Of a DNA stretch of 64,000 bases, positions 1-64,000 are shown in pieces. The DNA lies in NCBI GenBank assembly GCA_032250735.1, contig JAVVEP010000010.1, forward strand, positions 1,224-65,223. The letters run 5' to 3'. Source of the DNA: Gammaproteobacteria bacterium (GTDB lineage Bacteria > Pseudomonadota > Gammaproteobacteria > SZUA-152). A model generated the notes under the pieces. That model saw nothing but the letters and a program-made list of their open reading frames with translations, searched no databases and was not told where the DNA came from. The number at the start of each line of letters is the position of its first letter. Positions within the stretch are counted from its first letter, which is position 1. The position numbers and the translations under genes are program-made.

Positions 1-2662
1 CCACCAGCGGGTTGACCGGCACCCAGGCTGTGTCCACATGACAGGCCTCGCAGATGTCGGTGCTGGTGATATGCGTCGCGGACTTACCGGTGGCGATCAC
101 GCCATCGTGACAGGAGTCACAGCTGCCAATGACCTGGCTATGATCCACCAGCGGGTTGACCGGCACCCAGGCTGTGTCCACATGACAGGCCTCGCAGATA
201 CCGGTGCTGTTGATATGCGTGGCGGACTTACCGGTGGCGATCACGCCATCGTGACATGAGTCACAGCTGCCGATGACCTGGCTGTGATCCACTAGTGGGT
301 TGACCGGCACCCAGGCGGTGCTCACGTGGCAGGCCTCGCAAATATCAGTGCTGTTGATGTGCGTGGCCGTCTTGCCGGTGGCAGTGGTGCCGTTGTGACA
401 GGTGATGCAGGTCTCACTGGTATTGGAGTGATCAAACGAGGCCACCTGCCAGTCGACCGTGCTGTGGCAGGTATTACACGTCTCCGTGGTGGGAATATGG
501 GTGGCGGACTTACCGATGGCGATCACGCCGTCGTGGCAAGACTCACAGCTACCGATGACCTGGCTGTGATCCACCAACGGATTGACCGGCACCCAGCCCG
601 TATCCACATGGCAGGCCTCGCAGACATCCGTGCTATTAATGTGCGTCGCCGTCTTACCGGTGGCAAAAGTGCCAGTGTGACAAGTGATGCAGGTCTCGGC
701 GGTCGTCGTGTGATCAAACACCGGCACCAGCCAGTCCGTGGTGCTGTGGCAGGTATCACACGCGGCCGTGGTAGGGATGTGATTGACGCCCTTAGCGGTA
801 GAAATCACCCCGTCGTGGCAGGACTCACAGGCCCCCAGCACCTGGGCGTGATCCACGCTGGTCGCAGGCACCCAGGCCGTGTCCACATGACAGGCCTCGC
901 AGATATCGGTGGTAGTGATGTGCGTGGCGGTCTTGCCGGTGGCAGAAGCGCCGTTGTGACAACTGATACAGGTCTCGGCGGTCGTCGCGTGATCAAACAC
1001 CGGCACCAGCCAGTCCGTGGTGCTGTGGCAGGTATCACACGCGGCCGCGGTGGGAATGTGATTGACGCCCTTGCCGGTGGAGATCACCCCATCGTGGCAG
1101 GACGCGCAGGCCCCCAGCACCTGGGCATGATCCACCAGCGGATTGACCGGCACCCAGCCCGTGTTCACATGACAGGCCTCGCACAGATCAGTGGTATCGA
1201 TATGGCTGGCCGATTTACCAGAGGCACGAACGGCATCGTGACAGGTCACACAGGTCTCGGTAACGCCGGTGTGATCAAAGGCGCTCACCTGCCAGTCGGT
1301 GGTGGTATGGCAAATGTCACAGGCTTCCGTCGTGGGGATGTGATTGACGCCTTTGCCCGTTGAGACCGCACCGTTATGGCAGGACTCGCAGGTGCCCACC
1401 ACGATGCTGTGATCCACCGTATCGACCTGCGTCCACGCCGTTGTATTGTGGCAAGCCTCACAGGCGTTGGTGGCAATGGAGATGTGTTCGGCACTGATGC
1501 CCGAGGCCAGGCTACCGTCATGACAGGTGACACAGACATCGATGCTCGTGGTCGAATGATCAAACGGTGAAACGACCCAGTCTGTCGTGCTGTGGCAGGT
1601 ATTACAGATCGCCGTGGTGGGAATATGGTTGCCGCCCTTACCGGTGGCAATCACCCCGTCATGACAGGAATCACAGCTACCGATGACCTGACTGTGATCC
1701 ACCGTGGTGACGGGCACCCAGGCGCTATTCACATGGCAGGCATCACACTGATTGCTGGCGGCAATGTGGGTCGCGCCCACGCCGCTGGCGATCACGCCAT
1801 CGTGACAGACGGCGCAGGCCTCCGCAGTGGTACTGTGATCAAAGCTGCTCACTGTCCAGTTATCGACAACATGGCAGGTACTGCAGGTCAGTACCGTCGG
1901 CAGATGGTTCGCGCCCTTACCAATGGCAATCACGCCGTCATGACAGGACTCACAGGTGCCGAGGACCTGGGTGTGGTCGACCGTGGTCACCGGCACCCAT
2001 GCACTGCTGGTATGGCAACTCTCACAAACCGCCGTGGTAGTGATATGGGTGGGATTCTTGCCCGTCGCAAAGCTGCCGTTATGACAGGTCGCACAGTCCT
2101 GCTCGACCACCTGCGCATGATCAAACGCCGCCACCACCCAGGTCGTGGTGACATGACAGACATCACACGCCAGAGCGGTGGGTACGGGGATATGGGTCGG
2201 TGAGACGCCGGTTGCAGTTACGCCATCATGACAGGACGCACACAGCGCATCGCCAATGGTGCTGTGATCCATCACCGCAGAAACCGCAAAACCCTCCGCG
2301 GTATGGCAGGCATCGCAAGAGGCCGTGATGGGGATATGTGTGGGCGAAAAGCCAATCGCCACTACACCGTCGTGGCAGGCCTCGCATTGCGTAGGCAAGA
2401 CTTCAAAGACACCACCGATGTGGCAGGCCTCACAGTCGATAACGTCATGCTGCCCCTCTAACGGAAAGCCGGTGACCAGATGATCGAACGTCGTAACATC
2501 CGGCACCTCGGTCGCCGCATGGGCCGACGGGACGATGTCTGAAGCAAGGAAGATAAAGGGAAAAACGGCAAACAGCAGGCCCAGCAGGGACGCAAACCGG
2601 GCGGCCCGCCTGATCCAATCTATCCCTGCCCCCTTAACAGCGACCATCCTGATTCTGCCCAT
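1..2662 (-). CDS. Giant multihaem c-type cytochrome, 3' part cut by window edge
   Basis: Exported multihaem cytochrome, probably an electron conduit outside the inner membrane. The reading frame is open from about 2662 to the left edge, so the C-terminus is missing. The N-terminus has Arg residues, a hydrophobic stretch and an AHA-A type cleavage site, as in a signal peptide. About 35 CxxCH motifs are visible in roughly 885 residues. They are arranged in units of about 48 residues: CxxCH, a W, a DH pair, a second CxxCH followed by DG or NG, then a GK..TH pair. The extra His in DH and TH could give each haem two His ligands (inference). The leftmost 144-bp units are about 93% identical by eye. 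A start at 2647 is equally possible, because neither has a well-spaced ribosome binding site. It is last in a minus-strand operon after the 21-haem cytochrome. Confidence 0.88.
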   Translation of the reverse strand, partial: MGRIRMVAVKGAGIDWIRRAARFASLLGLLFAVFPFIFLASDIVPSAHAATEVPDVTTFDHLVTGFPLEGQHDVIDCEACHIGGVFEVLPTQCEACHDGVVAIGFSPTHIPITASCDACHTAEGFAVSAVMDHSTIGDALCASCHDGVTATGVSPTHIPVPTALACDVCHVTTTWVVAAFDHAQVVEQDCATCHNGSFATGKNPTHITTTAVCESCHTSSAWVPVTTVDHTQVLGTCESCHDGVIAIGKGANHLPTVLTCSTCHVVDNWTVSSFDHSTTAEACAVCHDGVIASGVGATHIAASNQCDACHVNSAWVPVTTVDHSQVIGSCDSCHDGVIATGKGGNHIPTTAICNTCHSTTDWVVSPFDHSTTSIDVCVTCHDGSLASGISAEHISIATNACEACHNTTAWTQVDTVDHSIVVGTCESCHNGAVSTGKGVNHIPTTEACDICHTTTDWQVSAFDHTGVTETCVTCHDAVRASGKSASHIDTTDLCEACHVNTGWVPVNPLVDHAQVLGACASCHDGVISTGKGVNHIPTAAACDTCHSTTDWLVPVFDHATTAETCISCHNGASATGKTATHITTTDICEACHVDTAWVPATSVDHAQVLGACESCHDGVISTAKGVNHIPTTAACDTCHSTTDWLVPVFDHTTTAETCITCHTGTFATGKTATHINSTDVCEACHVDTGWVPVNPLVDHSQVIGSCESCHDGVIAIGKSATHIPTTETCNTCHSTVDWQVASFDHSNTSETCITCHNGTTATGKTATHINSTDICEACHVSTAWVPVNPLVDHSQVIGSCDSCHDGVIATGKSATHINSTGICEACHVDTAWVPVNPLVDHSQVIGSCDSCHDGVIATGKSATHITSTDICEACHVDTAWVPVNPLV
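11..298 (-). repeat. 144-bp tandem coding repeats in the giant cytochrome
   Basis: Two complete 144-bp units start at 11 and 155, and a third begins at 299. They differ at only about nine or ten positions per unit. Each encodes 48 residues with two haem motifs. Further right the units diverge and alternate with a second type (CNTCH or CDTCH, then a TTDW stretch and FDH). The array is coding and in frame. Confidence 0.85.
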
Positions 2663-3034
2663 CCTTATTGCATTCTTATTGCTTATTTACCGAGCGACAC
2701 TACCGCCCGGAGGCTCATTACACGGCCCTTTCTACCCGTTGCCGCCAGCTTCCAGAAGCGGATAATCACAGCCCTAATCTGCAATTATCTATCTATAACC
2801 TGAATCCGTGGCTTAATCGCGAACCCAGGTAAAACATCATCGAGTTAGACATAACCATGCCAGAGGCATGCGTGACGCCACCCGGTTAATATTTGAGCAT
2901 AACCATAGGTTAATCGCTTTTCGTAATATCTCAACTGATTTTTTGTGATAAGGACTTGGCGGGATGACGGGAAAACAACCAATAACATGGTCATAAATGC
3001 GTCAATCTGGGAAGTTACAGCAATAACACGCGGA
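2663..3034. other. Intergenic spacer between two cytochrome genes
   Basis: A 372-bp spacer between the 21-haem gene and the giant cytochrome gene, both on the minus strand. It holds one copy of a short dispersed repeat (2797-2838). No convincing gene or T-tailed terminator is visible, so read-through between the two genes is possible. Confidence 0.6.
2797..2838. repeat. Dispersed palindromic repeat, copy A
   Basis: A 42-bp element with an AACCTGAATCC left arm and a CCAGGT right arm. It shares both arms and a trailing AAACATC with copy B at 10095-10136. It also resembles the arms of a longer copy at 46587-46690. Confidence 0.6.
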
Positions 3035-4660
3035 CTACTTAATGGTGATCGCCTTAAACGATTTAGTGATATGGCAGGTTTCACACTGTTTGCCCAGACG
3101 GCCGAGATGTACATCGTCCTTTTGATGACAGCTGAAACAGTTTTTGGGCAGGTCGAATTTATCCTCTACAGGATCCCGATGACAGGCATGACAGTCCATC
3201 CCGTCGTGTTTGCCATCAAGCGGATACTCAGTTTGCTTGTTGTGGTCAAACTCCCACGCCATCCATTGCGAGGGTCGATGGCATAGCTGACATTGCGAAC
3301 CCAGCTTTTTTTCATGCGTATCATCTTTTTCATGACACGAAATACAGGTCACTTTGGCGGCCTTGTATTTATTGGAGGCGTGACAGTCCTCACAGGTCAG
3401 AAATATGTGGGATTCATGTAACGGAAACTTGGTCAGCTGATGATCAAAAACCACCTGCTCGGTCCAACCCTCCTCGTTATGACAGGTCTGACACTTCTCC
3501 CCGACCTGCCCTTCATGGGAATCATCCAGGCGATGGCATTCGGTACAGGTATTCGGCGTTTTTTCAACAAACAACACTTCACGGTGACACACCGCACAGG
3601 TCAAATCCTTGTGTTTTCCTTTTAGTGGAAAAGTCGTGTCATTTTTATGATCGAACTCAACCTTTACCCAGGATTTTTCCACATGACAGACATCACAACG
3701 CTTGCCATAACGCTTGAAGTGCGCGTCATCATTTTCATGGCAGCCAAAACAGGTCGTTTCAACCTCGTCCTTGAACATATGTTTCTGATGGCAATCTTTA
3801 CACAGCAGTCTTGCGTGCCCACCCTTCAGTTCAAACCCGGCATCTTTTTCATGATCAAACGGAATCTGTGACCAACGCTCGTCAGTATGGCAATCATGGC
3901 AACGAATACCGCGATCCCCTTTATGCACATCATCCAGAAAATGGCAGAAATAACAGTTGCGTGGCGTGTCATCGTAACGCTCGTTCACATGACAGTTGTA
4001 ACAGGCCGCTTCACGATGCGCGTTCTTCAGTTCAAACTTGGTACGGGAATGGTCGAAATATGCCGGCAGCCAATCGCTCTCCACATGACAGTTTTCACAC
4101 TTTTTCCCCATCCGTTTTTTATGCTGATCATCCGCCGCATGACAATCGTGACAGACACGCTCTGGCAGTCGATACACGCCCGCCTTTTTATGACAGACAG
4201 CACAGTCTGCCGACTGGTGCGCGCCAGCCAGCTTGAATTCAGTATCGTTATGATTAAATAAGTCGGTATCAAGCTGAACAATATCGGCATCCCGCCCAAG
4301 ATGATCGGAATGACAGGAACGACATTCCCGATCATTGATATTCGCAATCTTGCCGTGAAACCCGCGCTTCTTTTTGAGGTCATTTGCAACCTCTTTGTGA
4401 CACTCCATGCACTGTTTATTCTGTTGCATGCGATCAAACCCCGCATGGCACTTGTCACATTTTTTCTCCACAAGCGCGTGTTTTTTGATGACCTCTCCGG
4501 GCATCACCAGAAATTCCATGCGCTCGATGGGACTTGGCGCCGCAAGCGCTGACACTGACAGCAAACTGCCAATAAAGAGGACGACAAACAGGACAGCAAT
4601 GCCCAGCAGCCTGCCGGACCGGGGATGGCGGGGCTGTCTCACACCCAGGCTCGTTTGCAC
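3035..4660 (-). CDS. 21-haem-motif c-type cytochrome
   Basis: Exported multihaem cytochrome of 541 residues. The N-terminus has basic residues, a hydrophobic segment (about residues 18-38) and an ALAA-type end, consistent with a signal peptide or anchor. I count 21 CxxCH motifs. Most lie in repeated pairs: CxxCH with a W and FDH, then a G-H pair, CxxCH, and a CxxCH followed by DD.H. FDH and GKH/GGH motifs could supply distal haem ligands. It shares the W...FDH logic with the giant cytochrome downstream but is Lys/Asp-rich and less regular. The start is a GTG at 4660 with no clear ribosome binding site, so it may lie downstream. It follows the membrane b-type protein by about 55-140 bp, which suggests electrons pass from one to the other. 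Confidence 0.88.
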   Translation of the reverse strand: MQTSLGVRQPRHPRSGRLLGIAVLFVVLFIGSLLSVSALAAPSPIERMEFLVMPGEVIKKHALVEKKCDKCHAGFDRMQQNKQCMECHKEVANDLKKKRGFHGKIANINDRECRSCHSDHLGRDADIVQLDTDLFNHNDTEFKLAGAHQSADCAVCHKKAGVYRLPERVCHDCHAADDQHKKRMGKKCENCHVESDWLPAYFDHSRTKFELKNAHREAACYNCHVNERYDDTPRNCYFCHFLDDVHKGDRGIRCHDCHTDERWSQIPFDHEKDAGFELKGGHARLLCKDCHQKHMFKDEVETTCFGCHENDDAHFKRYGKRCDVCHVEKSWVKVEFDHKNDTTFPLKGKHKDLTCAVCHREVLFVEKTPNTCTECHRLDDSHEGQVGEKCQTCHNEEGWTEQVVFDHQLTKFPLHESHIFLTCEDCHASNKYKAAKVTCISCHEKDDTHEKKLGSQCQLCHRPSQWMAWEFDHNKQTEYPLDGKHDGMDCHACHRDPVEDKFDLPKNCFSCHQKDDVHLGRLGKQCETCHITKSFKAITIK

Positions 4661-4714
4661 ATCATGACGATCATTGAGAGATTGTAAAACAGGGGTGATC
4701 GCATTAAGAAATCG

Positions 4715-5800
4715 TTAGTACCAGTGCACAGAAAACACATGCACACCGCCCGAAATGAACAGAATAAACAGCAGCGGTATATGAAAGATTCGCCAGCCGA
4801 CCAGCAGACGTTCATAAAAATGAAACTTCCCGATCTGCACCAAGGCATTGATGTAGTCCCGCAAAATGCGCTTTTCCTTCGCCAGTTCAGCACGGTACGT
4901 GGTTTTATCCCAGCCTTCCTGCAAGGCACGTTTTTTCAGTAACTGCGAGATCTGCTGGACACCCTCAAGATAACATTTTGCCGATCTGGCACGTAATGCA
5001 AGAAATCGTCCCGGCATGTGAAACAGTGACTGCGGCATATTCACCACCGACACGGCCAGTGCCGTCAACGATTTTTCAATCCTGTCAAAACCACCGTCCT
5101 TGAATTTTTGCATGGTACTCGCCAGCCGCTCTTCGGTATCGCGGATCTGGAGCAAACGTTCATGCACCATGTAACCAATTCGGGTATAGATGTAGCGTCC
5201 AAAAATGCCGCTGGCTATCACGCACAGCATCGCAATAAAGGCCACCGAGCTATTGAGCGCCTTCATGGTAAAAGAACTGTGAAAGATGATCAGCACCGGA
5301 CCAAGAACACCCGCAGTAAGATGGGCGTAGTACCACGAATTCATATCACCCAGCTTGCCCATAAAGCGCAGGCGTTTGCGCAAGGCATACATCAGGGTGA
5401 GCAACATCAATACGCCACCGGTGAGCCCCATGTTATAGATCAGGTCACTATCAGAATGAAAATAACGCGGATCCCAGACAGCCCACGCTGCAAGAACCAG
5501 GATGGTAATTAGTATTAACACGGTCAACACATAACGCGATTCCTGCTTTGACCGCTCGTTATTCGCGCTGGCGACAAAAGAGGGGTACCGATCCGACAAC
5601 ATTTTAACCGCCGAAAAAGAGGGCGTTGTGGATAAGTCCTTTGCTTCTGCGGGGTTTACAGCGGGTGTTGCGGAAGGCTTTCTTGCGTCGATTTTGGGGG
5701 GCGCATCGCTGGGAGTGGTCAACTCAGCACCGGCACCAAAAGATGGTTCCTTGTCCGCATTCACGGCCTCTAGCTTTTGCTGCCCAGGAAAATTAACCAT
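4715..5800 (-). CDS. Predicted b-type cytochrome membrane protein
   Basis: Inner-membrane protein of about 361 residues, probably linking the quinone pool to the periplasmic cytochromes of the same operon. A Pro/Ala-rich cytoplasmic N-terminus of about 85 residues is followed by five hydrophobic segments. The third contains two His about 15 residues apart (HLTAGVLG...FH). The last has a His cluster (HIPLLF...GGVHVFSVH). Paired His in adjacent helices are typical of haem-b proteins of the b561 or ferric-reductase type. A charged loop of about 100 residues (KFKDGG to LVQIGKFHF) precedes the last helix. ATG at 5800 was chosen; a GTG two codons upstream (5806) is possible. Family assignment is by topology only. 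Confidence 0.62.
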   Translation of the reverse strand: MVNFPGQQKLEAVNADKEPSFGAGAELTTPSDAPPKIDARKPSATPAVNPAEAKDLSTTPSFSAVKMLSDRYPSFVASANNERSKQESRYVLTVLILITILVLAAWAVWDPRYFHSDSDLIYNMGLTGGVLMLLTLMYALRKRLRFMGKLGDMNSWYYAHLTAGVLGPVLIIFHSSFTMKALNSSVAFIAMLCVIASGIFGRYIYTRIGYMVHERLLQIRDTEERLASTMQKFKDGGFDRIEKSLTALAVSVVNMPQSLFHMPGRFLALRARSAKCYLEGVQQISQLLKKRALQEGWDKTTYRAELAKEKRILRDYINALVQIGKFHFYERLLVGWRIFHIPLLFILFISGGVHVFSVHWY

Positions 5801-5900
5801 GATCACAACAACCCCATACCTACGTTTTGAATCCAGTATCTATATCGGCCAAAAACGGCATAGTTTGATTTTCGCTCATCGAACAAGCCCAACCCTGACA

Positions 5901-6605
5901 TCAGGCGTCCGGTGATACCGTGTTCATATCCGCGATACGTTTTTCGATTTGTGGACGGCGGTTATCCCTGGCCGGCATGCTCTCCAGCGCCTGCTGCCAG
6001 CTCTTGAGTGCGGCGTCATGATCGCCCAGGCGGATAAAGGCATCGCCGAGATACATCGCCACCAGATATTGCTGAATTTTATCATTAAGCTTCAGGGCAT
6101 CCAATAAGGTCTTTGCCTCATTAAGCTCAGCCTCGTTTTGCCGGGAGCTGAGTATTGATGCCAGAACCAGCTGTGCACGGTCATGCTCCGGCGCCTGCAC
6201 CCGGGCTGCGCGCGCTTCGGCCAGCGCCTTATCGCCAAGGCCCAATTCATTATAGGTTTGCGCCAACAACAGACGGTTACTGATATTGGCGGGATCCGTC
6301 TTGACCTTGTCCTCTAACCGACCCAGCAGGCTGCTCAGGTCCGGTGCCTGAGCCGTTGCTGCGGCTGGGCCCGTGGCGGCAGCGGGTGCTGCAAATTGCC
6401 GCACGATTTTCGGTAATTCTCCCCCCAACCTGGGCTTGCCGGCCATTGGGACACTATTCGCTGCCGCAGGTGAACCGATGCCTGGGGACCCATTTGCGGA
6501 CTGACGTGAGGGCTCCGTCATCACCACAACCATGATCACTATGCCGATGATCAATAAAATCGTGCCCGGATGTCGTATCCATGCCGTAAAAGATAGCGTG
6601 CTCAT
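5901..6605 (-). CDS. Membrane-anchored TPR protein
   Basis: A 234-residue protein with one transmembrane helix at residues 12-29, a Pro/Ala/Gly-rich linker, and tetratricopeptide repeats from about residue 90 to 225 (LLLAQTYNELGLGDKALAEA and a later GDAFIRLGDHDAALKSWQQA). The architecture resembles the C-terminal half of CcmI/CycH, which presents apocytochrome to the haem ligation machinery. That would suit its position at the head of a multihaem cytochrome operon, but a general scaffold role is equally possible. The start is supported by AGGAG five bases upstream of the ATG. It is the first gene of the minus-strand operon and lies divergent from the ferredoxin-flavoprotein gene. Confidence 0.7.
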   Translation of the reverse strand: MSTLSFTAWIRHPGTILLIIGIVIMVVVMTEPSRQSANGSPGIGSPAAANSVPMAGKPRLGGELPKIVRQFAAPAAATGPAAATAQAPDLSSLLGRLEDKVKTDPANISNRLLLAQTYNELGLGDKALAEARAARVQAPEHDRAQLVLASILSSRQNEAELNEAKTLLDALKLNDKIQQYLVAMYLGDAFIRLGDHDAALKSWQQALESMPARDNRRPQIEKRIADMNTVSPDA

Positions 6606-6937
6606 AATGTCTCCTAATCCTTTTTATATACCCGTAGTTACTGATCGATCCTGAAACAGACCACTGGCAGCGAGAAAAGACCCACAATACCGGCATACCT
6701 CGTTCCAGCTCGAATGCCTCGCCCCCCTTATCTCCCAGCCCCCACGGTTTGTCAACGCCATCATCTTATTTGCCTTTTCCTTAGAAAATGCGATATGTTT
6801 GCGGCACAAGTGCTTGATTTTAATTAGCTGGCGGGTCGCCCCGACCTACTGCGATTAGGGTAATACGAGCCACAAAATGGAATTTCCTTCAAGCCCATGA
6901 AAACCTGTTATTTTTATGGCCGGATAGACGAATAATT
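6606..6937. promoter_or_regulatory. Divergent promoter region of the electron-transfer cluster
   Basis: A 332-bp region between the divergently transcribed TPR/cytochrome operon (minus) and the ferredoxin-flavoprotein gene (plus). It must hold promoters for both directions. It has AT-rich blocks, but I could not assign confident -35/-10 pairs or an operator. Confidence 0.45.
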
Positions 6938-8305
6938 ATGGAATCGCAGTCTGGTTTTTTTGCCGACATCCTTTACCTGCTGTCGGTGGTGGGTGCCGAT
7001 GACGCCTATAAAATACTCACCTTTCTCATTCCCATTACGCTCGCATGGCTAATCTACAAGCGGGCCAAATCGCGCCGTGATCAGCGTAGCCAGGAGATCC
7101 TGCTCGCCAGCAAGCAGGCGGGTTTTACCCAACCTCCCGTTTCACTGCACCCCGTTATCGACCACAATCTCTGCCTGGGCTGTGGGACCTGTGTCGATGC
7201 CTGCCCGGAGGGAAAGGTGCTTGGCATCATTCGCGAAAAGGCACACCTCGTCGATCCCAGTCACTGTATTGGCCATGGCGCCTGCAAAACATCCTGTCCC
7301 CCCAATGCGATTACCCTTGTGCTCGGCAATGAAAAACAGGGGGTCGACATTCCGGTATTGAACCCCAACTTTGAGACCAACGTGCCCGGCCTGTTTGTAG
7401 CGGGTGAACTCGGCGGCATGGGGCTGATTCGCAATGCCATCGAGCAGGGACGTCAGGCGATGGAAAGTGTGCGCAAGATCATCGGCAACTCCCAGGCCAA
7501 CGTACCCTACGATGTCGTCATTATCGGCGCGGGGCCTGCAGGCTTTTCCGCCAGCCTTGATGCACACCAACATAAGTTGAAGTACGTCACCCTGGAACAG
7601 GAGACACTCGGCGGCACCGTCGCGCATTTTCCCCGGGGAAAGGTTGTGCTAACCGCCCCCGTATTACTGCCCATGATCGGTCAGGTAAAATTTTCCACCA
7701 CCACCAAGGAAAAACTGATCGATTTCTGGAAAAGTGCAGAACAACGTACCGGCGTACGCATCAATTACCAGGAACGTATGGACGGCATTGAAAAAACCAG
7801 TGACGGCTATATCGTCAAAACCTACAAAGACACCTATCACACAAAAACCGTATTGCTCAGCATTGGCCGTCGCGGTACACCGCGCAAATTGGGTGTGCCG
7901 GGCGAAGACCAAAACAAGGTGGTCTACCGATTGGATGATGCCGCGCAATACCGCAACCAGCACGTACTCGTCGTGGGAGGCGGCAATAGCGCCCTGGAGG
8001 CCGCCGTCGCCATCGCCCAGGAGCCCGGCACCACGGTTAGCCTGTCCTATCGCAGTAAAAACTTCGGCAAGGCCAACCCAAAGGTCGTCGATCAGGTCAG
8101 CACCGAGGAAAAAAATGGCCGCCTGAACCTGCTCTTATCAACAACCGTGAAACATCTTGGTGAAAAAACCGTCACCATCAACACCGAAGATGGTGAAATC
8201 GAGATTGCAAACGATGCGGTGATTGTCTGCGCCGGCGGGATTCTACCCACTCCCATGCTGAAAGAGCTGGGCATCGAAATCGAAACCAAGTTCGGAACGT
8301 TTTAG
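6938..8305 (+). CDS. Membrane-anchored ferredoxin/FAD-NAD(P) oxidoreductase, motif order permuted
   Basis: Flavoprotein of 455 residues, probably moving electrons between NAD(P)H and a membrane or cytochrome partner. Residues 22-42 form one hydrophobic anchor. A two-cluster ferredoxin domain follows. The first cluster has C79, C82, C85, C89. The second reads C110-x2-H113-x2-C116-x3-C120, so His replaces one Cys. Next comes NVPGLFVAGE (about 148-157), normally the last FAD motif of thioredoxin-reductase-like enzymes. Only then come the FAD motif GAGPAG (about 200) and the NAD(P) motif VVGGGNSA (about 345). The protein ends shortly after CAGGILPTP. No redox CxxC of classical thioredoxin reductase is seen. 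It is divergent from the cytochrome operon. Confidence 0.82.
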   Translation: MESQSGFFADILYLLSVVGADDAYKILTFLIPITLAWLIYKRAKSRRDQRSQEILLASKQAGFTQPPVSLHPVIDHNLCLGCGTCVDACPEGKVLGIIREKAHLVDPSHCIGHGACKTSCPPNAITLVLGNEKQGVDIPVLNPNFETNVPGLFVAGELGGMGLIRNAIEQGRQAMESVRKIIGNSQANVPYDVVIIGAGPAGFSASLDAHQHKLKYVTLEQETLGGTVAHFPRGKVVLTAPVLLPMIGQVKFSTTTKEKLIDFWKSAEQRTGVRINYQERMDGIEKTSDGYIVKTYKDTYHTKTVLLSIGRRGTPRKLGVPGEDQNKVVYRLDDAAQYRNQHVLVVGGGNSALEAAVAIAQEPGTTVSLSYRSKNFGKANPKVVDQVSTEEKNGRLNLLLSTTVKHLGEKTVTINTEDGEIEIANDAVIVCAGGILPTPMLKELGIEIETKFGTF

Positions 8306-8340
8306 GCAACCAGGACAGCAACCCATACAGCAAGCCAGGT

Positions 8341-9801
8341 TCAAATCTCCTGGATCTCTTCTTCCCGCTCACCACTTTTACGCTTGCGGAATCCTCCGCG
8401 AAAAAAGACCAGCCAGAGCACGACACCTATCAACAGGGCAATCACCCCCGGATGCGCCAGCCAAACCGGCAGGGAAAACTTTTCCAGCAGTGCTTCCAGT
8501 GCATTACTCTTGGTGACCCGATCGACGGTTGTCGTGGGTTCCGACATCAGGTCTACCAGCACCGCGTCCGTCTCCTTAAAACCTAAACTACTTGCGCGTT
8601 GATACCATTTAATCGCCTCATTGCGATCGGGCTCCACACCCCAGCCATATTGATACAACTTCCCCAGATGAAAAGAAGATTTTGCATCGCCGCCCAGGGC
8701 GCGCTCAAGATACCAACTGGCCGAAAGCGATACCGTGGCCGACTCCAGCCCATTTCGCATACCCTCAACCAGTTTTTGGGCCACGGGGTGCTGGTGTTTG
8801 GCGGCCTTGGTTAACCACTGTTTTCCCTGTACCTCATCTTGAGCTACCCCCACACCATACAGCAGCGCAATACCCAGGCGGTATTCTGCATCGGCATAGT
8901 CCTGCAGCGCAGACTTTCTGTACCATTCCATAGCCTGCCGTTTATCAACGGGCAGTTTAATACCCAGCTCATACATTCGACCGAGATTGTACTGGGCGCT
9001 CGCCAGCCCCTTTTCTGCCTGCAAACGAATCGTCGCAACGCTGCCGCGTGCCAGGGTACGGTTTTCCTCCAACGAGGCATCGCCGATAAAACCCGGTACC
9101 ACATTTTTAATGCGCTCCGCCTCAGCCGGCACAGAAAACTCGGGTTTAAGCGAACCGTCCGCCAATCGTTGCAGCCGCCTCTCACGCATGGTGCTCTCTT
9201 GTTTTAGTTTTTCGGCCCGGGCATCCTGTTGTCTGGCATCGCTTACCATACGTTCCAGCTCTACCAGCGCCCGCTTTTCGTCCTTCAGGTATACGTCGCG
9301 CACGCGTTTGATCGTGGCCGCCGGCACCAGGGCATTCGGTACCTCATCAGAAAACACCTTTTTGTAAATCGCATTGGCTAATGCATTATTCTGTTTTGCC
9401 GCCTCGCGAATCCATTTCTGTCCCCTGATCTCACTCTGCTGGGTACCAATCCCCAGGTAATACAACATACCCAAACGGATTTGTGCATTGGCATGCCCTT
9501 GATTCGCGGCCTCGCGGTACCAGCGAACCGCCTTTTTATAGTCGACCGGAACACTCCACCCCGTTTCACACATCATACCGAGATTGAACTGCGCCTCCAC
9601 ATCACCCTGCTCTGCCATTTCTTTATATAATGCAAAGGCGGCGGGGATCGGCGTAGTTTCGTTTTGCGTAGAACCATCACCAACGACGAGAGCTGGCAAC
9701 AATAATATCGACACAAGAAATGCACGGCAAAGGCTGGCTTTGCCTGGAAAGGACAGTCTTCCAGTCGATAATGTCGGTATTCTCAAGGCAGGACTTCGCA
9801 T
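8341..9801 (-). CDS. Sel1-repeat protein with signal peptide and C-terminal helix
   Basis: A 486-residue protein built of Sel1-like repeats, with units of the type A..G...AQ..LG.MY..G.G...D...A..W...AA. One group covers about residues 58-135 and a second about 255-415. A charged, coiled-coil-like segment (about 165-215) separates them. The N-terminus has a hydrophobic signal-like stretch (about 25-42). A transmembrane helix near residues 450-468 is followed by a highly basic/acidic tail. Sel1 repeats are protein-interaction scaffolds. No enzymatic motif is visible. It converges with the ferredoxin-flavoprotein gene, with only 35 bp between the stops. The exact start is uncertain. Confidence 0.75.
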   Translation of the reverse strand: MRSPALRIPTLSTGRLSFPGKASLCRAFLVSILLLPALVVGDGSTQNETTPIPAAFALYKEMAEQGDVEAQFNLGMMCETGWSVPVDYKKAVRWYREAANQGHANAQIRLGMLYYLGIGTQQSEIRGQKWIREAAKQNNALANAIYKKVFSDEVPNALVPAATIKRVRDVYLKDEKRALVELERMVSDARQQDARAEKLKQESTMRERRLQRLADGSLKPEFSVPAEAERIKNVVPGFIGDASLEENRTLARGSVATIRLQAEKGLASAQYNLGRMYELGIKLPVDKRQAMEWYRKSALQDYADAEYRLGIALLYGVGVAQDEVQGKQWLTKAAKHQHPVAQKLVEGMRNGLESATVSLSASWYLERALGGDAKSSFHLGKLYQYGWGVEPDRNEAIKWYQRASSLGFKETDAVLVDLMSEPTTTVDRVTKSNALEALLEKFSLPVWLAHPGVIALLIGVVLWLVFFRGGFRKRKSGEREEEIQEI

Positions 9802-9950
9802 AGATATTCATTCACAAACAACAAGATGGGCTTTATCAATCTGACACAAAACAATCTGGCACAAAACAATGACAACTGCATATTAAGGTTTTCGATTAAA
9901 GCCAGCTGCAGTATGCTTTCATAGTATAAAGCTGCCAGACCGGGCTCACA

Positions 9951-10002
9951 ACAGACTGTGCACAGACTGTGCACAGACTGTGCACAGACTGTGCATAATG
10001 CG
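9951..10002. repeat. Tandem 11-bp palindromic repeats
   Basis: About four tandem copies of an 11-bp unit containing the perfect palindrome CTGTGCACAG, in the spacer between the Sel1 gene and the ankyrin gene. The array ends about 45-50 bp upstream of the ankyrin start and could be an operator array or a simple-sequence expansion. Confidence 0.85.
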
Positions 10003-10046
10003 CCGATAGGTAGATACTGAGAACGAATACCATAGGATTCGGCAAG

Positions 10047-11234
10047 ATGTTAGACATTCACACACACAACAGGCTTCGGGCGATTTCTGCCATAAACCTG
10101 AATCCGAGGTTAAGCCATGGATCCAGGTTAAACATCCCGTTTATTGTCGGCCCGCTGCTGATTATTTTACTGCTGCTTTCAACGCCCGCAATGTCCGCCA
10201 CAAAATCCGACGACACCCACCTCTACGGCAGCTGGACGGAGCTCATGTACGCTGCCTGGCGCGGCCAGGCCTCGGCGGTTATCGAACGACTCCAGCAACC
10301 CCACAACATCAACGCAACCGATGAGGATGGGCGCACTGCACTGATTTACGCCGCCTGGAGTGGCGACAAGGATGTGGTGCAGGCCATTTTGCAACACAAT
10401 GCCGCCATCAACCATCGCGACACAGCAGGCCTGTCCGCCCTCGCATGGGCCGCACGGCGCGGGCGACTTGAGGCACTACGAGTGCTGCATGAGCGTGGCG
10501 CACAGATGGATGCTCACGATAACGATGGACGCACCCCACTTGCATGGGCAACCCTCATGCGCCACCAGGCGGAGGTGCGTTACCTTCTGGAAAATAGCGC
10601 CAACCCCAATATAAAATCCCATGATGGCCGCACCGCGTTAAGTATCGCCGCCAGTCTCGGTTATCAGGACATTGCCCAATTATTATTAAAATATGGCGCA
10701 GCCATCAATGCCAGTGACAAACAGGGCCACACCGTTTTGTGGTATGCCGCCAATAGCGGACACCTCGTTGTTTGCAAGCTGCTGGTAAAAAATGGTGCCG
10801 ACATTGATGCCGCCGACAATTCCGGACAGACACCGTTGATGCGTGCCATCAAGGGTGACTATCAGGAACTGGCCCTGTGGTTAATCAATCGCGGCGCAAA
10901 TCTCAAACAAGTCAGCAGCAAAGGAAACACTGCCATGCATTTTGCCGCCATGCGTGGCAACTATCCTGTATTGCAGGCGCTACTGGATGCCGGGGCGGAA
11001 GTGGACGCGGCAAATAAAACCGGTAATAACGCCTTACAACTGGCCGTAAAAGGGGGATTCCCAAAAACGACCGACCTGCTATTACAGAACAATGCCGACA
11101 TCACTCACGCGAACCTGCTGGGCGATAACGCCGTTGATATCGCCACCAACGAAAATCACAAAAACATCTCTGCGCTGCTAAAAACCTACGCCGAATCCAG
11201 AAAGGGTTTGCTGGATCGACTGCTGATCAAGTAA
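10047..11234 (+). CDS. Ankyrin-repeat protein with N-terminal signal or anchor
   Basis: A 395-residue protein with roughly nine ankyrin repeats from about residue 65 to 380 (units such as DGRTALIYAAWSGDKDVVQA and NTAMHFAAMRGNYPVLQALL). A hydrophobic segment at about residues 32-50, ending in an AMSA-like site, suggests export or anchoring. Ankyrin repeats bind proteins; no catalytic domain is seen. The first 30 residues are encoded by DNA carrying copy B of a dispersed palindromic repeat (10095-10136), so the leader may have been acquired. No other ATG lies in frame before the hydrophobic segment, so 10047 is kept as the start. Confidence 0.75.
   Translation: MLDIHTHNRLRAISAINLNPRLSHGSRLNIPFIVGPLLIILLLLSTPAMSATKSDDTHLYGSWTELMYAAWRGQASAVIERLQQPHNINATDEDGRTALIYAAWSGDKDVVQAILQHNAAINHRDTAGLSALAWAARRGRLEALRVLHERGAQMDAHDNDGRTPLAWATLMRHQAEVRYLLENSANPNIKSHDGRTALSIAASLGYQDIAQLLLKYGAAINASDKQGHTVLWYAANSGHLVVCKLLVKNGADIDAADNSGQTPLMRAIKGDYQELALWLINRGANLKQVSSKGNTAMHFAAMRGNYPVLQALLDAGAEVDAANKTGNNALQLAVKGGFPKTTDLLLQNNADITHANLLGDNAVDIATNENHKNISALLKTYAESRKGLLDRLLIK
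10095..10136. repeat. Dispersed palindromic repeat, copy B
   Basis: Arms AACCTGAATCC and GGATCCAGGTT form an inverted repeat, with trailing AAACATC as in copy A (2797). It lies inside the 5' end of the ankyrin-repeat reading frame. Confidence 0.6.
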
Positions 11235-11262
11235 CCCAGTCAGCAGCCGTTACCAAGCCGGC

Positions 11263-12180
11263 TTATAGGTCATCCTCATACGTGACCTTTTTCGAGCCGG
11301 CCGCAAGCATCAATGCCTCTTCAATCGCATCGGGCGCGCACATGATCTTGAAGAAACTGTTTGCACCCATCATCTTCAAATCCGGAAAGTTGATCGCGAT
11401 ACGAAAACGGGCATACAGCGCATAGACCTTGTTCCCGGAAACCAGCATCTCATAGGGCAAATGGGCCGTTGAGCGTACCGGCTTAAAATCAATATAGCCC
11501 ATGACGAACTTGTCAGCACTGCAACCCTCGGACATATGCACACCGAACACGGATTCATCTTTACCGGGCACATCAATACGGTAGACCTTTGAAACACCAC
11601 CTTTGCCGGCCGCCAGTGATTTTTCCACCATCGACATCGCTTCATCATGGGATTTATATTCTGCCAGCAGGCTCGGCTCGTCAAAATATTCCATGCCAAA
11701 CATATAGTGGTATTTGCGAATATCCTCCGGTTTCATGCCGTCGGCCGGACCATACTGCTGCATGGCGCCCAGCGCAGTCTTCAGCTTATCCGCCGTCCCC
11801 TGCAGGTCGGCCTCCATGCGGTAGGCATGGCTCATATAAACCGGATTGGTGTAGGCTACCTGCACCTCATCGCCCACCTTGGTGATCGACACACGCTGTC
11901 CCGCCGCGTAGCCTCCAAACTCGGATTTTGCCGCTGCGGTTTTCAGCGCCTCCGAGGTCACAATCAGGATATGCGCGGTGTCGTACGGCGAGTATTCTCC
12001 CGCCAGTTCAAACCCTGCCGCCGTCAGCCTGGCTTTTACATCCTCCGCCACAGTGACAACATCACCTGTCCCGGCGGATGCCAGCACGAAGGGCTTCAGC
12101 AATTCTGCTGCCTGTAAAATACCGGCCGTACCCAGCAACAAAGCCGCTACCATCACATCACGAAATCTTCGAATAAACAT
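11263..12180 (-). CDS. Exported protein of unknown function
   Basis: A 305-residue protein with a clear signal peptide (basic start, hydrophobic MVAALLLGTAGILQAA). The mature part is mixed alpha/beta with no motif I can assign. Its first half (LTAAGFELAGEYSPYDTAHI then an AAAKSEFGGYAAGQ stretch) loosely recalls small DUF302-like domains. There are two Cys (in EGCSAD and IMCAPD) and no CxxCH. ATG at 12180 was chosen because GGAG lies nine bases upstream; an in-frame extension to 12222 has no such support. It is separated from the upstream porin gene by a terminator hairpin, so it probably has its own promoter. Confidence 0.6.
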   Translation of the reverse strand: MFIRRFRDVMVAALLLGTAGILQAAELLKPFVLASAGTGDVVTVAEDVKARLTAAGFELAGEYSPYDTAHILIVTSEALKTAAAKSEFGGYAAGQRVSITKVGDEVQVAYTNPVYMSHAYRMEADLQGTADKLKTALGAMQQYGPADGMKPEDIRKYHYMFGMEYFDEPSLLAEYKSHDEAMSMVEKSLAAGKGGVSKVYRIDVPGKDESVFGVHMSEGCSADKFVMGYIDFKPVRSTAHLPYEMLVSGNKVYALYARFRIAINFPDLKMMGANSFFKIMCAPDAIEEALMLAAGSKKVTYEDDL

Positions 12181-12225
12181 TTCGGTAATCTCCATAAACA
12201 TAATCAATAAACATTCAGGCAAAGA

Positions 12226-12255
12226 AAAAGGGACATGTAATACATGCCCCTTTTA
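12226..12255 (-). terminator. Rho-independent terminator of the first FadL-type gene
   Basis: Hairpin GGGaCATGT / ACATGcCCC flanked by A and T runs, placed just downstream (on the minus strand) of the porin stop codon at 12285. Confidence 0.7.
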
Positions 12256-12284
12256 TCTTGACTCATATCATACGACCGGGCGTA

Positions 12285-13520
12285 TTACAGATCCCAACCG
12301 TAGGCGATACCGATGGCGTTTTGTGACATCTTGATATCTGCTTCGCCACCACCAAATGCAGCGGGGATTGAACCGGAACCCTTAACCTCATTTTCCAAGG
12401 CATGCATATACATCAGCGTCAATTCCGATTTATTCGCCAAGGTCCAGGTAGCGCCGAAGGTCAAATGATCTTCCACCACCCCGGGGGCAAGGATATTAAA
12501 TAGAGTCTCCGACGAGGGAATCGGCTGTTCGCCATGATTCCAGCCTGCTCGAAGCACCAGATCACTCTGATACTTCCATGACACGCCCAGTTTATAGACC
12601 GTCATGTCTTCCCAACCAAAACCGGCACCATTATCTGTGCCCAGTGCAGGGGGAACCACCAGGGGATTGTTAATTGAGGCTACACCACTGTAATAAATCT
12701 TGGTCACGTCAAAGGCGACAGTCACATCAGGATTTACCTCGGCAGCAATGCCCAGGCCCAGCGTAGCCGGGATATCAAAGTCGCCCTGTTCCGCAAACAA
12801 GCCGGCGTAATCGTCGAACTCGCTCATATCCGCCTTGGTCGTGTAGGAGACACCAGCGGTCAGCATGGGTGTAAGTTTTCCTGTCCAACCAAGGCCAAGG
12901 CTGAAGCCTGTCGAAGTATCATAACCCGTGCTCGATGGGATACCGAAACCTTCCAAACCTTCGGCCTTAAAGCGTTGGTAGATTGCATTCAGCGTCACAC
13001 CCACCGAGTGATCCTGATTGAGTTTCATTGCGAAAGTCGGCGAGATATAAAGTTGCGCGAGATCGATTCCCGGCTTTTCGCCACTACCGCCACTAAATAT
13101 AGAAAATTCATTATCGTAGTCGGTGTTCATACCACCACGACCGACAACGGTCAGCGCAAAGGCCATGTCATTTCCCAGATCCCGGTTGTAACCAAACTCG
13201 GGGATGGGAAACATGGCCGTTTCATTACCGTCATAGGTACCATTTGCTCCAGGAGCACCAGCACCCGAAACCGTTGATTCACGATCAGGCATAAACAGGT
13301 TCAAACCAAAATCGATACGATTGCCTACCAGTGCCGCTGAGGCGGGATTCGTCGCAGAGGCCAGCGAGTCCTGAGCCATGGCGATGCCGGCACCGGCCAT
13401 GCCCATGGACTTCATACCAATACCGTGGCCAAAATAACCATTGGTCGCCATCGCCGCCATCGGCGCACACATCGCTGCCGTTACCGCTACTGCCAGTAGA
13501 TTCTTGGTTGCTCGTTTCAT
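12285..13520 (-). CDS. FadL/OmpP1/TodX-family outer-membrane protein
   Basis: A 411-residue outer-membrane channel for hydrophobic compounds. It has a signal peptide with AMA-TNGYFGHG after cleavage. The N-terminal plug motif of the FadL family is present (GMAGAGIAMAQDSLASATNP, with the NP-A motif). Alternating beta-strand pattern continues to an aromatic C-terminus (AYGWDL). GGAGG six bases upstream supports the ATG. A second FadL-type gene lies divergently at 13836 but is quite different in sequence. Family members import fatty acids or aromatic compounds; the substrate here cannot be read from sequence. Confidence 0.85.
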   Translation of the reverse strand: MKRATKNLLAVAVTAAMCAPMAAMATNGYFGHGIGMKSMGMAGAGIAMAQDSLASATNPASAALVGNRIDFGLNLFMPDRESTVSGAGAPGANGTYDGNETAMFPIPEFGYNRDLGNDMAFALTVVGRGGMNTDYDNEFSIFSGGSGEKPGIDLAQLYISPTFAMKLNQDHSVGVTLNAIYQRFKAEGLEGFGIPSSTGYDTSTGFSLGLGWTGKLTPMLTAGVSYTTKADMSEFDDYAGLFAEQGDFDIPATLGLGIAAEVNPDVTVAFDVTKIYYSGVASINNPLVVPPALGTDNGAGFGWEDMTVYKLGVSWKYQSDLVLRAGWNHGEQPIPSSETLFNILAPGVVEDHLTFGATWTLANKSELTLMYMHALENEVKGSGSIPAAFGGGEADIKMSQNAIGIAYGWDL

Positions 13521-13835
13521 TTACCGCCTCCGTTATATGATTACTGCGAATCTTGTTATAGACGTTCCCACACAAATTCTCCGCCCATATTGTGAGCGCG
13601 TTGACTCCCTGTCAACAAAGAATACAGAGGAATATAGACGAATTATTAAATAAGCGTATAAACAATTTATTAGTTAGCATTTTCTGAATATTAGCCTGTT
13701 CTTATATTTTCCATAAAAACGACTCCATTCCACCCATTTTTACTGACATACTGCAGCATCGCCGTGCTTTTTTTGTGATTTAATAGCCGCGAATCTTAAC
13801 GGCTATTTTTTGACGAACACGGAGTCCGCATTCTC
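13521..13835. promoter_or_regulatory. Divergent promoter region between two FadL-type genes
   Basis: A 315-bp AT-rich region between two divergent outer-membrane protein genes. It must contain both promoters. No specific operator was recognised. Confidence 0.45.
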
Positions 13836-15035
13836 ATGTCTGACAAAACCCGCATTTTGCAAGCTGGCACATTCCTGTGCTGTAGTGTGTTGAGCCTTTC
13901 TGCCATGGCCTCCGGTTTTCGATTACCCGAAATATCCATTGCCGGCACGTCGCTTTCCGGCGCGGTGGTTGCCAACCCCGATTTACCTGGCGCATTGCCC
14001 TACAACCCCGCGACGATGGCGGTACAGAAAGGGGGGCTGCTGCTGGCGGGCGTGGTGATCGTGCAACCGGACATCAGCGTCAACCCCGAGTCCGGAACCG
14101 CCTCAGACAGTCAGGGCAAAGACAGCATTGCAGTGCCCAATCTGTTTGTGACAAACCCCATCAACAGCAACTGGTCCTGGGGGCTGGGCATCAATGCGCC
14201 GTTTGGACTGGAGACCAAATGGCCAGACGAGACCTTCGCCGCCTTTGCCGGCGGAGCAGATCCGCTTGAGCCCGAACACAGCAAGCTGGAGATGCTTAAC
14301 CTGAATCCCAACCTTGCCTATCGCCTCGATGCCCAGACCAGCATCGCCTTTGGGCTGGATAATTATCGTGTTCTGGATCTGGTCTTCAACACCCAGGCGA
14401 TTCGCATCTCTGGTGACGGTCAGGATTACGGCTGGAACATCGGCCTGCTGCATACGCAAAAAGACTGGAGCCTGGGGCTCGCGTACCGCTCCAGAGTGAA
14501 GGTCACTATTGAGGGTGAGGTCGATGCCACCGCCGTGGGTTCAACAAAATCGGACGCGGAGGCAAGCATCGAATTCCCCAGCCTGTTACAGATCGGCGCC
14601 CGCTACAAGGTCGACGACAAACTGGCGGTCGAGTTTGATGTGGAAAAGACCGGCTGGAGCAGCTTTGATACGGTTGAAATCCATCACAGCAGTCCCGGCA
14701 TTCCCAACCCCATCAATGGCGACAATAACTGGGATGACGCCCTGGCATACCGGGTGGGCGCCACTTACGAACTGTCTCCCGCCAATCAACTGCGGGCCGG
14801 CTATGCCTATGATGAGACGCCGAGCAATGACACCTACTTCTCTGCCCGAGTACCCGGCAATGACCGTCAAACGCTCAGCCTTGGGCTAGCCCACAACCGT
14901 GCCGACTGGACTATCGAGCTTTCCTATCTGTACGTCAGGGCCGATGACCGAAAGGTCGATGCATCAACACCCTTTGACGGTAACTACAAGCTGTCAGCAC
15001 ACCTGTTTGGCCTAGGGATCAGCACGCCGTTTTAA
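13836..15035 (+). CDS. Second FadL/OmpP1-family outer-membrane protein
   Basis: A 399-residue protein with a signal peptide (LSLSAMASGFRLPE). The FadL-like plug pattern (AGTSLSGAVVANPDLPGALP then YNPATMA) is followed by beta-barrel strands ending in a C-terminal Phe (LGISTPF), as expected for barrel insertion. It is only distantly similar to the neighbouring FadL protein at 12285, so it is not a recent duplicate. Predicted function is passage of hydrophobic solutes across the outer membrane. A GGAG lies about 11 bases before the ATG. A T-tailed hairpin follows the gene. Confidence 0.82.
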   Translation: MSDKTRILQAGTFLCCSVLSLSAMASGFRLPEISIAGTSLSGAVVANPDLPGALPYNPATMAVQKGGLLLAGVVIVQPDISVNPESGTASDSQGKDSIAVPNLFVTNPINSNWSWGLGINAPFGLETKWPDETFAAFAGGADPLEPEHSKLEMLNLNPNLAYRLDAQTSIAFGLDNYRVLDLVFNTQAIRISGDGQDYGWNIGLLHTQKDWSLGLAYRSRVKVTIEGEVDATAVGSTKSDAEASIEFPSLLQIGARYKVDDKLAVEFDVEKTGWSSFDTVEIHHSSPGIPNPINGDNNWDDALAYRVGATYELSPANQLRAGYAYDETPSNDTYFSARVPGNDRQTLSLGLAHNRADWTIELSYLYVRADDRKVDASTPFDGNYKLSAHLFGLGISTPF

Positions 15036-15058
15036 ACAACGTGTGGCTATTGAGCGGC

Positions 15059-15094
15059 AAAAAAAAGGGTGACCCCTTTGGGCCACCCTTTTTT
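15059..15094. terminator. Bidirectional terminator hairpin
   Basis: GGGTGACCC / GGGCCACCC stem with an A run before and a T run after. It lies between the converging FadL-type gene (plus) and the dsrE2-like gene (minus). Confidence 0.75.
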
Positions 15095-15124
15095 ATATCT
15101 ATTTTATATCTACCTAGAGCGAGA

Positions 15125-15592
15125 TCAGATAAACAAACAAATATCCGATTCACCCGCAAATTCGAAGAAGGTCGCAGCGCCACCGTATTCGATACCATCA
15201 ATGAAATCGCTGGTGCTGAATTCAAACAGATCCACTGTCATCTGACAGGCGATCAATTTCACTTCTGCCTCAACACAAAGATCACGCAATTCTTCAAGAC
15301 TTGCCACGCCTTTGGATTTCATCTTCTGCTTCATCATTACCGTCATCATCGACTGCATGCCCGGCAGCGCCTGCATCAGCACCGGCATGGGCATGGGCAT
15401 GGGCATACCGGGATTGCCCAACGATGTGACTTTCATATCCATCTTTTTGCGCAACAGTTGCAGGCCGTAAAAGGTACAGAATATCTGTACTTCGTAACCC
15501 AGCGCTGCTGCTGTGGAGGCCAGGATGAAGGGCGGGTATGCCCAATCCAACGAACCTTTGGTGGCAATAATTGCCAACTTTTTATCTGCCAT
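15125..15592 (-). CDS. DsrE2-like sulfur-carrier family protein
   Basis: A 155-residue DsrE/F-like fold protein. The start is set by GAGGAGG seven bases upstream of the ATG at 15592. The sequence begins KKLAIIATKGSLDWAYPPF, has the EVQIFCTFYGL Cys and a second conserved Cys in LIACQMTVDLF, as in DsrE2 proteins. A Met/Pro run (residues in GMPMPMPMP) and a Met-rich segment lie between them, where family members have a hydrophobic or linker region. In sulfur oxidisers DsrE2 works with TusA (and often a rhodanese) to pass persulfide sulfur. Here tusA is immediately upstream in the same operon (53-bp gap). No rhodanese gene is adjacent. Confidence 0.8.
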   Translation of the reverse strand: MADKKLAIIATKGSLDWAYPPFILASTAAALGYEVQIFCTFYGLQLLRKKMDMKVTSLGNPGMPMPMPMPVLMQALPGMQSMMTVMMKQKMKSKGVASLEELRDLCVEAEVKLIACQMTVDLFEFSTSDFIDGIEYGGAATFFEFAGESDICLFI

Positions 15593-15645
15593 CTTAAGCC
15601 TCCTCAAAAAATCACAACATCGCGAAGCAGGTCACCTGCCAATTA

Positions 15646-15876
15646 TTAACCCTTTTTCATCAGGAAATGAAACTTGCCGCCTTCTTCACGTGACTCTGCT
15701 AATACATTACCGGTCTGCTTGGCAAACGCCTCGAAATCCTTCACGGCACCCGGGTCTGTGGCGATGATATGCAGCACCTGACCGGCGCTCATGCCACCCA
15801 GTGCCTTTTTCGCACGCAGGATAGGAAGTGGGCAGTTCAAGCCCGATGCGTCCAGTTCTTGATCAAAGTTTGCCAT
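15646..15876 (-). CDS. tusA: TusA/SirA sulfur-carrier protein
   Basis: A 76-residue TusA-family protein with the diagnostic LDASGLNCPLPILRAKKAL motif, whose Cys carries the persulfide. AAGGAG upstream of ATG 15876 defines the start. TusA moves sulfane sulfur in the cytoplasm; in sulfur-oxidising bacteria it feeds DsrEFH or sHdr pathways. Here it heads an operon with dsrE2 and lies near the sox genes, which suggests a role in dissimilatory sulfur transfer rather than only tRNA thiolation (inference). Confidence 0.92.
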   Translation of the reverse strand: MANFDQELDASGLNCPLPILRAKKALGGMSAGQVLHIIATDPGAVKDFEAFAKQTGNVLAESREEGGKFHFLMKKG

Positions 15877-16223
15877 TATTCGCTCCTTACAATTTAAATG
15901 GAGAGTGGGCACACCACCCTTTATTAGAATTCAACTGTGAACTTATATTGCACTATACACCAAAAATCAACCCAAACTTCTTTTATACGCCAAGTGCCTA
16001 TCAGTATAACGGCTATGCTAACGGTACTGTGCCGACTCCCCTTCGCGCAAGCTGTCGCGCCAAAACCGAACTTTCACTGAAAGACATCTGTCTCAATGGC
16101 GTCCGTCCACGTGCACCACACCACCGGTAAACGACATTGTTCGTCTCAGAGACAAAACGTTACACTCCCTGCGACCCTTATCAATCCAGATTCTTCAGCC
16201 AAGAAATCCGTCCACCCACCAGA
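15877..16223. promoter_or_regulatory. Divergent intergenic region tusA / bepA
   Basis: About 347 bp between tusA (minus) and bepA (plus), AT-rich near tusA. No operator or repeat recognised. Part of it could belong to a longer bepA reading frame, which stays open from 16137. Confidence 0.4.
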
Positions 16224-17696
16224 ATGCGCCAACTGCCTCAACTGCTGTTCACCACCCTGCTCACTGGCTGCCTGCTTATCCCCGCCGGCATACAGGCCGA
16301 TAGCCTGTCGGCCCAATTACCCGATATCGGCAAAGTCGGTAGCAGCGTGCTCTCTCCCCGCGCCGAACAACAGCTGGGACAGGAATTTATGCGCAGCGTG
16401 CGCGGCAGCCTCAAATTACTCGATGACCGTCCCACAACCGCGTATCTACAGGGGTTGGCAGACCGGCTAGCCTCATCACTGCAGGGCGAGCATGCGCCGA
16501 TTACGGTGTTTTTGGTGGATGACCCGAGCATCAACGCCTTTGCAGGTCCGGGCGGCTTCATTGGCATTCATACCGGCTTACTGCTCTCCGCGCAGACCGA
16601 AGATGAACTTGCCTCTGTCATGGCACACGAGATTGCGCACGTCACGCAGCGACATCTGGTGCGCGCCTTTCAGGACAATCAGCGTATGAGCCTGCCCACC
16701 ATGGGGGCATTAATCGCGGCCATGGTGCTGGGTGGCACCAATCCACAGGTCGGAGAGGCGGTGCTGGCAAGCGCCGTCGCCAATAGTGCTCAACAGCAGC
16801 TCACCCACTCCCGCGGCAGCGAGCAGGAGGCCGATAATATTGGGCTGGAGATGCTGGTCAATGCCAATTTCAGCCCCTACGCCATGGTGGATTTTTTTGA
16901 AACACTTCAGAACAAACAACAGCTTACAGAGTTTTCGGCGCCGGAATTCCTGCGTACCCATCCACTGACCGTGGGCCGGATTGCGGATGCCCGAAATCGT
17001 GCCGCCCAATTCGGCCCCCAGGCATTCGGTGACAGCGCCTATTTCTCGCTGATCCAGGCCCGCACCGCCGCCTTAACCCAAAGGCCCTGGCCGACACGGC
17101 ACGGCTCTGCGGCGGCCAAAACCCATAGCCCTCACCACCCGCTCGCCCCCCAATACTTTCAGGCGCTGAGCGACGCTGGACAAGGAAACTTCGACACTGC
17201 GCGGGAGGCACTCAGCCAGTTAGTAAAGACAAACGAACATCCCGTACTGTTTCGTTACAGCGCGGCCCAGCTCGATCTCACTGCAAATCAACCCCAAAAG
17301 GCCCATGACCTCCTAAAGCAGAGCCTGGCGCTGTTTCCCGGCAATTTGCCGCTCATTGAACTCTTTGCGGAGTCTCTATTGCGCCTCCAGCAGCCCGAGC
17401 CCGCCTTACGTCTGCTCAAATCCACCCTGCGCAAATACCCTGAGCAATTTCACCTCTTTCGGCCCTACGCCCAGGCGGCGAATGCTCTTGGCCTGGAATC
17501 TGAGGCCTATCGGGCACTTGCAGAGCTGCAGTACGCGCAGGGGAACCTTCACCAGGCCGTGGATTATCTGGAAAAGGCCCTTAGAACACCCAATCTGGCG
17601 ACCTATGACCGGCTGTCACTGCAGGCCCGCCAGGACATGCTGAAAGCTGAGGTTAGCCTCCAGGAACTTTCGATTGCGCAAGAGCCGGGGAATTGA
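16224..17696 (+). CDS. bepA: BepA-type M48 metalloprotease/chaperone
   Basis: Periplasmic M48 peptidase of 490 residues that resembles BepA/YfgC, which helps assemble or degrade outer-membrane proteins such as LptD. The chosen ATG at 16224 gives a signal peptide (LPQLLFTTLLTGCLLIPAG); an in-frame start at 16137 exists. The zinc motif HEIAH is at residues 135-139, followed by the third-ligand region QEADNIG. The C-terminal half (from about residue 310) is TPR-like, as in BepA. It ends about 250 bp before soxX. lptFG also lie nearby, but no operon link is visible. Confidence 0.85.
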   Translation: MRQLPQLLFTTLLTGCLLIPAGIQADSLSAQLPDIGKVGSSVLSPRAEQQLGQEFMRSVRGSLKLLDDRPTTAYLQGLADRLASSLQGEHAPITVFLVDDPSINAFAGPGGFIGIHTGLLLSAQTEDELASVMAHEIAHVTQRHLVRAFQDNQRMSLPTMGALIAAMVLGGTNPQVGEAVLASAVANSAQQQLTHSRGSEQEADNIGLEMLVNANFSPYAMVDFFETLQNKQQLTEFSAPEFLRTHPLTVGRIADARNRAAQFGPQAFGDSAYFSLIQARTAALTQRPWPTRHGSAAAKTHSPHHPLAPQYFQALSDAGQGNFDTAREALSQLVKTNEHPVLFRYSAAQLDLTANQPQKAHDLLKQSLALFPGNLPLIELFAESLLRLQQPEPALRLLKSTLRKYPEQFHLFRPYAQAANALGLESEAYRALAELQYAQGNLHQAVDYLEKALRTPNLATYDRLSLQARQDMLKAEVSLQELSIAQEPGN

Positions 17697-17745
17697 AATT
17701 ATCCATGGAATTTGTGACTGATACGGTTTTTTTTCATCTTAACGG

Positions 17746-17773
17746 TTGTGCAATTTTGCCATTCTGTTATAAA
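17746..17773 (+). promoter_or_regulatory. Possible sigma70 promoter for the sox operon
   Basis: TTGTGC, 16 bases, then TATAAA, about 175 bp upstream of soxX. A good -10 match with a moderate -35. Assigned by eye. Confidence 0.35.
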
Positions 17774-17947
17774 AGTTTACCGTTCAGTGTGTGTTCAGCA
17801 CATCAACCGACTTAAAGACGATTTCCTGTAGATGGCGGCACCCTGCAAATAGTGGTTTTTAAGATAAGAGTTGCTGGACGCGTTAAGGTAACGCAACGAA
17901 AGAAAGTAACAGTAATAATAACTTAAATGTTGAAGGAGGAAGCAGCG

Positions 17948-18322
17948 ATGCGGAAATCCGCGAGAAGTACCCTAGCGGCGGCCGGCGCCCTGATGATTGC
18001 AATGGGAAGCCTGTCATTAACCCTGAATGTAGCAAGTGCTGCGGAAGCATCAGCCATCGAAGAAGGCAAAACGATCGCTTTTGACCGCAAAAAAGGTAAC
18101 TGCCTGGCATGCCACAAAATAGCTGGCGGCTCTCTGGAAGGCAACATTGGCCCTGCACTGGTCAATATGAAGGCTCGTTATCCTGACAAGGCCAAGCTGC
18201 GGGCACAAATTTTTGATCCCACAGTTGCCAACCCCAATACAATTATGCCTCCTTATGGCAAGCATAAAATTATTAGCGGAAGCGAACTGGATAAGGTTGT
18301 AGAATTCATCTACTCCCTGTAA
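17948..18322 (+). CDS. soxX: SoxX, monohaem cytochrome subunit
   Basis: Cytochrome c subunit of the SoxAX complex that couples thiosulfate to the SoxY carrier in the periplasm. 124 residues. AAGGAGGA seven bases upstream fixes ATG 17948. The signal peptide ends near ASAAEAS. There is one haem motif (CLACHKI) and a probable axial Met in the segment NTIMPPYG. It is first in a five-gene-type order with soxY, soxZ and soxA. Length is close to that of short SoxX proteins. Confidence 0.93.
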   Translation: MRKSARSTLAAAGALMIAMGSLSLTLNVASAAEASAIEEGKTIAFDRKKGNCLACHKIAGGSLEGNIGPALVNMKARYPDKAKLRAQIFDPTVANPNTIMPPYGKHKIISGSELDKVVEFIYSL

Positions 18323-18372
18323 TCCGAAAATTGAAACATCATTTATAAAAGCTAGAAGGAGACATCACCATC

Positions 18373-18834
18373 ATGAAACGTAGAACCTTCCTCAAAGGCA
18401 CAGTAGCCGGTGGCATGCTGGGTATCGCCGCAAGCGCTGGTTTGTTGGCACCGCGTATGGTGCTTGCTGCGTGGCCTGAATCTGCTTTTGCAGCCAAAAC
18501 CATTGACGATGCCCTGAATGCATTGTTCAGCGACACCAGCCACTCAGAAAGCAGCGACATCGAAATCAAGGCCCCCGACATTGCCGAGAATGGCGCCGTG
18601 GTACCAATCACCGTATCCACCGGCATGGCCGCAGAAACCATCAGTGTCTTGATCCAGGAAAACCCCTCCCCTCTGGCATGTAGCTTCGCCCTGGGCGGCA
18701 GCACACAGGGATTTGTCTCCACTCGCGTAAAAATGGGTAAAACCTCTGATCTGATTGCCGTTGTCAAGTCTGGCGGCAAGCTGCACAGCGCGAAAAAAAC
18801 CGTCAAAGTCACTATCGGTGGTTGCGGCGGTTAA
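18373..18834 (+). CDS. soxY: SoxY, sulfur-carrier subunit
   Basis: 153-residue subunit of SoxYZ, which holds the sulfur intermediates of thiosulfate oxidation on a C-terminal Cys. The Tat-type signal is visible (KRRTFLKGT then a hydrophobic stretch). The protein ends in the diagnostic GGCGG swinging arm. RBS AGAAGGAG is upstream. Co-transcribed with soxX (50-bp gap) and soxZ. Confidence 0.96.
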   Translation: MKRRTFLKGTVAGGMLGIAASAGLLAPRMVLAAWPESAFAAKTIDDALNALFSDTSHSESSDIEIKAPDIAENGAVVPITVSTGMAAETISVLIQENPSPLACSFALGGSTQGFVSTRVKMGKTSDLIAVVKSGGKLHSAKKTVKVTIGGCGG

Positions 18835-18878
18835 TCCCTCGCACACACACCGTTATTAACAGATAGAGGAAAAAGATA

Positions 18879-19196
18879 ATGGCCAGTAAGAATATTCGTA
18901 TCCGTGCCAAAATGAGCGGCGACGTGGCGGAGGTCAAAGCCCTGATGAGCCACCCCATGGAAACAGGGTTACGCAAAGACAGCAAGACCGGTGAAAAAAT
19001 CCCCGCGCACTTCATTAATGAAGTCGTTTGTGAGCACAAGGGAAACAAAATCCTGGTGGCATCCTGGGGCGTGGCAGTATCCAAGAATCCCTACCTATCA
19101 TTCAAATTTAAGGGTGGTGCCAAAGGCGAAACCGTTAAAGTTAGCTGGACTGATAACAAGGGCGAAAGTGCTACAGACGAAGCCACAATCGACTAA
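18879..19196 (+). CDS. soxZ: SoxZ, sulfur-carrier partner
   Basis: 105-residue immunoglobulin-like partner of SoxY. No signal sequence, as expected, because SoxZ is carried out by the Tat system with SoxY. Conserved stretch HPMETGLRKDSKTGEKIPAH is typical of SoxZ. AGAGGA lies upstream of the ATG. It sits between soxY and soxA in the same operon. Confidence 0.96.
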   Translation: MASKNIRIRAKMSGDVAEVKALMSHPMETGLRKDSKTGEKIPAHFINEVVCEHKGNKILVASWGVAVSKNPYLSFKFKGGAKGETVKVSWTDNKGESATDEATID

Positions 19197-19261
19197 CGTA
19201 AAATATAAGCTGCTGCAGGTTGTATTTGACCGCAGCAGCACTGAAGGATGGAGGAGGAGTA

Positions 19262-20098
19262 ATGATGAAAAAACTGCTTTTGATCACTGCAGCGATAAGC
19301 GTCCTTGGCGCCCCGCTGGTCAGTCAAGCCAGTCCTGAGGAGGACTTAAAGGCATTCAGGGGTTACTTCATGGAGCGTTTTCCAAACGTCCCACTGGAAG
19401 ACTTCGCTAATGGCGTTTATGCCGTCGACCCTGCTTCCCGTGAACAATGGGAAGCAATCGAGGAATTTCCGCCCTACGAAATTGCCATTGCAGAAGGTGA
19501 AGAGATGTTCAACACGCCTTTCAAAAATGGCAAAACCTATGCCAGCTGCTTCCGCAATGGTGGTATCGGGGTAAGAGGTGACTACCCCCGCTACGATACG
19601 GAAAAAGGCCAAGTCGAGACTCTCGAATCGGCGATCAATGAGTGCCGCACCAAGAATGGCGAAAAGCCTCTGGAACTGAAAAAAGGCAAAATCGCCTCTC
19701 TGTCAGCCTACATGGCCTACACCACTCGTGGACAAACTATTGACATCAAGATCCCACACGATCAGCGTGCAGTAGATGCCTATGAAGACGGCAAGCATCA
19801 TTTCTATGCGCGTCGTGGCCAGCTGAATATGGCGTGTGCGCATTGCCACGTAGACAATGCAGGCAACAAGATTCGTGCGGACATCCTGTCACCGGCGCTG
19901 GGACACCTGTCCCACTTCCCGGTTTACCGTTCCAAGTGGGGTGGTCTGGGTACCTCTCACCGACGCTTTGGCGGTTGCAATGAGCAGGTACGTGCCGCGC
20001 CCTTCAAGGCTCAAAGCACGGAATACCGCAACCTGGAATACTTCCTTACTTATATGAGTAACGGTATTCCCTGGAATGGACCTGGCGCACGTAAATAA
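19262..20098 (+). CDS. soxA: SoxA, L-cysteine S-thiosulfotransferase subunit
   Basis: Catalytic cytochrome subunit of SoxAX, about 278 residues. The start is placed at ATG 19262 (or the adjacent 19265) behind GGAGGAGG. The signal peptide ends near SQASPEED. Only one CxxCH is present (CAHCHVD, in the C-terminal half). At the place of the N-terminal haem of dihaem SoxA there is a lone Cys (ASCFRNGG), so this is the single-haem type. The conserved catalytic Cys that becomes a cysteine persulfide haem ligand is in FGGCNEQVRA. The gene is followed by a strong terminator. Confidence 0.95.
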   Translation: MMKKLLLITAAISVLGAPLVSQASPEEDLKAFRGYFMERFPNVPLEDFANGVYAVDPASREQWEAIEEFPPYEIAIAEGEEMFNTPFKNGKTYASCFRNGGIGVRGDYPRYDTEKGQVETLESAINECRTKNGEKPLELKKGKIASLSAYMAYTTRGQTIDIKIPHDQRAVDAYEDGKHHFYARRGQLNMACAHCHVDNAGNKIRADILSPALGHLSHFPVYRSKWGGLGTSHRRFGGCNEQVRAAPFKAQSTEYRNLEYFLTYMSNGIPWNGPGARK

Positions 20099-20120
20099 CG
20101 TCACCCGGCATTTCCAATTT

Positions 20121-20159
20121 AAGGCCCGACAGGTTCACTTGTCGGGCCTTTTCTTTTTT
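20121..20159 (+). terminator. Rho-independent terminator after soxA
   Basis: AAGGCCCGACA / TGTCGGGCCTT-like perfect stem with a short loop and T-rich tail, 23 bp after the soxA stop. It separates soxXYZA from soxB. Confidence 0.9.
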
Positions 20160-20424
20160 CGGCATAAATGTATTCGGACTATTCAGAAATTAATATTGTT
20201 TATTCCTGAAATTTTCGGCATTGCCTTCGGCAGCTACCCCTTTAGTAGTAAGTGCTAAACTTGGTTTTAGTGTAGTATATGGCCCAATTAACTGTGCCCT
20301 GTCTCCACGGTTAGCGAGCATAAAACCTGCCAGGAACCGTAAACTGCTAAATCCGAGATCGGCTAATTTGCCAAAAACCCAGAATTAAAATATACGTAGA
20401 ACTTAAAGTCCCAGGAGCTTTTGA
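20160..20424 (+). promoter_or_regulatory. Intergenic region upstream of soxB
   Basis: About 265 bp, AT-rich, between the soxA terminator and soxB. It presumably holds a separate soxB promoter. No operator was recognised. A CCAGGAGC lies just before the soxB ATG and may be its ribosome binding site. Confidence 0.45.
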
Positions 20425-22149
20425 ATGAACATCTCTCGTCGAGAATTTTTACAAATGCTTGCTATTGCGAGCGCCGCCGGAATCCAGTTGCCAGGACAGG
20501 CCGCAACGAAAGGACGCGTATCAGAAGAAAAGATGTATGACCTGCCAAGCTTTGGTAATGTGTCACTACTGCACTTCACCGACTGTCACGCACAACTGAT
20601 GCCCATCTGGTTCCGCGAACCCAATATTAATATTGGCATCGGCAGCATGAAATCAAAGGCACCCCACCTGGTCGGCAATTATTTCCTGGCCCGCTACGGG
20701 ATCGATCCGAATACTCCACAAGCACATGCCTTTACCTATCTAAATTTTGTTGAGGCCGCAAAGAAATACGGCAAGGTCGGTGGCTTCGCACATCTGGCAA
20801 CTTTGGTGAAACACATCCGGGCGCAACGTCCCGGCTCATTATTATTAGATGGCGGAGACACCTGGCAGGGTTCGGCCACTTCGCTCTGGACAAATGGGCA
20901 GGACATGGTCGATGCCACCAAGCTGCTGGGCGTCGATGCCATGACCGGGCACTGGGAGTTCACTTTTGGCCACGAACGCGTCAAGGAAATCATCGAAAAA
21001 GATCTCGAAGGCAATATGGATTTTGTCGCCCAGAATGTTATCGACAATCAGTGGGAAGAAGACGTCTTCAAACCGTATGTTATAAAAGAAATCAACGGTG
21101 TCCCTACCGCCATTATCGGCCAGGCCTTCCCCTACACCCCTATCGCCAATCCTCGTTACATGGTGCCGGACTGGAGTTTTGGCATCCGTGAAGAAAAGAT
21201 GCAAAAGACCGTTGAGAATGCGCGCGCGGCTGGGGCACAAGTCGTTATCGTCCTCTCGCATAACGGCATGGATGTCGATCTGAAGATGGCCAGCCGCGTA
21301 CAGGGCATTGATGCCATCATGGGTGGCCATACACACGATGCCGTACCCGAGGCCGTTAAAATCAAAAACCCTGGCGGCATCACGCTGGTGATCAACTCTG
21401 GCTCAAATGGAAAATTCCTCAGCGTACTGGACTTCGATGTACGCAATGGCAAAGTGCGCGATTTCCGCTTTAATCTGCTGCCGGTGTTCTCGAATTATCT
21501 GGAACCCGACGCGGCCATGACTGCGCATATCGAAAAGGTTCGCAAACCCTTCCAGCGCGAACTGAATGAAAAGCTCGGCGTGGCCGACGAGCTGCTTTAT
21601 CGCCGGGGCAATTTCAATGGCACCTTCGATCAATTGATCCTGGATGCTCTACTGGAGGCACAGGATGCCGATATCGCATTCTCTCCCGGCTTCCGCTGGG
21701 GAGTCAGCATACCCACGGGCGAAGACATCACCTTCGAACACGTAATGACACAAACGGCCATCACCTATCCCACGGTCACTCTCAATAAAGCCACCGGCGA
21801 GACGGTCAAACTGATCCTGGAAGATGTTGCCGACAACCTCTTCAACACCGACCCCTATTACCAGCAAGGTGGCGACATGGTGCGTGTCGGTGGACTGAAG
21901 TTCGCTATCGACCCCACCAAAACGATTGGCAATCGCATCTCCGACATGGAGCTCAAGGGCAAGCCATTGGATGCCAATAAGGAATACCGCGTCGCCGGCT
22001 GGGCCAGTGTTGAGGCTCCCCGCGAAGGTCGTCCGATCTGGGATGTCGTTGCCGATTACCTTCGTCGACAGGAGACAGTGAAGGTTGGCGAACTCAATGT
22101 GCCGAAAATCAAGGGCATCAGCAACAATCCAGGACTCGCGGATCTGTAA
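20425..22149 (+). CDS. soxB: SoxB, S-sulfosulfanyl-L-cysteine sulfohydrolase
   Basis: Periplasmic dimanganese hydrolase (574 residues) that releases sulfate from SoxY-bound thiosulfonate. It has a Tat signal (SRREFLQML then a hydrophobic run). Metal-site motifs of the 5'-nucleotidase/metallophosphoesterase family are present: LLHFTDCHAQL, GGDTWQGS, GHWEFTFGHE and GGHTHD. A C-terminal 5'-nucleotidase-like domain starts near residue 390. It follows soxXYZA but is split from it by a terminator. soxCD is not seen in this window; a Sox system without SoxCD usually deposits or relays sulfane sulfur. Confidence 0.97.
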   Translation: MNISRREFLQMLAIASAAGIQLPGQAATKGRVSEEKMYDLPSFGNVSLLHFTDCHAQLMPIWFREPNINIGIGSMKSKAPHLVGNYFLARYGIDPNTPQAHAFTYLNFVEAAKKYGKVGGFAHLATLVKHIRAQRPGSLLLDGGDTWQGSATSLWTNGQDMVDATKLLGVDAMTGHWEFTFGHERVKEIIEKDLEGNMDFVAQNVIDNQWEEDVFKPYVIKEINGVPTAIIGQAFPYTPIANPRYMVPDWSFGIREEKMQKTVENARAAGAQVVIVLSHNGMDVDLKMASRVQGIDAIMGGHTHDAVPEAVKIKNPGGITLVINSGSNGKFLSVLDFDVRNGKVRDFRFNLLPVFSNYLEPDAAMTAHIEKVRKPFQRELNEKLGVADELLYRRGNFNGTFDQLILDALLEAQDADIAFSPGFRWGVSIPTGEDITFEHVMTQTAITYPTVTLNKATGETVKLILEDVADNLFNTDPYYQQGGDMVRVGGLKFAIDPTKTIGNRISDMELKGKPLDANKEYRVAGWASVEAPREGRPIWDVVADYLRRQETVKVGELNVPKIKGISNNPGLADL

Positions 22150-22175
22150 TAGCAATCGGCTAGATCCGTAAAACT

Positions 22176-22226
22176 AAGGCATTAACATCCGGCGAACATC
22201 ATTGCCGGATGTTAATGCCTTTTTCC
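22176..22226 (+). terminator. Rho-independent terminator after soxB
   Basis: An 18-bp perfect stem (AAGGCATTAACATCCGGC and its complement) with a 10-base loop and a T run, 27 bp after the soxB stop. Confidence 0.92.
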
Positions 22227-22348
22227 ATGTTGGGCGTCGTCTGGGTAGATGTGGTGATGGGTTATTTTAATCTCGCTTTTTAGAGCCGGAATCAGAACCG
22301 AAACCCAGGACCGATTGGCCGACTAAGAAACCAGCTTCCGCTATCCGG

Positions 22349-23419
22349 TCAGTAGACCCGACGCAACATTAGATAGGCCATTACAAATGCCACCACTGCC
22401 GGGGCCAATGCGCTGAATATTGGATTTAATGCAAACACCAACCCCATATAGGCAAACATCTGGTTCAATATATAAAAACCAATACCGGCTAATGTTCCCA
22501 CCAGAATCCGGTGACCAATTCCCACTGAGCGCAGGGGGCCGAAAACGAAGGGGATGGACAGGAAAACCATTACGGCGGTTATTATCGGCGCAACAATTTT
22601 TCCCCAGAGCGCCTGCTGATAAATCCCTGCATCAAGACCATTATCTTTAAGATAGGCAACATACTGATACAAACCAACGATCGATAAGGTATTCGGTTTC
22701 ACCGTCACCACATTCAGCAAATCCGGGCTAAGATTTGTTTGCCAGGGCGACTCCGCGACACGTGCCGATGTCACCATCGACTCACCGATATCACTACTCA
22801 CCACACGCTGCAGTATCCAGCTGCCATTACGATATACCGCTGAATCAGCGCGCACCATTTTTGTCAGCCGATAGGCGGCATCGCGCTCAAAGATAAAGAT
22901 TTTTCCCAGGCGCTCGCCTGGCAGAATGTCGCGCACATTCACAAAGCTATTGCCATCCCGCGCCCACAAACCATCCTGGCTGCGCAGGGTCAGTTTGTCA
23001 GACATCGCCACCGAACGCAGCGTTTGTGCATAGCGCTCTGCCGGCGGCGCTACCCCTTCCCCAATGACGAGGGTCAATACAACGAAGAGCAATCCAATCT
23101 TCATCACTGACACAATAATACGCGACAGCGAAACTCCGGCAGCCCGCATGACCACCAATTCGCTATTGCTCGCCAGGATTCCTAGGCCAATCGTTGTTCC
23201 CAGCAAGGCACATATCGGAAACAACTGATAGGCCAGACCGGGAATGGTTAACAGTACATATTGAAACGCCTGCCAGGTGCCGTAACGACCTTTCCCAATC
23301 TGTCCGGCCTCATCCATAAAGGCAAAAAAGGCAAACAGGGTCAACAACACCCCCATCACTATCAGGGTGCTGTAACCAACATGTCGTCCAATATAACGAT
23401 CGAGAATTTGCATCGCCAT
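22349..23419 (-). CDS. lptG: LptG, LPS export permease
   Basis: Inner-membrane permease of the LptB2FG transporter that extracts lipopolysaccharide from the inner membrane. 356 residues with N-terminal helices (DRYIGRHVGYSTLIVMG), a periplasmic beta-jellyroll middle (about residues 130-265) and three C-terminal helices. Its start overlaps the lptF stop in a TAATG junction, which indicates translational coupling. A start two codons further (ATG at 23413) is possible. Confidence 0.93.
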   Translation of the reverse strand: MAMQILDRYIGRHVGYSTLIVMGVLLTLFAFFAFMDEAGQIGKGRYGTWQAFQYVLLTIPGLAYQLFPICALLGTTIGLGILASNSELVVMRAAGVSLSRIIVSVMKIGLLFVVLTLVIGEGVAPPAERYAQTLRSVAMSDKLTLRSQDGLWARDGNSFVNVRDILPGERLGKIFIFERDAAYRLTKMVRADSAVYRNGSWILQRVVSSDIGESMVTSARVAESPWQTNLSPDLLNVVTVKPNTLSIVGLYQYVAYLKDNGLDAGIYQQALWGKIVAPIITAVMVFLSIPFVFGPLRSVGIGHRILVGTLAGIGFYILNQMFAYMGLVFALNPIFSALAPAVVAFVMAYLMLRRVY

Positions 23420-24537
23420 TATGCAGCCGCTGCCTCACCTTTATTAGTGTCCCCGAACAGGCGGCGCCACACCCAGCGTGCCCCCCAGTGCCTTACCGCC
23501 AGCACGGCGACCAGGAGCATCAATGCCAGATGCACCCACCATATGCCCACACTCGGGGGAACAATCCCACGCTCCACCCAGGACATGGCAACACCGAGCG
23601 TGTTGTAGTAGGTCACAAAAATCAAAATCGCGACAAACAGCTTTGCGAAGCGTCCCTGCCGGGGCGAGGTGCGGCTCAATAGCACCGCCAGCACTGCCAG
23701 CAAGACCGTTGCCAGCGGCATCGCAAAACGCCACTGAAGTTCCGCCTGATCCGCCGGTCGTGACGAGCCCCATAAGGTATTGGTCGGAATCGCCCAGTGC
23801 GTACGACGCAACGGTGCTGCTTCCTGCACATCAAGACGTACGGCATTTTTCTCATATTGATGGATTTTGAAATCCACATCACCCGGGAGGCCCTGATAAC
23901 GATAACCATCAACTAACACCAGATAATGCGCCCCGGTGACTGGATCAATGCTCTGGTACCCACTGCGGGCAGAAAAGATATCCAGCTGTCCCTCATCCGT
24001 TGTGGCCTGCACAAAGACATTGCGCAAGCGGGTGTGATCTGCGGACAGGCTCTCCACATAGAACACCTGACTGTCCTGACCCACCTTATTAAACTGCCCC
24101 TCTGCCACGGACTCAAAGGCGGTACCCGTCTGCGCCTGTTCGCGCACCTGCAAGGCCTTCTCATGCGCCCAGGGCGTGCCCCAGAACGACAAACCTGCCA
24201 CCAGTATGCTGGCGATCATCGCAACGGAAATTACGGCAGCCAATACTCGTGTCGGACTCACACCACAGGCCGCCAGCGCCGTCATCTCACTGTCTTTATA
24301 GAGACGCCCAAACGCTAGCAAGACCGCCACGAACAATCCAAACGGCATCATCACACTGAGTGACGTAAGGGTGCGCAGCAGCAGCATTTCAAGCACGATA
24401 TCGCCGGAAATCTTTCCGACCGAGGCGTCCGCCAGATAGGCCGCAAAATAGCGCCCCATAAAGATCAGCAGCAAAACCACCAATACCGCCAGCAGGGTCT
24501 GCAGGACCTCTTTTATCAAATAACGATAAATGACCAC
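23419..24537 (-). CDS. lptF: LptF, LPS export permease
   Basis: Partner permease of LptG, 372 residues. It begins IYRYLIKEVLQTLLAV and has the LptF-like segment SEMTALAACGVSP. A periplasmic domain lies at about residues 120-265, followed by three C-terminal helices. The apparent start is GTG at 24537 with only a weak ribosome binding site. Divergent from pepA across a 388-bp spacer that contains a large palindromic element; the lptFG/pepA divergence is common in gammaproteobacteria. Confidence 0.93.
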   Translation of the reverse strand: MVIYRYLIKEVLQTLLAVLVVLLLIFMGRYFAAYLADASVGKISGDIVLEMLLLRTLTSLSVMMPFGLFVAVLLAFGRLYKDSEMTALAACGVSPTRVLAAVISVAMIASILVAGLSFWGTPWAHEKALQVREQAQTGTAFESVAEGQFNKVGQDSQVFYVESLSADHTRLRNVFVQATTDEGQLDIFSARSGYQSIDPVTGAHYLVLVDGYRYQGLPGDVDFKIHQYEKNAVRLDVQEAAPLRRTHWAIPTNTLWGSSRPADQAELQWRFAMPLATVLLAVLAVLLSRTSPRQGRFAKLFVAILIFVTYYNTLGVAMSWVERGIVPPSVGIWWVHLALMLLVAVLAVRHWGARWVWRRLFGDTNKGEAAAA

Positions 24538-24581
24538 AATGTAATCCGATAAGCCCCTAAATTCAGCCCGTGAAATGCCAA

Positions 24582-24754
24582 CCCGGATATTTCATAAACG
24601 CCTGCTGCGAGTCCGTAAGCCCATGAATCTGCGGCGTTGCGCTTGAAAAATGTGCTCAATGTACGTTAAGTACGCCTGCGCGCATTTTCCTACGCGCGCC
24701 TTGCATCTTCACGGTCTTACGGCCTCTCGCAACGCCGTTGATGAAATATCCGGG
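24582..24754. repeat. 173-bp nested palindromic element
   Basis: The outer arms CCCGGATATTTCAT and ATGAAATATCCGGG are perfect complements. Inside are further matching arms (TCCGTAAG / CTTACGG, GGCGTTGCG-like pairs, GAAAAATGTGC / GCGCATTTTC). The apex is GTAC-GTTAA-GTAC. Such long intergenic palindromes look like a dispersed element rather than a simple terminator. It occupies nearly half of the lptF/pepA divergent spacer. Confidence 0.8.
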
Positions 24755-24925
24755 CTAAAGCAAAAAACGCTATATTACACCTTTCCCGCCACTGCATCGC
24801 GCGTGGGAATCGTGTATTGCTTCAAGTACACTTAGGCCCTGCCGCGAGAAGCCGTCGCCGCCTGAAACAATGATATTAAGAACAGATATACTGCCTTCAC
24901 AACAACTTCGCCAGGTAAAACGATC
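24755..24925 (+). promoter_or_regulatory. pepA upstream region
   Basis: About 170 bp between the palindromic element and the pepA start; must hold the pepA promoter. No confident -35/-10 pair assigned. Confidence 0.35.
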
Positions 24926-26455
24926 ATGGAATTCAATGTCAAAAGTGGTAGCCCCGCCAAACAACGCTCTGCCTGTGTGGTGGTCGGCGTGTTCGAACCC
25001 CGACGCCTCAGTCCAGCGGCGGAGGTGCTTGACAAGGCCAGCGGTGGTCACCTCTCGGCCCTGCTACGGCGTGGTGACATTGAAGGGCATCTGGGCCAGA
25101 CCCTGCTGCTGCACCATATCCCCGAGGCCCTGTCCGAGCGTGTATTGCTGATCGGCTGCGGTAAAGAGCGTGAGGTCGGTGACAAGGAATACCAGCGTAT
25201 CGTTAGCACCGCCGTCACCCGCCTCAACGAAACCGGCGCCATGGAGTGCGTGAGTTACCTGACCGAGATCAGCGTGAAGGGCAGGAACCTCCACTGGAAG
25301 GTGCGCCAAACCGTGGAAACCACCCGTAGCGCCCTGCATCGCACGGACCAGCTGAAATCCAGAAAGGACGACCTGCGTCGCCCGCTACGCAAGCTCACCT
25401 TAATGGTGTCCACACGCGCCGACCTGGCCACCGGAGAGGGTGCCGTCCGCGAAGGTATGGCCATCGCCGATGGGGTGATGCTGGCAAAATCGCTGGGCGA
25501 TCTGCCCGGCAATATCTGCACCCCCGGCTATCTTGCCAAACAGGCGCAGGCCATGGCCAGGAAATATACCGCCCTCAAGGTCAGCGTTGTTGAAAAGGCC
25601 CAGATGAAAAAACTCGGCATGGGCGCGCTGCTGTCGGTCACCGCCGGATCGGCAGAGGAGCCCAAGCTCATTGTCGCCGAATACCGCGGCGGCAAAAACA
25701 AGGACAAACCCGTGGTACTGGTGGGCAAAGGCGTCACCTTCGACACCGGCGGCATCTCCATCAAACCCTCCCCCACCATGGACGAGATGAAATACGACAT
25801 GTGCGGTGCCGCCAGCGTGCTGGGCGCGCTGACCGCCTGCGCCGAACTGCAACTGAAATGCAATGTGATTGGCGTCATCCCCGCCTGTGAAAACATGCCC
25901 AGCGGCACAGCGACCAAACCCGGCGACATCGTGACCAGCATGTCCGGCCAAACCATCGAGGTGCTCAATACAGACGCCGAAGGTCGGCTCATCCTCTGCG
26001 ACGCCCTCACCTACAGTGAACGCTTTGACCCGGAGGTGGTGATCGATGTCGCCACCCTGACCGGGGCCTGCGTGATCGCCCTTGGCCGTCATGCCAGCGC
26101 CGTGATGGGCAACCATCCCCCCCTGGTGCATGATCTGCTCAATGCCGGAAAAAGCAGCGGTGATCGCGCCTGGGAGATGCCGCTATGGGACGAATACAAC
26201 GAGCAACTCAAGAGCAACTTTGCGGACATTCCCAACATCGCCGGACGCGAGGGCGGCAGCATCACCGCCGCCTGTTTTCTCTCGCGCTTCACCACGAAAT
26301 ACCACTGGGCACATATGGATATTGCCGGCACGGCCTGGATCAGCGGCGAGAACAAGGGCGCAACAGGGCGGCCGGTACCGTTGTTGACGCAATACCTCAT
26401 CGACCGCTGCACGGAACAGAAAAAGACCACCACCAAAAAGGCCGCAAAGGCATAA
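24926..26455 (+). CDS. pepA: PepA, leucyl aminopeptidase
   Basis: Cytoplasmic M17 aminopeptidase A, 509 residues, cleaving N-terminal residues from peptides. Metal and active-site motifs are present: [26 protein letters not shown] and the signature [14 protein letters not shown]. Members can also bind DNA (XerCD recombination, carAB control) in E. coli; that role is not testable here. A Lys/Thr-rich C-terminal tail ([11 protein letters not shown]) extends slightly past the usual end. It is followed 64 bp later by holC, the usual order in gammaproteobacteria. Confidence 0.96.
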
Positions 26456-26518
26456 CAACCGGCGCCCAAAACCTTCGAGCAACATCCAGGCGCCGGCCTG
26501 GGCTATGCAGAAAGCACG

Positions 26519-26962
26519 ATGGCAGAAAACAAGATGACAAAAGTAGATTTTTACGTTCTTGGCGCAGGCTCCAGCGAACAGGTGGCCTGCCGCTTGGCCG
26601 AAAAGGCCTATAACCTTGGCAAGCGCATCTACATCCATACCGAAACGCCACAGCAGGCCCGACACATGGATGAGCTACTGTGGACATTTCGGGAGGGTAG
26701 TTTCGTGCCGCACGAGCCCTACCAGGCCGGCAGCCCCAGCCAGTCACCCATCCAGATCGGCTGTCACGAAAGCCCTGAAACCGATTGCGAGGTGTTAATC
26801 AATCTTGCCGCCGAGGTGCCCCTGTTTTTCAGCCGCTTTTCCCGCGTTGCGGAGCTGATCGGACCACAGCAGGAGGCCAAGGTCCAGGGGCGTGAGCGCT
26901 TTCGGTTTTATCGGGATCGCGGCTATCCGCTGGACACCCATGACCTGGGCCCAGGCCAATAG
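26519..26962 (+). CDS. holC: HolC, DNA polymerase III chi subunit
   Basis: 147-residue chi subunit, which links the clamp loader to single-strand binding protein. Typical features are KVDFYVLG at the start, the ACRLAEKAY helix, the LLWTFREGSFVPHEP stretch and the NLAAEVPLFFSRF segment. The start may be ATG 26519 or the ATG five codons later. Immediately downstream of pepA. valS, which usually follows, is 5.7 kb away here. Confidence 0.92.
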   Translation: MAENKMTKVDFYVLGAGSSEQVACRLAEKAYNLGKRIYIHTETPQQARHMDELLWTFREGSFVPHEPYQAGSPSQSPIQIGCHESPETDCEVLINLAAEVPLFFSRFSRVAELIGPQQEAKVQGRERFRFYRDRGYPLDTHDLGPGQ

Positions 26963-26990
26963 CCACATGCCGGCATTCGTGCAATAATTT

Positions 26991-29546
26991 TTGACCTCCC
27001 CCACAAAAGACGCGCCCTTGCCACAGTCTGTTGCACCCAATAGCCCCAGACGCCGCAGCCTGAAGGCCAATTACATCGGCTTTTCTGCGGCCGTTGCCAC
27101 CCTGCTGACCATAGGCTCGGCGATTACCAGTTTCTACGTTGCCGATGTCACCCAGAAAAATGCGCGGGCATTGCAGCTACGCGACGAGATCACCACCTCG
27201 GTTAACCATGTCCGTCAGGCGAATCAACAGGCCGATACCACCCTCAATGACATGGTGATATCTCCCAAAAAAGATCACCCTCAGCAGATTACACAGGCCT
27301 TGCAGAAGGCCGCCGATGAGCTCGACCGGCTGCGCCAATTTTCATTCCCGGCTGACACCAATATCAAAAGTATTACCGATGACCTGTTTGAGGATACCCT
27401 CGAATTACAACACCGCACCGGGATCCTCATTGAGCAGATAAAAGACCCGAACTGGGTCTATCCCATGCTGCCCTACATCAACAACATCCTGCTGGAATCA
27501 AACACCGAGTTCGAGTCCGCCACCACCCTCGCCCTGCAGGAGATTGAACAGGAAGACAGCGAGGCATACGCATCCTCCCTGTACCGCAAGATCGCCCAGA
27601 TCCGGGATTTATGGCGCCTGCAAATCCTCAACTTCCGCGCCGTGATCGTGCGCTTCGCCGGGCTGAATCGAATCGAACGCATTCCACAGGAAAACAATAT
27701 CACGCTCATCAATGGTGAGATCCAGCAGCAAGTGGAAGAACTGGTCATTCTTCAGCAACAGCAGCAGCTGGGGTTTGAGACCGAAGAGGCCATTCTGGTG
27801 ATGCGCCATCGCGCAAAAAAATGGTATGAGGATTACCAGAAGGTACAGGCGATACGCAATTCACAGATATGGCGCGCTGATGTCTTCTTCATTGATACCA
27901 ACATCCGGCCACTGCAGGTGGATATTCGCGACGGCCTGGAACAGCTCGAGAATGCCGTGCTGGCCTGGTCATCAAAAAACATTGCGGCTGTGGAAAAGGC
28001 GGCCTTGTATGCCAACCTCGAGCTATGGGGTATGACAAGCGCCGCTGTGTTATTCGTCATCCTCGTCTATTTCATGATCTCGCGCACCGTATTGAAACCC
28101 ATCGCAAAAATTGTCGGCATCATCAGCGATGAGGGAAAACATACCGAAAGCATCGCCCTGCCCAGCAAGGGCAGCCAGGAAATTTATGCCCTGACCACGG
28201 CCTACAACACCATGCGCCGACAGATCCATCACCGGCAACAGGCCTTGGAGCACCAGGCCTTACATGACTCCCTGACCGGACTACCCAATCGCGCCCTGTT
28301 ACAGGACCGTCTTGAGCAATCCATTCAACAGTCCAAACGCCATAAAACCAAGATCGCGCTCATGCTGCTCGATCTGGACCGCTTCAAGGACATCAACGAC
28401 ACCCTGGGCCACACGGTTGGCGACCGGGTGTTGCAGGAGATTTCGTCACGACTGAATAATTGCCTGCGTACCTCGGACACGGTCGCCAGGTTAGGCGGCG
28501 ACGAGTTTGCGATCATTACTCCCGACGTTGACATAAGCCAGGCAAGCACCTTTATGCAAAAGGTGATCGGTCAGATCAACATGCCCATCACCATCGACGG
28601 ACAAAACCTGTTTGTCGGCGTCAGTATCGGCATCACCTTTTTCCCGGACAACGGCGACGATGCGGACACCCTCATGCGGCAGGCGGACATCGCCATGTAT
28701 GATGCCAAACGTAACAAGAAAGGTTATTCCTTTTTCCATGACCGACTGGACGAGGTTAGCGGCAACAACCTGTCGTTGCTCGCCGATCTGAAAGAAGAAC
28801 TCCGGCAACCGACGGGGCGCCTGCTGTTACATTACCAGCCACAGATAAACATCAAGACAAATACCCTACACAGCACGGAGGCCCTGTTGCGCTGGGATCA
28901 CCCCCGCAACGGAATGATCCCGCCGGACGCGGTCATCCATATGTGTGAGCAGACCGGCTTGATCACCGAACTCACCCGCTGGGTACTGGAAACCGCCATA
29001 AAAGCCTGCAAGGACTGGATCTCCAGCGGTCTGTCCTCCAATGTTTCCGTCAACCTTTCCGCCTGGAACCTGCAGGATCCTGAATTGCCGGGCCAGGTCA
29101 AAAAGCTGCTGGATAATTATCAACTGGAGCCGGAAAGGCTCACGCTGGAGATTACCGAGAGCGCAGTTATGAACGATCCAGCCCGGGCGCGCGACACTCT
29201 CACCCAGCTCAGCGCGATGGACATCCAGCTGGACATTGATGACTACGGCACCGGCTTTTCGTCATTGGCCTATCTGAAGATGCTGCCGGTCAACGGGCTG
29301 AAGATAGACAAGTCTTTTGTCATCGACATGGACGCCGACAATAATGACCGGATCATCGTCCAGTCCACCATTGATCTCGCCCACAACCTGAATCTTATGG
29401 TGATTGCCGAAGGTGTCGAAACGGCCACAGCCCTGGAATTATTAAAACAACATAACTGTGATCATGTGCAGGGATATTTTATTGCTCGCCCCATGCCCGA
29501 AGCAGCATTTAGGAAGTGGTGCCTGCATTTCGAAAAATCCCGCTAA
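26991..29546 (+). CDS. Membrane sensor with HAMP-like, GGDEF and EAL domains
   Basis: Cyclic-di-GMP enzyme of about 851 residues. TM1 is at about residues 24-45. A periplasmic sensor of about 300 residues, helical and Gln/Asn-rich, is followed by TM2 (about 345-365) and a HAMP-like linker. The GGDEF domain (from about 415) has an intact RLGGDEFAII site. The EAL domain (from about 600) has TEALLRW, a DDYGTGFSS loop and an AEGVET segment, so both activities may be present. The first in-frame start after the upstream stop is TTG 26991 with no ribosome binding site, so the start is uncertain. It lies between holC and recQ and interrupts the usual pepA-holC-valS order. Confidence 0.87.
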   Translation: MTSPTKDAPLPQSVAPNSPRRRSLKANYIGFSAAVATLLTIGSAITSFYVADVTQKNARALQLRDEITTSVNHVRQANQQADTTLNDMVISPKKDHPQQITQALQKAADELDRLRQFSFPADTNIKSITDDLFEDTLELQHRTGILIEQIKDPNWVYPMLPYINNILLESNTEFESATTLALQEIEQEDSEAYASSLYRKIAQIRDLWRLQILNFRAVIVRFAGLNRIERIPQENNITLINGEIQQQVEELVILQQQQQLGFETEEAILVMRHRAKKWYEDYQKVQAIRNSQIWRADVFFIDTNIRPLQVDIRDGLEQLENAVLAWSSKNIAAVEKAALYANLELWGMTSAAVLFVILVYFMISRTVLKPIAKIVGIISDEGKHTESIALPSKGSQEIYALTTAYNTMRRQIHHRQQALEHQALHDSLTGLPNRALLQDRLEQSIQQSKRHKTKIALMLLDLDRFKDINDTLGHTVGDRVLQEISSRLNNCLRTSDTVARLGGDEFAIITPDVDISQASTFMQKVIGQINMPITIDGQNLFVGVSIGITFFPDNGDDADTLMRQADIAMYDAKRNKKGYSFFHDRLDEVSGNNLSLLADLKEELRQPTGRLLLHYQPQINIKTNTLHSTEALLRWDHPRNGMIPPDAVIHMCEQTGLITELTRWVLETAIKACKDWISSGLSSNVSVNLSAWNLQDPELPGQVKKLLDNYQLEPERLTLEITESAVMNDPARARDTLTQLSAMDIQLDIDDYGTGFSSLAYLKMLPVNGLKIDKSFVIDMDADNNDRIIVQSTIDLAHNLNLMVIAEGVETATALELLKQHNCDHVQGYFIARPMPEAAFRKWCLHFEKSR

Positions 29547-29555
29547 GCGGATTTT

Positions 29556-29557
<2 letters not shown>
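29532..29557. terminator. Convergent terminator between GGDEF-EAL gene and recQ
   Basis: GAAAAATCC(C)GC / GCGGATTTTTC hairpin spanning the 9-bp gap between the two converging stop codons; an A run and a T run allow it to work in both directions. Confidence 0.65.
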
Positions 29558-31409
<1,852 letters not shown>

Positions 31410-31615
31410 GGGCGCTATTCTCCCATAAATCGCCCCGTCCGGCAGGGCAATACGGCACAGCCCTGTTACGCATGGACCCCTTGCACGTCGTGGGCTATGG
31501 TAGCGATAACTAAAAACCGGCGAACCAATCGACCTGCATAGCGTCTGATGCGGAAAGACTGTTACCGATACGTCATACCGATAGCTCACCTAAAATAACC
31601 GAAGAGTCACTGACC

Positions 31616-32473
31616 ATGAATACCACCTCCACACCACAAGCCATCATCGACCGGGAACACCACACCTGGCGCAGCGTCTCCGAGGGCTGGCGCAAGAATG
31701 ATGCCCAGCTGCGGGAAAATGCCAGCGGCATCACCCAGCGCATGCTCGATCTCGCCAACATCGGCAGCGGCCATCGGGTGCTGGATATCGCCTCCGGCAC
31801 CGGCGAGCCCGCCATTCCCGCCGCCCACCGGGTCGGCCCCACCGGCCGCGTCATCGGCGTCGATCTGGTCGACGAGATGCTCGTCATTGCCAGGGAGAAG
31901 GCGCAGGCCCAGGCGCTGCACAACGTGGAGTTTCAGACCGTCGATGGCCGTCGGCTGGATTTCGATGCCGCCAGTTTTGACGCCGTCACCTGCCGCTGGG
32001 GGCTGATGTTTATGCCCGAGCCGCAGACCGTCCTGCAGCAGATCCACCCCCTGCTGAAAGACGATGGCCAACTGGTAGTGTCGTGCTGGGCAGAGCCCGA
32101 GCGCAATCCCTTTTTCACCCATGCGATGTCCATACTGGTGCGCCACATGGCGGTGCCCCAGCCCGCGCCGAAGGCCCCCGGCGTGTTTGCCTTCGCCGAC
32201 CGCGAGCACCTCCAGCAGACCCTGCACGCCAGCGGGTTTCGGGACGTAACCATAGAGGACCTCAGCTTCAACATGATCCAGGTCAGCAGTGGCGAGGCCT
32301 ACTGGCAACTCATGCAGGAGCTGGCCGGCCCGATCGCGGTGCTCACCCAACAGATGGACCCCGCCACCTACGCGGCCTTCAGCGCCGAGGTGATCGCCTC
32401 CGCCGAGGCGCTCAAGCAGGGGGACACACTGAACATGGTCGGCACCACCTGGATTGCCCGGGCGCAGAAATAG
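31616..32473 (+). CDS. Class I SAM-dependent methyltransferase
   Basis: 285-residue methyltransferase of the UbiE/COQ5-like type. SAM motif I is VLDIASGTGEPAIPAA, followed by the GVDLVDEM acidic loop and a GLMFMPEP post-motif region. The start is ATG 31616. The substrate cannot be told from sequence. It is not adjacent to ubiquinone genes; it sits between recQ (divergent) and valS, and may share the valS transcript. Confidence 0.85.
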   Translation: MNTTSTPQAIIDREHHTWRSVSEGWRKNDAQLRENASGITQRMLDLANIGSGHRVLDIASGTGEPAIPAAHRVGPTGRVIGVDLVDEMLVIAREKAQAQALHNVEFQTVDGRRLDFDAASFDAVTCRWGLMFMPEPQTVLQQIHPLLKDDGQLVVSCWAEPERNPFFTHAMSILVRHMAVPQPAPKAPGVFAFADREHLQQTLHASGFRDVTIEDLSFNMIQVSSGEAYWQLMQELAGPIAVLTQQMDPATYAAFSAEVIASAEALKQGDTLNMVGTTWIARAQK

Positions 32474-32591
32474 CGCCCGACCACCCGTTTGGCGCGCCGT
32501 CCGGCCCCCTCCGCTGCGCTACGCCACAGCATCTCCCCACCATTCCTGGCCGGGCGGCCTGAACAGGCTGCTTTTGGGGGGTGCGCCAAGG

Positions 32592-32597
32592 TATAAT
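32592..32597 (+). promoter_or_regulatory. Possible -10 box upstream of valS
   Basis: A perfect TATAAT 68 bp before the valS ATG. No good -35 box was found at the right spacing. Confidence 0.3.
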
Positions 32598-32664
32598 GCG
32601 TGCCTTTATTTTCAACACACCGCCGCGATCCTGAATCACGCGACACCTGGGCGACCCGATATCC

Positions 32665-35532
<2,868 letters not shown>

Positions 35533-35536
35533 CTAT

Positions 35537-35572
35537 CTGTTACGCAAACTGTTACGCAAACTGTTACGCAAA
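35537..35572. repeat. Three tandem 12-bp repeats
   Basis: CTGTTACGCAAA repeated three times (starts 35537, 35549, 35561) directly after the valS stop codon and before the next start at 35628. No hairpin or T run, so it is not an intrinsic terminator. Confidence 0.9.
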
Positions 35573-35627
35573 AGTGATTACAACCATTACGATAATATTT
35601 ACTACCACCACCATAGGACGTCACAAC

Positions 35628-35993
35628 ATGAAAAAATTACTGTTAACACTCGCACTGAGCCTGGCCGTTTCCGGCGCCGCATTCGCCGGCGATGCCGCAA
35701 CCAAGACCGTTGAACAGGTCCACAATGAAATGGCCCAGCTGAAAGGCCAGCAGGTCACCGTCACCGGCAATGTCGTCAAGGTCAACAACGGCATCATGAA
35801 ACGCAACTTTGTCCATGTGCAGGACGGCACCGGCGGCAAGAATACCAATAACCTGATCGTCACCAGCAAGCAGACGGCTGCGGTTGGCAACAAGGTCACC
35901 ATCACCGGCACCGTCGTGCTGGGCACCGATTTTGGCATGGGTTACAGCTACCCGCTGCTGGTCGAAAACGCCTCCATCACCGTCAACCGGTAA
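35628..35993 (+). CDS. Small secreted OB-fold-like protein
   Basis: 121-residue exported protein. Signal peptide KKLLLTLALSLAVSGAAFAG. The mature part (VEQVHNEMAQLKGQQVTVTG, then FVHVQDGTGG, then VGNKVTITGTVVLGTDFG) has the strand pattern of the periplasmic OB-fold proteins often found with electron-transfer or nucleic-acid-binding-like annotations. The function is unknown. TAGGA lies about nine bases upstream of the ATG. An inverted repeat follows at 36005. Confidence 0.65.
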   Translation: MKKLLLTLALSLAVSGAAFAGDAATKTVEQVHNEMAQLKGQQVTVTGNVVKVNNGIMKRNFVHVQDGTGGKNTNNLIVTSKQTAAVGNKVTITGTVVLGTDFGMGYSYPLLVENASITVNR

Positions 35994-36004
35994 TCCGCAC
36001 CGGG

Positions 36005-36040
36005 CATGCAGGGTGGGCCGATGGGGCCCGCCCTGCCATG
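36005..36040. terminator. GC-rich hairpin after the OB-fold gene
   Basis: Arms GCAGGGTGGGCC and GGGCCCGCCCTGC form a strong stem with a short loop 12 bp after the stop codon. No T run follows, so termination is uncertain. Confidence 0.5.
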
Positions 36041-36285
36041 AACCCGTCCTGCACCAGCCGCTCTACCGCTTCCACGCTTCAATCCACCAAAACCCGACAG
36101 CCTCCTGGGGCCATGGCCCTTCTCCGCATCACACCCTGCAACATCACCACCGCCGCTCATTTATTGGCCAATGCCGTCCTGCACTCCGCCCGGCGGGGAA
36201 ATAAATACCGAAAAGACCATTAATTTTTAGAAGGAATTTCCGATAGTTACTTAACGCTACACGCATTCAGGCAACAATCATTACC

Positions 36286-38715
36286 ATGATGCCCAACAAA
36301 AAATTCGATAATCGGTGGCCAGCGCTGTTCGCCAGCCTTTGGCTGGCGCTACTGCCGCCACTGCTTACCGCGGAAGACAGCCCCGCCGCTCTTGTCGCTG
36401 ACCCTGCCCCCGCTTCAGCCGTTGGCGGCACAGTCCAGCCAGTGAATATTGCCGTTTTGGCGATTCGGGGCAAACAGGAAGCATTCAAGATGTGGCAGCC
36501 AACCGCAGACTATCTGAGCGCCCAGACACCGGGCTACGCCTACAACATTATGCCCGTCGACATTGAGAATATTACGGCGGCAATCAGCAGCGGCCATGTC
36601 GACTTTGTGCTCAGCAACCCTGCCCTCTATGCAGAGCTTGAGGCGACGCATGGGATCTCACGCATTGCCACGCTGCGCAACCGTCGTCCGGGCGGCGCCT
36701 ATACCCGATTTGGCGCCCTGATCATTGCGCGGGCGGATCGTGATGACATTACGGATTTACGCAGCCTGAAAGGCAAGTCTTTCATGGCTGTGCATGCGCG
36801 CGCCTTTGGTGGCTGGTGGATGGCCTGGCGTGAATTCCGGCAGGCGGGCATTGAGCCGGAGCAGGATTTCTCCTCTCTGGAATTCATGGGTTTCCCGCAG
36901 GACAAGATTGTGATGGCGGTACTCAATGGTGAGGTGGACGCCGGCACCATCCGTACGGATGTGCTGGAACGAATGGCGGCCGCGGGGGCTGTAAATATTG
37001 AGCAGCTAAAGGTTATCAATCCGCAAAAGACTCCCGGCTTTTCCTATGCCCACAGCACACGCCTGTATCCTGAATGGCCTTTTGCCATCACACCCAATAC
37101 TTCCCGAGATCTCGCGCAAAAGGTTGCCGTCGCCCTATTGAGCCTACCTGCAAATAGTCCAGTGGCCAAGGCCGCCAACAGCGAGGGCTGGACGGTACCG
37201 CTGGACTATCAGCCCGTGCATGAATTGATGCAGGAACTGCAGGTAGGGCCTTATGTTGATCTGGGAAAAATCAGTCTGCATGATGCCATTGAACAGCATC
37301 GTGAATGGGTCTTAACATTAGTGCTCACCCTGGCGATATTTTTTGCGGCCACCATCATGGTACTCAGACTGAATCGACGCCTCAGCCAGTCAAAGCAAAA
37401 CCTTGAGACGGAAGTACAGGAGCGCAAACGTGCCGAGACCTCTGAGCGTGAACAGGCCGAACGCATCAAAAGGCTGTATGAGGTCGCCTCCATGCCGGGG
37501 CAGAGTCTGGACCAACAGATGGAAGAGATCCTCAGGCTGGGCTGCCAGGTCATGGATATGGAGGTGGGCAAGATATCCCTGATTGATCTGAAAAATAATA
37601 CCAATACCATGTTGAATGTCATCGCGCCTGAACCCTTTGGCCTGCGCCCCGGAAAAACATGGGACCTCGACGTAACATTTTGCGGCATTATTGTTTCCGG
37701 TGTGCGGCCTATGCTGGCGCTGAATCACATCGGCCAATCTGAATACCAACAGCACCCGGCCTATGAATATACCCGGCTTGAAGCCTATATTGGCTTTCCA
37801 GTCGCCATTGGTGATGAACAGATATGGACCATCAGCTTTTCCAGCCCACGGCCGCACAGACCCTTTTCTGCGACAGACATCGATCTCGTCAAACTCATGG
37901 GGCGCTGGGTCAGCGCCAGCCTTGATCGACACCGCGGACAACTGGAGCTCCAGACCGCAAAAGAAATCGCCGAATCCGCCAACCGCACTAAAAGCGAATT
38001 TCTGGCCAACATGAGCCACGAATTACGCACCCCACTCAATGCCATCATCGGCTATAGCGAGATCATTCAGGAGGAAATGGAAGAGATCGGCGGCATGGAG
38101 CAACATTGCGATGATCTGAAAAAGATCCATAGCTCCGGAAATCATTTGCTGAGTCTGATCAACAATATCCTTGACCTGTCCAAAATTGAAGCCGATAAAA
38201 TGTCGATCAACACCGACATTATCGATATCAGGCAACTCATTAGCGACATCATCGATACGGTTAAACCATCAGCTGAAAAGAACCGCAATCAGCTCAGGAT
38301 GGAGTTTTCAGACACGATAAAATTCCTCGGCACTGATCCGGCAAAACTTCGCCAGAGCTTACTGAACCTGGTCAGCAACGCCATAAAATTCACCCATGAC
38401 GGCACGGTCACCATCCAGGCCCTGTGGCTTGATGACAAAACCCAGGATGTTTTCGATGTGCGCATACAGGACACAGGCATTGGCATCAGGCCGGAAGACA
38501 TCAACAACATATTCAGTCCCTTTACCCAGGCTGAACAGTCCTGGAGTCGTCAGTATGACGGGACCGGCCTGGGGCTCGCGATCAGCAAACATTTTTGTGA
38601 AATGCAAAAGGGAAAAATTTTCGTCGAGAGCGTATACGGCGTAGGCAGCACCTTCACCATTCGGCTTCCCAATGCTGATCCCAGCGAGATACCGCGCAAA
38701 ACGGCGGAAGCCTGA
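36286..38715 (+). CDS. Histidine kinase with PhnD-like periplasmic sensor and GAF domain
   Basis: 809-residue sensor kinase. A signal or anchor (about 1-29) is followed by a PhnD-type substrate-binding domain (about 52-310, with [15 protein letters not shown] and [13 protein letters not shown]). A TM helix lies at about 338-362, then a coiled coil, a GAF-like domain (about 405-550), HisKA with [10 protein letters not shown] (His near 577) and HATPase (NAIKFT near 698; [16 protein letters not shown]). There is no receiver domain and no adjacent response regulator. The PhnD-kinase layout is shared with TtrS, the tetrathionate sensor, which would fit a thiosulfate/tetrathionate metabolism. That is inference only, because PhnD domains bind many ligands. 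Confidence 0.85.
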
Positions 38716-38764
38716 TAACAGCTCAACGAGCAATCATCACACACTGACAGACTGAGCCCGCCCA

Positions 38765-39412
38765 ATGACATTACTGGAATCCCTGTTGCATCCCGAAATG
38801 TTATTGGCGCTTGGCCTGTTTGCCGCCATTTCCGTGGCGGTGGAGATCGCCGGTTACCGACTGTTGCTCGCCATCTCCGATGTCAGCGCATCATCCTGGC
38901 TGATGGCACACACCATTATCCCTGCCGCGCGGGCATTATCCCTGGTGGCGTTTATTCTCATCGCCTACCCGGTGCTGTTTGGTGTAGCCACGTCCCTGCC
39001 CTTCAGCAAGCTACTGGCCGCAGGTGAGATGCGCTTCACCCATCTTGTCAACGTGGTCTTTTTGCTCTCACTGTTACTGCCCATGATACCGGTGTTCAGC
39101 CGCTGGCCTGCGCTGGTATTGCCCATCCAGGCCATCGCGGCGGCGAGCATGGTGTTTCAGTGGTGGGCGGAGACACAGGCGACGACCACGGTGCAATTCT
39201 GGCCGGGCTGGACGACGCTTACCACCCTGTTGGTGCTGGCCTTTATCACCCATGAAATCGCCAGCCAGATTTCCCACCGGCTGGAGAAAATGGTCGATGG
39301 TATGTTGCAACGCACAGGTTCCGAGAGGTTGATCTACCGCACCCTGCTAATGATCCTGCAGGTGCCGGTGATATTGCTGTATACCCTGTCGCTGGGGCGA
39401 CAGTTTCATTGA
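38765..39412 (+). CDS. Multi-pass membrane protein of unknown function
   Basis: 215-residue protein with about six hydrophobic helices (LLALGLFAAISVAVEIAGY, ARALSLVAFILIAYPVLFG, LVNVVFLLSLLLPMIPVF and others). A charged His-containing stretch near the C-terminus (HEIASQISHRLEKMVDGML) precedes a last helix. No family recognised. It is 49 bp downstream of the PhnD-sensor kinase and could be co-transcribed with it. It converges with the GIDE-like gene at 39449. Confidence 0.7.
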   Translation: MTLLESLLHPEMLLALGLFAAISVAVEIAGYRLLLAISDVSASSWLMAHTIIPAARALSLVAFILIAYPVLFGVATSLPFSKLLAAGEMRFTHLVNVVFLLSLLLPMIPVFSRWPALVLPIQAIAAASMVFQWWAETQATTTVQFWPGWTTLTTLLVLAFITHEIASQISHRLEKMVDGMLQRTGSERLIYRTLLMILQVPVILLYTLSLGRQFH

Positions 39413-39448
39413 GACTGAATCGCCAGACGAAACAGTCGTCAACACGAT

Positions 39449-40378
39449 TCAGTGCAGCAATCGCAGGGTCGCCATCCACACCGCGGCCGAGCCTGCAGCC
39501 AGGAAGCCGGCAAGACAGGCGGCGGCCTTCAGTTGATAACGCCTGACAAGCTGCTCCGCCGGATAGACGGAAAGCAGGTACGGCCGGTTATCGTGTTGGG
39601 GCTTTTTCATGATATGGGTTGGCGGCTGCACGCTGCGTCTGGCCTGCTCACGGCGCACCCGATGCGTGGCCGCCTTGCGTACCGCCTCCCACTCCATTAC
39701 ATCGAGCTCGCCATCCCCATCCGCATCAAAATGCTTGAGCAGGCCGGCGCGATTCTGCTTCCAGAGTTTGAGCACCTCGCGCACCTCGGCATCGGTATTG
39801 AAGGCCTCGGCATCTCCGCCCACGGACATAAACATACCGATGGCATACAAGGGCTCGCCAGGGTGCATGCGTTCCTCGGTGTACCGATAGCGGCCACCAA
39901 GACGACCCAGCAGGCCGCCATTGCCTGTTGAATGACGGCGACGGGAAGGATAACTGGATTCGTACCACACCTTTTTGGTCGCGCAGGTGACGACGGCCCC
40001 TTCCGGATCCACCACACAACGCCCTGTCTCACCCACCAGTACAAACAGCTCTTCACTAGTGCCGGAAGCCACAACACGACTGTGTTTGTCATTCAACTTT
40101 TCGACTTTATAGCGGTACCAGGTGCAGGGCGTGGTGGTCAGTGGGGCAATGACAGGGTCACCGTCCATTACATTCCCGACGCCAGAGAGCTCAACATAGC
40201 CCTGTGCGGCGGAACGAATCCTGGAGGTGGGGGTATCTTCAATAATGCGCGCCCGGCGAAAGAAGACAAAGGCGTAAACAAACCCGGCCGTGGAGACAAG
40301 GCCGCACAACAGCAGATAAAAATAGAGCTTCCCGTCGGGAAGATTAAGCACCCAGGCCTGCAGGCTGTCGGCTGGCAT
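39449..40378 (-). CDS. GIDE-like membrane protein with an EF-hand
   Basis: 309-residue protein with TM helices near residues 18-38 and 285-303. The middle resembles the GIDE domain (prokaryotic relative of the MUL1 mitochondrial ligase membrane part): AAQGYVELSGVG, PCTWYRYKVE and the LYAIGMF stretch. It also carries a canonical EF-hand loop, DADGDGELDVMEW (about residue 222 on), predicted to bind calcium. It is 29 bp after lemA on the same strand. LemA and GIDE-like proteins often neighbour each other, probably as a membrane complex. Bacterial GIDE proteins have no RING domain and their role is unknown. Confidence 0.75.
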   Translation of the reverse strand: MPADSLQAWVLNLPDGKLYFYLLLCGLVSTAGFVYAFVFFRRARIIEDTPTSRIRSAAQGYVELSGVGNVMDGDPVIAPLTTTPCTWYRYKVEKLNDKHSRVVASGTSEELFVLVGETGRCVVDPEGAVVTCATKKVWYESSYPSRRRHSTGNGGLLGRLGGRYRYTEERMHPGEPLYAIGMFMSVGGDAEAFNTDAEVREVLKLWKQNRAGLLKHFDADGDGELDVMEWEAVRKAATHRVRREQARRSVQPPTHIMKKPQHDNRPYLLSVYPAEQLVRRYQLKAAACLAGFLAAGSAAVWMATLRLLH

Positions 40379-40406
40379 TGACTGAACAACGAACTACGCG
40401 GAATAA

Positions 40407-40979
40407 CTAACTAAATAGTGCTTTGACATTGACGTCCGTGATCTCTTCCTCGCTAAACTCCAGCAACTCGGCGGCCTTGAAATTGAACTGCTTGGCGATC
40501 ACTACATCGGGAAACTGCTCGATGCGCACGTTATTCAGGTTCACCGCCTCATTGTAAAATTCACGCCGATCGGCGATGGCGTTTTCCAGACCCGTAATAC
40601 GCGATTGCAAGTGCTGAAAACTCTGGTCGGCCTTGAGATCCGGGTAGGCCTCTGCCAGGGCAAACAGCCCGCCCAGGCCCATGCGCAGCTGTGTTTCCGC
40701 CGCACCCAGTGCCCCCATGTTGCCACTCTGCTGTGCGCTGGCCACGGCCGAACGGGCCTTCATGACCTTTTCCATGGTCTCCTGTTCATAGCCCATGTAC
40801 TGTTTGCAGACCTCCACCAGCTTCGGCAGTTCATCATGACGCTGCTTCAACAGCACATCAATGTTCGCCCAGGATTTGCTGACATTATGTTTGAGTGACA
40901 CAAGATTGTTGTAGATCATGATGGCGTACAACACCACCGCGACGCTGAGACCGATAATAATGAAGCTGAAAATTTCCAC
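40407..40979 (-). CDS. lemA: LemA family protein
   Basis: 190-residue membrane protein with an N-terminal helix (EIFSFIIIGLSVAVVLYAIM) and a long helical bundle carrying the LemA signature (SWANIDVLLKQRHDELPKLV, then RREFYNEAVNLNNVRIEQFP). The start is GTG 40979 behind AGGGAG six bases upstream; the frame is open further to 41072 but that stretch is not family-like. LemA has no settled function; it often sits with TPM or GIDE-domain genes, as here. Confidence 0.93.
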   Translation of the reverse strand: MEIFSFIIIGLSVAVVLYAIMIYNNLVSLKHNVSKSWANIDVLLKQRHDELPKLVEVCKQYMGYEQETMEKVMKARSAVASAQQSGNMGALGAAETQLRMGLGGLFALAEAYPDLKADQSFQHLQSRITGLENAIADRREFYNEAVNLNNVRIEQFPDVVIAKQFNFKAAELLEFSEEEITDVNVKALFS

Positions 40980-41556
40980 GACGGACTCCCTGTTAGATTC
41001 GATAGTGTGAATGACGGTAGCAAATGACTGCAGGAAATAATGTGGATTATATCGGCAGCAATCCGGCATCATTTAGTCGCCTGCCGCCCATAGCCCTGGC
41101 TCGGGCCTTTCATGCATTCGCACGCGGATCACGCAGGATATTGGCACAAATGCGATGACCCAATCCAGGCGGGCCCATTCAAACAATTTAGGCGCAAGAA
41201 AACCACTGACCATGACACCGGAAAGGGCACTGCACTTCTCAAAATCCGGATCGATATCGCCGGGGCTATAACCGGAATGCCGCCGCATCGTCCTCGTGGA
41301 GGCTCACTCCAACAGGGGTAGGATACGGTGGACAGACCGGTTCGGAAACTGAAACAGGAGGAAGGGCTTGGCTTAGGATTTGGTGATGAAAGAGGGCCAG
41401 AAATTTTCGCACTAAGGGCCGGTTTGGTACTGAATGTCGGAGCCACAATCATTGCGGCCCGGCACTCGCCCGCAAACCGCTGTTCGGGCCGGGCTGCCTT
41501 CTAACGCTACATGAGGGGGACGAGTCCCGCAAAAAGGGCCCCGGCATCGCCAACGA
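40980..41556. other. 577-bp region between sulA-like gene and lemA
   Basis: A small minus-strand frame (41073-41288, 71 codons) begins behind a GAGG-like site and encodes a short hydrophobic stretch (LDWVIAFVPISCVIRV). It may be a small membrane protein or a remnant, but I do not recognise it. The rest shows no gene, strong hairpin or repeat. The lemA promoter must lie here. Confidence 0.35.
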
Positions 41557-42492
41557 TTAATTGATCGCCATTTCCAGCTGGATGATGCCCTGCCCCTGCT
41601 GCCCCAAAGGCGGCCTGACTCCGCCAGACGACCAACCAGCGCCTGAATGGATGTCCACCACCTGCGCACCTCTCGCCGGCAGCGTATCGACCGACATTAC
41701 CCCATCGGTCTCCCCCTCCAGCAACATGACGCCCCATGCCTGCCCCACTACCGCCGCGCGACGCAGGCGTTGCATGGCGGGCATATCGCAGGCCTCCAGC
41801 CAGGCGACGACCGCCCCGCAGGTACCGGACTGCAATGCCTGTTCGACGACCTTCAGCCCATTATCGTCCGCGCCGTTGGCATGCCGGGCGTGCACCAGTA
41901 ACACGCGTGACGGGTCGATACCCGCCGCGGCCAGTTCGGTGGCATCGGGGCGGCGTGGCGGCGACACCAGAACCAACCAGCGGTCACTGCAATAACCAGC
42001 CAGGGCGGGCAACAGCGGTTGTAGGCCACCCTGCCCATCACCCCCCTGATCCGTAGACTGTACCGCGTCGTAAATAGCGCCATGCATGTTGCCATGCCTG
42101 ATTTCATGCCTGATTCCATGCCTGTTTCCAGTATAACAACGGATCTCGGTCAGCGTTCCCATCGGGCGGGTAGCACCGGTTTTCCGTTGACTCGCATCAC
42201 TTCCGCTATTCGCGGTTTGGGCCTGACTGGTGACAGGGTGCGTCTGGCGCCCAGGCATGGCCAGTACGTTCTGGGCTGCGGCAGGCTGAGCTCCGGCGTT
42301 CAGGCCAGGGACATCTCGATCCCTGGCAACCAAAACACGCGGATGGCAAACCCGTCGCGCAACGCCGACCAGGCCCCGGATCACCGCACACCATTGCCGC
42401 TCACCCTGTTTGCCGCATCGCCAGAGCAAGGTCGCCAGCGAGCGTTCTTTTATCCGCACCATGCCATTGCTATTCCACTCAACCCAGTTCAT
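41557..42492 (-). CDS. sulA: SulA-like cell-division inhibitor with a long N-terminal extension
   Basis: 311-residue frame directly behind lexA. Its ATG overlaps the lexA stop by 14 bases, which suggests coupled translation. From about residue 155 it resembles Sul[33 protein letters not shown], then [15 protein letters not shown] and [11 protein letters not shown]. SulA blocks FtsZ during SOS. The first 150 residues are unlike SulA and include a Gln/Ala-rich linker and a short repeat region ([12 protein letters not shown]) made by 12-bp DNA repeats. The true start may be internal, for example at the MHGAIYDAV methionine. Position behind lexA matches Pseudomonas-type lexA-sulA. Confidence 0.65.
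42088..42123. repeat. 12-bp direct repeats inside the sulA-like frame
   Basis: Three imperfect copies of CATGCCTGATTT-like units in a row. They keep the reading frame and give a four-residue repeat. Confidence 0.7.
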
Positions 42493-43084
42493 TACGAATC
42501 ACTCCCACAGCCAGCCCTTCAATGGTAAAGTCATCGTCCCGCAGATCGACCTCGATGGGGTCAAAGTCCGCATTCTCCGGCATCAGACGCACCTTATTAC
42601 CCCGGCGGCGAAACCGCTTAACGGTCACTTCATCCCCGAGGCGGGCGACGATAATCTGGCCGCTGCTGGCCTCCTGTGTGCGATGCACCGCCAGCAGATC
42701 CCCATTGAGGATACCCACATCCTGCATACTCCGGCCCTTAACCCGCAGCAGATAATCCGCCACCGGATAAAACAGCTCGGCATCCACCTTGTAGTAGTCC
42801 TCAATATTTTCTTCCGCCAGGATGGGGTTCCCCGCCGCCACCCGCCCCACCACCGGCAGGCCCGGCCGCTCGCTTTCCACAATGCGGATACCGCGCGAAG
42901 AGCCCGCGTACATTTCGATGAAACCTTTGCGCAACAGGGCCTTGAGATGGTCTTCTGCCGCATTGGCCGAACGGAAGCCCATGGCATGAGCAATCTCCAC
43001 CCGGGTCGGCGGGACATTATAGTCATCGATAAAATTACGTATCATATCAAGAACTTGCTGTTGTCTTTTGGTTAAGCCCTGCAT
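42479..43084 (-). CDS. lexA: LexA, SOS repressor
   Basis: 201-residue SOS regulator. The N-terminal winged helix ([20 protein letters not shown]) binds the operator. The autocleavage site is Ala84-Gly85 (RVAAGNPIL) and the Ser/Lys dyad is S119 (GRSMQDVG) and K156 (DEVTVKRF), the same numbering as in E. coli. An SOS box and an array of half-sites lie upstream (43118-43178), so autoregulation is expected. A sulA-like gene overlaps its stop codon. Confidence 0.97.
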
Positions 43085-43117
43085 CTCATCCCCGCCTTTG
43101 GCCTGCGCCGCACTAAA

Positions 43118-43178
43118 CTGTTATTACACAAACTGTTATTACACAAACTGTTATTACACAAACTGTTATTACACACAG
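43118..43178 (-). promoter_or_regulatory. SOS box plus tandem LexA half-site array upstream of lexA
   Basis: Four tandem 15-bp units start at 43118, 43133, 43148 and 43163. The last reads CTGT-TATTACAC-ACAG (43163-43178), a full match to the CTGT-N8-ACAG LexA box, and TACTGT on the minus strand agrees with the E. coli consensus. The other three units keep only one half-site. The promoter of lexA must overlap or adjoin this array. Confidence 0.85.
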
Positions 43179-43404
43179 TATTCATTAACGTGCCTGTGAT
43201 TATATACAGTCATTTCATATCCGCAAGCCCGGCACTGAAATTTCTTTCGCCACCGGCGCGCAGCAAAGGCACAGGCGAAACAGCCGTAATCACTGCCGGC
43301 CGCAGTGCGACGATAAAAAAACATGACAGCCCCGCGCCATATCCGTTAGCATTGCTGGACAAACTGATGCCGCCCATGCGGCGCGATAATCCGGGAGATA
43401 AAAC
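43179..43404 (+). promoter_or_regulatory. Spacer between the SOS box and zapG
   Basis: About 225 bp between the lexA operator and the plus-strand zapG gene. No gene or clear promoter elements identified. CGGGAGAT about ten bases before the zapG ATG is its probable ribosome binding site. Confidence 0.4.
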
Positions 43405-44223
43405 ATGTTCGGCGAAATTTCACTGTTGACTTGGCTGGGTGGTGTTATCGTATTCGCCATCGGCAGCGGCGCCGGTTTTTTCGTCGCGCGGCAGCTCAAG
43501 GACAAGCGCACCAAGGAACTGGAGCAGCAGTTACAGGCCACCCAGAGCCGACTCACCGAATACCAGGATGAGGTCAACCGGCACTTCCTGAAATCGTCCC
43601 TGCTGTTCAACAAACTCACCGACAACTATCGTGAGGTGTACGAGCACCTCGCCACCGGCGCACAAAAACTCTGCAATGAAAAACCGCTCACCACTGCGCT
43701 GAACCTGCCGGACACAAAGATTCTCCCCACCGCGGCCGCGTCCCGTGCAGGCACGCAAGCCATCGCTGCGGCAAAATCCCCAACCCGCGCCGCCAATTCA
43801 AACCCGGCACCGACCGAACACCACTCAGAACAGATCGCCCGCAACCACACAAGCGGACCAGCAGACGAACTGACCGATGAACAGGCAGAACAGCTCGGCG
43901 TAGAATCCAGCGTCAACCACCAGGCCATGTTTGAGCGTCAGGCCGAGGCAAAAGCCGCCGAAAATGCCGTCGCGGAAAAAAATGGCTCATCAGCAAAACA
44001 GACCACCGCCGGATCGCCAGAAAGGTCATCCAGAAGGCGAGCGGAATCGACGTCCGATCAGCACAGGGCCATCGGCGACACACCCACCATCACCGAGGCA
44101 GAACTGAAGATTCTGGAAGCCAGCGAACTGGCCAGGAATGACGAGGACGAAATCCCCCTTGGCGTCGAATCCACCCCCGGCGTGGAACCCGAACACCATA
44201 AGACCCATCCGGCGATACACTGA
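43405..44223 (+). CDS. zapG: ZapG/YhcB (DUF1043) envelope protein with long C-terminal extension
   Basis: 272-residue protein with an N-terminal TM helix (TWLGGVIVFAIGSGAGFFVARQL) and a coiled coil (ELEQQLQATQSRLTEYQDEV), then the family segment HFLKSSLLFNKLTDNYREVYEHLATGA. YhcB/ZapG proteins connect cell division and envelope growth in gammaproteobacteria. The E. coli protein is about 132 residues. Here a low-complexity, Ala/Glu/Ser-rich, probably disordered tail of about 140 residues follows and ends in a His-containing segment. Confidence 0.85.
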   Translation: MFGEISLLTWLGGVIVFAIGSGAGFFVARQLKDKRTKELEQQLQATQSRLTEYQDEVNRHFLKSSLLFNKLTDNYREVYEHLATGAQKLCNEKPLTTALNLPDTKILPTAAASRAGTQAIAAAKSPTRAANSNPAPTEHHSEQIARNHTSGPADELTDEQAEQLGVESSVNHQAMFERQAEAKAAENAVAEKNGSSAKQTTAGSPERSSRRRAESTSDQHRAIGDTPTITEAELKILEASELARNDEDEIPLGVESTPGVEPEHHKTHPAIH

Positions 44224-44498
44224 TACGACACGCTCATTCCGAAAAATAAGCCAGGGGGTGAGAAAGCTTTACCCACGCAGGTAAAGCCCGACATCCATAG
44301 TAACGGTGCCGCGTTAGATGGGCTGCACTATTTCACAGTGCATCCATAGTGCAAAAAATTAGCCCAGAAATATGAGCCTGGCATATCAAAACCTGAGGAC
44401 CTCGGTATGCCCTTCTACCGTGATTCGGTGCTGTTCTGGTTGCAAGACCGTAATCAACGGCTCAAGGATCTTTCCGCTCCTTTGCGCGCATGCGCTAG
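44224..44498. other. Gene-free stretch downstream of zapG
   Basis: About 275 bp with a perfect GCTTTACC/GGTAAAGC hairpin at 44268-44289 and a second weak palindrome built on GCACTAT/ATAGTGC near 44325-44355. No gene recognised. Confidence 0.4.
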
Positions 44499-44565
44499 AT
44501 GCGCCACTGCAACAAGGCAACAAGGCAACAAGGCAACAAGGCAACGATGTCATCCAGTGGCGCAT
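44499..44565. repeat. 8-bp tandem repeat inside an inverted repeat
   Basis: About 4.6 copies of GCAACAAG (44509-44545), flanked by the perfect 11-bp arms ATGCGCCACTG (44499-44509) and CAGTGGCGCAT (44555-44565). It lies exactly where the motA-like reading frame loses similarity to its family. Confidence 0.85.
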
Positions 44566-44916
44566 TATCGATGACCAACTGCACGCCTGTGCGTAAAAAG
44601 GGGTTTGTGGAAATAGCTAATTTATGTTCAACGGCTTTCAGATCATGCGGAAACCAAAGGCGGGCTATAATGATCAATTCTTTCATATCATCTTGCAGGG
44701 AGGAGCTCTCCTGCTGCAAGACAATGATAAAAACCCGGAACACCCGCAAGACCTCGCGCAACGGATAAGTGATGAAGGTTGCGGCCATGGTACCACCAGC
44801 ACGATAGCGAGTCCCGGCAGGTTGATGTAGGCAGATGGATCCCCAGCGCCAATATTGAGTATATACACCAGTAACCCGACGCCGGCTAACATGCCGATAA
44901 ACGTCGATGGATTCAT
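44509..44916 (-). pseudogene. motA/pomA remnant: frameshifted and truncated
   Basis: Broken flagellar stator gene. An ATG at 44916 with AGGAG six bases upstream begins NPSTFIGMLAGVGLLVYILN and continues to NLPGLAIVL. There the frame shifts: the family continues GGTMAATFITYPLREVL, but that is found in another minus-strand frame, as if one G had been lost from a GGG run (near 44794). The second frame goes on to NPFLRTGVQLVIDNAPLDDIV and then enters the 8-bp tandem repeat, so the C-terminal half of MotA, with the channel helices and cytoplasmic charges, is missing. No motB or other flagellar gene is nearby. This suggests loss of motility or leftover of a duplicated locus. Confidence 0.8.
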
Positions 44917-44951
44917 TCCCTGCTCCTGCAAGATATACTAACAAGGTGCAT

Positions 44952-45138
44952 GGAAAGGATACCCTGCAATCAAGACACGCTGAGAATACGTCCATGTACG
45001 CTCGACAGCAGCATCCCTCGGTAACTGCTCCTGCGTTACTCTACCTCCTGCATGGCCCAGGCCACCTTCTCGACCTCCGGTCTCACCTTGTCCATGCAGT
45101 CGTTCTGCTGTCGGTCTCGATTGCAGGGTATCCTTTCC
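44952..45138. repeat. MITE-like 187-bp element with 20-bp perfect terminal inverted repeats
   Basis: Ends are GGAAAGGATACCCTGCAATC and its exact complement at 45119-45138. The inside has no gene, but TCCATG/CATGGA matches suggest further pairing. It lies 36 bp upstream of the motA remnant start. No target-site duplication could be confirmed by eye. Confidence 0.75.
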
Positions 45139-45154
45139 AGGTGACTCAATAATA

Positions 45155-45187
45155 ACTACCAGGGTTATCAGATATAATCCTGGTAGT
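45155..45187. other. Hairpin next to the MITE-like element
   Basis: ACTACCAGGGTTAT pairs with ATAATCCTGGTAGT (one G-T pair) around a five-base loop. No T run, so a terminator role is doubtful. Confidence 0.5.
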
Positions 45188-45812
45188 TTGAAAGCTGATA
45201 TCCAATTCATGGAATCAATATGCCATATCCATGTGCAATTCGTCGCCACAACAAAATACCCGTACTCTCAAAAAGATTGCGTTCACACCGCTATTCATCT
45301 GGCGGCAATAACCTGAGCAAGGTGGAGGAAGACTGCATGAATGGACACATTGGACGCTTACTTTATATTACGCGCGGCCTTCATATGTGTACTTATGTAT
45401 AACCCAATATGCACGCAGTCACTATTGGGTTATATGTCGGCAATGAATTGTGAAAACACGCGAAATACTGTGGGTGCAAACAGTTGACCACGATATGAGG
45501 CTATGACTGCGTTATCGCAAGCAACTAGCGAATTAACGTTTCACAGTCACTCCCGCGCAATTGGTTTATTGCCCTAATGTGGAAACCGGATGGCGGATTC
45601 TCTGCTGGCAACGGACCATACTAAACAGCCGCTTAATACCTGAGTCGAACTGTCAAATTAACATAATATTTATATGGTATTTATACCGGTTCAACGATTA
45701 TAATATTTTTTCCTAAAAGCCTGAAGTAACCGTTCTGTTAATCAACAAGGGTTGCCCGGGAATGTTAGCAAAATACGCTTAACAAGCTTACGAAGTAGGA
45801 GTTAAACATCAC
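45188..45812. other. 625-bp gene-poor region
   Basis: No convincing gene. It contains an 11-bp perfect stem (TATAACCCAAT at 45399-45409 and its complement at 45423-45433) with a 13-base loop. The right part is AT-rich and probably holds the promoter of the gene at 45813. Confidence 0.4.
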
Positions 45813-46583
45813 GTGCAAGCGAATATATTATTTAAAAACGATGAACATATGGTGCTCACCTTCACTGATTTGGTCAAAGGTGAAGGCATACAATCTAACC
45901 AGATGGCAATTATCCAGGAAAATCATTCCGCAATATTTGATCCAGGTGGCGATCTGACCTATATGCCGCTCACCATGGCTGTCACCAAGTATGTAAAGGT
46001 TAAAGATATAGATTATATTATCGCCACGCATCAAGATCCGGACATCGTGTCTTCATTAGATAAGTGGTTGATGTATAGCGAGGCAAAAATCGTGATATCC
46101 AGATTATGGGAACGTTTTGTTCCCCACCTGGTGCCCGGTTATATGAAAGAAAAGGCCGAGGGCCGTCTGATCGCGATCCCTGATCATGGCATGAACATTC
46201 CTATGGGACATTCCGTGATCAAGGCCATTCCTGCCCATTTCCTGCATTCAGTGGGTAACTTCCATTTCTATGATCCGATTAGCAAGATTCTCTTCTCGGG
46301 TGATGTGGGCGCTTCGCTAGTGGATGCAGAACCTGAACGGCCGGTACACGATTTCGAAAAACATGTTCACAAGATGTTGGGGTTTCACCAACGCTACATG
46401 GTCTCCAATAAGGTTTGCCGTCTCTGGGCACAGATGATTCGGGGGATGGATGTAGAAATGATTGTTCCACAGCATGGCCGGCCCTTCCAGGGTAAAGAGA
46501 TGATTGCCAAATTTCTGGATTGGTTTGAGAATCTGGAGTGTGGTATTGATCGTATCAATCAACAATATTATACGGTGCCTTAA
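45813..46583 (+). CDS. ODP-type metallo-beta-lactamase-fold di-iron protein
   Basis: 256-residue protein of the oxygen-binding di-iron (ODP) branch of the flavodi-iron family, without a flavodoxin domain. Candidate metal ligands are H73, D75, D77 in ATHQDPDIVSS, H142 or H145 in PAHFLHSVGN, D164 in FSGDVGAS and H221 in PQHGRPF. The H-x-D/E-x-D pattern differs from the HxHxDH of classical hydrolases. Related proteins bind or reduce O2 or NO, or act as sensors. The start is GTG 45813 with AGGAG eleven bases upstream; ATG 45849 is an alternative. Monocistronic. Confidence 0.75.
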   Translation: MQANILFKNDEHMVLTFTDLVKGEGIQSNQMAIIQENHSAIFDPGGDLTYMPLTMAVTKYVKVKDIDYIIATHQDPDIVSSLDKWLMYSEAKIVISRLWERFVPHLVPGYMKEKAEGRLIAIPDHGMNIPMGHSVIKAIPAHFLHSVGNFHFYDPISKILFSGDVGASLVDAEPERPVHDFEKHVHKMLGFHQRYMVSNKVCRLWAQMIRGMDVEMIVPQHGRPFQGKEMIAKFLDWFENLECGIDRINQQYYTVP

Positions 46584-46944
46584 CTTATACCTGGATCCGT
46601 GACTTAACCGCGGCGCCTGGCACAAGCACTTGACTCCACAGGGGGTCAAAAAATGCCCGCTTACACGTTTAAACCACGGATTCAGGTTACACATAAACTG
46701 CCACGAATTCCATTAATCAGCGCAGCCCACTGATAACGATTGCTATCTATATCAGCCGGCGATATTACACAGCCCGGGGTTGTTAAATTGCTGATGGATT
46801 TGCAGCATTCCCTTCTATCGGCGGGTTGTAAATACAGCCCGTTGTCACTAACATCCCTTGCGGTTGCTGGGGCGTGTTCCCAATGCAGATCAGGCCGGGC
46901 GATTGATTCATTCGGTTAAAACCATTTTATATATCGAGGAAAAT
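46584..46944. other. Intergenic region with a dispersed palindrome
   Basis: 361 bp between the ODP gene and the next secreted protein. The left part is copy C of the dispersed palindrome; the right part is AT-rich and likely holds the downstream promoter. Confidence 0.5.
46587..46690. repeat. Dispersed palindromic repeat, copy C (long form)
   Basis: Arms ACCTGGATCCGTGACTTAA and TTAAACCACGGATTCAGGT are near-perfect complements about 65 bp apart. The arm sequence matches copies A (2797) and B (10095). It lies just after the ODP gene and may also act as its terminator. Confidence 0.65.
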
Positions 46945-47496
46945 ATGAATAAGAAAACTCTTTTAGGATTTGGCGTACTTGGAATGGCCGCGCTGTCGAG
47001 CGCGTTTTCGGTTAACGCGGAAGTGCTGTATCAGGCAGTGGAGTCATCCACCTATGGGCAGGCCAACGGTGCCAATAGCGTTGGCGAATTCGCTGGCGTC
47101 AATGTAACGGTGGATGGTTCTGACACAGCGCGGCTGATTACCCGCACCAGTACGGCCACTGGCTCCACCTTCTGGGCCGGCAGCATCCCTGCCAGCGCGG
47201 TAACGGTTCTGGGTGCGCATAGCATTTCGGTCCAGATCGATACCTGCTCGATTAACCCTGCTGACGGCTGTGGCTATGTCGATGCGACCATCACCGCCGA
47301 TCCCAAGGACGGCGGCTTCATCACCGATGGGTCCCTGCATTACAACTGGAGCGGCCTGATCCAGACCGTCGCCGGCCCGACCCAGGTGCGTTATTCCGAT
47401 GTCACCGGTTTCGTCAATGGTGTGTCTCTTGACGGCGTGCGTGGCTTCCTGGGTAAGTACACCCGCGCCAGCATCATGGTGGAAACCGCTCAGTAA
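46945..47496 (+). CDS. Secreted protein of unknown function
   Basis: 183-residue exported protein. GAGGA five bases upstream fixes ATG 46945. The signal peptide ends SVNA-EVLYQ. The mature part is Gly/Thr/Ser-rich and beta-strand-like with two Cys (IDTCSINPADGCGY) that could form a disulfide. No family was recognised. There is no haem motif or lipobox. Its neighbours (an ODP protein, a hybrid kinase) give no functional clue. Confidence 0.65.
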   Translation: MNKKTLLGFGVLGMAALSSAFSVNAEVLYQAVESSTYGQANGANSVGEFAGVNVTVDGSDTARLITRTSTATGSTFWAGSIPASAVTVLGAHSISVQIDTCSINPADGCGYVDATITADPKDGGFITDGSLHYNWSGLIQTVAGPTQVRYSDVTGFVNGVSLDGVRGFLGKYTRASIMVETAQ

Positions 47497-47649
47497 AACC
47501 TTGCGACCGCCGCAGTCATTCGGCTGCGGCGGCTGTCTTCTGGTCAACGGTAATGGATATAAAGGATCATTAAGAAATATTAATGCACGAATAAAAATTG
47601 TCAGGGATGCTTTTTTTCAAAAGCGACCAACCCGCCGTCTATAAACAAT

Positions 47650-47720
47650 CTCCTCCAGCTCCTCCAGCTCCTATATCACCCGCAGCACCCGCAGCACCCG
47701 CAGCACCCGCAGCACCCGCA
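47650..47720. repeat. Two 9-bp-period tandem arrays
   Basis: About 2.5 copies of CTCCTCCAG, then about 4.7 copies of CAGCACCCG, in the spacer just before the hybrid kinase gene. Confidence 0.8.
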
Positions 47721-47755
47721 TCTAAAGAGATCCACAGGATTGACGATATGATGTA

Positions 47756-49984
47756 ATGGATAAAAAGCAATCAGGGTTTAGCATGCCTCACAATATTTCG
47801 CGGGAATCGGACAGCGCAGATACCATCAAAAGCTCGAAAGGGATTTTGATCCAGGGTTTCGGCTTTACCATTCTAGTCATCATCATTATGGCCGTGCTGT
47901 GGTTTCGGATGATCTCCGAGCATCAAATAAAGATTGATCAAATCCTCGAAGAACGAAATGAAACCCGGGCCGTTTTCACCATGCGCGACGCCGCCTATCA
48001 ACGCGCCCTTATCCTGCATCGAATGGCCCTCCTGGAAGACGAGTTCGACCGGGATGAGGAATACCTGCTGTTTAAAGAAAAGGCCGAGGATTTCATCAAG
48101 GCAAGAGAAATGTTTCTAGAGGCCATGGCCGAAGGATCATTTCCCAATGAAATGACTATCTGGGAGCAGGCGTTGCCTGACATACGAAAAGGATCAGAGG
48201 TCCAAACTGAGGCAGTGCAATATTTGCTCAATGACGAAATGAAAAAGGCCAACACCCTGCTGCTCAACGATGTGGTGCCAACCCAAAACCGGGTTATGGG
48301 CAAGCTGACCGAACTCCTGGACGAACAACGAAGAAAATCAGAGTCCACGGTCAAAGAGATATCGGATAACAATAGATCCGGGCTGGTTCTGATGACCATT
48401 TTTGCCACATGGGCGGTTGTCTGGGGACTGGGGATCGGCATGTATACGATTAAGCGAATCACACGGGTTGAACAATCGCTACATGAGGCCCGGCAAAGGG
48501 CGCAGGATGCAGACAACCATAAATCACAATTCCTGGCCAACATGAGTCATGAGATACGCACTCCCCTTACCGCCATTATCGGTTTCTCGGAAACCCTGAT
48601 GGAAGACAAAGACAAATCCGGGGATTGGAACAGCTATTTGGGCAGCATCGTTAGAAACGGCAAGCATCTGCATCAGTTAATCAACGACATACTGGACCTG
48701 TCCAAGATTGAAGCCAATCAATTGTCCATTGAACAGATGCCCGTCTCCGCCTGTCAGTTGTTATCCGAGATTGACTCTCTTATGGGCGAACGAGCCAGAA
48801 GCAAAGGTCTGAAATTCGAAATCATCGGCGAATATCCTATTCCTGAATTCATCCTCAGCGACCCTACCCGGTTAAGACAGATTTTGATAAACCTTTGCGG
48901 CAATGCCATAAAATTCACCGCCGATGGCCGGGTAACGCTGCGCGTGAAATATCAAAAAGATGTCAATCAAATGGAATTCAATGTGGAAGACAGCGGCATC
49001 GGCATGAGCAGCGAACAGATCAGCGAGCTATTCAAGCCCTTCAAGCAGGCCGATGCCTCGACCACACGAAAATTCGGCGGAACGGGGCTGGGACTATATA
49101 TTTCCAAACAATTATCAGAACGGCTCGGAGGCAGTCTCTGTGTTGAAAGCCTGCCAGGTGTTGGCAGCCGATTCAGCGTGTTAATCAATACCGGCGATAT
49201 CTCACGGGGCGGCTGGATAAATTCAAGAGAAGAGGCGTCAACCAAAGCCGACGCGATATACAGCGATACAACTATTCCAAAATTAACCGGAAATGTGTTG
49301 TTGGCGGAGGATAATCCCGATAATCAGCAACTGATATCCCTGCATATCAACAAGACAGGCGCCAATGTCACGATCGTTGAAAATGGCAAACTCGCGGTAA
49401 AAGAGGGTTTAACGGGGAACTTCGACTTGATCCTGATGGACATGCAAATGCCCATCATGGGTGGCATTGAAGCCATTAAGAAACTACGTGACGCAAACTG
49501 CATGACTCCCATAGCCACTTTGACGGCCAACGCCATGAAAGAGGATGTCGAAAAATCGGAAAAAGCCGGCGCAACGGATTTCCTGACCAAACCCATTAAT
49601 AAAAATGAATTTTATTCGGTGCTGGGCAAGTATCTAACATCAGCAGAAGTCTTGCAGACCCGGCTGAATCCTCCAACATCGATTCAACCAGCAAAGATAT
49701 ATGATGAAGACATTCAGGATCTGGTGGAAATGTATGCGGAGCGGTTGCCGGAAACGGGATACCGCATTGAGCGTTTACTTAACGCCAAACAATGGGATGA
49801 CATCCGGCATGAAATACACCAACTCAAGGGCACTGGCGGCGCCTTCGGATTTCCCGAGATCACCGAACAATGCATCGATATAGAGCAAAAGATTAAAACT
49901 GATGACCTGGAATCGGCCGCGCAACTCATTAGAACCTTCATCGAGAACAATCTGCGAAGCGTGGACAATAATATCGCGAACTGA
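47756..49984 (+). CDS. Hybrid sensor histidine kinase (HisKA-HATPase-REC-HPt)
   Basis: 742-residue hybrid kinase. TM1 is at about residues 27-50 and TM2 at about 205-225, with a helical periplasmic sensor of about 155 residues between them. HisKA has SHEIRTPLTA (His near 263). HATPase has NAIKFT near 380 and GTGLGLYISK. The receiver domain has LLAEDNPDN and a phospho-acceptor Asp in LILMDMQMP (near 560). A C-terminal HPt domain has HQLKGTGGAFG (His near 688). A complete internal phosphorelay is therefore present. No partner response regulator is adjacent. The start (ATG 47756) has no strong ribosome binding site. Confidence 0.9.
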   Translation: MDKKQSGFSMPHNISRESDSADTIKSSKGILIQGFGFTILVIIIMAVLWFRMISEHQIKIDQILEERNETRAVFTMRDAAYQRALILHRMALLEDEFDRDEEYLLFKEKAEDFIKAREMFLEAMAEGSFPNEMTIWEQALPDIRKGSEVQTEAVQYLLNDEMKKANTLLLNDVVPTQNRVMGKLTELLDEQRRKSESTVKEISDNNRSGLVLMTIFATWAVVWGLGIGMYTIKRITRVEQSLHEARQRAQDADNHKSQFLANMSHEIRTPLTAIIGFSETLMEDKDKSGDWNSYLGSIVRNGKHLHQLINDILDLSKIEANQLSIEQMPVSACQLLSEIDSLMGERARSKGLKFEIIGEYPIPEFILSDPTRLRQILINLCGNAIKFTADGRVTLRVKYQKDVNQMEFNVEDSGIGMSSEQISELFKPFKQADASTTRKFGGTGLGLYISKQLSERLGGSLCVESLPGVGSRFSVLINTGDISRGGWINSREEASTKADAIYSDTTIPKLTGNVLLAEDNPDNQQLISLHINKTGANVTIVENGKLAVKEGLTGNFDLILMDMQMPIMGGIEAIKKLRDANCMTPIATLTANAMKEDVEKSEKAGATDFLTKPINKNEFYSVLGKYLTSAEVLQTRLNPPTSIQPAKIYDEDIQDLVEMYAERLPETGYRIERLLNAKQWDDIRHEIHQLKGTGGAFGFPEITEQCIDIEQKIKTDDLESAAQLIRTFIENNLRSVDNNIAN

Positions 49985-50388
49985 ATGGAGCCAACCTGTA
50001 TCCAACCACTACGCGACCAGGCGACTACGGCGATTTTTCTATTCAGCAGCAATGAATAAAATCATCAGTAGAACAATATCCATCCGCGAAAAAAAGTGTC
50101 AGGATTACACTTTATCCGCACAGCGACATATCCCCCCTCTCCACTCTCCTCTATTTTCACAGACTTTTTCTCTACGCCTCCCACAATCCAGGCCGACTAA
50201 CCGCTATCGCTATGGTTTGTGCGCCCATGTCAGTGCGGTGCGCACTTTCCGGAAAACCTCATTAAACTATACTGGTGATTATCCATGCCGGTGCACGGCC
50301 TAAAACAGGCACAACAGCATGAGAAGTCTACTGGCATCCGCCTGCTCACACGCTCACGGTGGATACCTGAAATCAGCGAGGAAGCAAC
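49985..50388. other. 404-bp intergenic region before the persulfide dioxygenase
   Basis: No gene recognised. It contains a GTGCGGTGCGCAC palindrome-like stretch near 50233-50245. It likely carries the promoter of the dioxygenase gene, whose start is preceded by AGGAAG. Confidence 0.4.
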
Positions 50389-51141
50389 ATGATATTTCGT
50401 CAATTGATCGAACCCGATTCCAATACCTACACCTATTTACTGGCCTGTCCTGAAACCGGGCAGGCGCTGCTGATCGACCCGGTGCTCGACACCTTGCAGC
50501 GTGATCTTGATGTACTACAGCAACTGGGGCTCAGGCTCGCCTATAGCGTTGAGACCCACCATCATGCGGATCATCTGACCAGTGCAGGGATGTTGCGGGA
50601 ACGGACGGGGTGCCAGGTCGTTTACCCATCGATTGAAAAACCCGACTGTGCCGACATCGGCGTCACGGAGGGTCAGGCATTTACGATGGGCTCGGTTGAG
50701 CTGACGCCCTTATTCACGCCCGGCCATACCTCCCATCACCACGCCTACCTGTTGGACACGGGTACGCACAAAATGGTCTTCAGCGGTGATGCGCTGCTGA
50801 TTGAGGCCTGTGGACGGACCGATTTCCAGTCCGGCGATGCGGCCATGCTGTATCACAGCATCCATGAAAAATTATTTATTCTGCCCGGCGAGACACTGGT
50901 ATATCCCGCACATGATTATGAGGGCCGATGTGTTTCCAGTATCGCCCAAGAGAAAATACGCAATCCTCGCCTGGGCGGTGAGAAAAGCCTGCAGGAATTC
51001 GTCAGCATTATGCAGGGCCTGGACCTGCCCTACCCGCGCAAGATCGATTTCGCCGTGCCGGGCAATGAACAATGCGGCAAATGCCCACCGAATGTGCCGG
51101 ATGAATACAGGGGACCGTGCGAACCGCATGAGCAGGGCTGA
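50389..51141 (+). CDS. ETHE1-type persulfide dioxygenase
   Basis: 250-residue metallo-beta-lactamase-fold iron dioxygenase that oxidises glutathione persulfide to sulfite. The start IFRQLIEPDSNTYTYLLACP and the metal motif H57-x-H59-x-D61-H62 (ETHHHADH) are ETHE1-like. Further ligands are in the TPGHTSHHH, FSGDALLIEACGRTDFQ and YPAHDYEGR stretches. The Gly/Arg/Thr/Asp set around GRTDFQ matches ETHE1 rather than glyoxalase II. A C-terminal Cys-containing extension (NEQCGKCPPN) is typical of several bacterial members. It fits cytosolic sulfane-sulfur oxidation alongside Sox and Tsd. Confidence 0.9.
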   Translation: MIFRQLIEPDSNTYTYLLACPETGQALLIDPVLDTLQRDLDVLQQLGLRLAYSVETHHHADHLTSAGMLRERTGCQVVYPSIEKPDCADIGVTEGQAFTMGSVELTPLFTPGHTSHHHAYLLDTGTHKMVFSGDALLIEACGRTDFQSGDAAMLYHSIHEKLFILPGETLVYPAHDYEGRCVSSIAQEKIRNPRLGGEKSLQEFVSIMQGLDLPYPRKIDFAVPGNEQCGKCPPNVPDEYRGPCEPHEQG

Positions 51142-51260
51142 GAGCCTGGTGTCTTGCGCACACGGCCCAATGCCCTTCCAGTGCAGCGCTTACCAAAAAA
51201 TAATCACCATAAAGATAGAGCGCAGGATTTTACGGCACGATAGATATGGGGCATCCTCCG

Positions 51261-52832
51261 TCAGTGCGCTGTTGCCGGAGACAGGCCTCTTTCCTCCTTG
51301 GCGGGATTTTTGTCGGCATCGGCCTTCGCCTTTTTGTCTAGCAACTTCTCAAGCGCTTCGGGCGTGCGACCGTAAAGACAATTCTCGTTATGGTGCTTGT
51401 CGCGGGTGTGCTCAACGCTTTGTACAAAACGCGGGTCCCCCGGGCGATCATGACTGTTCACAAATAGCGCCACATCCCAGGCCTCCTGATCGGTCAATGA
51501 TCCACCTAAACCATACGGCATGTTGGCCTTGATAAAACCGGCGGCAGTGTTGATGCGATGCATACCGGCACCCCAGTTGAATGAATCCTTTCCCCACAGC
51601 GGCGGGAAGGCATATCCATTCTCAGTCGGGGTCCCCTGCCCGTCAGCCCCATGACATATCACGCAGCTGTTCGTATACACCGCCTCACCACGTTTCATGT
51701 CGGGCGTTTGGGGTGGTTGCGCCAGATTGAGAAAACCCTGACCGGGTAAGCGGGTTCCGGTCGGGGCACCGCTGGCGAGCCAGTAGTGATAGGTCACCAG
51801 TGCCGTCATTTCCTTGCTGTCCACCGGCGGCGCCTTTCCATCCATGCTGAACTGGAAGCACCCCTGGATACGGGTCTGAATGGTATCGACCTGCTGGGTC
51901 TTCGAGCGATAGGCAGGATAGATGACATAAGCTGCCCACAACGGGGCCGAATAGGGTTTACGGCCATTATTGAGGTGGCAATTGGCGCAGTTCAGTCCAT
52001 TGCCGACAAAGGCACTGGCATGTTGTTGGGTATTGATGAAGATGCTTTTACCCAGCAGTACGGTATTGCCGAATTCATTGTCCGGAATTTCGCTTTCCGG
52101 TGGCGGTACAAACTTGACGGCTGATGTTGGCCGGCTCTCCTCTTTACTCGACACCTTTTTACTCGGCACCTTGCTCTGAAAGGCGCCGATATCGGCCGGT
52201 TCGGCACCCGTACGCGTCGTCAGGTACTGGGCGACGGCCTGCATGTCTTCGTCGCCAAGACTGTCAGACAATGCCTTCATCAGGCTCTGTGGATCATTGC
52301 GGCGCAGACCGCTTCTCCAGGCCTTCAACTGGGTGACAATATACGTGGCGTGCTGTCCGACAATCGGGGGGAATGCCGGTTCAACGCCCACCCCACCATT
52401 CACATGACACTTGAAACACGGCGGTATGTCTTGCTCCCAGTCACCATTTCTTGCCAGTTCCTCACCACGCGCAAGGACGGCGGGATCCGCATCAGATGAC
52501 GGTATTTTGGTGCGCGGCAAGCTCGCGTAATAGGCTGCGGCCGATGCGGCATCCTCGCTACTCAAGGCCTTGGCGATGGATGCCATGATCGGATTAGCGC
52601 GCGTACCCACCTTGAAGTCGGCGATCTGTTTGATGAAATAGGCCTGCGGCAAATGTGCCAGCGCCGGAAAACCGGCCAGCGGGTTACCCGCACCATCGAC
52701 GCCATGGCAGGTAATGCAGGCCGTCGCGGCCCCGCTGCCCTGTGTGACGATGGCCGGCGGAGCGCCCACTGCTGTGGAGATGGCCGCAGCCATTAGGCTG
52801 AGCAGGAATAATACCGTCCTGATTGGTCGCAT
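51261..52832 (-). CDS. tsdA: TsdBA-type fusion: tetrahaem thiosulfate dehydrogenase
   Basis: Periplasmic cytochrome of about 523 residues, predicted to oxidise thiosulfate to tetrathionate. The signal peptide (RTVLFLLSLMAAAISTAVGA) follows ATG 52832, which has GGAG nine bases upstream. The N-terminal half (about 25-200) is a dihaem cytochrome c4-like domain (CITCH, CFKCH), like TsdB. The C-terminal half is TsdA-like: NCANCHLNNGR, TIQTRIQGCFQFSMDGK and CVICHGADGQG. The Cys in RIQGCFQ corresponds to the conserved TsdA segment around the catalytic site. TsdBA fusions have been described in purple sulfur bacteria. A Lys/Asp-rich tail ends the protein. Confidence 0.85.
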   Translation of the reverse strand: MRPIRTVLFLLSLMAAAISTAVGAPPAIVTQGSGAATACITCHGVDGAGNPLAGFPALAHLPQAYFIKQIADFKVGTRANPIMASIAKALSSEDAASAAAYYASLPRTKIPSSDADPAVLARGEELARNGDWEQDIPPCFKCHVNGGVGVEPAFPPIVGQHATYIVTQLKAWRSGLRRNDPQSLMKALSDSLGDEDMQAVAQYLTTRTGAEPADIGAFQSKVPSKKVSSKEESRPTSAVKFVPPPESEIPDNEFGNTVLLGKSIFINTQQHASAFVGNGLNCANCHLNNGRKPYSAPLWAAYVIYPAYRSKTQQVDTIQTRIQGCFQFSMDGKAPPVDSKEMTALVTYHYWLASGAPTGTRLPGQGFLNLAQPPQTPDMKRGEAVYTNSCVICHGADGQGTPTENGYAFPPLWGKDSFNWGAGMHRINTAAGFIKANMPYGLGGSLTDQEAWDVALFVNSHDRPGDPRFVQSVEHTRDKHHNENCLYGRTPEALEKLLDKKAKADADKNPAKEERGLSPATAH

Positions 52833-53101
52833 TATCTGTCTCTCCATAAGGTATTGGACGCATTTCCATGGCATAGCAATTTAAGATTGCTCGCCCCGTC
52901 CTAAGCGACTATAGACCAAAACCCTGCAACTGCCCGCAGACCATCGCCGTTTCCTGACCGGCCCGGTTTTCACTTCCCCACAGTGGAGCCTGACATGCAA
53001 TCGTGATAGTGATCCCGCCAAAGACGCAGATGATCACCCGTTAAAAACGTACAAATATTTATCGAGTTATATCGCCAGAGTGCGCATGGAGGTTAGCAAG
53101 C
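52833..53101. promoter_or_regulatory. Region upstream of the tsd fusion gene
   Basis: About 270 bp between the terminator at 53102 and the tsdBA start; it must contain the tsd promoter. No operator was recognised. Confidence 0.4.
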
Positions 53102-53129
53102 ATAAAAAAGGCCACATGATGTGGCCTCC
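53102..53129 (-). terminator. Rho-independent terminator of the lipoprotein gene
   Basis: GGCCACAT-GAT-GTGGCC hairpin with an A run on the plus strand, which is a T run on the minus strand, 40 bp after the stop of the gene at 53169. Confidence 0.9.
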
Positions 53130-53168
53130 TGTAAACACGACAATGGTGGCGGTGCACCATAGGCCGGA

Positions 53169-53735
53169 TTAGTTCATACCATTGAAGTTTCTGAACTGCG
53201 CCATCAATGCCGTTGGCTTTTCCTTTTTGTTACTTTTGTTCAGCACATAGATCACGGTTTCACCTTTGGGGCCGGAACCGATGTCTGAAAAACGCAGGGC
53301 GGCCTCGCCGGTGTCGCGAACCATTTTCATGTCTGCGTAGGAGCTGAAGACAAAGATGCGGCCTTCGGCGCGCATCTCGCCGTAAAAATTCGCCGGGGTA
53401 CGCTTACCTTCATAGATGTCGATGGCAGGAATACCCGAGGTTTTCTTTTTGTCCGCAGCCGGCAAGCCAAACACCAGGGTCTCTCCTTTGGGGCCGGCGC
53501 CGATGCGGGTCAGGCGGAACGAGGTCTCACCCAGCTGGAGAAACTCGTCGTAGGTGTGTTTATCGTAAAAAATATTGATGCGGCCATCTGCATGGACTTC
53601 CAGAATCTGCTCAACCGATTGTGGTGTCGCCGCTGTCTGCGCCGCCGGCGGGTTCGTGGCACAGGCGGTCGTCGCCATACTGATCAGCATTAAACCGAGC
53701 AGACCTGCACGGCTGACGTGTGTCGTCTTTTTCAT
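53169..53735 (-). CDS. Probable lipoprotein with a duplicated domain
   Basis: 188-residue exported protein. The N-terminus (LLGLMLISMATTACATNPP) has a lipobox-like Cys. The mature part contains two similar halves: GRINIFYDKHTYDEF with GETSFRLTRIGAGPKGETLV, and GRIFVFSSYADMKMV with GEAALRFSDIGSGPKGETVI. It is therefore an internal duplication of about 70 residues. The function is not recognised. AGGAG lies six bases before the ATG and a strong terminator follows, so it is a single-gene unit. Confidence 0.75.
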   Translation of the reverse strand: MKKTTHVSRAGLLGLMLISMATTACATNPPAAQTAATPQSVEQILEVHADGRINIFYDKHTYDEFLQLGETSFRLTRIGAGPKGETLVFGLPAADKKKTSGIPAIDIYEGKRTPANFYGEMRAEGRIFVFSSYADMKMVRDTGEAALRFSDIGSGPKGETVIYVLNKSNKKEKPTALMAQFRNFNGMN

Positions 53736-54083
53736 CGTCCTCTCCTATAAGAATCAAAATATACCGACGAAAAGGTTACATACCCTACATGACAAATTTG
53801 TGACATCCGTAGCTATCCCTTGGCAAAGTACAACGATACAGGCCAGGCGGTGATACCGGCCACGCATTGTTTACCGCCGTGCAGGCCATTTACCCGATAT
53901 TTCATGCGGTATTTCCATTGCGTATCCCAACGGTAAAGCGAGGCTATTTTTGCGTTATTGGCCTGAGTCATGCGACACTTTGCGGCTTATTTGTTGTGAC
54001 TGGCGCAGCGGTTCAGGAGGCCTTCCGGAGGCCGTGAGAGGCTGCGCCGGTGTATCTGGGATAGCAGGCACGATGGTCAAACT
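53736..54083. promoter_or_regulatory. Divergent promoter region lipoprotein / GGDEF gene
   Basis: 348 bp between divergent genes. An AT-rich part lies near the lipoprotein gene. A GCGGTTCAGGAGGCCTTCCGG-like GC-rich palindromic stretch lies at about 54008-54032. No operator assigned. Confidence 0.4.
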
Positions 54084-55445
54084 ATGAACGAAAATCCGCA
54101 TTCTCCACCCAATGATTTTATGGATCTGCTGCTGGATGCTGTCTGCATGGTTGATCGTGACGGTTATTTCCGCTATGTCAGCGCGGCCAGTGAGCGCATT
54201 TTCGGCTATCTGCCGGAGGAGATGGTCGACCGGTCCGTGATGGACTTTGTCCATCCCGGGGACCGGCAAAAGACACTACAGGCCATCTATGACATTCTGG
54301 AGGGAGAGCCTAAGCCCTATTTCGAAAATCGTTATGTGCGCAAGGATGGCAAGATCGCCCATATCATGTGGTCTGCCCACTGGTCGGAGTCACAACAGCT
54401 GCGCGTGGCGGTGGCCCGTGACGTCACCGAACGCCGGCATGCGGAACTGATGCAGGCGGCGCTATACGCCATCGCCGAGGCGGCTATCGCGCCGGGTGAT
54501 TTGCAAACCCTGTTTCAACGCATTCACAACGTGGTCAACGATCTGTTGCTGGGCACGAATTTCGCCGTAGCGCTCTATGACCCGGAAAAGGATGAGCTCA
54601 GCTTCCCCTATTATGCGGACCAGTATCGCGTGGCACCGGCACCGCACAGGCTAAAGTCGGACATCCTGATTTCCCAGGTGATTCTCACCGGTCAGGCATT
54701 GCTGCTGACACCGGACAGCGCCGCCTCGGTGCTGTCGCAATTGGAGGTGGTGGCAAATCCGGTTGCACTGAACTGGCTCGGGGTTCCACTGGAATCTGCC
54801 GGTCGCGTTTTAGGCGCGCTTGTCGTGCAGAGCTATGCTGACGATGTATGTTTTACCGAAGAAGACCGGGAACTGTTGCTGTTTATTGCGGCCCAGCTTG
54901 CGGCGGCTATTGAGCGAAAGAGACTGCATTCCCGCCTGGAATACATGGCACAACATGATCAGTTAACCGACCTGCCTAACCGCATGTTGTTTCTGGACCA
55001 TCTGCACAAGGCATTATCCAGGGCTCAACGGGAGCAGACCCGGCTGGCCGTTTTGTATCTGGACCTGGATCACTTCAAGCAGGTGAATGACACCTATGGA
55101 CATACCGTGGGCGATCATCTGCTACAGGAGGTGGCGGGTCGCCTGCTGCGCTGCGTCCGTAAATCGGATACCGTAGGACGTCTTGGGGGGGACGAATTTA
55201 TCATCCTGCTGGATGGCATAAAGCAGCCTGAGGACGCCAACATGGTCGCCGAAAAAATCCTTGCCAGTCTGTCTGCACCCTATGCACAGGACACGCTGAC
55301 ATTGCAGATCATTCCCAGCATCGGTGTCGCCATTTTTCCGGAGAACGGCGAGGACGGTGATCAGCTGATCCGCTACGCGGATAACGCGATGTATCAGGAA
55401 AAAAGCAACCATCGGCAACATAAAAAAGAAGCCCGTTCTATCTAA
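54084..55445 (+). CDS. PAS-GAF-GGDEF diguanylate cyclase
   Basis: 453-residue soluble cyclic-di-GMP synthase. The PAS domain covers about residues 12-120 (DAVCMVDRDGYFRYVSAASE). A GAF domain covers about 125-275. GGDEF covers about 285-445 with RLGGDEFIILL and the upstream DLDHFKQVNDTYGH segment intact. No transmembrane helix. An RxxD inhibitory site upstream of GGDEF is not obvious. The gene ends just before a short direct-repeat stretch and converges with the PfpI-DsrC fusion gene. Confidence 0.9.
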   Translation: MNENPHSPPNDFMDLLLDAVCMVDRDGYFRYVSAASERIFGYLPEEMVDRSVMDFVHPGDRQKTLQAIYDILEGEPKPYFENRYVRKDGKIAHIMWSAHWSESQQLRVAVARDVTERRHAELMQAALYAIAEAAIAPGDLQTLFQRIHNVVNDLLLGTNFAVALYDPEKDELSFPYYADQYRVAPAPHRLKSDILISQVILTGQALLLTPDSAASVLSQLEVVANPVALNWLGVPLESAGRVLGALVVQSYADDVCFTEEDRELLLFIAAQLAAAIERKRLHSRLEYMAQHDQLTDLPNRMLFLDHLHKALSRAQREQTRLAVLYLDLDHFKQVNDTYGHTVGDHLLQEVAGRLLRCVRKSDTVGRLGGDEFIILLDGIKQPEDANMVAEKILASLSAPYAQDTLTLQIIPSIGVAIFPENGEDGDQLIRYADNAMYQEKSNHRQHKKEARSI

Positions 55446-55482
55446 TCGCACTACACTACTCGAACTACACTAATCGCACTAC
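55443..55482. repeat. Short direct repeats between converging genes
   Basis: Two copies of TAATCGCACTACA flank a diverged ACTACTCGAACTACAC stretch in the gap between the GGDEF gene and the PfpI-DsrC gene. Confidence 0.6.
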
Positions 55483-56354
55483 AGATAGGCCTTTGCCTCC
55501 TCGCCCGGATCGGGCAGGCCGGCGATGCGCCAGGCCTTGATCCCCTCGTTATTGAAATGCCGTTCGATGCAATAAACATCGTCCTGATGCGCGGACTTAC
55601 AGAGGTGATGAAAGTCGGGCACATTCCGATGCTGTTGATAGTGTTCCCGCAGGGCAAAGATGATTTGCCATTGCGCCTCCGACAGCTCGTCTAGCCCTTC
55701 CTGTTTTGCCAGCCCCAGCGCCAGGTGTTCGTCCCAGTTCTCCGGGCTCAGCAGAAAACCCCCTTCATCCCGTTTGAGACCCGACAGATGCTTGCGTGGA
55801 TTGACTGTTGCGGACGACGCCACCTGAGGGCCCTGTGGCGGTGGGTACTGCAGGCTGTTTTCAATGGCATCGCAAAAGGCATCGAGATCCGCGGGCTTAC
55901 GCGAGGTGATCAGATTGCCGTCGATCACCACCGCCTGATCGATCCACACGGCACCGGCATTCACCAGGTCCGTTTTCACCGAGGCCCAGGAGGTTAGTGT
56001 CCTGCCCCGGACAACGCCCGCCTCGATCAACAACTGTGGTCCGTGACAGATGGCGGCGATGGGTTTTCCCGCGTCGGAAAATCCTCGCACCAGGGAGACT
56101 ACGTCGGGGTTGGTGCGTAAGTGGTCGGGGCTATGTCCGCCCGGGATCACGAGCAAGGCGTAATCGTCCGCGGAGACGGCGCGCGCCGAGAAATCGATCC
56201 GGGCAACACTTTGGTCGCGCTTGCCCTTAATCGCGGCCCCGGCCTCGGTGCCGATGATATCCACAATATAACCGGCCTCTTGCAGCCGCTCATAGGGAAT
56301 CTGAAATTCCGAGTCTTCAAAGCCTTCGCCGACAATGATTGCTACCGCTGACAT
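55479..56354 (-). CDS. DJ-1/PfpI domain fused to a DsrC/TusE-like domain
   Basis: 291-residue two-domain protein. Residues 1-170 are a DJ-1/PfpI class I amidotransferase-like domain: E13 in EGFEDSEF, VIPGGHSPDHLR and the nucleophile C103-H104 in AAICHGPQ. Residues 193-291 match DsrC/TusE: DEGGFLLSPENWDEHLALGLA, LSEAQWQIIFALREHYQQH, VPDFHHLCKSA and KAWRIAGLPDP. The conserved C-terminal Cys of DsrC/TusE is absent, because the end reads GEEAKAYL, and the DsrC loop before the last helix is shortened. It cannot carry sulfur in the usual DsrC way; it may be a DsrC-derived binding or regulatory module. It is a single gene between a GGDEF gene and mscL. Confidence 0.85.
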   Translation of the reverse strand: MSAVAIIVGEGFEDSEFQIPYERLQEAGYIVDIIGTEAGAAIKGKRDQSVARIDFSARAVSADDYALLVIPGGHSPDHLRTNPDVVSLVRGFSDAGKPIAAICHGPQLLIEAGVVRGRTLTSWASVKTDLVNAGAVWIDQAVVIDGNLITSRKPADLDAFCDAIENSLQYPPPQGPQVASSATVNPRKHLSGLKRDEGGFLLSPENWDEHLALGLAKQEGLDELSEAQWQIIFALREHYQQHRNVPDFHHLCKSAHQDDVYCIERHFNNEGIKAWRIAGLPDPGEEAKAYL

Positions 56355-56650
56355 GGAAACTCCTGAGAAATCGTGGACGCTGATACCAGAGGATTAAAAA
56401 ATATCCGCGCCTCGAATGCATTGCGATTTCACAATGACGAAGGCCCGCGGTTTTTTCACAGGCGCTCGGGGCGCGGACAGGCGACCCGGCAAATGCTATC
56501 GCCCTGACCTGTCGCACGCTGCCTTGACAATCAATCAATCCCGGCAAATGATCCAAGGATATCTGCACGACCGTTTTTACCCGTAGTCGTTTCTGATAAC
56601 GGGGCTTATTTCCTCTTTAATCTTATGTCTTTGCACAGGGAGAACCGGGC
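56355..56650. promoter_or_regulatory. Divergent region between PfpI-DsrC gene and mscL
   Basis: 296 bp with no gene recognised. It must hold promoters for both neighbours. CAGGGAG lies nine bases before the mscL ATG. Confidence 0.4.
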
Positions 56651-57106
56651 ATGTTTAAGGAATTCAAGGAATTTGCCATGCGTGGCAACGTGGTGGATAT
56701 GGCGGTGGGCATCATCATCGGCGGCGCATTTGGCACCATCGTCAAGAGTCTGGTGTCCGATATGATGATGCCGCCACTGGGCCTGTTACTGGGCGGGGTG
56801 GATTTTTCCGATCTCTTTATCACTCTCAAGCAAGGCGCGATCGCCGGCCCGTATCCGACCCTGGTCGCGGCCCAGGCCGCCGGTGCGGTGACTATCAGTT
56901 ATGGCCTGTTTATCAATTCGGTCATCAGTTTCCTGATCGTGGCCTTTGCCGTGTTCCTGCTCATCAAGGGCATTAACAGAATGCAGCGCGAGAAAGAGGC
57001 GCCGCCCGTCACGCCGACCACCAAGGACTGTCCCTTTTGCGCCACGCCGATCCCCCTCAAGGCGCTACGCTGCCCGCATTGCACCTCTGAACTGGCGGGC
57101 ACCTGA
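56651..57106 (+). CDS. mscL: MscL, large-conductance mechanosensitive channel, with zinc-ribbon tail
   Basis: 151-residue channel that releases solutes on osmotic downshock. The N-terminal helix and TM1 are typical ([20 protein letters not shown]), as is TM2 ([20 protein letters not shown]). Unlike E. coli MscL, the C-terminus has a CPFC...CPHC motif, a possible zinc ribbon, before the end. A terminator shared with accA follows. Confidence 0.95.
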
Positions 57107-57195
57107 CGCGGCGGCCTGGTGCGAGGTATCAAACCGGCAGACAAGCGTCGCTCTCGCACATCCGTGTGCTTCGTGACATAAGGCCATCCCTGGCC

Positions 57196-57230
57196 AAAAA
57201 AAAAAGGGCTCCAGCTTCGGAGCCCTTTCT
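57196..57230. terminator. Bidirectional terminator between mscL and accA
   Basis: AAGGGCTCC-AGCTT-CGGAGCCCTT hairpin with an A run on one side and TTTCTT on the other; serves the converging mscL (plus) and accA (minus). Confidence 0.85.
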
Positions 57231-57307
57231 TGTAACTGCGTTCTTGATAAACGTTTTGTTAAGAAATCAGAGACAAACACAATCCCTGCTGCGCCTGTGA
57301 GCAGGCG

Positions 57308-58267
57308 CTATCGCTCTTCAAAGTTGCCGTATTGCATCAGTCGCTTGTAACGATTGTCCAACAGCTTATCCAGCGACATGCTTTCCAGTACGTCCAGGTT
57401 TTCACACAAGGTATTCTTGAGATTGAGCGCGACGGCGTCGACATCCCGGTGCGCACCGCCCAGCGGCTCTTTGACAATCTGGTCGATCAGCCCCAGCTCC
57501 TTGAGTCGCTCGGAGGTGATGCCCATGGCGACGGCAGCCTCGGCGGCCTTTTCCGCATTCTTCCACAGAATAGAGGAACAGCCCTCGGGCGAGATCACCG
57601 AGTAGGTGCCGTATTGCAGCATCAACACGCGGTCCCCCACCCCAATGGCCAACGCGCCACCGGAGCCACCCTCGCCAATCACGGTGCAGATGATCGGCGT
57701 CTTGAGCTGCGACATCACAAACAGGTTGCGGGCGATGGCCTCGGACTGGCCACGCTCCTCGGCATCGATACCGGGATAGGCGCCGGGGGTGTCGATGAAG
57801 GTGAGAATCGGCATCCTGAAACGCTCGGCCAGCTCCATCAGTCGACGGGCCTTGCGATAACCCTCGGGACGCGGCATGGCGAAATTGCGTTTGAGCTTTT
57901 CGGTGGTGTCGCGGCCCTTCTGCTGGCCCATTACCATCACCGGTTTTCCGTCCAGTCGCGCCACGCCGCCAATGATGGCCGGGTCATCCGCAAAGGAGCG
58001 ATCACCGTGTAATTCCTGGAAGTCGGTAAAGATGCGCTCGATGTAGTCCAGGGTGTAGGGGCGTTGCGGATGCCGCGACATCTGCGAGATCTGCCAGGGA
58101 TTGAGATTGGAAAAGATCGACTCGGTCAGCTCCCGGCTCTTACTCTGCAAGCGGGAGATCTCGTCGGAGATGTTGATCTCGCTGTCGTTGCCCACATAGC
58201 GCAGCTCTTCGATCTTGGCCTCAAGCTCGGCGATGGGTTGTTCAAATTCGAGAAAATTCAGGTTCAT
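57308..58267 (-). CDS. accA: AccA, acetyl-CoA carboxylase carboxyltransferase alpha
   Basis: 319-residue alpha subunit of the carboxyltransferase that makes malonyl-CoA for fatty-acid synthesis. It begins [20 protein letters not shown] and has the [40 protein letters not shown] and [15 protein letters not shown] motifs. It follows dnaE, the usual gammaproteobacterial order. Confidence 0.97.
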
Positions 58268-58357
58268 AGGCGTTCAGAGTAAAGATAAAATGGGAAAGAT
58301 AAAAGTGTCTGGCATTCTACCCTTTTCTCTTTACCCTTTCCTCTTTTCTCTGCCGTT

Positions 58358-61300
58358 TTAATACTCTACCCGCACCTGACCCCGGCCGGCGAGGTCGTCC
58401 AGCCGGCGGATCAGTTCGTCGGTCGGGCGTACCCGCCAGCCGGCACCCAGCTGGATCTGGGCGCTGGCATCGGCGCACAGATAATCGACCCGCACCGGGC
58501 AGTGGCCTTCGCGATAGGGGCCGAGCACCTCCGCCAGCTCACGGATAAAGCCGTTGGCGGCCTTGTTCTGATCCACTTTCAGCACCAGCTGGCGGGCGAA
58601 GGCCTCGCGGGCGTGATCGATGTCATAGATCTTGTTGGCGCTCATCTTCAGGCCGCCGGTGTAGTCGTCCGTCGTTACCTGGCCTTCCACCACCAGCAGG
58701 CGGTCTTTGGCGATCAGGTCACGATAGTGGTTGTAGGTCTCGGAAAACACCCCCAGTTCGAGGCGGCCGGTGCGGTCGTCGAGGGTGATGAAGGCGATGC
58801 GGTCGCCGCGTTTGGTGTTCATGGTGCGCATCGCCACCACCAGGCCGGCGACGGTGATGGTCTGGTCGCTCTTGGGGTTGAGCTCGGCGATGCGCATGGA
58901 GACAAACTGGCGTATCTCGTGTTCGTAGCGGTCGATGGGGTGTCCGGTGAGGTACAGGCCGAGGGTCTCTTTTTCACCGTTGAGGCGCTGCTCATCGTCC
59001 CAGTCCCTGGCCAAAATGAACTGCCCCGCCTCCTCTTCCGCCTGCGGCTGGGCGACGCCGAACATGTCATCCTGGCCGCTGGCGAGATTCTTGTGGTGCT
59101 GCTCGGCACGCTGCACGGCGGATTCCAGGGTGGCCATCAGGGTGGCGCGATTAGGGCCCAGATCATCCATGGCGCCGCAGCGGATCAGGCCTTCCAGGGT
59201 GCGTTTGTTGGCCTTTTTGAGGTCGACGCGCTGGCAGAAATCAAACAGGTCCCGGAACGGGCCGTCCTGCGCACGGCTGATGATGATGCCCTCGATAGCC
59301 CCCTCGCCCACCCCCTTGACGGCGCCGAGGCCGTAGAAGATGGCCCGGTCATCCTTCACCGTAAACTTGTAGTGACAGGCGTTGACGTTGGGTGACACCA
59401 CCTCCAGCTTCATCTCGCGGGCGTCTTCGATGAGCGTCACCACCTTGTCGGTGTTGTCCATGTCCGCCGACATCACCGCCGCCATAAAGGCCGCCGGGTA
59501 ATGCGTCTTGAGCCAGGCGGTCTGATACGAGACCAGCGCATAAGCGGCCGAGTGGGACTTGTTAAAGCCGTAACCGGCGAACTTCTCCATCAGGTCGAAG
59601 ATGTAGGTGGCGGTCTTTTCCTCGACGCCACGCTCCAGAGCGCCTTTGGTGAACAGTTCGCGCTGCTTGGCCATCTCCTCGGGCTTTTTCTTGCCCATGG
59701 CGCGGCGCAGCATATCGGCACCGCCCAGGGTGTAGCCGGCCAGCACCTGGGCGATCTGCATCACCTGTTCCTGATACAGAATGACGCCGTAGGTGGGTTT
59801 GAGAATCCCCTCGATCTTCGGATGCGGGTACTGCGCCGCCTTCTTGCCGTGTTTGACGTTGATAAAGTCATCCACCATGCCCGAGCCCAGCGGGCCGGGA
59901 CGGAACAGCGCCACCAGGGCGATGATTTCCTCGAAGGCATCCGGCTGCAGGCGCTTGATGAGATCCTTCATGCCGCGAGATTCCAGCTGGAACACCGCGG
60001 TGGTATTGCAGGCCTTGAGCAGCGCGTAACTGGCGGGATCATCCAGCGGGATGGTCTCGATGTCCGGACGGGCGTCTTTGCCCTTCTGTTTCTCGATATT
60101 GTCCAGCGCCCAGTCGATGATGGTCAGGGTGCGCAGACCCAGAAAGTCGAACTTGACCAGGCCCACCGCCTCGACGTCGTCCTTGTCGAACTGACTGACC
60201 ACGTTGGCGCCGCCCTCTTCGCAGTACAGGGGGCAGAAATCGGTCAGCTTGGTGGGCGCGATGACCACACCGCCGGCGTGCTTGCCGGCGTTGCGTTTGA
60301 GGCCCTCCAGCGACTTGGCCATGTCGATGAGGGTGGCCACCTCCTCGTCCTGCTCGTAGAGCTCACGCAGGGTCTCCTCCTGCTCCATGGCCTGGTCGAG
60401 GGTGATACCCACCTCGAAGGGGATCATCTTGGAGATGCGGTCCACGAAGCCGTAGGGGTGCCCGAACACGCGGCCCACGTCGCGTACCACGGCCTTGGCG
60501 GCCATGGAGCCGTAGGTGATGATCTGCGAGACCTTTTCACGGCCGTAATGCTGGGCCACGTAGTCGATGACGCGGTCGCGGCCCTCCATGCAGAAGTCGA
60601 CGTCAAAGTCGGGCATGGAGACACGTTCGGGGTTGAGGAAACGTTCGAACAGCAGGTCGTATTCCAGCGGGTCAAGATCGGTGATGGTCAGGGCATAGGC
60701 CACCAGCGAACCGGCGCCGGAACCACGCCCCGGCCCCACCGGCACGCCGTTGTTTTTGGCCCAGCGGATAAAGTCGGCAACGATCAGAAAGTAGCCGGGG
60801 AAACCCATCTCGATGATGACGTCGAGTTCGGTCTCCAGGCGTTCGTCGTAGGGCCGGCGGATCTCGGCGAAGTCGGGCGCGCTGCGGTCGAACAGCTTGT
60901 CGAAGCGGGCCTCCAGGCCCTTGCGGGATTCCTGGCGGAAATACTCCGCCTCGGTGAGCCCCGCAGGGATAGGGAAATCGGGCAGGAAGTTCTTGCCCAG
61001 GGTCAGCCCGACGTTACAGCGCTTGGCGATCTCGACGGTGTTTCCCAGCGCCTCGGGGATGTCGGAAAACAGCTCGGCCATCTCCTCGGGCGAACGCAGG
61101 TACTGCTGCTCCGTGTAATGCTTGGGACGACGGGGATCGTCCAGGGTGCGGCCATCGTGAATGCAGACCCGCGCCTCGTGGGCTTCGAAATCTCCGGCCT
61201 TGAGAAAGCGCACGTCGTTGGTGGCCACCACCGGCAGATCCGCCGACTGCGCCAGGGCCACGGCGGCGTGCAGGTAATCCTCTTCCTCGGGGCGTCCGGT

Positions 61301-61813
61301 GCGTTGCAGCTCCAGGTAGTAGCGATCGGGAAACAGCCGCTGCCAGCGCTGCAGACAGGTCTGCAGGCGGGCGCGATCCTCGGCCAGCAGGGCCCGGCCC
61401 ACATCCCCCTCGCGGCCGCCGGACAGGGCGATCAGGCCCGCGCTGTGTCCGTCCAGCCAGGCGCTGTCGAGGATGGGAATGCCGCGGTGCTGGCCCTCGG
61501 TATAGCTGCGGGAGACCAGTTCGGTGAGATTGCGATACCCCTGATTGGTCTCGCACAGCAGGGTGAAGCGAAACGGCTGGGTGGGTTCGTCCTCATTGGC
61601 CAGCCACAGGTCGACGCCAATAATGGGCTTGATGCCCTGGGCCATGGCTGCCCGATAGAACTTGACCATCGCAAACAGGTTGCTCTGGTCGGTCACCGCC
61701 ACCGCCGGCATGCCCTTTTTGGCCACGGCCTTGGCCAGGGGTTTGATGCGTACCACTCCATCCACCAGCGAATATTCTGTGTGCAGGCGTAGGTGAACGA
61801 AGCCGAATGTCAT
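58358..61813 (-). CDS. dnaE: DnaE, DNA polymerase III alpha subunit
   Basis: 1151-residue replicative polymerase. It begins with a PHP domain ([15 protein letters not shown]). The palm has [15 protein letters not shown] (about residue 363) and the catalytic Asp pair in [13 protein letters not shown] (about 401). A tandem HhH and OB-fold ([19 protein letters not shown]) are near the C-terminus. ATG 61813 was chosen because the family starts TFGFVHLR; the frame is open to 61912. Upstream of accA. Confidence 0.97.
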
Positions 61814-61927
61814 CCGGCGATTTTCCGGTGTAGTGGGGGAAGTTTCAAGACTTGACAGGCCACTTAATGGCCGATGATTTGCCGATAGCGGCAAACCCGC
61901 GAATAAACCCAAACACGGCCCGGATTG

Positions 61928-63223
61928 CTACAGCTCCAGTCGGGAGATCTGCTGTTTGGAATAACTCAGTTCCTCCTCCAGGATGGTCTTCAGCTCAATG
62001 CCCAGCGAACCCGGCTCCAGTACCTCGACAATGGACAGTGCCTGACCGGACTGTTCCCACACTGCGTTGGAGAGATTAATCAGCCGACGCGGCAGGTAGG
62101 CCTTGCCCTTCGCGTCCATCGCCAGCAACACGATGGGTTTGATGCGGTGATCCGCATCGGTGGCGACCACCACGCCAACGGCATTGGTATTCAGTCGCAC
62201 CACACTGCCGATGGGGTAGATGCCCAGGCACTTGATGAATTTTTCCAGTAGCGTGACGTCGTAATTTCCGGCCGACCATTTGAACAGGTTCTCCAGCGCC
62301 AGGGCCGGAGCGATACCGTCATGGTAGCAGCGGTCGGAGGTGATGGCGTCATACACGTCCACGATACTGGAGATGCGCGTCAGCAGCGGGATCTCCTCCC
62401 CCGCCATGCCGCTGGGGTAGCCCTTGCCATCCAGGCGCTCATGGTGGTGCAGCACAATATGCAGGCTATCTTTATCCAGGTTATGGTCGTCCATCAGCAT
62501 GGCATGGCCATGAGTTGGGTGCCCCATCATGATGGCGAACTCTTCCCTGGTCAGCCGTCCCGGCTTATTGAGCACGGCATCCGGCACCTGCATCTTGCCG
62601 ATATCGTGCAACAGGGCGCCCATGCCCAGACGATGCAGCTGCGGGTCATCCAGCCCCAGCTCACGACCAAAGGTGAGGGCCAGGATGCAGACGTTGATGC
62701 AATGGGTCGCGGTGTATTCGTCCCGGCTGCGCAGATGGGTCAGCCAGATCAGGGCGTCCGGATTGGTGATCACCTGATCCGCGAGCTCGGTGACCAGCTC
62801 GCGCGCCCTCTGGGTATCGACACTCTCGCCCAGCCGACAGTCCTCCAGCATGGTATCAATCCAGCCCCGGGCGTCCTTATAGACAACGTGGGCCCTGGCC
62901 AGCGACTGGCGAAAGGCCATTTCAGAGAAGGGGGCGGCCTTTTTGGCCTTTTTGGGCGGCTTCTGGCCGACACTGCCGGGGCGGACGGGCCGAAACCCCG
63001 ACATCACGCCGGGTTTTGAGCGTTCAGCATCGACATACACATATTCACAAACGGATCTTAACTCATTGATATCCTGTTCATTATTCAAGATAAAGCCCTG
63101 AAACAGGAAGCTCGTCTCCAGCCAGGGCCGGTCCAGTTCCGCGACATACATACCCAGCTGCAGGTCACTGGTATAAACCACAATTTTATCTACCACGAGG
63201 TCCATCTCTTGAAATGGGAACAC
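61928..63223 (-). CDS. HD-GYP cyclic-di-GMP phosphodiesterase with DUF3391 N-terminus
   Basis: 431-residue protein. The N-terminal DUF3391-like region (DLQLGMYVAELDRPWLETSF) is followed by an HD-GYP domain from about residue 165. Visible motifs are the HCINV His, HDIGKMQVPDAVLNKPG, HPTHGHAML, HHHERLDGKGYPSG and DVYDAITSDRCY. All are intact, so it is predicted to degrade cyclic-di-GMP. GTG 63223 or ATG 63205 may be the start; neither has a clear ribosome binding site. Together with the GGDEF proteins at 26991 and 54084 it shows active c-di-GMP signalling. Confidence 0.92.
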   Translation of the reverse strand: MFPFQEMDLVVDKIVVYTSDLQLGMYVAELDRPWLETSFLFQGFILNNEQDINELRSVCEYVYVDAERSKPGVMSGFRPVRPGSVGQKPPKKAKKAAPFSEMAFRQSLARAHVVYKDARGWIDTMLEDCRLGESVDTQRARELVTELADQVITNPDALIWLTHLRSRDEYTATHCINVCILALTFGRELGLDDPQLHRLGMGALLHDIGKMQVPDAVLNKPGRLTREEFAIMMGHPTHGHAMLMDDHNLDKDSLHIVLHHHERLDGKGYPSGMAGEEIPLLTRISSIVDVYDAITSDRCYHDGIAPALALENLFKWSAGNYDVTLLEKFIKCLGIYPIGSVVRLNTNAVGVVVATDADHRIKPIVLLAMDAKGKAYLPRRLINLSNAVWEQSGQALSIVEVLEPGSLGIELKTILEEELSYSKQQISRLEL

Positions 63224-63363
63224 CCATACTTTATCGGATGGCGCAGGAATGCCTTGATGATTTAACCCTATATTAAGAGAGTGAAAATGCCGCTTGCTGT
63301 TGTGCTCCTGGCCGAGGTGGCCCGGAACGGCCGGGAAGCGCAGGCGCCACCGGCCCGCCCGCT

Positions 63364-64000
63364 TTACTCGACGGGCATCGGCCCCATGCGATAGGTTTCC
63401 GGGAGCTTCTCCGGGGCGTCAATCATGATGCCCAGGTCATTCAGCAGCCCGTCCCGCAGGCCATACACCCAGCCATGCACCGCCAGCGCCTGCCCGCGCT
63501 GCCAGGCATTCTGCACGATGGTGGTATAACAGACATTAGCGACCTGTTCGAGGACGTTGATCTCACAGACACGGGCCTTGCGTTGCTGCTCATTGGCGAT
63601 ACCGTCAACCTCAAGCTTGTGTTTCTGGTAGATATCCTTGATGTGCCGCAGCCAGTTATCAATCAATCCGTGCTGGGTGTTTTCCATGGCGGCATGTACC
63701 CCGCCGCAGCCATAATGCCCGCAGACGATGATGTGCTTCACCTTCAGGATGTCCACGGCGTACTGGATCACCGACAGGCAGTTCATGTCGGTATGCACCA
63801 CGACATTGCCGACATTACGGTGCACAAAGACCTCACCCGGATCCAGGCCGATGATCTCGTTGGCCGGCACCCGGCTGTCCGCGCAGCCGATCCACAGGTA
63901 CTCCGGGCGCTGGTGGGTGGAGAGACGCTGGAAATAATGCGCGTCATCCGCGGTTTCATTCGCGGCCCATTGGGTATTGTTGTCGAGTAAATGTTGTAGT
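63364..64000 (-). CDS. can: Beta-carbonic anhydrase, 5' end cut by window edge
   Basis: About 212 residues visible; the N-terminus is beyond the right edge. Zinc-site motifs of beta-class carbonic anhydrase are present: IGCADSRVPANEI and HIIVCGHYGCGGVHAAM. It interconverts CO2 and bicarbonate; in a chemolithoautotroph it would support carbon fixation, but no carboxysome or Rubisco gene is in this window. The protein ends in MGPMPVE. Confidence 0.93.
   Translation of the reverse strand, partial: LQHLLDNNTQWAANETADDAHYFQRLSTHQRPEYLWIGCADSRVPANEIIGLDPGEVFVHRNVGNVVVHTDMNCLSVIQYAVDILKVKHIIVCGHYGCGGVHAAMENTQHGLIDNWLRHIKDIYQKHKLEVDGIANEQQRKARVCEINVLEQVANVCYTTIVQNAWQRGQALAVHGWVYGLRDGLLNDLGIMIDAPEKLPETYRMGPMPVE

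Follow-up and report, generated by a model that had tools for sequence, protein, structure and literature searches.

Dissimilatory sulfur metabolism relies on DsrC as its central sulfur carrier. Canonical DsrC contains two cysteines located 11 residues apart, i.e., Cys100 (CysB) and the sulfur-carrying Cys111 (CysA) in A. vinosum (PMC3397948). The genome of A. vinosum harbors, besides dsrC, four DsrC/TusE-type genes of unresolved role (PMC3368242), and DsrC proteins without one or both cysteines have been noted in phages (PMC8190135). TusE has the DsrC fold in common with these proteins and retains CysA. Cysteine-poor relatives of DsrC are reportedly named RspA in a 2014 review by Venceslau, a description that might include the proteins considered here. 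Among the DJ-1 proteins, the PfpI/YhbO subfamily is represented by P. aeruginosa PfpI, E. coli YhbO, and PH1704. The catalytic Cys, His, Glu, and Asp of P. aeruginosa PfpI have been either shown to be essential or proposed, and mutation of Cys112 or His113 abolishes its methylglyoxalase activity (PMC11987610). DJ-1 domains are also found fused to other partners, as in 3FSE (DJ-1 with a ferritin-like domain), the GlxA/FtrA proteins (DJ-1 with AraC), and the large catalases (PMC9137513), the partner domains of which differ from the DsrC-like domain described below. No description of a PfpI-DsrC protein was found in the open-access papers searched, in agreement with the initial annotation, which knew of no described system of this kind.

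Sequence Analysis and Structural Modeling of the PfpI-DsrC Fusion

The window (the whole stretch of 64,000 nucleotides that was analysed) harbors a gene coding for a PfpI-DsrC fusion, the features of which are as follows:

55479..56354, minus strand: PfpI-DsrC fusion gene, 291 aa, one open frame through both domains
56360..56364, minus strand: Shine-Dalgarno-like AGGAG, 5 nt upstream of the ATG
55863..56345, minus strand: DJ-1/PfpI domain, residues 4–164, TIGR01382 subfamily (Pfam, NCBIfam; AlphaFold pLDDT ∼98 in the full-length model)
56043..56048, minus strand: Cys103-His104, corresponding to the catalytic pair Cys112-His113 in P. aeruginosa PfpI
55779..55844, minus strand: Pro/Gln-rich linker, residues 171–192, model confidence low from residue 176 on
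55506..55778, minus strand: DsrC-like domain, residues 193–283 (Pfam, PDB sequence search, domain model)
55599..55601, minus strand: Cys252 in the HTH-like helix
55530..55532, minus strand: Trp275 at the CysB position (A. vinosum Cys100)
55497..55499, minus strand: Glu286 at the sulfur-carrying CysA position (A. vinosum Cys111)
55482..55505, minus strand: C-terminal tail GEEAKAYL, residues 284–291, clade-conserved, short helix predicted

The initial annotation had proposed the fusion and had made it depend on a profile search recovering DsrC at the C-terminal residues. The Pfam profile search identified both an intact DJ-1_PfpI domain (residues 4–164, E 9e-51) and, in the same frame, DsrC (PF04358) at residues 193–283 (E 7e-17), scoring 62 bits and hence above the gathering cut-off of 24.9. 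With the NCBIfam profiles, the protein scored above the curated cut-off for PfpI (TIGR01382, 183 bits vs. 139) and just below that for TusE/DsrC/DsvC (TIGR03342, 47.3 bits, or 50.8 for the domain alone, vs. 53.5). The C-terminal part alone matched the DsrC structures 2xsj_C, 1ji8, and 1sau in a PDB sequence search (E 5e-8 to 3e-7). The alignment behind the full-length structural model contained no homologues of the DsrC half, which was modelled unreliably, and a domain model built from a 34-row alignment was used instead. This AlphaFold model (pLDDT 90, pTM 0.84) agreed with the DsrC fold assigned earlier, and all seven PDB matches to it under 1e-3 were DsrC-family proteins, including 2v4j_C, which is bound to DsrAB. 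The next-best folds were the winged helices of LexA, matched weakly (E ∼1).

The spacing of Cys103, His104, Glu13, and Asp77 in the PfpI half is identical to that of Cys112, His113, Glu22, and Asp86 in P. aeruginosa PfpI, and E13, C103, and H104 were invariant in an alignment of 22 PfpI rows. This spacing and the TIGR01382 score liken the fusion to the PfpI/YhbO subfamily, from which it differs by the C-terminal DsrC-like domain. The best reading of the conserved Cys-His-Glu-Asp set is that the PfpI half is catalytically competent, its activity being predicted. The nearest relatives of this half (57–64% identity) are stand-alone proteins in the genomes G146, G268, and G263, two of which also possess a stand-alone member of the DsrC clade described below elsewhere in the genome; members of the window's own genus showed only distant DJ-1 proteins. 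The earlier suggestion that the protein repairs sulfur-modified proteins is conjectural: the PfpI half is of the methylglyoxalase/deglycase subfamily, and human DJ-1 is the one case in which persulfide reactivity is known. There, persulfidation of C106 by sulfane donors is much faster than its oxidation by H2O2 (PMC9856005). A set of cyanobacterial and acidobacterial PfpI proteins of 350–400 aa (L001–L006) also carries a C-terminal extension, possibly 3FSE-like (DJ-1 with a ferritin-like domain).

The DsrC Half Belongs to a Conserved Clade Lacking Both Carrier Cysteines

Alignment of the DsrC half confirmed the loss of the sulfur-carrying CysA, the column of which is occupied by Glu286, and revealed a second loss that had gone unmentioned, that of CysB, replaced by Trp275. 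The two residues lie 11 positions apart, the same spacing as that of CysB and CysA in canonical DsrC. The initial annotation had treated the missing cysteine and the EEAKAYL tail as private to the fusion; instead, both define a conserved and mostly stand-alone clade. A search of relatives and 369 genomes of the class identified stand-alone proteins of ∼110 aa that match residues 194–291 to the very end, mostly at 40–50% identity. In the alignment of 34 clade members, Trp occupied the CysB column and Glu the CysA column in 34/34, the invariant positions being W, E, and Y; the C-terminus continues as E-x-x-x-Y-[LM], with A-x-x-Y-[LM] after the Glu in most members, and residue 252 is Cys in 32/34. 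The fusion keeps every clade-invariant residue, and a decayed pseudo-domain was rejected on these grounds. Judged by these replacements, the clade cannot carry sulfur at the usual place, and the altered DsrC probably serves in docking or control instead of carrying sulfur.

A phylogenetic tree was built with 35 other DsrC/TusE-type paralogues, which came from nine genomes and comprised canonical DsrC, TusE-like proteins, and further kinds; in it, the clade was monophyletic with a branch support of 100/100. The fusion did not group with canonical DsrC but was placed inside the clade, beside the stand-alone copy of a genome of the same family (G012), with moderate support (80/86). Taken by its sequence, the fusion is thus an unusual representative of a conserved clade of non-carrier DsrC proteins and not a lone oddity. 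The clade shares with DsrC (A. vinosum Alvin_1256; D. vulgaris DsrC, 2v4j) the fold and the W, LRxxY, and AGLPxP patterns, and differs from it by the CysB-to-Trp and CysA-to-Glu replacements, a longer tail, and the separate position in the tree; it differs from TusE in having no Cys at the CysA position. Other DsrC-like paralogues of sulfur oxidisers are likewise extra DsrC-fold proteins without one or both carrier cysteines, and the groups seen with tails ...RKGGY, ...WSTG, and ...MRKP were separate from the Trp/Glu clade on the tree. Two DsrC-like groups possessing only CysB, with CKxAGM..RPRxWSTG and CKIAGMRKP..LxLD tails, recur across genomes (L012, L169, L170, and L181; L176, L178, L179, and L184). 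A different group without either carrier cysteine, with the tail ...AGLPESRRKGGY, occurs in the window genome (G000:C13:8298-8603), divergent from and a few kb upstream of dsrA; its counterparts are L185, L180, L186, L173, and L187. It lies near dsrC in several other genomes, and its synteny with the dsr cluster is conserved. One genome (G268) contains eleven DsrC-domain loci, two of them in the Trp/Glu clade.

DJ-1 joined to an AraC-type HTH is a known architecture, which speaks for a one-component transcription regulator in which the HTH of the DsrC fold would bind DNA and the PfpI half would sense a ligand, as in the GlxA/FtrA-type proteins. The LexA winged helices, a weak FtrA match in NCBIfam, and the conserved Cys in the HTH-like region point the same way. 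However, the LexA matches are weak, the Pfam search of the fusion protein found no AraC-type HTH domain, unlike in the GlxA/FtrA regulators, and the PfpI catalytic residues are kept. Moreover, the clade members are acidic (median pI 5.5, net charge −6), with a positive charge no greater than that of carrier DsrC, and are best conserved in the C-terminal arm and not in the HTH helix. A DNA-binding role is therefore less likely, and such a regulator appears quite improbable.

The Fusion Is Known From a Single Genome

The possibility of an assembly artefact, raised earlier as a test of the fusion, was evaluated by searching the genome for the junction DNA, which was found once. Repeat-mediated misassembly is unlikely because this junction has no second copy in the genome, and with the frame being open throughout, this candidate was rejected. 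No other PfpI-DsrC fusion was found among 57 relatives, 369 class genomes, and 24 genomes of the order, nor in a non-exhaustive peptide-seeded scan of GTDB species genomes. Hence, of the earlier concern that the fusion might be isolated and an artefact, the isolation stood, since it is known from one genome only, whereas an artefact is unlikely. As the fusion is present in one genome and absent from 11 congeners, selection on the fused state is not measurable. For the adjoining MscL gene (window 56651-57106), a search of 23 relatives (E <= 0.001) gave no match; this stretch may therefore be a recent acquisition.

Occurrence in a single genome and the flexible linker would also suit a chance event, in which a PfpI gene landed before an existing clade gene, or a stop was lost, with the two halves remaining independent. 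In line with this, the nearest PfpI relatives are stand-alone proteins, two of their three genomes having a separate clade member, and in G018, a genome of the same family, a PfpI-family gene and a clade gene occur unfused ∼6 kb apart on one contig. Against it, neither half has lost an invariant residue of its family, and a DsrC-domain search of the window genome found no stand-alone copy of the clade. Because the invariant residues are kept and no stand-alone copy remains, the DsrC part of the fusion probably remains in use, and a chance fusion of independent halves is considered rather unlikely.

Distribution of the Clade and Its Association With DsrA

A DNA pattern for G-L-P-[ND]-P-G-E-E matched 30 of the 369 class genomes, the reversed control giving 0 matches. 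One match (G261) was due to chance and was dropped, G175, clade-like with a disturbed tail, was counted as a carrier, and three genomes with members varying in the motif (G147, G258, and G338) were added. The clade was found in 32/369 class genomes, spread over 20 families. DsrA (TIGR02064) scored above the cut-off in 112/369 class genomes and in 29 of the 32 carriers (Fisher p ∼1e-13, which overstates the evidence because the genomes are related to each other); the three carriers without DsrA are incomplete genomes (72–81% complete). The association is partly phylogenetic; the distribution among 20 families, however, speaks against an effect of a single lineage. Since the clade is present in only 29 of the 112 DsrA genomes, the reverse-Dsr pathway does not need it. 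In a phylum sample of 398 genomes, a profile search at a strict E of 1e-30, by which absence is not proven, returned no clade member beyond the window genome. No match was obtained in phage or plasmid records, and a phage origin was rejected, as the 14 viral-contig matches to the tail DNA pattern were all in unrelated frames. In the window genome, dsrA and canonical DsrC are located on one contig (C13) and the fusion on another (C10), hence outside the dsr cluster; four more DsrC-like genes likewise lie elsewhere in the genome.

Genomic Neighbourhood and a Second Fusion

Comparison of the neighbourhoods of the stand-alone members revealed no conserved operon around the clade genes. In four genomes, a protein of 150–167 aa, apparently membrane-associated and without a Pfam match, is encoded directly downstream of the clade gene (L047:8516-8971, L083:4273-4776, L089:191-670, and L091:2245-2748). 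Sulfur genes nevertheless recur: CysB-type regulators are positioned beside clade members in G018 and G079, and G208, as well as probably G068, has a TsuA-like sulfur transporter there. Within 6 kb of the fusion lie genes for a Blh-like metallo-beta-lactamase and a SoxA/TsdA-type cytochrome c. The former (window 50389-51141) partly resembles the sulfur dioxygenase Blh and is adjoined by the latter (window 51261-52874), a cytochrome c of several domains, among them SoxA/TsdA.

A second fusion, PAS-PAS-DsrC of 590 aa, ends in a clade member (L095:986-2758, minus strand, contig C24 of G068). The join falls where the PAS (NATPELDENG) and DsrC (DEDGFL) sequences look alike. Two related readings draw on this protein. 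The DsrC-like protein without carrier cysteines might be a dedicated control factor of the reverse-Dsr pathway, onto which PfpI, or PAS in G068, is plugged as a redox or sulfur input, which we regard as possible, if somewhat unlikely. More specifically, and a shade less probably, the Glu could imitate the negatively charged tail of loaded DsrC (persulfide or sulfonate), plug the DsrC sites, and throttle the pathway, with PfpI and PAS as interchangeable inputs of the redox or sulfur state. The invariant Glu exactly at CysA and the invariant Trp at CysB, the PAS fusion, and the DsrA association are consistent with such mimicry, as are the persulfide-sensitive Cys of human DJ-1 (PMC9856005) and the occurrence, in a few genomes, of a CysB-type regulator or a TsuA-like transporter next to clade members. 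However, the charge mimicry is conjectural, the PAS fusion was seen once, and the full PfpI catalytic set exceeds what a pure sensor needs.

Possible Role of the Fusion

The reading preferred here, although tentatively, is that a competent PfpI/YhbO-type enzyme is tethered to partners of the reverse-Dsr pathway by a docking domain of DsrC fold that is not itself a carrier. The DsrC-like half, with its AGLPxP arm kept, would most likely bind DsrC-binding proteins without accepting sulfur; in reverse-Dsr sulfur oxidisers, we infer the DsrEFH/TusA relay, DsrAB, and DsrMK as candidate partners. This reading draws on the domain and profile matches, the DsrC-fold model with its match to DsrAB-bound 2v4j_C, the invariant residues and the tree, the association with DsrA, the presence of dsrA and canonical DsrC in the window genome, the intact PfpI catalytic set, and the persulfidation of human DJ-1. 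Such a tether would bring the reactive Cys103 to the reverse-Dsr machinery, where it might remove carbonyl adducts from reactive thiols or read the local persulfide level. Methylglyoxal detoxification or repair, the known activity of the subfamily, would be one option at the dock, and a sensing role is hinted at by the rapid persulfidation of Cys106 by sulfane donors in human DJ-1 (PMC9856005). The initial annotation had considered a decoy that binds DsrC partners; this idea is in keeping with the altered clade being associated with DsrA, the binding itself being conjectural. The docking proposal is opposed by the neighbour genes not being conserved, by the fusion occurring in one genome, by the many DsrA genomes that do without the clade, and by the partly phylogenetic nature of the DsrA association. 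TusE also counts against it, as it shows that the DsrC fold can serve other partners.

The reverse-Dsr genomes examined contain up to 11 DsrC-fold loci each. With fixed, different residues in place of both carrier cysteines, the clade represents a defined and testable non-carrier member of the DsrC family, and its fusions to an enzyme and to PAS domains point to what it may be coupled to. If the clade docks on the partners of DsrC, it would offer a handle on the control or protection of the reverse-Dsr pathway.
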